NCBI GenBank assembly: GCA_024689505.1
Contig: JAILDJ010000292.1
Location: 1-33,052, forward strand
Direction of reading: 5' to 3'
Length of the DNA: 33,052 bases
Origin: Clostridiales bacterium
GTDB lineage: Bacteria > Bacillota > Clostridia > Lachnospirales > Bianqueaceae
Position 1 is the first letter of the stretch. The number at the start of each line of letters is the position of its first letter. The notes under the pieces were generated by a model. The model made no database searches. It was given only the letters and a program-made list of their open reading frames with translations, and was not told the origin of the DNA. Below, piece after piece: positions 1 to 33,052 of the stretch. Position numbers and translations under genes: made by a program.

Positions 1-1
1 G

Positions 2-826
2 GACAAACATGATACCGTCGGTATCGATGCTGTCGCGATGTGCGTCAATGACGTCATTTGCTGCGGCGCCTCCCCCTTATTCTTCCTGGATTATATCGCC
101 TGCGGCAAGAACGATCCTCAGAAGATCGCGGATATCGTCAAGGGCGTGGCGGAAGGCTGTGTGCAGAGCCACAGCGCATTGATCGGCGGTGAAACAGCCG
201 AGCATCCGGGCCTGATGCCCGTCGATGAGTACGATATCGCCGGATTCTCCGTAGGTATCGTGGATAAGAAAAAAGTGATCGATGGAAGTACGGTCTGCGC
301 TGGCGATGCGTTGGTCGGTTTGGCATCCTCCGGCTTGCACAGCAACGGTTTTTCCTTGGTGCGCAAGGCCTTCGGTCTGGATGAGGCCGATGCAAAAGAA
401 CGTCTGGCGGCGTATTATCCGGAACTTGGCGCGACTTTGGGCGAGACGCTCCTGACGCCGACACGTATCTATGTGCAGGCAGTGGAAGCGCTTGGAAAAG
501 CGGTCACGATCAAGGCCATCAGCCATATCACCGGCGGCGGCTTCTATGAGAATATTCCGCGGATGCTGCCGGATCATACCAAGGCAGTCATCGAAAAAGG
601 TACCTGGGACATCCCGCCTGTTTTCGGCCTGCTGCAGAAGACCGGTGAAGTCAGCGAGCATGGTATGTTCAATACCTTCAACATGGGCATCGGCATGCTG
701 ATCGCGGTTGCCGCCGAGGATGCGGAAAAAGCAGTCGAAGCGCTGGAAGCGGCCGGACAGAAAGCTTTTGTGATCGGCCATGTAGAGGCATCCGAAGCCG
801 AAGAACCGGAGGCGATCCTGTCATGA
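2..826 (+). CDS. purM: AIR synthase (phosphoribosylformylaminoimidazole cyclo-ligase), 5'-truncated by window edge
   Basis: PurM closes the imidazole ring of formylglycinamidine ribonucleotide using ATP, giving aminoimidazole ribonucleotide in cytosolic purine synthesis. The reading frame is open from base 2, and the first visible residues (DKHDTVGID) match the segment just before the conserved CVND stretch of the family, so roughly 60-70 N-terminal residues lie outside the window. Visible family features are [10 protein letters not shown], the GGETAEHPG loop, [16 protein letters not shown] and [13 protein letters not shown]. The ATG at 38 is internal, not the start. The stop TGA (824-826) overlaps the purN start in an ATGA, so the two are translationally coupled. 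Recognition is confident. Confidence 0.96.
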
Positions 827-1452
827 GAACAGCAGTCCTGGTATCCGGCGGCGGTACCAATCTGCAGGCATTGTTCGATGCAAAAGCCCGCGGAGAGATG
901 CCGGAGGTCGAGTTCGTCTGTGTGGTAAGCAACCGTAAGAAAGCCTATGCGCTGGAACGCGCCAGACAGCAGGGGGTCGAAGCCCTGTATCTGCCCACCG
1001 TACGTTTTGCCGATACGGATAGTTACAATGCAGCTTTGCGGGACCTGCTCAAAGAACGTCAGGTGGAAGCGGTCGTGCTGGCTGGCTTTTTGGTCGTACT
1101 GTCTCGTCCCATGACGGAAGCCTTTCCGATGCGCATCATCAACGTGCATCCTTCCTTGATCCCTTCGTTCTGCGGGGATGGATTCTATGGGCTGAAAGTG
1201 CATGAAGCGGCGCTTGCCCGCGGTGTCAAGGTCAGTGGGGCGACGGTCCATTTCGTGGATGAAGGCACCGATACCGGTCCGATCATCCTGCAGAAGGCAG
1301 TTGAGATCGAGCAGGGGGATACGCCTGAGGTGCTGCAGCGCAGGATCATGGAGCAGGCAGAATGGAAGCTGCTTCCGCGTGCAGTCGAACTGTTGGCGGA
1401 AGGCAGGCTGCATGTGGAAGATCATAGAGTTACGATAGAGGAAAGATCATGA
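823..1452 (+). CDS. purN: Phosphoribosylglycinamide formyltransferase (GART)
   Basis: PurN transfers a formyl group from 10-formyl-tetrahydrofolate to glycinamide ribonucleotide, the third step of purine synthesis. The 209 residues are the usual length for the folate-dependent single-domain enzyme. Residues 8-13 (SGGGTN) form the phosphate-binding loop. The catalytic Asn-His-Asp triad is visible as N107 and H109 in [11 protein letters not shown] and D150 in [10 protein letters not shown]. The start ATG overlaps the purM stop by 4 bp, and the stop overlaps purD in the same ATGA way. This gives a purM-purN-purD run; purH, which often sits between purN and purD in Firmicutes, is not there. Confidence 0.96.
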
Positions 1453-2714
1453 AGATATTAGTCGTAGGAAGCGGCGGACGCGAGCATGCGATCGTCTGGA
1501 AACTGAAACAGAGCCCGAAATGCACGGAGATCTTCTGTGCACCCGGCAATGCTGGTATCGCACAGGACGCGGCATGTGTGAAGATCGCGGCGACGGACAT
1601 CCCCGCATTGGTGGCATTCGCGAAGGAGAAGCAGATCGATCTGACGGTCATCGGTATGGATGATCCTCTGATGCTGGGCGTGGTCGATGCTTTTGAAGAA
1701 GCAGGCCTGCGTGTTTTCGGTCCGCGTAAGAACGCTGCGATCCTGGAAGGCAGCAAAGCCTTCTCCAAGGAGCTGATGCACAAATATGGCATCCCCACGG
1801 CGGATTTTTGGGAATTCACCGAGAGCGAAGCCGCCAAGACGTTCCTGAAAGAGCATGACACCTATCCCATCGTGTTGAAGGCCGATGGCCTTGCCCTTGG
1901 TAAGGGTGTCCTGATCTGCAATAATGAAGAGGAAGCGATGGCCGGTGTCGACGAGATCATGGTCTCGAAAAAGTTCGGCAGCGCGGGTGACTGCATGGTC
2001 ATCGAGGAATTTATGACCGGTCCGGAAGTGTCTGTTCTGTCCTTCTGTGATGGAACGACGGTCCGACCCATGGTCAGCGCGCAGGATCATAAGCGGGCGT
2101 TCGACCATGACCAGGGGCTCAATACCGGTGGTATGGGTACGTTTTCACCCAGCAAATACTATACGCCGGAGATCGCGGCATTTTGTGAAGAACATATCTT
2201 CAAGCCGACGGTCGCGGCGATGCAGGCGGAAGGCCGCACCTTCAAAGGTATCATCTTCTTCGGTTTGATGCTGACACCGAACGGCCCGAAAGTTCTGGAG
2301 TACAACGCGCGTTTTGGCGATCCTGAGACGCAGGTGGTACTGCCGCGCCTGAAGGGCGATCTGGTAGATATCTTCGAAGCCTGCATCGATGGCACGTTGG
2401 AACAGGTGCCGATCGACTGGGAGGACAATGCGGCGGTCTGCATCGTACTTGCCTCCGGCGGATATCCGGTGAAATATGCCAAGGGATATCCGATCGAAGG
2501 GCTGCACGCCTTCGATGACCGTGATGATATGATGATCTTCCATGCGGGCACAGCCCTGAATGAAGAAGGTCAGATCGTCACTTCCGGCGGTCGTGTCCTG
2601 GGCATCGTAGCGCTGGACAGGACCCTGGATGAAGCAATCGCAAAGGGATACGAGAATCTGCCGCAGGTACATTTCAAGGATGTGCATTTCCGTACCGATA
2701 TCGGTAGGAAATAA
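1449..2714 (+). CDS. purD: Phosphoribosylamine-glycine ligase (GARS)
   Basis: PurD joins phosphoribosylamine and glycine with ATP to make glycinamide ribonucleotide. It is an ATP-grasp enzyme of 421 residues, the normal length. The N-terminal GSGGREHAIVWKL motif, the PIVLKADGLALGKGV ATP-binding strand, the GGMGTFSP loop and the metal-binding EYNARFGDPETQ segment are all present. It begins inside the purN stop (ATGA) and is the last purine gene seen. No clear intrinsic terminator follows within the 63 bases before the next gene, so some readthrough into the lipoprotein gene is possible. Confidence 0.97.
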   Translation: MKILVVGSGGREHAIVWKLKQSPKCTEIFCAPGNAGIAQDAACVKIAATDIPALVAFAKEKQIDLTVIGMDDPLMLGVVDAFEEAGLRVFGPRKNAAILEGSKAFSKELMHKYGIPTADFWEFTESEAAKTFLKEHDTYPIVLKADGLALGKGVLICNNEEEAMAGVDEIMVSKKFGSAGDCMVIEEFMTGPEVSVLSFCDGTTVRPMVSAQDHKRAFDHDQGLNTGGMGTFSPSKYYTPEIAAFCEEHIFKPTVAAMQAEGRTFKGIIFFGLMLTPNGPKVLEYNARFGDPETQVVLPRLKGDLVDIFEACIDGTLEQVPIDWEDNAAVCIVLASGGYPVKYAKGYPIEGLHAFDDRDDMMIFHAGTALNEEGQIVTSGGRVLGIVALDRTLDEAIAKGYENLPQVHFKDVHFRTDIGRK

Positions 2715-2777
2715 ACCATCACGATGTGTCGATCATGAGCTTTAGGTAATATTTTGATCCATATGGGAGCCTCGAAA

Positions 2778-3656
2778 ATGAAAAAACGCTTCTTTTTCGT
2801 GTTGTTGACCATTCTGGCGGTCAACCTTTGCGCATGCGGTAAGAATGCTTTCTCAAACGATATGTCTGAGGTTTCTGAAAGCAGCAAGGATTCCATCTCG
2901 ATTGAAAGATCGGATGTTCCGAAACAGGAAAGCGCGGAAGGATCTTCTTCGGAAGCACACGAAGAAAGCGATAGCAGTACAGCGGCCGAAAGTAAAGAAG
3001 CCGCGCCGCAGATCGGAGAACAGAAGCAGCTGGACTGGAGAGGTGTGTATCTCTACGGTGGAGAGGATGGAGAGGTCCTGATCGTTCGCGGTGTTTCCGA
3101 TGATACGGTGTATGGCAGCTACATTTTCATCACAGCAGTAGGTGATTACGGTGCACGTGAATTCTCCTGGCCTCTGGATCCGGACGATCCGTACCGCGCT
3201 TCCGAATTATTCCAGAATGGAGTAGATCATAACTATTTTGAGTTGGATGAGGACCGGATCCGCGTCGATTATCCCGATGGATGGTGGGAGGATCGGGATT
3301 ACCTTTATTTCTGCCCGGTGGAGCGGGAAGATCAGTATCCGGCGCACCCCTACTTGTCTCATCTCGATGGATCTTCCGACGACGCAGAAACACATGAGCC
3401 TTTTTATGGGATCTGGGTCGTAGGCACACATGATCCTGATGAAGCACAGCAGTATGCAGATGCTTTGCAGAAGGCCGGTTTCGACGGAGCGGTCTATGTC
3501 ACGACCGACTGGAGCGATCTGAACAGCGAGCACTGGTATGTTGTATCCGCAGGTGCATACAAGACGGAAGCAGCAGCAGAGGAAGCCCTCTCAAAAGTAC
3601 ATACAGCCGGTTGGCAGGACGCTTATGTGAAGTACACAGGCGACTGGCAGGGCTGA
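2778..3656 (+). CDS. Putative lipoprotein with SPOR-like C-terminal segment
   Basis: This 292-aa protein has a Lys/Arg start, a hydrophobic run and a lipobox (LCAC, acylated Cys about residue 20), so it is probably anchored to the outer face of the membrane. Residues about 25-75 are a Ser/Glu-rich low-complexity linker. A beta-rich middle region (DWRGVYLYGG, WWEDRDYLYF) follows. The last about 80 residues alternate strand-helix (WVVGTHDPDEAQQYADALQKAG, then WYVVSAGAYKTEAAAEEAL), a pattern resembling the SPOR peptidoglycan-binding fold; that resemblance is my inference. I chose the ATG at 2778 over an upstream TTG (2754) because GGGAG lies 8 bases before it and the signal peptide starts there. 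Function unknown. Confidence 0.8.
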   Translation: MKKRFFFVLLTILAVNLCACGKNAFSNDMSEVSESSKDSISIERSDVPKQESAEGSSSEAHEESDSSTAAESKEAAPQIGEQKQLDWRGVYLYGGEDGEVLIVRGVSDDTVYGSYIFITAVGDYGAREFSWPLDPDDPYRASELFQNGVDHNYFELDEDRIRVDYPDGWWEDRDYLYFCPVEREDQYPAHPYLSHLDGSSDDAETHEPFYGIWVVGTHDPDEAQQYADALQKAGFDGAVYVTTDWSDLNSEHWYVVSAGAYKTEAAAEEALSKVHTAGWQDAYVKYTGDWQG

Positions 3657-3665
3657 AACAGATCA

Positions 3666-3706
3666 AAAAAGAACGGTTCAAGGAAGTTCCTCGAACCGTT
3701 TTTATG
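3666..3706. terminator. Bidirectional intrinsic terminator between convergent genes
   Basis: AACGGTTC (3672-3679) pairs with GAACCGTT (3693-3700), extended by AGGA/TCCT around an AGT loop. A T-run follows on the plus strand and an A-run precedes it, so it can serve both the lipoprotein gene and the convergent permease gene. Confidence 0.85.
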
Positions 3707-3723
3707 TTTCATGGATTCAAGCT

Positions 3724-4629
3724 TTACCAGATCTGCTGTGCCAACCAGACCACGCCCGGGATCGTAATGACAGAAAGCAATGTGGAGATCACGACCGTCT
3801 CGACCGCGTAGGTGTAGTCTTTATTGTGCAGCTGGGCATAGACTGCGACATTGGAGCCTACCGGACAGGCGGCCGCGATCAGAATGGCCAGTTTCAGATC
3901 CATCTGCGAAGACGGGATCAGGCTCAGCAGCAAAAGACTGATGGCGGGTATGACAAGAAGCCTTACGGCGGAAACCGCATAAAGTTTTCCTCTGCGGATC
4001 ATGGCCGGAAGATCCGTTTGTGCCAGATAAATACCTACCGTAAACATGGCCAGCGGTGTATTCAGGTTGGCAATAAAGCTGACAACACTTTTTGCCATTT
4101 CAGGCATCTTCAGGCCGCTCAGGAAAAAGAACAGTCCGATCATGATGGCGATCATGAAAGGCGCTGTAATGACTTTCTTGAACGACAGGCCTTTTTTCTC
4201 GCCGGTCATGATGGCCACGCCATAAGTCCACTGCAGCAGATTCAGAAATGCAATAAAGGCGGCCACATAGAATACCGCGCCTTGCGACAAGGAACTTACG
4301 ATCAATGGAACGCCGAAGAATCCCGGATTAGAGAAGGCGGAAGCGAAACCCGCGATGGGATCCTTCTTAAAGAACAGGCGGGAGACAACGATACAGACCA
4401 CCAGGATCACAGCAGCGGCCAATGCACTGAGGCCGAGACCGGTCAATGTCTCCTGGGTCCGTTCTACCTGGAATCCATTGATGATGACGCATGGAAGCGA
4501 CAGGAAAATAAGAATATTCCCGATGCTCTTGCTTCCTTCCATGGAGATCTTCTTTGTGCGGAACATGAGAAAACCGATCCCGGAAAGAAGGAACATGATC
4601 AAAACTTGTTTAGCTAATGTCAGAACCAT
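3724..4629 (-). CDS. AEC-family (auxin efflux carrier-like) permease
   Basis: This 301-aa protein is almost entirely hydrophobic with about ten predicted membrane spans, the usual size and layout of AEC-family carriers. In bacteria these export or exchange organic acids such as malate; the substrate cannot be read from sequence. Family-like stretches are LSLPCVIINGF, AFSNPGFFGVPL in the first half and ACPVGSNVAVYAQLHNKD near the C-terminus, the last resembling the conserved region before the final helices. I chose the ATG at 4629 rather than the in-frame TTG at 4635 because an AAGGCGG-like site sits about 9 bases upstream of the ATG. It is transcribed divergently from the GH2 gene. Confidence 0.88.
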   Translation of the reverse strand: MVLTLAKQVLIMFLLSGIGFLMFRTKKISMEGSKSIGNILIFLSLPCVIINGFQVERTQETLTGLGLSALAAAVILVVCIVVSRLFFKKDPIAGFASAFSNPGFFGVPLIVSSLSQGAVFYVAAFIAFLNLLQWTYGVAIMTGEKKGLSFKKVITAPFMIAIMIGLFFFLSGLKMPEMAKSVVSFIANLNTPLAMFTVGIYLAQTDLPAMIRRGKLYAVSAVRLLVIPAISLLLLSLIPSSQMDLKLAILIAAACPVGSNVAVYAQLHNKDYTYAVETVVISTLLSVITIPGVVWLAQQIW

Positions 4630-4720
4630 GATCAAAACCCGCCTTATTCCTGAATTTGAATGGTAAAGCTGTAGGTCCGGCCAGTCGGTGACTACGACGA
4701 GCGCTTTTGCTTCTTGGTCC

Positions 4721-4749
4721 AGTATAGCATACCCAAGGAAAGATGTAAA
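4721..4749 (-). promoter_or_regulatory. Sigma-A promoter of the AEC permease gene
   Basis: On the minus strand TTTACA (4744-4749) and TATACT (4721-4726) are separated by 17 bases, with a TG one base before the -10. Its -35 lies 33 bases from that of the divergent GH2 promoter. Confidence 0.7.
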
Positions 4750-4782
4750 ACTAAAATCACAGTATCTTTATGCTCTTAAAGC

Positions 4783-4812
4783 TTTACATTTTATGCAGAA
4801 CTAAGTTACAAT
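4783..4812 (+). promoter_or_regulatory. Sigma-A promoter of the GH2 gene
   Basis: TTTACA (4783-4788) and TACAAT (4807-4812) are separated by 18 bases. The predicted transcript starts near 4819, and an AGGAGG site (4844-4849) precedes the ATG at 4854. Confidence 0.7.
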
Positions 4813-4853
4813 GTAGGAAAAGCTTGAGAATACGTCTCATTAAGGAGGCTGAA

Positions 4854-7199
4854 ATGTTCAAACAGAAGATCAATGAAAACTGGCAGGTTTGGAAAGACAC
4901 GAATCCTTTTGAGTTGGTCGCGGCCGTCCCTCCGGATGCGAAGACGGTGGATCTGCCGTATGATGCCATGCTGCGGGAAGAGCAAAGTCCTGACAGTGTG
5001 AACGGTGGGGCAACGGGTTTTCTGGATGGCGGCGCATATAAGTATCATAAATCGCTCTGGATCCCGGAGGATTGGAAGGGCAGCCGTATCTACCTGTACT
5101 TTGAGGGCGTGTACAGGCAGGCATCGATCTTTGTCAATCAGTCTCTGGCCGGGGAGAGAGCCTTCGGCTACAGCGAGTTCATAGTAGAGATACAGGACTA
5201 TGTACGCTTCGGTGAAGAGAACGATCTGCTTGTCGGCGTGAAGTGCGGAAGCAGCAACAGCCGCTGGTATAGTGGAGCAGGCATCTATCGGAATGTGTGG
5301 CTGCTGCATGGTCCCGCAGTACATGTAGAACCAGTATCGCTTCATATGGTAACGGAAGAGGTTCAGGAAGATGGCGCTCTAGTCCAGGTACAGGCATCGA
5401 TCTGCAACGATTCCCTGACTGCGGCTACCGTGAGCGCTCAGATCCGGATGCAGGATCCCGATGGACAGACTGTCGCCTGCAGAACGTTTCCTGTGCGCAT
5501 CCGCGGAGGACAGCAGGTGGAACTCCGGAAACGCTTCTTCCTGGAACAGGCCAGATTGTGGAGCGATCTGTCGCCGGAATTGTATACGGTCGAAGTCACC
5601 GTGGACGATGACGTGGATCAAGTGGTGACAGGCATTCGAAAGATCACTGTAGATGCCCGCCATGGCCTTCAGGTGAATGGACGGACCGTTAAGCTGCGCG
5701 GCGCCTGTGTACATCACGATCAGTTTCTGTTAGGAGCAGAAGCGTGGGAGGACAGCGAATATCGCAGGATCCGCCGATTGAAAGAGGCAGGATTCAATGC
5801 GGTCCGTTCCGCGCATAACCACGCGTCGCAGGCGATGCTCGATGCCTGCGACCGGCTCGGCGTTTACGTGATGGATGAGCTTGTCGACATCTGGAACAAG
5901 GCAAAAAGCACCTATGATTACAGCCTGGATATTGAGGGAAATTGGGAAGCGGATGTCCGTTCCATGGTGCTCGCGGACCGCAATCATCCTTCCGTCGTGC
6001 TATATTCCACAGGCAATGAAATCTTCGAAATAGCAACTGAAAAAGGAAATGAGATGAGTCGTGCCATCGGCGACGCTTTCCACCATTTGGATCCGACCCG
6101 GTTCACGACAAACGGGATCAATGGTGCCTTTGCGGCTGGTGATGGTCTTTCGGACATTGTAAAAGATATCACAGGACATCGTCCCGGACCGGGCGACGTC
6201 AATGTCTTTATGGCTGCTTTAGCTATGCATATGCCGGAGATCACCCAGCATCCGATCATCAGCGGGATCCTGGAGAAACTGGAAAGCACCATGGATGTGC
6301 TGGGATATAATTACATGACGGCCCGCTACCTGGCGGATTCCGGACGGTATCCGGATCGGGTGATGGTCGGCAGCGAGACCTACCCAAAGCAGATCGCCGA
6401 AAACTGGGACGTCATCAGCCGGTGCAGTGCCGTCCTGGGTGATTTTACCTGGACCGGATGGGATTACATGGGTGAAGTCATGCCACCATTCCCGAATCTT
6501 GTCAGTCAGGGCGGAGATCTGTCTGCAATCGGTGTTCGCAGGCCTGCCTCTTTCTACAGAGAGATCGTATTCGGCCTTCAAAAAGGACCGGTGATCGCGG
6601 TCCAGGATCCGGCGCGTTTTGGTGTCGACCGCAATTTCGGACCGTGGCAGTTTACGGACTGTGTTTTCAATTATACCTGGCCGGGACAGGAGAATCAGCC
6701 GATCATGATCCAGGTCTACGCCGGAGGAGATGAAATAGAATTGCTGCAAAATGGTCAGTCTCTTGGACGGAAAGCTTGTGGAAAAGAGACCTCCTTCGAA
6801 GTGCAGTATGAGACGACATATGTTCCGGGAGAACTGGTCGCCGTGGCCTTTCAGAATGGAGAAGAGATCGGCCGCACGGAGCTTGCGACGACGGGTCCGG
6901 CAGCCGCTCTTGCGATAGCATGTGAAGAAGGAACGGAACTTTGCTTTATCAATATGGAGCTTCAGGATGCATGCGGCAGACGCGTCTTCTCTAATGCTGA
7001 GATATGCCTGGATATCGAGGGAGACGCTGCGCTCATGGGCTTCGGCAGCGAAAAGGCCCGCCATGACCATGGCTTTGAGAAGAGCAGTACGACGTTGACC
7101 GATGGCTGTGCGCTGGCGATCCTGAGAAAGACAGGAAGTGGACCTGTAAAAGTCAAGATCGAGTGTTGTGGCATCAAGCAGGAAGCAGTGATCCTATGA
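4854..7199 (+). CDS. Glycoside hydrolase family 2 (beta-galactosidase/beta-glucuronidase type), cytoplasmic
   Basis: This 781-aa retaining glycosidase lacks a signal peptide, so it acts on imported saccharides. Order of domains: N-terminal jelly-roll (about 1-155, with SRWYSGAGIYRNVWL), Ig-like sandwich (about 160-270), TIM barrel (about 275-580) and beta-rich C-terminal domains; the FGPWQFTDCVFNYTWPG stretch resembles the DUF4982-type domain. The acid/base is E389 in STGNE and the likely nucleophile is E508 in GSETYP. Exact sugar specificity cannot be told; beta-galactosidase, glucuronidase or fucosidase activities all occur in this family. ATG 4854 is set by AGGAGG 4 bases upstream; an upstream in-frame extension from 4770 overlaps the promoter. 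The stop overlaps the next start by 4 bp. Confidence 0.93.
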   Translation: MFKQKINENWQVWKDTNPFELVAAVPPDAKTVDLPYDAMLREEQSPDSVNGGATGFLDGGAYKYHKSLWIPEDWKGSRIYLYFEGVYRQASIFVNQSLAGERAFGYSEFIVEIQDYVRFGEENDLLVGVKCGSSNSRWYSGAGIYRNVWLLHGPAVHVEPVSLHMVTEEVQEDGALVQVQASICNDSLTAATVSAQIRMQDPDGQTVACRTFPVRIRGGQQVELRKRFFLEQARLWSDLSPELYTVEVTVDDDVDQVVTGIRKITVDARHGLQVNGRTVKLRGACVHHDQFLLGAEAWEDSEYRRIRRLKEAGFNAVRSAHNHASQAMLDACDRLGVYVMDELVDIWNKAKSTYDYSLDIEGNWEADVRSMVLADRNHPSVVLYSTGNEIFEIATEKGNEMSRAIGDAFHHLDPTRFTTNGINGAFAAGDGLSDIVKDITGHRPGPGDVNVFMAALAMHMPEITQHPIISGILEKLESTMDVLGYNYMTARYLADSGRYPDRVMVGSETYPKQIAENWDVISRCSAVLGDFTWTGWDYMGEVMPPFPNLVSQGGDLSAIGVRRPASFYREIVFGLQKGPVIAVQDPARFGVDRNFGPWQFTDCVFNYTWPGQENQPIMIQVYAGGDEIELLQNGQSLGRKACGKETSFEVQYETTYVPGELVAVAFQNGEEIGRTELATTGPAAALAIACEEGTELCFINMELQDACGRRVFSNAEICLDIEGDAALMGFGSEKARHDHGFEKSSTTLTDGCALAILRKTGSGPVKVKIECCGIKQEAVIL

Positions 7200-8050
7200 A
7201 TGAAGTCAATCGAACGCTTTTCATTCCCTTATACGGGAAGGCCAAGGTCAGTCAGCAGGGGATCATTCTGCACGATCCGGATGCGGAGCGTATTTGGAAG
7301 AAAGAAGGCTTTCCCATCCGCGGCCAATCAGCGTCCCAATGGCTTGCCTATAACATGGCGATGCGTGCCCGCGTCTTTGACGATTGGACCGATGAAATGC
7401 TTGCAGCGCATCCCGAGGCCTTGGTCTTGCAGATCGGCTGCGGGCTCGACAGCCGATGCAGGCGGGTCAGACGAGAATATCGAACCTGGATCGACTGTGA
7501 TTTCTCTGAAGTCCTATCAGCGAGAAAGAAGTATTTTGAAGAAACCGGAAACTATCATATGGTGGCGCTGGATGCTTCCAGGCAGGAAGAGTTAGAAACC
7601 TTGCCGGACAGTGAAACGGCGATCCTCATTCTTGAAGGGTTGAGCATGTACCTGTCAGAAGCGCAGCTGCAGCAATTCTTCCATACGTTGAAAAGCAAAT
7701 ACACGCATCTGTATGTTTTGATGGACGTGTATACACAGTTCGGGGCGAAAGCTTCCAAGTACAAGAATCCGGTGAACGACGTCGGTGTCACCCGGTTGTA
7801 TGGTTTCGACCGGATCGAGGATATCATCCGCGGCACAGATCTGCAGCTGATTCAGGAACATTCGTTTACACCTGAGCATCTTGTGGCAGAATTGAGACCG
7901 ATGGAGAAGAGGATCTTCAAATTATTGTTCACCGGCCCGATGTATCGGAAGATCTATCGGCTGTATGAATTGTCTTCCTCATATATAGCAAAACTCCCGC
8001 ATCATGAAGATACGGGAGTTTTATGCATCACACGGGTACACTGTTTATGA
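7196..8050 (+). CDS. LCMT/TcmP-like class I SAM-dependent methyltransferase
   Basis: The 284-aa protein resembles the leucine carboxyl methyltransferase/TcmP O-methyltransferase family. The SAM-binding motif is VLQIGCGLDSR (about residues 78-88), an acidic residue follows in WIDCDFSEV, and a conserved EGLSMYL stretch is present. Its substrate is unknown; the ATGA overlap with the GH2 gene shows co-transcription and coupling but not a shared pathway. The last about 20 codons run through a perfect terminator hairpin (7990-8022), so the C-terminal tail (LPHHEDTGVLCITRVHCL) is probably a recent extension past a lost stop codon, or an artefact. Confidence 0.85.
   Translation: MNEVNRTLFIPLYGKAKVSQQGIILHDPDAERIWKKEGFPIRGQSASQWLAYNMAMRARVFDDWTDEMLAAHPEALVLQIGCGLDSRCRRVRREYRTWIDCDFSEVLSARKKYFEETGNYHMVALDASRQEELETLPDSETAILILEGLSMYLSEAQLQQFFHTLKSKYTHLYVLMDVYTQFGAKASKYKNPVNDVGVTRLYGFDRIEDIIRGTDLQLIQEHSFTPEHLVAELRPMEKRIFKLLFTGPMYRKIYRLYELSSSYIAKLPHHEDTGVLCITRVHCL
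7988..8024. terminator. Bidirectional terminator hairpin inside the methyltransferase 3' end
   Basis: AAAACTCCCG (7990-7999) pairs perfectly with CGGGAGTTTT (8013-8022) around a 13-base loop. Both arms carry the A/T runs, so it works in both directions. It lies within the plus-strand methyltransferase frame and about 44 bases beyond the stop of the minus-strand DUF551-like gene. Confidence 0.75.
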
Positions 8051-8065
8051 TATCATCTTTGGATC

Positions 8066-8251
8066 TCATCCTCTGAACGGCTCTGGCAGATAAGCCCATG
8101 CCAGAACGTCGTCATGATATTCCTCAAAGCCGAGCATCTCAGTGTACCTGTCTACAAAGACGAGTCGTCTTCCCATCCATTGTACGGTAACCAGGTAAAA
8201 TCCGTCTGTTTCAGGACTGCCTGTATACCATTTGTTCTCCCCACTTGCCAT
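8066..8251 (-). CDS. Small DUF551-like protein
   Basis: This 61-aa protein has GFYLVTVQW near the middle and ends in DVLAWAYLPEPFRG, which closely resembles the C-terminal signature (VIAWMPLPEPY) of DUF551 proteins, a small family frequent in phages and prophage remnants. A strong Shine-Dalgarno (GAGGGG, about 7 bases before the ATG) supports translation. No other phage gene is visible nearby, so it is either a stray cargo gene or a domesticated one. Role unknown. Confidence 0.72.
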   Translation of the reverse strand: MASGENKWYTGSPETDGFYLVTVQWMGRRLVFVDRYTEMLGFEEYHDDVLAWAYLPEPFRG

Positions 8252-8454
8252 ACTTTATCCCCTCTGTTTCAAAATCTGTCACGTGCTTTATTAGCATATC
8301 TTTAATTTCAATACTATTAAAACGCGTACAAAATTTAGTAAAAAATATGGTTATTACTTCTGTTTATAGCACATAACGTGATAACAAGCAAGGCTTTTCG
8401 GGGATTTTATGCTTACAACAAATGAATTTTCGGAAGATGGGATGCTAAAAGGTC
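8252..8454. other. AT-rich intergenic stretch
   Basis: This stretch between the divergent DUF551-like and DUF89 genes is clearly more AT-rich than its surroundings. It holds no convincing gene. A 27-codon frame (8409-8492) is too weak to call. The composition shift next to a phage-type small gene could mark an old insertion. Confidence 0.4.
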
Positions 8455-8486
8455 TTGACATAGGCTCACATGCCTGTCACTATACT
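8455..8486 (+). promoter_or_regulatory. Possible promoter of the DUF89 gene
   Basis: A perfect TTGACA (8455-8460) is followed by TATACT (8481-8486), but the 20-base spacing is longer than the usual 16-18. Either spacing is compensated by an activator or the true -10 is the weaker CACTAT at 17 bases. Confidence 0.4.
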
Positions 8487-8546
8487 AATTGATGAGATCC
8501 GGGGACCATCAAATTCGCAAAAGGTCGTGAAAGGAGCTGAAACGTC

Positions 8547-9398
8547 ACGCGAATATCGAATAGTTGTGCGGCATGTCTGTATGACAAACAAAAGAACATA
8601 AGTCAGGATCCGGCTTATCTTGCGCAGATCAGGGACATTTTGGAGCATCGGAAGGAAACGGACACCAGCCCTTATATGGTATATTTGTTCAACCAGGTAC
8701 ATGAGAAGTTTTTCGGCTGCGGCGCGGATTATACAGACATCAAGAAACAGTACAACGATCTGGTCCTGGGCATGGAAGACATATTGCAGGAAGAGATCGA
8801 ACAGGCGGAGGATCCGCTTGCAAAAGCACTCGTCATGGCCAGACTCGGCAATTATATCGATTTCGGCGCGATGAACCATGTGGATCGGGATGAGTTTCTG
8901 TCCCTGTTTGCGGATACAGAGATGCGGGAGGACGATCGGCGGACGTATCAGTCATTTCTTAAGGCCTGTGCCGCAGGCAAGAGCTTCCTGTTGCTATGTG
9001 ACAACTGTGGGGAGATCGTGCTGGATAAGCTGATGGTGATGCAGGTCAAAAAGCGATTCCCGCATTTGAGGATCAAAGCCCTGGTACGTGGAAAAAACGT
9101 GCTAAACGATGCAACACCTGAAGACGCGGCCTATGCAGGCCTGACAGACGTCGCAGAGATCCTGTCGAATGGAGAAGCCATCGCGGGCACCATCTATGAT
9201 ATGATGCCTGCAGATGCCCGGAAAGCCCTGGATGAATCAGATGTGATCCTGTCCAAGGGGCAGGGCAACTACGAGTCTTTGTCCGGACAGGGATATCATG
9301 TGTTTTATGAGTTTTTGTGTAAATGCGATCTTTTCACCAGTCGGTTCGGAGTACCACGGCTGACCGGGATGTTTGTTGAGGAAACTGTTGGAAAGTGA
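8547..9398 (+). CDS. DUF89/ARMT1-like metal-dependent phosphatase family protein with non-AUG start
   Basis: DUF89 proteins are metal-dependent phosphatases proposed to act on damaged sugar phosphates and related metabolites. The core motifs CDNCGEIVLDKL and SKGQGNYE are present. The family N-terminal Cys pair appears only if the frame is read upstream of the first canonical start (TTG 8640): from 8547 the residues are (M)RISNSCAACLYDKQ. The frame is open from the TGA at 8538 and has no ATG, GTG or TTG before 8640. AAAGGAG (8530-8536) lies 10 bases before ACG 8547, which I take as the start (283 aa); ATA at 8553 is an alternative. Starting at TTG 8640 would remove the Cys pair and has no ribosome site. 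Confidence 0.75.
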   Translation, partial: TRISNSCAACLYDKQKNISQDPAYLAQIRDILEHRKETDTSPYMVYLFNQVHEKFFGCGADYTDIKKQYNDLVLGMEDILQEEIEQAEDPLAKALVMARLGNYIDFGAMNHVDRDEFLSLFADTEMREDDRRTYQSFLKACAAGKSFLLLCDNCGEIVLDKLMVMQVKKRFPHLRIKALVRGKNVLNDATPEDAAYAGLTDVAEILSNGEAIAGTIYDMMPADARKALDESDVILSKGQGNYESLSGQGYHVFYEFLCKCDLFTSRFGVPRLTGMFVEETVGK

Positions 9399-9405
9399 GG
9401 TTCAT

Positions 9406-9738
9406 ATGGATATGAATGATCTGCGCATGCGCGCATCAGAAGTTGCAAATCAATGGCACATCTTTTCTTGGCTTCATTTTCGCTGCCAAGCGGTATCTGA
9501 CGGCGGGATCGATACCAGTGAAGATAAAGAGTATCACAGGTTCAGCATCCGGCCCGAAGACGTACTGTTCAACGGAAATAGTGAGGCTGTCGGCATCAGA
9601 TTCGGTGAGTTCACGTTTTATTTTGATGACCCTAAGACGCGCAAGTTTTCAGTTGTCGAAAAAGACGAGTATGTCGGTGGCTGGGGCGACGTTACGGAGA
9701 CCCGGTATTACAGGTTGGAAAAAGGTCCGCGGGATTGA
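9406..9738 (+). CDS. Hypothetical protein, 110 aa
   Basis: I do not recognise this protein. It is soluble, with no signal peptide or membrane span, one Cys, and an aromatic-rich beta-type C-terminal half (GIRFGEFTFYFDD, GGWGDVTETRYYRLEKG). The ATG at 9406 has GTGAGG 5 bases upstream and lies 7 bases after the DUF89 stop, so the two form a short operon ended by the hairpin at 9754-9786. The ATG at 9412 is an alternative start. Confidence 0.7.
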   Translation: MDMNDLRMRASEVANQWHIFSWLHFRCQAVSDGGIDTSEDKEYHRFSIRPEDVLFNGNSEAVGIRFGEFTFYFDDPKTRKFSVVEKDEYVGGWGDVTETRYYRLEKGPRD

Positions 9739-9749
9739 ATACGGATACA

Positions 9750-9790
9750 AGGAAAGACCCTTCAGGCAGGAAGCCCGAAGGGTCTTACTC
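9750..9790. terminator. Bidirectional terminator between convergent genes
   Basis: AAGACCCTTC (9754-9763) pairs with GAAGGGTCTT (9777-9786). The hairpin abuts the stop codon of the minus-strand SDR gene and lies 16 bases after the plus-strand stop. Confidence 0.8.
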
Positions 9791-10579
9791 TTCCAGGATC
9801 TTTTTGATCAGCGACAGTTTCAGCCTGGTCGGCAGCAGCTGATACAGCAGCAATAGTGGATTCCGATTGATATTGTATGTCAGACGCGGCTTCGGTGCTT
9901 CCAAGGCCTGTAGGATGATTTTAGAGACCTTTTCCGGAGAGACATGCCGCGATTCGACCATGTGGACGATCTTTTTGAATCGTGCGGCGCCAAAGGAGTA
10001 GAGCCGTGTCGTATCACAGAACTTGTCCAGTTTCTCAGTGGAATCCGACAGCATCGCAGTCTTGACAGCGCCGGGACGTACTGTGATGACATGGAGTCCG
10101 AGCAGCTGCAGTTCCATGCGCAGGGCTGAAGCATACCGGTCTACAGCGGCCTTTGTGATCGCGTATACGCTTGTGAAGGGAAGGGGATGGAGCGGCGCCA
10201 GTTCGCTGGAAATGATGACGATGCGTGCCCCGGCGGAGAGCAGCGGCAGAAACATTTTATTGATGCGGAACATGCCGAACAGGTTGACATCGAAATCATG
10301 CAGGAAATTGTCTTCCGGCATTTCTACAAGTGAATCCAGGTCGTAGAAACCGGCCGCATGGATGATCCCGTTCAGGTAACGGGTCTCCGCACGGACGATA
10401 TCAAAAGTTTCCTGAAGATCATCGCTTCGGGTGATATCCGCGCAAATGAAATGCCAGCCAAGGACCTGTGAAGGTTCGACCCGGTCGATGCCCCAGACGG
10501 AATGCCCCTCTCGGACCAGTCTGCGGATGATGGCGGAACCCATGCCGCCGCTGGCCCCGGTAACAAGATAATTTGCCAA
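9785..10579 (-). CDS. Short-chain dehydrogenase/reductase (SDR)
   Basis: This 264-aa classical SDR has the cofactor loop TGASGGMG (7-14), the HAAG turn (74-77), the catalytic Ser in IISSE (about 124-125) and the YAITK pair Y139/K143, followed by VRPGAVKTAM. D32 at the end of the second strand (GIDR) suggests NAD(H) preference. The C-terminal region (NPLLLLYQLLPTRLKLSLIKKIL) is hydrophobic and could associate with the membrane, as in some lipid- or steroid-active SDRs; the substrate is unknown. The start is TTG, with AGAGGA 9 bases upstream and no in-frame ATG nearby. It is a single-gene unit with its own promoter and terminator. Confidence 0.92.
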   Translation of the reverse strand: MANYLVTGASGGMGSAIIRRLVREGHSVWGIDRVEPSQVLGWHFICADITRSDDLQETFDIVRAETRYLNGIIHAAGFYDLDSLVEMPEDNFLHDFDVNLFGMFRINKMFLPLLSAGARIVIISSELAPLHPLPFTSVYAITKAAVDRYASALRMELQLLGLHVITVRPGAVKTAMLSDSTEKLDKFCDTTRLYSFGAARFKKIVHMVESRHVSPEKVSKIILQALEAPKPRLTYNINRNPLLLLYQLLPTRLKLSLIKKILEE

Positions 10580-10617
10580 AATATAGGATCCTCTTTCTAG
10601 TTTTGTTGATATGTGAC

Positions 10618-10646
10618 ACTATATCATGCTATGGAACGGAATGCAA
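10618..10646 (-). promoter_or_regulatory. Sigma-A promoter of the SDR gene
   Basis: On the minus strand TTGCAT (10641-10646) and TATAGT (10618-10623) are 17 bases apart, 39 bases upstream of the TTG start. Confidence 0.6.
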
Positions 10647-10695
10647 TCCTCAACATGATATCGCAAGCGACGATGACAGATGTGGAAGAGACTTG

Positions 10696-10724
10696 TTGAA
10701 TCGTTATGCTCCTGGGTATATAAT
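10696..10724 (+). promoter_or_regulatory. Sigma-A promoter of the DUF4349 gene
   Basis: TTGAAT (10696-10701) and a perfect TATAAT (10719-10724) are 17 bases apart. The leader to the ATG at 10822 is about 90 bases and ends in a strong GGGGAGGG site. Confidence 0.7.
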
Positions 10725-10821
10725 GACTATAAAATGAAAAAAGTGTATCAACCTATGCAACGGATCGCATGCTTTTGCGTCCTTATGAGCAGAGAACCAA
10801 TTCGATGGGGAGGGAAATACA

Positions 10822-11865
10822 ATGAAAAAGAGATTCAACTGGACGATCGTGTCATTGGTAGTGAATGTGGTCCTGATCGTGGTCCTGGTCGTGGCGGTCA
10901 TCGGAAGCAGAGCGGACGGCTACAGCAAATCCGCGGACCGCAGGGAATATGGCTACGATGAATCTGCTGCCGCTTGGAATGGGGGCTATGCGGAGGAACC
11001 GGCCATGGCGGAGGAAGCAGAGTATGAGGAAGATGCCGACATGAACGGCTATTCCAAGTCCACAGCGACGGCTGATCATGAGGATGACACAGTAAACGTC
11101 GATGAGGAAGCTATCAAAAAAGGAGAAAAACTGGTCTACAGCGCAAATATCTCCCTGGAAACAAGAGAATATAAGGCACACAAGGCCCAGATCTTCGAAG
11201 TGATCAAGGCGAATGGCGTCGTAGTGGAGAGTATGTCTGAAAATATGTATGACACTACGACACATGGCTCCTTCACCCTGCGTGTTCCGTACGATAAGTA
11301 TGAAACGGTGTACAACGCGCTTTGTTCTTCAGATGCCGGCTGGGCGGTGCGGTCCGCGTCTTCCCAGGTCACCAACATGACCAAACAGTATTCTAAATTG
11401 ACAGCGCAGATCGAGGCCTATGAGCAGGAACGTGAAACCCTGATGGAGCTCCTGAAGAGCGCAGAGAACGTATCCGAAACACTGGAGATCCAGGACCGGC
11501 TGGCATGGCTCAATTCTGATCTGCAGTATTACTACAATCAGCGGGAAGACATCGATTCTGACGTTCTGATGTCGACCATCTATTTGGAAGTGCAGGAGAT
11601 CAAGGTCTATAGACCTTCTCAGAATGAGCCGTATACCTTTGGTGAACGCATCCGTATGGCGTTCCGGGATGGACTTGATGCCTTTGAAGAATTCTGTCAG
11701 GACGTGGCGCTGTTCTTCGTGGAGGAATGGCTGTTCCTGGGCCTGCTCGGTATTCTGATCGTGGTGATCGTGATCATCGTAAAGAAGAACCGAAAGCATA
11801 GCATGAAAAAAGCCGCTGTGGAAGCGGCAGAGGCCCAAGCCGAGGAAGAGAGCAAACAAGACTGA
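10822..11865 (+). CDS. DUF4349 membrane-anchored protein
   Basis: The 347-aa protein has an N-terminal membrane span (about 9-28), an acidic Tyr/Glu-rich linker (about 30-95), a DUF4349 domain (about 96-265) and a second span near residues 298-320, ending in a short Lys/Glu-rich cytosolic tail. The domain is recognisable from KLVYSANISLETREY, the long amphipathic helix region (SKLTAQIEAYEQERETLMELL) and LSTIYLEVQEI-like strands. DUF4349 proteins are extracytoplasmic with a coiled-coil; their role is unestablished. The ATG has GGGGAGGG 7 bases upstream. It appears monocistronic. Confidence 0.9.
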   Translation: MKKRFNWTIVSLVVNVVLIVVLVVAVIGSRADGYSKSADRREYGYDESAAAWNGGYAEEPAMAEEAEYEEDADMNGYSKSTATADHEDDTVNVDEEAIKKGEKLVYSANISLETREYKAHKAQIFEVIKANGVVVESMSENMYDTTTHGSFTLRVPYDKYETVYNALCSSDAGWAVRSASSQVTNMTKQYSKLTAQIEAYEQERETLMELLKSAENVSETLEIQDRLAWLNSDLQYYYNQREDIDSDVLMSTIYLEVQEIKVYRPSQNEPYTFGERIRMAFRDGLDAFEEFCQDVALFFVEEWLFLGLLGILIVVIVIIVKKNRKHSMKKAAVEAAEAQAEEESKQD

Positions 11866-11881
11866 TCGTCTTTTGTACATG

Positions 11882-11914
11882 AAAAAACAAGCGCCATGCA
11901 ACAGCATGGCGTTT
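11882..11914. terminator. Bidirectional terminator
   Basis: CGCCATGC (11892-11899) and GCATGGCG (11904-11911) form a tight hairpin with an AACA loop. The A-run before it (11882-11887) gives a strong U-tract for the minus-strand peptide gene; the plus-strand T-tract is weaker. Confidence 0.8.
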
Positions 11915-11920
11915 GATCGT

Positions 11921-12247
11921 TTACAGTGCATCCCATTCCTTATCTATCAGTTCGTACAGCTTTGAAACGAGAGGGCTTTTTAATTCGGAAGGTCTGTCTG
12001 CCAGTGGGGCTGCAAGCTGAGAGCGGAAGATATTGATCAGAACCGGAAAAATGTCTTCTGCCAGACCGGTAAAGATGTTGGTAGTAGAAGTATTGACAAG
12101 CTGCTGAACAGCTTCAGGCCGGGCCAATCCTGATTTCTTGAGTTTTGCAAGTTCCAGCTTCGCATCATCAGCAAGGCCGAGCGGCAATCCACCGGCAACC
12201 TGTTCCAGTTCTTCCAGTTGTAAGGACTTCATTTCTTCATTCGCCAT
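11921..12247 (-). CDS. Orphan secreted-peptide precursor with double-glycine leader
   Basis: The first 20 residues (MANEEMKSLQLEELEQVAGG) match the leader cleaved by C39-peptidase ABC exporters: L at -12, E at -8, L at -7, V at -4 and Gly-Gly at -2/-1. The remaining 88 residues have no Cys, one Trp near the C-terminus and roughly balanced charge (about -2), with predicted amphipathic helices. The missing Cys argues against a lanthipeptide or pediocin-like bacteriocin; an unmodified bacteriocin or signalling peptide is possible. AAAGGAG lies 8 bases before the ATG, and it has its own promoter and terminator. No transporter, modifying enzyme or immunity gene is in the window. Leader recognition is strong; function is unknown. 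Confidence 0.82.
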   Translation of the reverse strand: MANEEMKSLQLEELEQVAGGLPLGLADDAKLELAKLKKSGLARPEAVQQLVNTSTTNIFTGLAEDIFPVLINIFRSQLAAPLADRPSELKSPLVSKLYELIDKEWDAL

Positions 12248-12354
12248 GATCGTTTCTCCTTTGCAGTTTGATTTGCTCCGTTATGACCGTGCGCTCAGGA
12301 GCCTCGCACTATATATACAGGGCAGAGCAGAACCAGGAGACATAACTATAAAAA

Positions 12355-12382
12355 ATTGTATACAAAAGATTCTGCCTGTCAA
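12355..12382 (-). promoter_or_regulatory. Sigma-A promoter of the GG-leader peptide gene
   Basis: On the minus strand a perfect TTGACA (12377-12382) and TACAAT (12355-12360) are 16 bases apart. The leader to the ATG is about 100 bases and contains a small GTGCG/CGCAC hairpin. Confidence 0.65.
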
Positions 12383-12397
12383 TGGGAATCTCCAGCC

Positions 12398-12426
12398 TTG
12401 ATTAAATCTCCTGAATATGGTACAAC
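12398..12426 (+). promoter_or_regulatory. Probable promoter of the alcohol dehydrogenase gene
   Basis: TTGATT (12398-12403) and TACAAC (12421-12426) are 17 bases apart, ending 28 bases before the ATG at 12455. The match is moderate. Confidence 0.5.
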
Positions 12427-12454
12427 AGAAGCAGTTGCGACCTAGGTATGGAAA

Positions 12455-13474
12455 ATGAAAGCAGTACACAACATGAAACAAGCATTCCTGAAAGCACCAT
12501 TTTTGGTTGAGATCCGCGATGTGGAGGTGAAAGCCCCCAGTGCGGATGAAGTCGTTCTGGATATCAAAGTCTGCGGGGTCTGTGGCTCTGACGTGAACGC
12601 AGCCCAGTCCTCAACTGTGTATCACTCCTTTGGCCATGAACTGGCCGGTATCGTAGAAGCAGTCGGCGCCAATGTGACCAACGTTCGTGTGGGTGACCGT
12701 GTCGCCATGGAGTCCTCCTCGTTTTGTGGGGATTGCCCGGCCTGCCGCAATGGCCATGTGGAACTCTGCGATCATAAATATGTGCCGCCCTATGAAGGTT
12801 TTGCGGAAAAGATCGTCGTCAGCGCTAGAGCCCTGGTGCCCATCCGCTCGCTGAGCTTTGAAGAAGGTGCCATCATCGAGCCCTTCGGTGTCGCAATGGA
12901 CTTGGTGGAGGTTGCAGATATCCAGCTAGGGGATGAGGTGGTCGTATACGGTGCTGGGCCTATTGCCCTGTTAGCAATCCGGCTTGCCCGGCTGAAAGGT
13001 GCGGGACGCATCACGGTCCTGGCCCATGCCCATTCCAAGAAACGCATCGAACTGGCCTATTTCTACGGTGCGGATGAAGTGCTGTTCACAGATCAGGTCT
13101 CCGTGCCGGAAGCTTTGAAGGGCAGGAACATACAGCGGGTCCTTGTGACCACGCCGCCGTCTACCGTGCCGGAAGCGGTCTCCATCGCATCCTTTGGCGG
13201 GGTGCTTTCCGTGATCGGCATCGCAAAGACACCGGAGGAGAGCAAATGCATGCTGGACATCAACTATATGCACTTCCATCGGCTGCAGCTGCGCTTCTCT
13301 CACGCCACGCCAGCGCTGTTCTTCCCCCTGTGTATCGATCTGATCGAGCGGGGGTTGGTCGACGTCAAACCGTTGATCACCCATAGATTCGCACTGGAAG
13401 ACATGCAGGAAGCCATGTCGGCGGTGCGGAATGATAAACAGTCAGTCGGCAAGGTATTGATGATCAGAGAATGA
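12455..13474 (+). CDS. Zinc-dependent medium-chain alcohol/polyol dehydrogenase
   Basis: The 339-aa protein is an MDR-family dehydrogenase of the sorbitol/threonine dehydrogenase type. The catalytic zinc site is C43 in CGVCGSD with the GHE motif (H61, E62). The structural zinc lobe is complete: C91, C94, C97 and C105. The dinucleotide-binding fold shows VVVYGAGPIALLAIRLA, with Ala replacing the third Gly of GxGxxG. The substrate is probably a polyol or secondary alcohol but cannot be fixed. ATG 12455 has a weak AGG upstream; ATG 12473 is an alternative without a better site. It ends 6 bases from the convergent amylase stop with no hairpin between them. Confidence 0.92.
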   Translation: MKAVHNMKQAFLKAPFLVEIRDVEVKAPSADEVVLDIKVCGVCGSDVNAAQSSTVYHSFGHELAGIVEAVGANVTNVRVGDRVAMESSSFCGDCPACRNGHVELCDHKYVPPYEGFAEKIVVSARALVPIRSLSFEEGAIIEPFGVAMDLVEVADIQLGDEVVVYGAGPIALLAIRLARLKGAGRITVLAHAHSKKRIELAYFYGADEVLFTDQVSVPEALKGRNIQRVLVTTPPSTVPEAVSIASFGGVLSVIGIAKTPEESKCMLDINYMHFHRLQLRFSHATPALFFPLCIDLIERGLVDVKPLITHRFALEDMQEAMSAVRNDKQSVGKVLMIRE

Positions 13475-13480
13475 CGCGGA

Positions 13481-14953
13481 TCATTCGTTGACAGTCAGGT
13501 CTTCCATCGCATAGCGGCGGACCCAGACGGAAACGGTCTTTTCCTCCACGGAGAAGTCGCCGAACCCTTCCTCGTTGATCACGACCGGATCAGGGCAACG
13601 ACCTGTTGCGTCATAAAAGGATTCTCCTGCAAAGGCGGTACCGATCTTCATATGGATCGTGCCGCCTTCTTTGTTGCTCAAAACAACGGCGATACCGGAG
13701 TTGGGATGTGCTTCATCACCTTGGCGCACCCATCCGATCAAGTGCTCGTTCTCGAAATAGTCCTCCTGCGCACCATAGGCATAGGCATGCCGTATCTTGA
13801 TGAATTTGCCCAGGTTGGGGACCAAGGGACGGTCGTGAGAAGGGTTCCCGTAATAATCTGCATAGAAAACACAAGGCTGGCCTTCCTGACGCAGCAGGAT
13901 CAAGGTGTAGGCCAGTGGTTTGAACCAATCCTGGACGAAGGACTGCAGGCTCTGACCCAGCTGTGTATCATGATTGTCCACAAAGGTGACGGCATTTTCC
14001 GGACGCTCCGAAACCAGTGTATTTGTTAAGATCCCGCGCAGATCATACTCCTCACCGGCCTCTGCCGCGTGGAAGAAGTTGAAATGCAAGGAAACGTCGA
14101 ACAAGGACATCTCATTGTCCACAGAATCCAGATAGTACAAGAGGCGCCCAAGGTCACCGCTCCAATACTCGCCGACGGCGGGATAGGATCCGCTCATTTC
14201 CCTGCGTACTTCAGAGAGGAGTTTGCGATAGAACGGGAAGCTGATGTGTTTGACCGCATCCAGACGCAGCCCATCCACGCCGGTTTCCCGCAGATACCAT
14301 TCGAGCCACTTTTTCAGCTCTTCAGCCACGACCGGCGCGTCGGTATCCACGTTCATGCCCATCAAGTAATCGAAATTACCAAATTCCTGGTCGGTATCAG
14401 GATCCCAATTCTTGCCGGTGAATCGGTAGATCTTGCCTTTTTCCTGGGAAGATTCGTCCCAGTCGGTCCCTGTAAAGTGCGTGTGATCCCAGACGAAAGG
14501 ACTATATTTGCCGTTTCTGCCAGGAAAAGTGAATCTGGACCACACTTCGACCGTCTGTTCCTCACCGATCTCCTGATTGCGGTCCTCTGGAGAGACGGGG
14601 ACTGCGGTCACTTCTTCCAATGCGTCACCGCCCATGCGGTGATTGAGTACGATGTCCGCATACACACAGATATCTTCTTGATGAAATGCCTGAATGGCTT
14701 CGATATATTCTTCTTTTGTCCCGTATTTGGTCCGGAGGGATCCTTTCTGATCGAATTCGCCCAGGTCGTACAGATCATAGACGCCATATCCGACGTCGTC
14801 GGAGGAGGTGCCTTTATACGCAGGGGGCAGCCACACGTCGGTGATGCCGAGCGCTTTCAGATTAGGTGCCTTGGCTGCGCATCGCTTCCACCAAAGACCG
14901 TCATTCGGGAGATACCATTCAAAATATTGCATCATGGTCTTATTGTCTGCCAT
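13481..14953 (-). CDS. Cytoplasmic alpha-amylase, GH13 (subfamily 5-like)
   Basis: This 490-aa retaining amylase has no signal peptide, so it probably breaks down imported maltodextrins or stored glycogen. The N-terminus (MMQYFEWYLPNDGLWWKR) is typical of the GH13_5 group. Catalytic residues are D232 in GLRLDAVKH (nucleophile), E262 in VGEYWS (acid/base) and D329 in FVDNHDTQ (stabiliser); the VLNHR region I is at 102-106. The ATG at 14953 has AGAGGAA 7 bases upstream; the frame extends further upstream only across its own promoter and a terminator. A perfect inverted repeat lies at its transcript start. Confidence 0.95.
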   Translation of the reverse strand: MADNKTMMQYFEWYLPNDGLWWKRCAAKAPNLKALGITDVWLPPAYKGTSSDDVGYGVYDLYDLGEFDQKGSLRTKYGTKEEYIEAIQAFHQEDICVYADIVLNHRMGGDALEEVTAVPVSPEDRNQEIGEEQTVEVWSRFTFPGRNGKYSPFVWDHTHFTGTDWDESSQEKGKIYRFTGKNWDPDTDQEFGNFDYLMGMNVDTDAPVVAEELKKWLEWYLRETGVDGLRLDAVKHISFPFYRKLLSEVRREMSGSYPAVGEYWSGDLGRLLYYLDSVDNEMSLFDVSLHFNFFHAAEAGEEYDLRGILTNTLVSERPENAVTFVDNHDTQLGQSLQSFVQDWFKPLAYTLILLRQEGQPCVFYADYYGNPSHDRPLVPNLGKFIKIRHAYAYGAQEDYFENEHLIGWVRQGDEAHPNSGIAVVLSNKEGGTIHMKIGTAFAGESFYDATGRCPDPVVINEEGFGDFSVEEKTVSVWVRRYAMEDLTVNE

Positions 14954-14982
14954 GGATATTCCTCTTTTTCTTTGAGATTTCA

Positions 14983-15000
14983 GGGCTCGTTTTCGAGCCC
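14983..15000 (-). promoter_or_regulatory. Stem-loop/possible operator at the amylase transcript start
   Basis: GGGCTCG and CGAGCCC (7 bp) flank a 4-base loop and begin within about 2-3 bases of the predicted transcription start (near 15002). It could be a repressor operator or an RNA-stabilising 5' hairpin. There is no U-tract after it, so it is not a terminator. Confidence 0.55.
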
Positions 15001-15008
15001 GGTGGTGC

Positions 15009-15037
15009 ATTTTACCCTCAAAATGCGATTTTGTCAA
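15009..15037 (-). promoter_or_regulatory. Sigma-A promoter of the amylase gene
   Basis: On the minus strand TTGACA (15032-15037) and TAAAAT (15009-15014) are exactly 17 bases apart. Confidence 0.8.
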
Positions 15038-15068
15038 CTTTTCGGCCGTTTCAGGGTCGTAATCCAAA

Positions 15069-15102
15069 TGAAAAAGAGCATCCCGAATGCAGGGATGCTC
15101 TT
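15069..15102 (-). terminator. Terminator of thiT
   Basis: AAGAGCATCCC and GGGATGCTCTT (11 bp, 7-base loop) are followed by TTTTTC on the minus strand, 14 bases after the thiT stop. Confidence 0.85.
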
Positions 15103-15116
15103 GCCGGTTTTTATAT

Positions 15117-15932
15117 TTATTCTGCCTTCTTTTTCCGTGCCGCGAGGAGGAAAAGGATGGCAGCAGCCGCGACGGCGACAGCACTGATGATACCGATGAC
15201 GGTCCAGTTGACCGCAGTCAATCCAGTGATATCGAAATCACCGCTCTCTGCATTCTGCAGTTTGGAGAAGACAAGAACAGTATCAGCAGTAAGACCCGCG
15301 GCGAGGACCAGGCCGGCTAGCCATTGGAAGATGGACAGCACAGAACCCTTGCTGCCCCGGTACGGACGGACACGGTCTCTGCGGAAATCCAGGATCGAAC
15401 CGAGATAGTAGCCTACGATCATGGTGACGATGGTCTCCGGGATCATATAGGTGGCGTTATAACCGAAGGAATAAATCAGTGCCGCGTTGGTCGGGATGGA
15501 CAGGCCGGCCCAGACCGTAGCGCCGGAGATCACGTGGCAGATATAGCGAAGCACGCAGACCAAAAGCGCACCCCACAGGATCCCCAATGGCTGGCTGTTG
15601 TTCTTTCTGAAGAGACCGCCGAAACCGAGCATGGCGAAAGCAAGGATATAGTCCAGCATAATGACGGCGACGACCGACTGCCAGGTGGATACCCAGGAGA
15701 GGGTGTTCAGCCCGAGCAGCTGCTGGATGATGCCATAGACGAATCCGGTCAAAAGACCCCAGCGGATCCCATGACGGTAGGAAATGATGATGATCGGCAG
15801 CATGGAAGCGATGGTCACGGAACCGCCATAGGGAAGATCGATCAGCTTGAGAAAGCTGAGGACCGTAGCGATCGCCAGCATAACGGCTGATTCGACCAGC
15901 ATCTTGACCCGGGAGACATTGTTGTTTTCCAT
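15117..15932 (-). CDS. thiT: ThiT thiamine transporter S-component (ECF type) with C-terminal extension
   Basis: ThiT is the substrate-binding membrane subunit of an ECF thiamine importer and works with the shared EcfAA'T module, which is not in this window. The first about 190 residues cover the six-helix ThiT core, with LPYGGSVTIASMLPI, GLLTGFVYGIIQ and GYNATYMIPE stretches typical of the family. The protein has 271 residues against about 190 in characterised ThiT; the extra C-terminal part adds about two predicted membrane spans and an Arg/Lys-rich tail. The ATG at 15932 has AGGAGGT 8 bases upstream. The TPP riboswitch directly upstream confirms the thiamine link. Confidence 0.93.
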   Translation of the reverse strand: MENNNVSRVKMLVESAVMLAIATVLSFLKLIDLPYGGSVTIASMLPIIIISYRHGIRWGLLTGFVYGIIQQLLGLNTLSWVSTWQSVVAVIMLDYILAFAMLGFGGLFRKNNSQPLGILWGALLVCVLRYICHVISGATVWAGLSIPTNAALIYSFGYNATYMIPETIVTMIVGYYLGSILDFRRDRVRPYRGSKGSVLSIFQWLAGLVLAAGLTADTVLVFSKLQNAESGDFDITGLTAVNWTVIGIISAVAVAAAAILFLLAARKKKAE

Positions 15933-15979
15933 AGTGAAAGACCTCCTATGATCGCGGGACTGTATGTTCAAGTCCTGCA

Positions 15980-16016
15980 AAAAATAGAAAAACCGCATGT
16001 TTGATCGACATGCGGT
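15980..16016 (-). terminator. Riboswitch-controlled terminator before thiT
   Basis: ACCGCATGT and ACATGCGGT (9 bp) are followed by a U-rich tract on the minus strand. It lies between the TPP aptamer and the thiT ribosome site, so it is the likely expression platform: TPP bound, transcription stops. Confidence 0.85.
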
Positions 16017-16029
16017 ACCTTACAAGTTA

Positions 16030-16116
16030 AGAAGACTTCCTACGCCAGTATTATCCGTATCAGGTATAAGGGTTTGGATCCGAAGACCCATCTCAGCCAC
16101 GCAGCACCCCTGTCGA
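16030..16116 (-). promoter_or_regulatory. TPP (THI-box) riboswitch
   Basis: On the minus strand the conserved blocks occur in order: GGGGTGC, GGCTGAGAT, ACCCTTATACCTGAT and GGATAATACTGGCGTAGGAA. These are the pyrimidine- and pyrophosphate-sensing helices of the TPP aptamer. It sits between the promoter at 16147-16174 and a terminator hairpin ahead of thiT. Confidence 0.97.
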
Positions 16117-16146
16117 TTCTTATGATATTCAGTTTTCCAAGTCAGT

Positions 16147-16174
16147 ATTATATCGCATCGCAGACGTTTGTCAA
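16147..16174 (-). promoter_or_regulatory. Sigma-A promoter of the thiT transcript
   Basis: On the minus strand TTGACA (16169-16174) and TATAAT (16147-16152), both perfect, are 16 bases apart. It lies back to back with the rnpB promoter. Confidence 0.85.
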
Positions 16175-16189
16175 GTATAAAGTTGCTCC

Positions 16190-16218
16190 TTGTATTTTAT
16201 GCGCGGTTGTGGTATCCT
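16190..16218 (+). promoter_or_regulatory. Promoter of rnpB
   Basis: TTGTAT (16190-16195) and TATCCT (16213-16218) are 17 bases apart and predict a start near 16225, matching the first base of the P1 helix of RNase P RNA. TATACT at 16218 would start too far inside. Confidence 0.55.
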
Positions 16219-16225
16219 ATACTGC

Positions 16226-16597
16226 GTGCTCAAGCCGGTCAGACGGTCGCGCAAGGCAAAAACCGCATTTGCGGGGACCCGAAAGGGCGCCTGTGAGGAA
16301 AGTCCGAGCTCCATAGGGCAGGATGCTGGATAACGTCCAGTGGAGGAGACTCCCAGACCAGTGCAACAGAAATAAACCGCCACGTTCGCGTGGTAAGGGT
16401 GGAAAGGCGGGGTAAGAGCCCACCGCCTTCCTGGTGACAGGAAGGGCTCTGTAAACTCCATCCGGAGCAAGACCGAACAGGAAGTGATACGGCTGCCCGT
16501 CGTGCTTCCGGGTAGGTCGCGTGAGACCTGCGGCAACGCAGGCCCAAGATAGATGACCGTCCACGACAGAACTCGGCTTACAGACCGGGATGAGCAA
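16226..16597 (+). ncRNA. rnpB: RNase P RNA, apparently type A
   Basis: This is the catalytic RNA that trims tRNA 5' leaders. The conserved P4 strand GAGGAAAGTCCGAGCTCC (16297-16314) and the matching 3' block ACAGAACTCGGCTTACAGACC are present, along with GGTAAGAGCCCACC and the GTGCAACAGAA segment. P1 closes the molecule: GCTCA plus CCGGTC (16228-16240) pairs with GACCGG plus TGAGC (16583-16595). The length of about 370 bases and the peripheral helices point to type A rather than the Bacillus type B. Open frames on the opposite strand are not genes. Confidence 0.96.
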
Positions 16598-16599
16598 TA

Positions 16600-16657
16600 A
16601 GCGTTCCAGAGTCGTACGAAATGCGCTTGCGTGATTTCGTACGACCTTAGGAACGCT
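16600..16657 (+). other. Long imperfect hairpin just after rnpB
   Basis: AGCGTTCC (16600-16607) pairs with GGAACGCT (16650-16657), and inside it GTCGTACGAAAT (16611-16622) pairs with ATTTCGTACGAC (16634-16645), with small internal loops. It has no U-tract and precedes the true terminator. It may protect or help process the rnpB 3' end. Confidence 0.6.
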
Positions 16658-16658
16658 A

Positions 16659-16705
16659 AACACCCTTCGAAGTCTGATGGATTCAGACTTCGAAGGGTGT
16701 TTTCT
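16659..16705 (+). terminator. Terminator of rnpB
   Basis: A perfect 19-bp stem (16659-16677 with 16683-16701, containing ACCCTTCGAAGTCTGA) with a 5-base loop runs into TTTTCTTG. Confidence 0.9.
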
Positions 16706-16768
16706 TGTCTAGTCAACTCGGGTGATGGTAAAACGCAAATAACATGGTAATTTCAAGGTCTGTCTTTA

Positions 16769-16799
16769 AATACTGTAAAAGAAAAAAGGCTACAGTATT
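16769..16799. repeat. Inverted repeat AATACTGTA/TACAGTATT
   Basis: A perfect 9-bp inverted repeat (16769-16777 and 16791-16799) is separated by 13 purine-rich bases. It has no U-tract on the plus strand. It sits in the gene-free stretch between rnpB and the amidase 3' end; function unknown. Confidence 0.5.
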
Positions 16800-16883
16800 C
16801 TAAAACGAATCTTTCTTCTGCCATGTAAAAAATCGACGAAATTACAACGGTTTACAGGGCGAAGAAAAATGTGGTTAAAAAAA

Positions 16884-17055
16884 CAGGTAACAAAATGGCT
16901 TTAGCGGCCAAAACAGCAGCGAAATTACCTGGTAGTGAAATCATGATTAGAAATATCAGGTAAGGTTTTTGAGATTACCTGGTAACTGACCGGTTGTGAT
17001 AAATATCAGGTAAAAGACGAGGCGGACGTTCAGCATACCAAGTCGAGATTACCTG
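16884..17055. repeat. Array of six CAGGTAA/TTACCTG sites in alternating orientation
   Basis: The heptamer CAGGTAA occurs at 16884, 16957 and 17007; its complement TTACCTG occurs at 16925, 16975 and 17049. Orientation alternates strictly, and start-to-start distances are 41, 32, 18, 32 and 42, almost mirror-symmetric. The central two units repeat with a 50-base period; within them GARATTACCTGGTA is followed by AAATATCAGGTAA. Extra GAAATTAC copies lie at 16838 and 17100. The gene-free span 16704-17133 contains no other recognisable feature besides the inverted repeat at 16769. Confidence 0.65.
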
Positions 17056-17133
17056 CAAAGGATAATCAAATACAGAATGTTATTGTAATGATAGGGCATG
17101 AAATTACAGATGGCGTGTTCTATCTTTGAGCCT

Positions 17134-18699
17134 TTATTTGTCAGGTTCTGTGCTTTCTGTGCTTTCACCATTGGCTTCTTTTTCCGCCTGTCTTGCCTGT
17201 GCGGATGGGATCGCCTTTGGCGCGGTCTCCAATGAGAGGATGGGGGCATCCCGGATCATACTGTCAAGTGCTTCGGCTAAGGCCTCTGCATAAGTATCTT
17301 TATTGCCCATGATGTCCTTGAGATCATCATCATTGGTCATGAACCCGAGAGTGACCAGGTCACACTCTACACCCTGGAGGGAGTTGCGGAACTGATTCTC
17401 TCCAACGTAATACTCGTAATTGCCATCATACATGGCGCCGGTGGCCACGCCGCCAAGCTCGCGGATCATGTAGAAAGCATCCCGGTTATTGAAGGTGCCA
17501 TCGACCATGAATCCATCGTAAGCACCATAGTAGATGCCATCCTTTACATTGCCGACCTCTTCATCCCAGAATACGGCTTTGGTATGGTTGCGGATGGAGG
17601 AGACAAGTTTCTTCGGCAAGTTGAAGGACCAATCGTCGCGGATCGTACCTGTGACGCTGAAACCACGTTCCGAATCGTAGGAAGACTCATCGATGTGGAT
17701 GCTCAGGCCCATTTTGGCACGGGAGCGGCAGGCTTTATTGACGCGGCCGTTTTCGGCATACATGGTATAAGCCATTTCTTCGGACGGATCCTCCGTACCA
17801 TCACGGGTCATCAGGACCTTGTATCCATGGGCTTCGAGCAGCTCCTTGGTCTTCAGTCCGATCTCCAGTACCAGATCGGCTTCTTTGACCTTCTCGTCAC
17901 GGCTCAGACATCCTTCATCTGTACCGCCATGACCGGGATCGATCACGAAGTCATAGATATCTTCCGGGAGTTCCGTTTCTTCGACTTCGATGCCGAAGAA
18001 AGTGAAGCCGTGCACCGTATCCGTCATCGTTTTCATCTGGATCTTGCGATTGGATCCATTGCGGGTCACGGTGTAGTAATCGAAGGGCTGGTTGTGGGAC
18101 TCATCTTTGATAAAGCGATACTGCACGTCCCCGTTAGCCGCGGTCAGTTTCATGAGCAGCGCGTATTTGCCCGCCGGGATCTGATCCAGATCCGGTCCGG
18201 TGGTGATGCCGTCGGCTGCGCAGAAATGGGTAACACCGCCATCTTCCTCATCAGTCTCCAGCCACATGGTCCAGGCGCCGACATCCAGCGCTTCATTGAT
18301 CGGCCGTACCACGGCTTCCGCTTGTACGACCTGGGGCAGTGTGTTGTACGATCCGGAGAAGTATAAGTGGGTACCATAAGTGAAATATTGATCGATCACC
18401 ATGGTATCCTGATTGATATCCAGCAGCCCTTCAAAGGTATCCGGCGGTTCCGGAGGTGGACCTTCGGCGAACTTCAATGCGGCTTTCAACCGCTCATGCA
18501 GGGAAGGCCCTTCCGAAGACGTCCTGTCGGCGCGGCCGTGCATGATCGCCTTGAGCAACAAGATCACAATGACAATGAACGCCACGATCAGAAGCAGACT
18601 GAATAGATTCTGTATGCGTTTCCTGTTGCGGCGCAGTTCCTTGTCGGATACTTCATAGGGACGACGGCTGGGTCGCTTTTTATGCGAACGTGATGCCAT
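17134..18699 (-). CDS. Membrane-anchored N-acetylmuramoyl-L-alanine amidase (Amidase_3), atypical active site
   Basis: This 521-aa protein has a basic N-terminus, one membrane span (about 32-50), an extracellular region of about 190 residues without a recognised fold, and an Amidase_3 domain (about 250-475). Zinc ligands are visible as H257 (DPGHGG), E273 (KEADLVLEI) and H335 (LSIHIDES). The usual catalytic Glu in the motif VExGFxSN is replaced: the segment here reads DLVTLGFMTN, with T450 at that place. It may be inactive, altered or use another residue. The C-terminus is a Glu/Ser-rich tail. The Shine-Dalgarno AAGGAGG overlaps the stop of the upstream oxidoreductase, so it is last in that operon. 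Confidence 0.88.
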   Translation of the reverse strand: MASRSHKKRPSRRPYEVSDKELRRNRKRIQNLFSLLLIVAFIVIVILLLKAIMHGRADRTSSEGPSLHERLKAALKFAEGPPPEPPDTFEGLLDINQDTMVIDQYFTYGTHLYFSGSYNTLPQVVQAEAVVRPINEALDVGAWTMWLETDEEDGGVTHFCAADGITTGPDLDQIPAGKYALLMKLTAANGDVQYRFIKDESHNQPFDYYTVTRNGSNRKIQMKTMTDTVHGFTFFGIEVEETELPEDIYDFVIDPGHGGTDEGCLSRDEKVKEADLVLEIGLKTKELLEAHGYKVLMTRDGTEDPSEEMAYTMYAENGRVNKACRSRAKMGLSIHIDESSYDSERGFSVTGTIRDDWSFNLPKKLVSSIRNHTKAVFWDEEVGNVKDGIYYGAYDGFMVDGTFNNRDAFYMIRELGGVATGAMYDGNYEYYVGENQFRNSLQGVECDLVTLGFMTNDDDLKDIMGNKDTYAEALAEALDSMIRDAPILSLETAPKAIPSAQARQAEKEANGESTESTEPDK

Positions 18700-18708
18700 A
18701 CGACCTCC

Positions 18709-19719
18709 TTAAATCGAAATGCGGTTGCCGGTCGCGGCGGAACGATAGATCGCGTCCAGAATTTTGATGATCTTCGCAGCCTCGGGTCCATCGATGGGGA
18801 ACGGCCGGTTTTCATCCAAACATGCATAATAATCACGGATCAGCGTGGCATGTCCGTTGCCCCAGTAGCCTTTGGCGCCGGAGACCAGCGACTGATCATC
18901 CATGTGTTCTTCGGATCCATCAACATATTGGATGGACAGATCCTTTTTCAGACGGAGCGTCGCGTTCTCAAAGACCAGATCCAGTTCCACAGGATCGTCC
19001 GCGCCGAAGGCGTTAGTGAGATAGAATACACCGGAAGCACCGTCGGCATAATGGAAATAACCATGGGCCGTATCCTCGACTTCGATCGCACCTTGCAGGC
19101 GGAAACAGGAGGTCTGAGCCTGCACGTCGATGGGCATGCCGGCCAGCCACTGTGTGAGGTCCATGGTATGGATGGCCTGATTGATCAGGACGCCGCCGCC
19201 TTCCTGCGCCCAGGTGCCGCGCCAGGCACCTTGCGCATAGTAAGATGCATCGCGGTTCCAGGAGACGATCGTCTTGGAAGAAAGGAATCTGCCCAAAACG
19301 CCCTGATCGATCAGATCACGGATACGGCGCACGGTGGGATTATATCGGTTTTGAAAACAGATGCCCAACTGCTTGCCGGATCTTTCCGCAGCCTGGATCA
19401 TGGCGGCAGTCTCCACGCTGTTCATGCCCATGGGTTTCTCAACAAGTACATGACAGCCGTGTTCCAATGCATAGATGGCCATCGGCGCGTGCAGATAATG
19501 CGGCGTGCAGATATGGACTACATCGATATCTTCCTGTTCCAGCATGGTGCGGTAATCCGTATAGCCGGCGCAGCCTAGCATTTGTACATCAGCCTGGACT
19601 TTTTCCTCGTCGATATCACAGACCGCGGCAAGCCGACAGTCCGGTAGCGCCTGGATCGCCCGCACATGGTTCATATGGATGGCGCCGAGGCCGATGACAG
19701 CGCATGTAAAGGATTTCAT
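18709..19719 (-). CDS. Gfo/Idh/MocA family oxidoreductase (copy 1)
   Basis: This 336-aa NAD(P)-dependent sugar or cyclitol dehydrogenase has an N-terminal Rossmann fold (VIGLGAIHMNHV, CDIDEEK), the family EKP motif (E94-K95-P96, the Lys being catalytic) and a C-terminal alpha/beta domain with GGGVLINQAIHTMDLTQW, whose His is the usual second catalytic residue. It starts one base after the stop of the second oxidoreductase gene (TGATATG), so the two are translationally coupled. The substrate cannot be read from sequence. The two copies differ enough to act at different steps or as hetero-partners. Confidence 0.93.
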   Translation of the reverse strand: MKSFTCAVIGLGAIHMNHVRAIQALPDCRLAAVCDIDEEKVQADVQMLGCAGYTDYRTMLEQEDIDVVHICTPHYLHAPMAIYALEHGCHVLVEKPMGMNSVETAAMIQAAERSGKQLGICFQNRYNPTVRRIRDLIDQGVLGRFLSSKTIVSWNRDASYYAQGAWRGTWAQEGGGVLINQAIHTMDLTQWLAGMPIDVQAQTSCFRLQGAIEVEDTAHGYFHYADGASGVFYLTNAFGADDPVELDLVFENATLRLKKDLSIQYVDGSEEHMDDQSLVSGAKGYWGNGHATLIRDYYACLDENRPFPIDGPEAAKIIKILDAIYRSAATGNRISI

Positions 19720-19720
19720 A

Positions 19721-20881
19721 TCAATAGGATCCCTCGGTATTCAAAGTAGTTTCTGTAGTGGTTTTGACAAAGCGGGACTCACGGATCTTCTGCTGCAGCA
19801 GTTCATAGTACAGATCCTCGTCCAGATCGCTCGGATCGACCCACTGATCGGTCCAGTAGGACAGATGCATGGCGTTGGAGATGGACAGCCCACGGATGCC
19901 TTCCTGGCCAGGTGCCAGGAGCGGCGTACCATGCAGAACAGCGGAGCAGAAGTTGTTCAGGATACCGACGTGCTGCGGATTCGGCCCATGGACGGGGACT
20001 TCGATCTTCCAGCATTCCGGATTGCCGAACCCACCGGTATAGGTCTCGTTGAACTCTTTTTCACTTACGCGGTTGCGCCAGAAGGTGATGGTATCATCTT
20101 CGACCACGATCTTGCCCTTGTCACCGGAGATCTCCAAACGGTTCGTACCCGGGGTCTCATGGGTGGAGGTGATGAACAAACCGGTGGCGCCATTCGGATA
20201 TTCCGCATAGGCGGTGACATCGTTTTCGACTTCGATATCACGGCCGACACCGTATCTCATGAACGCACGGATGCGGGAAGGCATGCCGCAGATCCACTGC
20301 CAAAGATCCAGCTGATGCGGGCACTGGTTCAGCAGAACGCCGCCGCCTTCACCGGACCAGGTAGCGCGCCACCCACCGGAATTGTAATAGCTCTGGGAAC
20401 GGTACCAGTTGGTGATGATCCATACGACACGCTTCATTTCACCAAGTTCGCCGGACTCGATCAGTTCCTTGACCTTCTGATAGACCGGATTGGTGCGCTG
20501 GTTGAACATCATACTGAAGACACGGTCGGACTTGTCCGCGGCCGCGTTCATTTCCTTGACCTGCTTGGTATAGACGCCGGCGGGTTTTTCGCAGATGACA
20601 TGCAGTCCGCGGCCGAGCGCTTCGATGGCCAGCGGCGGATGGAAGTAGTGGGGGACCGCGATGATGACCGCATCGATTTTTGCCCCGGCGAAGAACTGAT
20701 CGGTGTTTTCAAAGATCTCTACATCCGCGGGCAGCGTGCGGCGGGCCCAATCCCTGCGTTCTTCGCTGATATCGCAGACAGCGGCCAGTTTTCCTTCAGG
20801 CACTTTACCTGCCATGAAGCTGGCACAGTGTGTGGAACCCATATTACCAATACCAATGATGCCAAAACGTACTTGTTCCAT
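19721..20881 (-). CDS. Gfo/Idh/MocA family oxidoreductase (copy 2)
   Basis: The 386-aa protein has the Rossmann motif GIIGIGNMGSTH, CDISEER, the ICEKPAG motif (E98-K99-P100) and GGGVLLNQCPHQLDLWQW with the likely catalytic His. It is 50 residues longer than copy 1, mainly through loops after about residue 280 and a C-terminal tail. GGAGGT 5 bases upstream supports the ATG at 20881. It lies between a TIM-barrel isomerase gene and copy 1. Such sets oxidise and epimerise sugars, inositols or keto-glycosides; which one applies here is not known. Confidence 0.93.
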   Translation of the reverse strand: MEQVRFGIIGIGNMGSTHCASFMAGKVPEGKLAAVCDISEERRDWARRTLPADVEIFENTDQFFAGAKIDAVIIAVPHYFHPPLAIEALGRGLHVICEKPAGVYTKQVKEMNAAADKSDRVFSMMFNQRTNPVYQKVKELIESGELGEMKRVVWIITNWYRSQSYYNSGGWRATWSGEGGGVLLNQCPHQLDLWQWICGMPSRIRAFMRYGVGRDIEVENDVTAYAEYPNGATGLFITSTHETPGTNRLEISGDKGKIVVEDDTITFWRNRVSEKEFNETYTGGFGNPECWKIEVPVHGPNPQHVGILNNFCSAVLHGTPLLAPGQEGIRGLSISNAMHLSYWTDQWVDPSDLDEDLYYELLQQKIRESRFVKTTTETTLNTEGSY

Positions 20882-20896
20882 GATAGACCTCCAAAA

Positions 20897-21661
20897 TCAA
20901 TGATTGGCGGCGATCGCTTTGAGGTTTTCAAAGCTGAAGGCCAGACAGTCGAACGGATCACGGCTGCAGGTATCCTGTTCGATGACGATATCCTGTACAT
21001 TTGCGTCCTCGCAGGCGCGGAAGCACTCTGTGAAGTCGATGTTGCCGGCGCCGATCTCGGCGATGACGGGTTTCTGCTCAATGACAGCGAAATCCTTGAA
21101 GTGACAGACTTTCATCCGATCCTTGACCTTGCTGATGTACTGCGCGGGACTTGCACCACCCATCTGGATCCAGAAGGTGTCAAGGATGAAATGGAAGTTC
21201 TCCGGATCCGTCTCCTCGATCAGATAATCCATGGGCAGGACACCGTCCCACTTCTCAAATTCCAGGTTATGGTTGTGATAGGCGAACTGCATGCCCTGAT
21301 CTTTTATGCGGGCAGCGATGTCCCGCGTGTCAGCGACGAATTGTTTGAGCGCCTCAAGAGAACGACGGTATTTCGGCGGCATCATGCCCAGACCGATGGT
21401 ATCGCATCCCATGAGCTTATGTTCATAGATCAACTGATCCAGATCGTTCTGCATGCGGTCGAAAGGACTATGCGTGCAGCAGACGTAGAGACCAAGCTCG
21501 TGGACGAGGTTGGCCAGCGCCTGCGGATCCATAGGACCGAAGCCGGAGATCTGGATATCATCGAACCCCAGGGCTTTGATCTTACGTAAACTCGCAGTAA
21601 TATCTTCAGGCGTCCGGGTAAAATCCCGGATCGTATATAGCTGTGCACCCAATCGTATCAT
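20897..21661 (-). CDS. Sugar phosphate isomerase/epimerase-like TIM barrel (xylose isomerase-like)
   Basis: This 254-aa single-domain protein of the AP-endonuclease-2/xylose-isomerase-like superfamily isomerises or epimerises keto-sugars or cyclitols with a divalent metal. Likely metal-site regions are FAYHNHNLEF, FILDTFWIQMGG, VCHFKDF and DIVIEQD, giving the usual Glu-Asp-His-Glu set. It is the first gene of the minus-strand operon, with AAGGAAA before the ATG at 21661, and 15 bases separate its stop from copy 2. Grouping with two Gfo/Idh/MocA enzymes resembles inositol and 3-keto-glycoside degradation clusters (inference). Confidence 0.9.
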   Translation of the reverse strand: MIRLGAQLYTIRDFTRTPEDITASLRKIKALGFDDIQISGFGPMDPQALANLVHELGLYVCCTHSPFDRMQNDLDQLIYEHKLMGCDTIGLGMMPPKYRRSLEALKQFVADTRDIAARIKDQGMQFAYHNHNLEFEKWDGVLPMDYLIEETDPENFHFILDTFWIQMGGASPAQYISKVKDRMKVCHFKDFAVIEQKPVIAEIGAGNIDFTECFRACEDANVQDIVIEQDTCSRDPFDCLAFSFENLKAIAANH

Positions 21662-21702
21662 GAATCGTTTCCTTTCTGTTCATACTTTAGACATGATTAC
21701 AG

Positions 21703-21730
21703 TGTATACTTTATTTTTGATTATAGCATA
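21703..21730 (-). promoter_or_regulatory. Extended -10 promoter and GTATAC element of the sugar operon
   Basis: On the minus strand the extended -10 TATGCTATAAT (21720-21730) has no good -35. Ten bases after TATAAT lies the palindrome GTATAC (21704-21709), just past the predicted start. The element is repeated on the opposite strand at 21791-21818. Confidence 0.65.
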
Positions 21731-21790
21731 TCCTCGGTTTGATATCCATAGAAGATCATGAACTAAACGGTCTTTATTTTTTAAAGAAAC

Positions 21791-21818
21791 TATGATATAA
21801 TCAAATTTACTGTATACA
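21791..21818 (+). promoter_or_regulatory. Extended -10 promoter and GTATAC element of the downstream membrane-protein operon
   Basis: TATGATATAAT (21791-21801) is an extended -10 with a weak -35. GTATAC (21812-21817) follows 10 bases after the hexamer, exactly as in the divergent promoter; 23 of 30 aligned bases are identical. Confidence 0.7.
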
Positions 21819-21843
21819 AATCTTATGAGGAGTTTGGATATCC

Positions 21844-23073
21844 ATGGCAAATAATAAATACAAACCTTCAGGAAAAGCACCGTTCTTCGGCGTCATAGGC
21901 ATGATCCTTTTTGGATTGATCGGTGCTTTGGTGCTGTTGACCGGCTATCTGTACGGCATGAACCTCATGCCGAATATGGGACTGCGCATCCTGGTCTTCA
22001 TAGGCGTGCTCATCCTGCTGTCCGGCTGGATGCACGGCCTGGTCAAAACAGGACGCATCCGTTCTCCGGGCAAAGCCTTCTGGCTCAGTTTCTTTTTGAT
22101 CCTGATCGCCTTGTATGCGGCCTGCATCCTGTATGTTGTGCTGGTGCATGATGCCTGGGAATTCCCAAGGGCTGAGTTCTGGAAGGAACATATCACCCTG
22201 GAAACGCCGAAAAAGTGGCTGTATCTGCTGCTGCATCCCGTAAAGCTCAAGGATTCCATGATCACCATCATGAAGGAAGGCTTCTTTACGGTCCGCGGTA
22301 CCAAGATCGCGGGTGTGCCGCTGCTCATCATGTGGATCGTGGAAGTTCTGCTGTTCTTGTTGATCCCTTCCTTCAGGGCTATGTCCCAGGGCTATAAGAT
22401 CTTCTCCGAGAAGCATAGACGCTGGCTGAACCAGACGGCGGAATTTACCTGCAACTATATCAAGGATCACCGTACGCTGCGCCGTCAGCTGATCAAGGGT
22501 GATACTTCCGGCCTCGACGAGATCCATTATTACAAGGTACAAGGTCAGGAAGCGCATGGTACCATCACATTCCATCATCATCGCGGCAAAGTCAGTCCGT
22601 TCGTATCCATGCAGATGGTCAAAGCCGTGCAGATCGGTCCGCGCCGCATCAAGCATTTTTATATCCCCATCCTGGAACAGTGGGATCTGGGTGAGGCGAA
22701 GGAAGAGGAGATCTTCGAACGTTTGCTTGAAGAAAGCGGTCTGACCCGTGAAAAAGTCACAGGCCGCGGCAACTATAAAGAAAGACTCTTCTGGCGGAGC
22801 AAGAAAGAGCAGATCCGCGGCACGATCAAGGAACGGGTCGAGAAGACCAACAACCGTGTCCAGGTCCGAGATTCCGGTACTTATAAGCATGGCGATGAAG
22901 TAGAAGGTCTCAACGAGGCTACCGTATACGCACCGGTCATTACCTCCGAAATGGAGCAGGAATATCTGGAGAAGAAAAAGCGGGAAGAGCAGGAGCGCGA
23001 GTGGGCAGAGAACCGCGAAGAGATCCGCAATCGCAAGAACAAGAGCAAACGTCGCAGTACTCGAATCAAATAA
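21844..23073 (+). CDS. Hypothetical multi-pass membrane protein with charged coiled-coil tail
   Basis: I do not recognise this 409-aa protein. About four membrane spans are visible (about 15-38, 45-66, 77-100 and 157-177). They are followed by a soluble region of about 230 residues (GTITFHHHRGKVSPFVSMQMVKAVQIGPRR) and a C-terminal Glu/Arg/Lys-rich helix (about 375-400) ending in a basic tail. The ATG at 21844 has GAGGAG 11 bases upstream, rather far. It leads a compact plus-strand operon that reaches ftsH and DUF6273, so a role in envelope biology is plausible by position only. Confidence 0.82.
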   Translation: MANNKYKPSGKAPFFGVIGMILFGLIGALVLLTGYLYGMNLMPNMGLRILVFIGVLILLSGWMHGLVKTGRIRSPGKAFWLSFFLILIALYAACILYVVLVHDAWEFPRAEFWKEHITLETPKKWLYLLLHPVKLKDSMITIMKEGFFTVRGTKIAGVPLLIMWIVEVLLFLLIPSFRAMSQGYKIFSEKHRRWLNQTAEFTCNYIKDHRTLRRQLIKGDTSGLDEIHYYKVQGQEAHGTITFHHHRGKVSPFVSMQMVKAVQIGPRRIKHFYIPILEQWDLGEAKEEEIFERLLEESGLTREKVTGRGNYKERLFWRSKKEQIRGTIKERVEKTNNRVQVRDSGTYKHGDEVEGLNEATVYAPVITSEMEQEYLEKKKREEQEREWAENREEIRNRKNKSKRRSTRIK

Positions 23074-23076
23074 AGC

Positions 23077-23904
23077 ATGTTTGGTTATATCAGAATATTA
23101 AAACCGGAGCTGAAGGTGCGGGAATACACAAGATACCGCGCGTTCTACTGCGGCTTGTGCAGACAGTTGAAATCCTCCTACGGGCTCAGTGGAGAACTTA
23201 CATTGACGTACGACATGACCTTTTTGGTCATGCTGCTGAACAGTCTTTACGAGCCGGAAGAGAATGCGCGCAGAGGGCGCTGCGGCCTGCATCCGCTGAC
23301 GAAGCGAGAGTTCATCTCCAGCGAAGCCACTGCCTACGGCGCGGATATGAACATCCTGCTGGCCTATTACAAACAGCTGGATGATTGGCGTGACGATCAT
23401 GATCCTAAAGGTCTGGCGCTGTCGCAATTACTGAAGCGAAGAGCCCGCAGAGTCATCAGTCGATATCCCAGACAGGCGGAGACAGTACGTACTTGCCTGA
23501 AACAACTGTCACAGATGGAGCAGGACAGGATGCTGGATCCGGAAAAGGCGGCCGACTTGTTCGGTACACTTTTGGGCCGCATCTTCTGCTGGAAAGATGA
23601 TGCGTGGCAGAAAACGCTGTATGAGATGGGGTTCCATATGGGCCGCTTCATCTATTTGGCCGATGCATTGGCTGATCTTGAGAAAGATCGCAAACATGGT
23701 TCCTATAATCCCTTTATAGAGCAGGCGCCTTCACCGGAGGAAGCAAAAGTGCTTTTAACGACATGTATGGCAGAGTGCGCCGCACGTTTTGAAACATTAC
23801 CGGTCCTGCGCGACGCTGAGATCCTGCGCAATATATTGTACGCAGGCGTCTGGAGCGGGCTTCCCGGGCAGGACAATGAAGAAAGGTCAAAAGATGTTAA
23901 GTAA
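23077..23904 (+). CDS. DUF5685 family protein
   Basis: The 275-aa protein starts [31 protein letters not shown], the characteristic DUF5685 N-terminus with a CGLC pair, and has a further Cys-containing [10 protein letters not shown] segment. Both could bind metal. The rest is helical, with an Asp-rich stretch (LDDWRDDHD) and [20 protein letters not shown], reminiscent of prenyl-synthase-like helical folds (inference). The function of the family is unknown; members commonly sit beside a J-domain gene, as here. It starts 3 bases after the upstream stop without a clear ribosome site, so coupling is likely. Confidence 0.85.
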
Positions 23905-24340
23905 AGATCCTTATGATATTCTTGGAGTCAATCCGTACGCTTCGGATGATGAAGTGAAACGGGCATATCGTGAACTTGCGAAGAAGTACCATCCGGACCT
24001 TCATGTGGACAATCCCCTGGCGGAACTGGCACAGGAACGTTTTCAGGAGATCCAGGAAGCGTACGACACGGTCATGCAGGAGCGTGCTTCCGGGCGTCCG
24101 CATTCCTACCAGTCGGGCGGCAATCAGTCCGGTACATACGATCCATTTGGATTCGGCGGGAATTATAGCAACCAGGGTTATCAGAACAACTATAACAATA
24201 ACTATAATAACTATCAACAGCGGCAGGATCAGTACCGCGGCAATGGAAGCAACAATGATCCTTGCAACTGCTGTATGGAACTGTGGTGTCTGGACAGCCT
24301 GTGCGAATGCATGGGAGGCGATCTGATCCGATGCTGCTGA
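23894..24340 (+). CDS. J-domain (DnaJ-like) protein with Asn/Tyr/Gln-rich linker and Cys-rich tail
   Basis: Residues 1-60 are a J domain ([24 protein letters not shown] at 33-35), which stimulates DnaK ATPase. A low-complexity Gly/Asn/Tyr/Gln-rich linker follows, and the last about 25 residues contain eight Cys ([20 protein letters not shown] and a terminal CC), likely a metal site or lipidation/membrane contact. There is no DnaJ zinc-finger or substrate domain, so it is a specialised co-chaperone. The ATG at 23894 has GAAAGG 7 bases upstream and overlaps the DUF5685 end by 11 bases; ATG 23876 is an alternative. Its stop overlaps the next gene by 10 bases. Confidence 0.9.
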
Positions 24341-24870
24341 ACAAGAGCAGGAAGATCGCACTATTGGGGCTGTTGCTGGCCATCAACCAGATCTTTATCA
24401 TCTTGGCTGCGGTCCTGGATATCAGCAGTCTCAGTTTCCTTGCTGTGGCCGCACTGGTCATAGGCATCGCGGTGCTGGAAAGCGGCTTGCGCGACGGCGC
24501 CATCTTCTTTGTCGCGTCGTGTCTTTTGGGGCTGGTCCTGTGCCCACAGCCGCTGTACATCGTTTCCTACGCAGGCATGGGCTTGTATGTGCTGTTGAAA
24601 GAATTCCTTGAGAAGAAGTTCAAGGGCCGCTGGTCCCGTTGGCTGCTATGGGCAGTGAAACTTCTCGGGTTCAATCTATATTTTGTGCCGCTGCTGCTTT
24701 TGTTTCCTCAGATCCTTTTGGAAGCTGGCGAAGGCAGGCATCTATTGATCGTGATATGGCTGATGACACAGGCTGCCGTCATCCTGTGCGATATCGTGTA
24801 TGATCGTGTCCTGATCCTGTATCGGGAGCGGATCAGAAAAGGGAAATTTTCAGGAGGTGCACCCCTTTGA
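24331..24870 (+). CDS. Hypothetical integral membrane protein
   Basis: This 179-aa protein has about five to six membrane helices and no recognised family. Basic loops ([20 protein letters not shown]) mark cytosolic sides. GGGAGG lies 12 bases before ATG 24331, and the gene overlaps the J-domain gene by 10 bases and ftsH by 4, so all three are coupled. A shared task with FtsH and the co-chaperone in membrane protein handling is a guess from position. Confidence 0.8.
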
Positions 24871-26681
24871 ATGATGACGAATTAAAGAAAAAGAAAATAA
24901 AAGCGGCGATCATTTATGGCGTCGTCGTGATCGTGCTGATGATCCTAATCAATCGATTCATGAATTCCATGCAGACCGAAGAGGTCCTGTACAGTGAATT
25001 CAAGAACATGGTCAGTGACGGTAAAGTCGCCGCGGTCGAGATCGATACCAGCAGTGGAGAGATCAACTTTAAGGTCCAGGGAGATGAATATAAGATCTAC
25101 ATCACGGACCCGACGGAAGATCTGACCACGATCACTGCATATATCGAGAAATACAATGTGCCGGAGTATACCGGTGTCAAGACCGAGACGAATATCTGGC
25201 TGTCCCTGCTGATCCAGTGGGTGCTGCCGCTGTTGATCTTCGCCGTTCTGTGGCGGTTCGTGGCCAAGGGCCTTACCAAAAACATGGGCGATTCCATGTC
25301 CTTTGGTAAGAGCAATGCCAAGATCTATGCTGAGAACGAGACCGGCGTACGTTTTGCTGACGTCGCGGGCGAGGATGAAGCAAAGGAATCCCTGGAAGAG
25401 ATCGTAGATCTGCTGCACAATCCGCAGAAGTACACGGAGATCGGTGCGCGCATGCCGAAAGGCGCGCTTCTGGTCGGTCCTCCGGGTACGGGTAAGACCC
25501 TGCTGGCAAAAGCAGTCGCCGGTGAAGCGGGTGTCCCGTTCTTCTCCATGTCCGGTTCTGAATTCGTGCAGATGTTTGTCGGCATGGGTGCAGCCCGCGT
25601 CCGTGATCTGTTCAAACAGGCGCAGGAGAAGGCACCGTGTATCGTCTTTATCGATGAGATAGATGCGATCGGCCGCAGCCGTGACCAGTCGCTGTCGACC
25701 AATGATGAGCGTGAACAGACACTGAACCAGCTGCTTACAGAGATGGACGGTTTCGATTCTTCGAAGGGTGTCGTGATCCTTGGCGCTACGAACCGCCCCG
25801 AGATCCTGGATCCGGCGCTGCTGCGTCCCGGCCGTTTCGACCGACGCGTCATCGTAGAGATCCCGGATTATCCCGGCCGTCTGGCGATCCTGAAAGTGCA
25901 TGCGAAGAAGATCCGCATGTCCGACAGCGTCAACCTGGATGCAATCGCGAAGACCACACCTGGTGCGTCTGGTGCGGATCTTGCCAATATCATCAACGAA
26001 GCAGCCCTGCTGGCTGTCCGTAAAAACCGCAAGATGGTCGAGCAGTGGGACCTGGAAGAGGCGTTGGAAGTGGTTATCGCCGGTAACGTGAAGAAGGACC
26101 GCGTCCTGTCTCCGAAGGAAAAACGTTCCGTCGCTTATCACGAACTGGGACATGCATTCCTTGCACATATCCTGCCCTGCGCGGACGAAGTGCATAAGAT
26201 CACGATCATCCCCCGTACGAAGGGCGCTTTGGGTTATACCATGCAGCTGCCGGGCGAGGAGAAATACCTTGTCACCCGGGAAGAGATGGAGGATCAGATC
26301 GCGGTATCTCTGGGCGGACGCGCTGCGGAAGAAGTCATGCTGGGCCAGGTCTCGACCGGTGCCGCCAACGACATCGAACAGGCGACTACCACAGCCCGCC
26401 GTATGGTCACGATCTATGGCATGACAGACCGTTTCGACATGGTCGGCCTGGAATCTACGTCCAGCCAATATCTGGATGGACGCCCGGTCTCCAACTGCAG
26501 TGCGGAGACGCAGACCCAGATCGATCAGGAGATCCTTTCGATCGTAAAGAAACAGCATCAACGGGCGATCAGCCTTCTTTTGGAAAACAAGGACAAGATC
26601 CAGGCACTCTCCGAATACCTGTTGGAAAAGGAAACGCTGACAGGCGAAGAATTCCTGCGCATCCTTGCGGAAAATTCATAA
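24867..26681 (+). CDS. ftsH: ATP-dependent membrane zinc protease FtsH
   Basis: FtsH is a hexameric AAA+ protease that extracts and degrades membrane and regulatory proteins. Two membrane spans (about 12-29 and 110-129) flank a small extracytoplasmic domain. Walker A is GPPGTGKT (204-211), Walker B VFIDEID (260-266), and the second region of homology is [20 protein letters not shown]. The zinc motif is H425-E-L-G-H429 with D502 as third ligand; HELGH replaces the more usual HEAGH. At 604 residues it lacks the long acidic tail of some homologues. The start is TTG, overlapping the upstream stop (TTGA), with AGGAGGT 8 bases before it. Confidence 0.97.
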
Positions 26682-26694
26682 TCAGAGCAATATC

Positions 26695-27465
26695 ATGGCA
26701 AGCAGTACGAAGAAGAAAAAAGTATGGGTCCTCATCATCGCCGCAGTCGTTCTCATCGCTGCGGCGATCGGTGCGTGGCTGTATTTCCATCGTCCTGTAG
26801 AGGAAGAAGATTCTCTGAAGACGGTATCTCTGGAAAATGCTTCAGTTGGCGATATCGTTCTTTTTGGGTCTTATGAACAGGACGATGATATGTCTAACGG
26901 AGAAGAGCAGATCGCCTGGGACGTATGGGCTAAGGAGGACGGTAAGCTTCTTTTGGTCAGCCACTACGGACTGGAAAACAAACAATATAACTACGAACCG
27001 GCGGAACTGACGTGGGAGGAATGCTCCCTTCGTACCTGGCTCAACGAGGACTTTTATCAGGGACACTTTACGGATCAGGAACGTGAAAAGATCGCACTCA
27101 GCCACCTGACGACAGAAGACAATGTCCGATGGGGCACAGATGGCGGCAACGATACCGATGATTACGTATTTCTTCTCTCGACCAGGGAACTCCAACAATA
27201 TACGAACCAACCTCTGGACCAGAAAGACCCTATGCGCGAAACACAGCCGACAGCTTATGCAGTGGCGAACCGCGCCTGGTACAGCGGACTGGAAGGTTAC
27301 GGCAAGAACAGCATCTTCTGGTGGACCCGCTCACCCGGACCCAGGAAAGACTGCGTTGCCTGCGTCATGGGCGACGGCGTAGTTATGGACGGCAACCAAT
27401 CCTGTTACGTCAGCCAGGACCACTTCTCGGTCCGACCCGCCCTCTGGCTGGACCTGACCAAGTAA
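26695..27465 (+). CDS. DUF6273 domain protein, membrane-anchored
   Basis: The 256-aa protein has a basic N-terminus, one membrane span (about 9-28) and an extracellular domain (about 45-256) with DUF6273 hallmarks: SVGDIVLFGSYEQD, WLNEDFYQGHFTDQEREKI, WWTRSPG and a final VRPALWLDL. This fold resembles the lectin/formylglycine-enzyme-like domains found in surface proteins of gut Firmicutes; its ligand is unknown. It starts 13 bases after ftsH with a weak ribosome site (AGAG), so co-transcription is likely. The next hairpin with a U-tract is at 27561-27590. Confidence 0.87.
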   Translation: MASSTKKKKVWVLIIAAVVLIAAAIGAWLYFHRPVEEEDSLKTVSLENASVGDIVLFGSYEQDDDMSNGEEQIAWDVWAKEDGKLLLVSHYGLENKQYNYEPAELTWEECSLRTWLNEDFYQGHFTDQEREKIALSHLTTEDNVRWGTDGGNDTDDYVFLLSTRELQQYTNQPLDQKDPMRETQPTAYAVANRAWYSGLEGYGKNSIFWWTRSPGPRKDCVACVMGDGVVMDGNQSCYVSQDHFSVRPALWLDLTK

Positions 27466-27472
27466 ACAAGAC

Positions 27473-27501
27473 TTGCAAAGTGAAAAACAGTATGCTATAC
27501 T
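27473..27501 (+). promoter_or_regulatory. Sigma-A promoter of a putative small RNA
   Basis: TTGCAA (27473-27478) and TATACT (27496-27501) are exactly 17 bases apart with a TGC extended -10. No coding frame follows. Confidence 0.65.
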
Positions 27502-27505
27502 GACA

Positions 27506-27590
27506 CTGTAATCTCTATAGTGCTTATGCGCAGACATGCTGCGCATACATGGACTACTTTTACGGATCTGAAAAGATCCGTATTTTTTTA
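27506..27590 (+). ncRNA. Putative small RNA of about 85 bases
   Basis: A promoter is followed by a hairpin (TATGCGCA 27525-27532 with TGCGCATA 27540-27547, closed below by TAGT/ACTA) and then by a terminator hairpin with a run of seven or more T. There is no ribosome site or start codon with a useful frame. The unit is also bracketed by a perfect 10-bp inverted repeat, GACACTGTAA (27502-27511) and TTACAGTGTC (27594-27603). I do not recognise it as a known RNA family. Confidence 0.5.
27561..27590 (+). terminator. Terminator of the putative small RNA (and possibly the ftsH operon)
   Basis: TACGGATC (27561-27568) and GATCCGTA (27575-27582) form an 8-bp stem with a TGAAAA loop, followed by a T-run to about 27589. 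Confidence 0.85.
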
Positions 27591-27598
27591 CTCTTACA

Positions 27599-27661
27599 GT
27601 GTCAAAAACTCTCTCCACCGCGTTGTGCTTGCACATAAGCGGTGAAGAGAGTTTGTGACAC
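27599..27661. repeat. Long near-perfect hairpin
   Basis: Successive arms pair in order: GTGTCA with TGACAC, AAACTCTCT with AGAGAGTTT, CACCGC with GCGGTG and TGTGC with GCACA. Together this makes a stem of about 26 bp with only small mismatches. It opens the structured region that continues to about 27861. Confidence 0.7.
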
Positions 27662-27669
27662 GCCCCCAT

Positions 27670-27707
27670 ACGAGGACTGAAGCGACGCAGGAGCGAAAGT
27701 CCGAGTA
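27670..27707 (+). repeat. Structured 38-bp repeat, copy 1
   Basis: The identical 38-base unit begins ACGAGGACTGAAGCGACGCA and ends AAAGTCCGAGTA. Inside, GGACT pairs with AGTCC and CGC with GCG around an AGGA loop; tandem GA mismatches sit below the GGACT stem. This copy is closed by CCCCCATAC (27663-27671) with GTATGGGGG (27705-27713). The flanking stem differs from copy 2, which implies the fold is conserved while the closing arms vary. Confidence 0.75.
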
Positions 27708-27714
27708 TGGGGGA

Positions 27715-27746
27715 GGCATGCAGGAGTGCGAAGCACGAAGCATGCC
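27715..27746. repeat. Hairpin between the two 38-bp repeats
   Basis: GGCATGC (27715-27721) pairs with GCATGCC (27740-27746), and inside it GTGC pairs with GCAC around GAA. The ascending side carries GCAGGAG, also found in both 38-bp repeats. A further hairpin, CACAA-CCC-GAA-GGG-TTGTG, follows at 27764-27784. Confidence 0.6.
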
Positions 27747-27819
27747 GTAAGAAAGATCAGTATCACAAACCCGAAGGGCTTGTGGACAAAGATCAATGAC
27801 CCTTTGGAACCCGCCTCTA

Positions 27820-27857
27820 ACGAGGACTGAAGCGACGCAGGAGCGAAAGTCCGAGTA
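27820..27857 (+). repeat. Structured 38-bp repeat, copy 2
   Basis: It is identical to copy 1 over 38 bases and begins exactly 150 bases after it. The closing stem is different: CCTCTA (27814-27819) with TAGAGG (27856-27861). Confidence 0.75.
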
Positions 27858-27944
27858 GAGGTGAGGTTACGCAAAGGCGTCCACCCTGGAGGCAGACTCT
27901 CTATAAAGATTTCATCAACTAAAACAAATTCCCCAAATTCACTA

Positions 27945-27973
27945 TTGACAAAAATATCAGTCAGCAGTATAAT
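27945..27973 (+). promoter_or_regulatory. Consensus sigma-A promoter of tRNA-Gln
   Basis: TTGACA and TATAAT, both perfect, are exactly 17 bases apart, 43 bases before the tRNA. Confidence 0.9.
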
Positions 27974-28015
27974 ACTTTATGCTGAGTTGATGAACGAAGT
28001 CACTTTCAGCGATAC

Positions 28016-28087
28016 TGGGCAATCGCCAAGCGGTAAGGCACTGGACTCTGACTCCAGCATTCGTAGGTTCGAATCCTTCTTGCCCAG
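28016..28087 (+). tRNA. tRNA-Gln, anticodon CUG
   Basis: The acceptor TGGGCAA (28016-28022) pairs perfectly with TTGCCCA (28080-28086). The D-arm (CGCCAAGCGGTAAGGC) and the T-loop (TTCGAAT) are canonical. The anticodon stem CTGGA/TCCAG holds the loop CTCTGAC with anticodon CTG, reading CAG (Gln). The T-stem is GTAGG/CCTTC, with one T-T mismatch where CCTAC is usual. The discriminator is G and the 3' CCA is not encoded (CGA follows). Confidence 0.95.
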
Positions 28088-28092
28088 CGACT

Positions 28093-28130
28093 AAAGAGTG
28101 AAGGACCAAAAGGTTTTTCACTCTTTATTG
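28093..28130 (+). terminator. Terminator of tRNA-Gln
   Basis: AAAGAGTGAA pairs with TTCACTCTTT, extended inward with GGACC and GGTTT (two G-T pairs) around AAAA. The T-tract after it is short (ATTGTTAT). Confidence 0.75.
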
Positions 28131-28155
28131 TTATATCAGGAAAGGTTTATATCCT

Positions 28156-29424
28156 ATGTTCGACGATCAATACTATTACAAACTCTTGAATGCCCGCGCC
28201 GATGCGCGTTATTACAAAGAACGCGAGCAGCTGGAATGGATCGCCAAAGAAATGAAGATCCACAAAGGGCCCAAAGAAGCCAGGATGCGCTATGCAAGGT
28301 CTGTCGCTCAGTTTCTCTTAAGCTGCATCGACATCGAACAGAAGTGGGGCGAAGAGTATTTCTGTCTGGCATCTGAAGAACAGCTCAAGCACGATCAGGA
28401 ACGTTTGTATACCGAGATCATGCCCGAACGTTATGTGCGTTCCATCTGGAACCCGTCTTTCGCCGCAAAGGTCCTGGGGGCTGACTGCGGCCCCATCCTG
28501 TCCGCCGTCGCGGCTTCCATGTTCGAGAACATCGTCAGTGCATATCGGCACATGCGCTTTGCTATGCACTGGAACCAGGAAATGTTCCTGAACCTGTTCC
28601 AACTGCTGAATCAGGATCGCAAGATATCCGTCGAGGAGATCCGCGAACTCATGAACAGTCAGTATGAGAGATGCGCAAAGGAAAAGATGGCAGTATACTT
28701 GCATATCAAGTATGATTTCCAGAACCGCACCCGCAAGGACATCATCGAGACGTTGGACTGGTCCGATCCTATCAATCTATATACGCTGGGCTGCTATGTG
28801 TCAGAGGACGCACGCCGCCGCAGTGATTACATGAAATCCCTTTCGGATGAGCAGATCCATACGATGGCCGATCAGCTGGTGCAGGATTTCCGCCGCGGTT
28901 TCTTCCAGGGCGGACGGGATATTCTGGCCAAGCGAGTGGTAGGGATCTGCTATCCCCTGGGCATGGAACGACTGGTGCGGGAAGTCATCCAGCTGTTCCG
29001 CTCGGAGATCCATTATATATCCTACATCATGCGTATCGATGCGGATCCGGTCAATCCTCAATATGATGCGGATCACGCAAATGATATGGCCTGTCTGGTC
29101 GATGAACTGTGCTGTAAAGAAGCACTGGACAGCGGCCTGAACGAATTACAGGTAAATGCAGAAATGGTCGATGCAGCCGGAGGCTATGCCGTGATCATCG
29201 ATCCGTTGCAGAAAACGGCAGTCGCTCCAGTGGAACCCTCTTCCGACAGAGTGGTCCCGGACGAGACGCAAAAAGCGATCTATGAAGGTTTCCAAAACGG
29301 TTATGCTTCGTTGATCAACAAGTTTTTCTCCGCTTCAACTATGAGCCACGCGGAATTGGAAGTGCCCGTGCAGCTGTCGGAAGCACGGACTGAAGTACCA
29401 GAAGGAGAGTATGAGAATGTATGA
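28156..29424 (+). CDS. Hypothetical soluble protein, 422 aa
   Basis: I cannot assign this protein with confidence. It is soluble, largely helical and rich in charged residues, without a signal peptide. The segment DADPVNPQYDADHANDM faintly recalls a stretch in clostridial aminopeptidase-like proteins that are much longer; if so, this would be only one domain, without visible metal-binding peptidase motifs. AGGAAAGG lies 10 bases before the ATG. The stop overlaps the flavoprotein gene by 8 bases, so they share a transcript that continues to the YerC-like gene. Confidence 0.75.
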   Translation: MFDDQYYYKLLNARADARYYKEREQLEWIAKEMKIHKGPKEARMRYARSVAQFLLSCIDIEQKWGEEYFCLASEEQLKHDQERLYTEIMPERYVRSIWNPSFAAKVLGADCGPILSAVAASMFENIVSAYRHMRFAMHWNQEMFLNLFQLLNQDRKISVEEIRELMNSQYERCAKEKMAVYLHIKYDFQNRTRKDIIETLDWSDPINLYTLGCYVSEDARRRSDYMKSLSDEQIHTMADQLVQDFRRGFFQGGRDILAKRVVGICYPLGMERLVREVIQLFRSEIHYISYIMRIDADPVNPQYDADHANDMACLVDELCCKEALDSGLNELQVNAEMVDAAGGYAVIIDPLQKTAVAPVEPSSDRVVPDETQKAIYEGFQNGYASLINKFFSASTMSHAELEVPVQLSEARTEVPEGEYENV

Positions 29425-30319
29425 TCTGATCATTATCGGCGGCGGCCCAGCCGGTATGACCGCTGCCCTGTATGCATCCCGCGCGGATCTGGACGTTCTG
29501 TTACTGGAACGCGGTGTCGTCGGCGGTCAGGTGATCAATACCTACGAAGTAGATAATTATCCTGGGTTCCCCAAGATCAACGGAGCGGAACTGATGATGC
29601 ATTTCTCCGAGCATGTGGAGCAGCATCAGGTCGACATCCGTTACGAAGAAGTCACAGATCTGGAACTTGGCGATACGGTCAAGCGTGTCCGGACCTATAA
29701 TGGAGAATATGAGGCCAAGGCTGTCCTGTACTGTGCAGGAGCATCTCCCAAGCCACTGGGTGTGCCTGGAGAGGATACATACCGTGGACGCGGTGTTTCC
29801 TATTGCGCCACTTGTGATGGCGCTTTCTTCCGCGGCCGTACCGTTGCTGTCGTTGGCGGTGGCGATACCGCTGCTGAAGATGCGGCTTACCTGGCCCGGG
29901 CATGTAAGCAGGTCTACGTGATCGTTCGGAAACCTTACATGCGGGCGGCAGCTTCCCTGCAGCGCAAGCTGAAAGAACTGGATAACGTCAGCATTCTGTT
30001 TGAAAGCGTCGTGCGTGAGATCAAGGGTGACGGCATGTTCGTTACCGAGTTGGATCTGATCCGGGCTGGCAAAGAAGAGACTTTGGCTGTCGATGGCGTT
30101 TTCGCGGCCATCGGTGTCGTTCCGGAAACGGGCCTGCTGAAGGGTAAAGTCGATACTTGCAATCAAGGTTTCATCGCCACAGATGAATATATGATGACGT
30201 CCATCCCAGGCGTCTTCGCGGCCGGTGACGTCATTCAGAAAGTACTGCGCCAGATCATTACCGCTGCCGCGGATGGAGCGGTAGCAGTAGCAGGGGTCCT
30301 GCATTATTTCGACCGTTAA
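29417..30319 (+). CDS. Thioredoxin reductase-like flavoprotein
   Basis: This 300-aa FAD/NAD(P)H disulfide reductase transfers electrons from NADPH to thioredoxin or a related partner. The FAD motif is IIGGGPAGMTAALYA (N-terminal), the redox centre is CATCDG, the nucleotide motif is VVGGGDTAAEDAAYL, and the C-terminal FAD motif is FAAGDVIQKVLRQIITAAADGA. The usual HRRDxFRA NADPH-phosphate motif is altered to VRKPYMRA; one Arg and the final Arg remain and the second is Lys, so cofactor choice could differ. I prefer ATG 29417 because AGGAG is 9 bases upstream; ATG 29411 would be only 3 bases from it. It may be trxB, but a paralogue with another partner is possible. Confidence 0.92.
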   Translation: MYDLIIIGGGPAGMTAALYASRADLDVLLLERGVVGGQVINTYEVDNYPGFPKINGAELMMHFSEHVEQHQVDIRYEEVTDLELGDTVKRVRTYNGEYEAKAVLYCAGASPKPLGVPGEDTYRGRGVSYCATCDGAFFRGRTVAVVGGGDTAAEDAAYLARACKQVYVIVRKPYMRAAASLQRKLKELDNVSILFESVVREIKGDGMFVTELDLIRAGKEETLAVDGVFAAIGVVPETGLLKGKVDTCNQGFIATDEYMMTSIPGVFAAGDVIQKVLRQIITAAADGAVAVAGVLHYFDR

Positions 30320-30334
30320 CAAAAGGAGAGCCAC

Positions 30335-30631
30335 ATGAACCGCAGATTGAATACGGAGAATATGAAACGCTTGTTTCAGGCTGTCGTATCATTACAGAAT
30401 GAAGAAGAATGTGCCCGCTTTTTCGAAGATATCTGCACGATCCACGAACTGGAATCGATGGCGCAGCGTCTTGAGGTCGCCGTTCTGCTGAAAGAAGGTA
30501 TCACCTATCAGGAGATCAGCGACCGTACCGGCGCGTCCACTGCCACGATCAGTCGGGTCGGCCGTGCGCTCAACTATGGGGAAGAAGGGTACGATATCGT
30601 GCTGGAGCGCCTGCAGTCGCAGGAGCAATAG
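30335..30631 (+). CDS. YerC/YecD-type TrpR-like DNA-binding protein
   Basis: The 98-aa all-helical protein belongs to the TrpR-related YerC/YecD family. A helix-turn-helix is clear in ITYQEISDRTGASTATISRVGRAL (about residues 56-79). In Bacillus yerC lies directly upstream of the pcrB-pcrA-ligA genes, and this window keeps that order without pcrB; this is established synteny rather than a known regulatory link. An AAAGGAG site precedes the ATG. A terminator hairpin separates it from pcrA. Confidence 0.9.
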   Translation: MNRRLNTENMKRLFQAVVSLQNEEECARFFEDICTIHELESMAQRLEVAVLLKEGITYQEISDRTGASTATISRVGRALNYGEEGYDIVLERLQSQEQ

Positions 30632-30650
30632 GGCGTATTATAAAAGAATA

Positions 30651-30684
30651 AACGGACCATGACCGTATCATGGCCGTTTTTTTA
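30651..30684 (+). terminator. Terminator between the YerC-like gene and pcrA
   Basis: AACGG-CCATGA pairs with TCATGG-CCGTT with a single A bulge and a CCGTA loop, followed by a run of seven T. It ends 15 bases before the pcrA ATG, close to the pcrA ribosome site. Confidence 0.85.
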
Positions 30685-30698
30685 GTAAAGGAAATGAC

Positions 30699-32933
30699 AT
30701 GGATAAATATCAGAGTCTGAATGAAATGCAGAAAAGAGCGGTGTTCCAGACGGAAGGCGCTGTGCTGATCCTGGCAGGTGCCGGTTCCGGCAAGACCCGT
30801 GTGCTGACCCACCGTATGGCCTATCTCATCGAGGAGATCATGGTACCGTCATACCATATCCTGGCGATCACGTTCACGAATAAAGCGGCCAAGGAAATGA
30901 AGGACCGCGTAGAACGGCTGATCGGAGATCAGGCGAAGGATGCGTGGGTCTCCACGTTCCATTCTGCATGCATCCGCATCCTGAAGCGCCATGCGGATAA
31001 ACTGGGCTATGAGAACGGTTTCACGATCTACGACCCGGAGGATCAAAAGGCGTTGATCCGCCGGATCCTGAGGGACCTGAACCTTAACGAGAAAATGTTC
31101 ACGCCGAAAGCACTGCTGACTGCGATCAGCAATGCCAAGGATGAACTGATCACGGCGGACCGCTATGAGCAGATGGCGGGATCGGACCCGTTCAAAAGCA
31201 AGGTCGCGATGATCTATCATCAGTATCAGAAACTGCTGTTCGAAAACCAGGCCATGGACTTTGACGATATCATCGTCAAAACGGTGCAGCTGTTCCGTTC
31301 ATTTCCTGAAGTGTTAGATTATTATCAGGAGAAGTTCCGCTATATCATGGTGGACGAGTATCAGGATACCAATATGGCGCAGTATCATCTGATCCGGCTT
31401 TTAGCAGGCAAGTACGGCAATCTGTGCGTCGTGGGTGATGATGACCAGAGTATCTACAAATTCCGCGGCGCCAATATCCGCAACATCCTGGATTTTGAGA
31501 AGGATTTCCCGAACTGCATGGTGGTGCGGCTGGAGCAGAACTATCGTTCCACGAAGAAGATCCTACTGGCGGCGAACGCGGTCATCCGCAACAATGAAGG
31601 CCGTAAGGATAAGACCTTGTGGACCGAAAACGAGGAGGGCCGGCCGATCACGGTGTATGAAGCCGGTACGGAGAAGGATGAGGCCGCTTTCGTTGCGAGC
31701 ACCATCCACGATCTGAAAGACCGGGAAGCCATGTCCTATAAAGATATCGCGATTCTGTACCGCACCAATGCGCAGTCCCGTGCACTGGAAGAAGGATTCC
31801 TGTTCGCGAACATTCCGTATCGTCTGTACGGGGGCACCCCCTTCTATCAGCGTCGTGAGATCAAGGATCTGCTGTGCTATCTGCGGTTGATCGTCAATGA
31901 TAAGGATTATACGGCCTTGGAACGTGTCATCAACGTACCGAAGCGAGGCATCGGCACGACCACGTCCGAGCGGCTTCGCGCCTTCTGCCTGGAACATGAG
32001 ATGGGTGTCAGCGAGGCGATCCCTGCCTGCAGGAACGATACGGATATGAAGCGTGCTTCCAAGAAACTGGATCTTTTCGCAGAGCTTTTGGAGGATCTGA
32101 GGGCATATCGTGATGGACATTCCTTGACCGAACTCATCGATTATCTGATCGACACCACCGACTATCATTCCTACTTGAAAGAAGAGGATGAGGAGCGGTA
32201 TGAAGACCGTGTCCAGAATATCGAAGAACTGACCAACCGTGCGGCGGAATTTGTAGAGCAAAGCGAGGATGCTTCTCTGGAAGCATTCTTGGATGAACTG
32301 TCCTTGGTCGCCGCGATCGATTCTTTCGAAGAGGGAGCGGACGCCGTTTCTCTGATGACGCTGCACAGTGCCAAAGGCCTGGAGTTCCCCATCATCTTCA
32401 TCTGCGGTATGGAGGATGGTGTCTTCCCAGGCTATATGAGTATGATGGCTGAGGATGAGGAAGAGATGGAAGAGGAGCGCCGTTTGTGCTATGTGGGTAT
32501 CACCCGGGCGCAGCGCCGTCTGTATCTGACACATGCCGGGTCCCGCAGGGTACACGGGGTCGAACAGATCTCCAAGCCATCCCGATTCCTCAAGGAGCTG
32601 CCGGAAGAACTCGTTGAGAGGACGTTCTTTCATCAGGAACCTGTGCAGGAACCCAAACGGCGGCAGTTCGTACAGACGCCGGACGTACGCATCCAGAACC
32701 GCTATGTGCCCGGCGGTACCATCCGCAGAGAAAAGCCTGTGATCCAGCAGACGCCGCAGCAGGTGGAACAATTTGCGGTGGGCGATCTGGTCACGCATAA
32801 GAAATTCGGACTGGGTACGGTTCTGGAAGTGACATCCGTCAACGCGGATTATCAGGTTCGTGTACGATTCGTCAAAGTGGGAGAGAAGACATTGTTCGCA
32901 AAACTGGCAGGTCTGAAGAAAGTGACAGAATAA
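30699..32933 (+). CDS. pcrA: ATP-dependent DNA helicase PcrA/UvrD
   Basis: PcrA is a superfamily 1A 3'-5' helicase of excision repair, replication-fork rescue and plasmid replication. The 744-aa protein has all motifs in order: Walker A AGAGSGKT (26-33), motif Ia AITFTNKAA, Walker B VDEYQDTN, motif III GDDDQSIYKFRGA, motif IV QNYRSTKKIL, motif V LMTLHSAKGLEFP and motif VI CYVGITRAQRRLYLTHA. The C-terminal domain (DLVTHKKFGLGTVLEV) is the Tudor-like tail that contacts RNA polymerase in Gram-positive homologues. AAAGGAAATGAC precedes the ATG. It lies 11 bases upstream of ligA. Confidence 0.97.
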   Translation: MDKYQSLNEMQKRAVFQTEGAVLILAGAGSGKTRVLTHRMAYLIEEIMVPSYHILAITFTNKAAKEMKDRVERLIGDQAKDAWVSTFHSACIRILKRHADKLGYENGFTIYDPEDQKALIRRILRDLNLNEKMFTPKALLTAISNAKDELITADRYEQMAGSDPFKSKVAMIYHQYQKLLFENQAMDFDDIIVKTVQLFRSFPEVLDYYQEKFRYIMVDEYQDTNMAQYHLIRLLAGKYGNLCVVGDDDQSIYKFRGANIRNILDFEKDFPNCMVVRLEQNYRSTKKILLAANAVIRNNEGRKDKTLWTENEEGRPITVYEAGTEKDEAAFVASTIHDLKDREAMSYKDIAILYRTNAQSRALEEGFLFANIPYRLYGGTPFYQRREIKDLLCYLRLIVNDKDYTALERVINVPKRGIGTTTSERLRAFCLEHEMGVSEAIPACRNDTDMKRASKKLDLFAELLEDLRAYRDGHSLTELIDYLIDTTDYHSYLKEEDEERYEDRVQNIEELTNRAAEFVEQSEDASLEAFLDELSLVAAIDSFEEGADAVSLMTLHSAKGLEFPIIFICGMEDGVFPGYMSMMAEDEEEMEEERRLCYVGITRAQRRLYLTHAGSRRVHGVEQISKPSRFLKELPEELVERTFFHQEPVQEPKRRQFVQTPDVRIQNRYVPGGTIRREKPVIQQTPQQVEQFAVGDLVTHKKFGLGTVLEVTSVNADYQVRVRFVKVGEKTLFAKLAGLKKVTE

Positions 32934-32944
32934 AAGGGGATACC

Positions 32945-33052
32945 ATGTCTGATATCGATCGCATGAAAGAACTGGTCCGTATCCTGAAGGAAGCGGCCTA
33001 TCAATACTATCAGAGGGACACGGAGATCATGTCCAACTTCGAGTACGACGCG
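32945..33052 (+). CDS. ligA: NAD-dependent DNA ligase, N-terminal fragment cut by window edge
   Basis: Only the first 36 residues are visible. They match the start of the LigA Ia domain: a helical KELVRILKEAAYQYYQRD, then EIMSNFEYDA corresponding to the usual VSDAEYDxL that binds the NMN half of NAD. AAGGGGA lies a few bases before the ATG. The pcrA-ligA order is conserved in Firmicutes. It seals nicks during replication and repair; the catalytic Lys lies beyond the window. Confidence 0.88.
   Translation, partial: MSDIDRMKELVRILKEAAYQYYQRDTEIMSNFEYDA

Follow-up and report, generated by a model that had tools for sequence, protein, structure and literature searches.

The hairpin-rich segment at 27591–27885 of the window (the whole stretch of DNA that was analysed, 33,052 nucleotides from a Clostridiales bacterium of the family Bianqueaceae) very probably consists of an old copy of the Rfam family RF01699 (Clostridiales-1) and a truncated tandem copy of it, RF01699 being a short, non-autonomous mobile element (MITE). 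RF01699 was read as a MITE because its copies are dispersed, related species carry empty sites, and the element has terminal repeats and target duplications.

A cmscan search matched 27591–27753 on the + strand to the complete RF01699 model (positions 1–166 of 166) at 111.4 bits (E = 9e-25; cf. a gathering score of 48 bits), and the consensus stems P1–P4 were all present in the window copy, with model alignment and fold in agreement. The second core lay outside the match and the second unit fell below the gathering score. An earlier note on this DNA had recognised no named RNA family here, which was wrong; the covariance-model search that it proposed was what returned RF01699. Rfam types the family as Gene; sRNA, and Weinberg et al. 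2010 entered it, with no function assigned, as a probable RNA from Clostridiales and the human gut (PMC2864571); at the level of its main text, that paper holds nothing further on Clostridiales-1. Besides this listing, the open-access literature on RF01699 comprised papers merely naming the accession or family, and no MITE paper for these hosts was found in it. The window feature equals the published family (PMC2864571) in its full-length model match and its stems, but what was a candidate RNA gene in 2010 appears here as a dispersed mobile repeat, ~30 nt longer in well-preserved subfamilies and followed in the window by a truncated second unit. The features of the locus are as follows.

27561–27588 (+): intrinsic terminator of the upstream transcript (27561–27582 plus T run; terminator prediction, order kept in G003 and G002)
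27591–27753 (+): first unit, a complete RF01699 element P1-P2-P3-P4 (cmscan)
27592–27597 (+): 5' arm of P1, TCTTAC (fold)
about 27593–27605 (+): degenerate left terminal repeat CTTACAGTGTCAAAA, cf. GATACCAGGGTCAAAA in well-preserved copies (by-eye comparison)
27599–27661 (+): P2, a long, near-perfect hairpin with a CTTG loop, hypervariable among copies (fold, copy comparison)
27663–27713 (+): P3 hairpin with the first 38-nt core and GA/GA and GAA/GAA internal loops (fold, copy comparison)
27670–27707 (+): first 38-nt core (sequence comparison)
27715–27746 (+): P4 hairpin with a GGAG/CGA internal loop (fold, copy comparison)
27747–27752 (+): 3' arm of P1, GTAAGA (fold)
27760–27787 (+): small CACAA/TTGTG hairpin separating the two units (fold)
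27798–27881 (+): second unit, a tandem copy cut down to P3 and the 3' strand of P2 (P4 lost), forming one extended hairpin (fold; tandem partial copies elsewhere)
27820–27857 (+): second 38-nt core, same as the first (sequence comparison)

As the earlier note had described, the region is highly structured: RNAfold gave −146.3 kcal/mol for 27591–27885 compared to −84.7 ± 4.9 for shuffled sequences (z = −12.5), 0 of 200 shuffles folded as well, and the hairpins occupied the positions given in that note. It was equally right that the two 38-nt cores are identical, start exactly 150 bp apart and are closed by arms unlike each other; identity between the cores ends exactly at both of their edges. 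The note took this arrangement for a selected RNA fold, and the conserved fold, the stem changes on both sides of pairs and the membership of a described family speak for that part of the claim, but the identity of the cores stems from a recent local copying event. The cores agreed at 38/38 positions within the window but the two orthologous units in G003 matched the window core at only 27/37 and 31/37, which indicates recent local copying and not strong conservation of the 38-mer. As judged from these alignments, the 38-nt core sequence is unconserved even at the orthologous locus of a sister species. The G003 orthologue of the window element contained two P3-P4 units plus the start of a third, and tandem partial copies (the 3' strand of P2 with P3-P4) were found at several loci of the genus; the second unit of the window belongs to this type, shortened by the loss of P4.

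RF01699 was abundant and dispersed. The window genome had 18 matches at unrelated loci, several of them in tandem, and matches numbered 111 in G381, 93 in G349 and 70 in G119. The family was carried by 15 of 58 relatives (up to 18 matches each) and by 110 of 392 genomes of the order, and a P4 pattern scan of named genomes gave matches mostly in records titled Lachnospiraceae, Butyrivibrio, Blautia and similar uncultured Clostridia. Across the window's genus there were many dispersed copies, and the species differed in carriage at the same sites. The earlier note had set the finding of a dispersed, simple mobile repeat against its own reading, and dispersal of this kind was what the family showed. 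As the element behaves like short jumping DNA and can reach about 110 copies in one genome, the label of small-RNA gene is probably misleading for RF01699. Similar DNA was also seen in eight unannotated faecal phage records and one Butyrivibrio fibrisolvens plasmid, and at one locus (L046, G039:C1 about 1032209–1032955) five matches of about 150 bp formed a head-to-tail array.

In well-preserved subfamilies the element passed the end of the Rfam model by ~30 nt, reaching a second terminal inverted repeat, so that it measured 183–209 bp and held no gene. The terminal repeats, each about 19 bp, read GATACCAGGGTCAAAAGGT on the left and ACCTTTTGACCCCNACATC on the right, and near-identical copies in G381, G119 and G374 followed the order GATRCCAGGGTCAAAAGGT ... 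P2, P3, P4 ... GGTATCA ... ACCTTTTGACCCCNACATC. Terminal inverted repeats occurred in the G381, G119 and G374 subfamilies and also in G013, a member of the window's own family; the right repeat was found at 93 sites in G381, compared to 0 for a reversed control pattern. Target duplications were AT-rich and 7 or 8 bp long, with the consensus ATNNNAT. The 7-mers flanking complete elements were identical (7/7) in 28 of 56 cases, where shuffled pairing would give 1.2, a contrast that is unchanged by a few loci having been fetched and counted twice; several of the remaining elements were compatible with 8-bp duplications if the reading was off by one base. Among 52 complete elements surveyed, none lay inside a long ORF. 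Derivatives of 71 bp and 36 bp (L302, L308, L306, L319) were reduced to scarcely more than the terminal repeats, P2 being kept in some and lost in others. A transposase gene between terminal repeats was not seen at the sites examined in G381, G119 and G349. A Y1/IS200-type transposase as mobilising partner found no support in the carriers G045 and G057, where PF01797 was not detected, and an apparent autonomous element in G381, with repeats 1.2 kb apart flanking a short-chain dehydrogenase gene (by ORF reading), was rejected because each repeat belonged to a separate small element.

The window copy had no right terminal repeat and no readable target duplication, from which we judge it to be old, and no right repeat was seen beside the copies in the window's genus. 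The mobility of this subfamily is therefore supported by dispersal and empty sites, of which presence or absence among related species gave examples at four loci, the window locus included. At the latter, G002 kept the order upstream gene, promoter, terminator and tRNA-Gln without the element, and an Rfam scan of the orthologous G002 locus returned no RF01699. The rpmI-rplT site carried the element in G002 and lacked it in G000, G001 and G003, while the rpmH-rnpA site carried it in G003, where a hairpin with its T run immediately precedes it, and lacked it in G000 and G002 (these four gene names are our own reading of the sequence). At the C179 locus the element was present in G000 and G001 and missing in G003. 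Species of the genus shared other copies at orthologous sites.

In the window, the element starts right behind the T run of the 27561–27588 terminator, with a sigma-70-like promoter (27473–27501) further upstream, and is followed by another promoter and tRNA-Gln (28016–28088). The promoter-terminator order was common to G003, which has the element, and G002, which does not. The interval 27473–27590 holds the promoter and a transcript unit of about 85 nt with two hairpins and the intrinsic terminator; it gave no Rfam match, its block GTAATCTCTWTAGTG is kept at the same place in G003 and G002, and it is a candidate small RNA. In G003 (L111 1665–5979), two large, secreted-looking proteins of 782 and 624 aa, which the window does not have, lie between the element and tRNA-Gln. 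Elsewhere in the window, a TPP riboswitch (16020–16121, −) and a class A RNase P RNA (16231–16596, +) are arranged divergently.

The positions of the copies bear on whether retained elements have acquired a function. Copies often started at a stop codon or right behind a terminator T run, T-box terminators included, or behind a −10-like box, and some lay within the conserved operons rpmI-rplT and rpmH-rnpA. Their orientation relative to the upstream gene was biased in the relatives' set (53 same vs 21), a bias not found in the recent-copy set (19 vs 31; Fisher P = 0.0004), although this comparison mixes lineages and lists a few recent loci twice. These observations would suit a mobile element that has been co-opted as a cis-acting RNA, in which case copies retained in 3' or intercistronic UTRs would serve as insulators, processing sites or stabilisers of mRNA 3' ends, and a role at transcript ends is the main rival explanation of the copy positions. 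We consider such domestication conceivable but rather unlikely, as an AT-rich target and tolerance for intergenic sites may produce the same positions. Conservation of the P3 and P4 internal loops in distant hosts, like the orientation bias of the relatives, speaks against the MITE reading, and both allow a role in transcripts. Four copies (L040, L007, L062, L076) separated a leader from the gene that it regulates, each directly following a T-box-like terminator; the T-box was confirmed by Rfam in G000:C59 and G003:C228 and identified by sequence only in the other two.

The stems were compared by strand and between orthologues. In 104 non-redundant copies G.U was about as rare on one strand as on the other (2.7% of all pairs on the + strand and 2.5% for the reverse complement, a ratio of 1.10, 0.85–1.43), and P2 alone also gave a ratio of 1.10, whereas the controls were clearly strand-biased (tRNAs 2.29, 1.73–3.10; T-boxes 1.60, 1.38–1.86). 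A fourfold G.U excess in P3 was not relied on because this ratio of about 4 rests mostly on helix-end pairs, with 13 vs 6 internal pairs left, five of which came from related copies; a home-made symmetric-fold strand test was dropped because it could not tell the element from the T-box control. At one position of P2, A.C in many copies corresponded to G.U in others (AAAGTC/GACCTT vs AAAGGTC/GACTTTT; e.g. L041, L044, L063), and wobble seems to be preferred there. The earlier note had proposed to look for compensatory changes, and these were present among orthologous copies: paired positions altered on both sides were still paired in 104 cases and broken in 44, and one-sided changes left 34 paired and 106 broken, with alignment error inflating the broken classes. 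This pattern is compatible with stems rewritten as blocks, and P2 arms did change blockwise at the same locus. We tentatively suggest, at less than even confidence, that the covariation of RF01699 may arise in DNA, with whole hairpin arms rewritten together (by palindrome correction or template switching) during or after transposition and without RNA selection; the equal rarity of G.U on either strand, the blockwise change of P2 and the identical cores with different self-complementary arms all point this way, and what speaks against a pure DNA reading is that the internal purine loops in P3 and P4 are conserved.

The same data bear on the Rfam typing, under which RF01699 would be a small RNA gene that stands alone and acts in trans. 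The conserved P1-P4 fold, the excess of two-sided changes that keep pairing and the conserved purine loops would suit such a gene, but tens to more than 100 near-identical copies occur at unrelated loci with target duplications alongside, many sister species have no RF01699, the window copy has an intrinsic terminator directly upstream and no predicted promoter of its own, and G.U pairs are scarce and free of the strand bias of tRNAs and T-boxes; we therefore regard it as improbable. Far less probable still is a protein sponge of the CsrB kind or a mimic of the Shine-Dalgarno sequence, which the earlier note had put forward on the three GCAGGAG sequences of the segment. These are indeed found at 27687, 27720 and 27837, but six further + strand sites occur in the window, those of the first unit sit by the P3 tip and in the P4 internal loop, which vary among copies, and the repeated, conserved GGA motifs that CsrB-type sponges carry in hairpin loops were not seen; since no more than 4 of 87 family copies contain GCAGGAG, both readings are left without support. 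A chance cluster of hairpins is refuted by the fold z-score, the RF01699 match and the orthologous element in G003, and we give it almost no credence.

In well-preserved subfamilies, RF01699 inserts between genes at AT-rich sites and creates 7- or 8-bp duplications there. On the MITE reading, it would be mobilised by a transposase acting in trans, and subsequent local copying would yield tandem P3-P4 units, including those of the window. Here, the insertion would have taken place behind the terminator of the small transcript and upstream of tRNA-Gln, and the copy would have no gene-specific job and be transcribed by read-through at most. The conserved hairpins P3 and P4 are probably of use to the element itself, whether in the form of RNA or of single-stranded DNA.

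RF01699 resembles MITEs in being short and gene-less, with terminal inverted repeats, target duplications and many copies, and differs from them in its conserved P3-P4 hairpin module catalogued as RNA and in that a transposase partner was not found. Among described repeats, bcr1-bcr3 of the Bacillus cereus group come closest; they are high-copy intergenic MITE-like repeats of 100–400 bp that frequently lie within UTRs or intercistronic regions, with bcr1 reaching 130 copies per genome (PMC3446304, PMC6542083). The two are alike in kind, as high-copy, intergenic and MITE-like repeats, but by description they differ in host group, ends and target, with a TTTAT motif in bcr repeats vs the 7- to 8-bp ATNNNAT duplications of RF01699.

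Overall, an Rfam family of the small-RNA gene type is better read as a transposable element, a bacterial parallel of the MITEs that Rfam described as posing as plant microRNA families (PMC4383904). This raises the question of how much covariation in families of repeated hairpins stems from DNA processes as opposed to RNA function. Annotation would be corrected by more than 100 spurious small-RNA genes in some genomes, and RF01699 would serve to mark recent mobility in gut bacteria of the Lachnospiraceae type.
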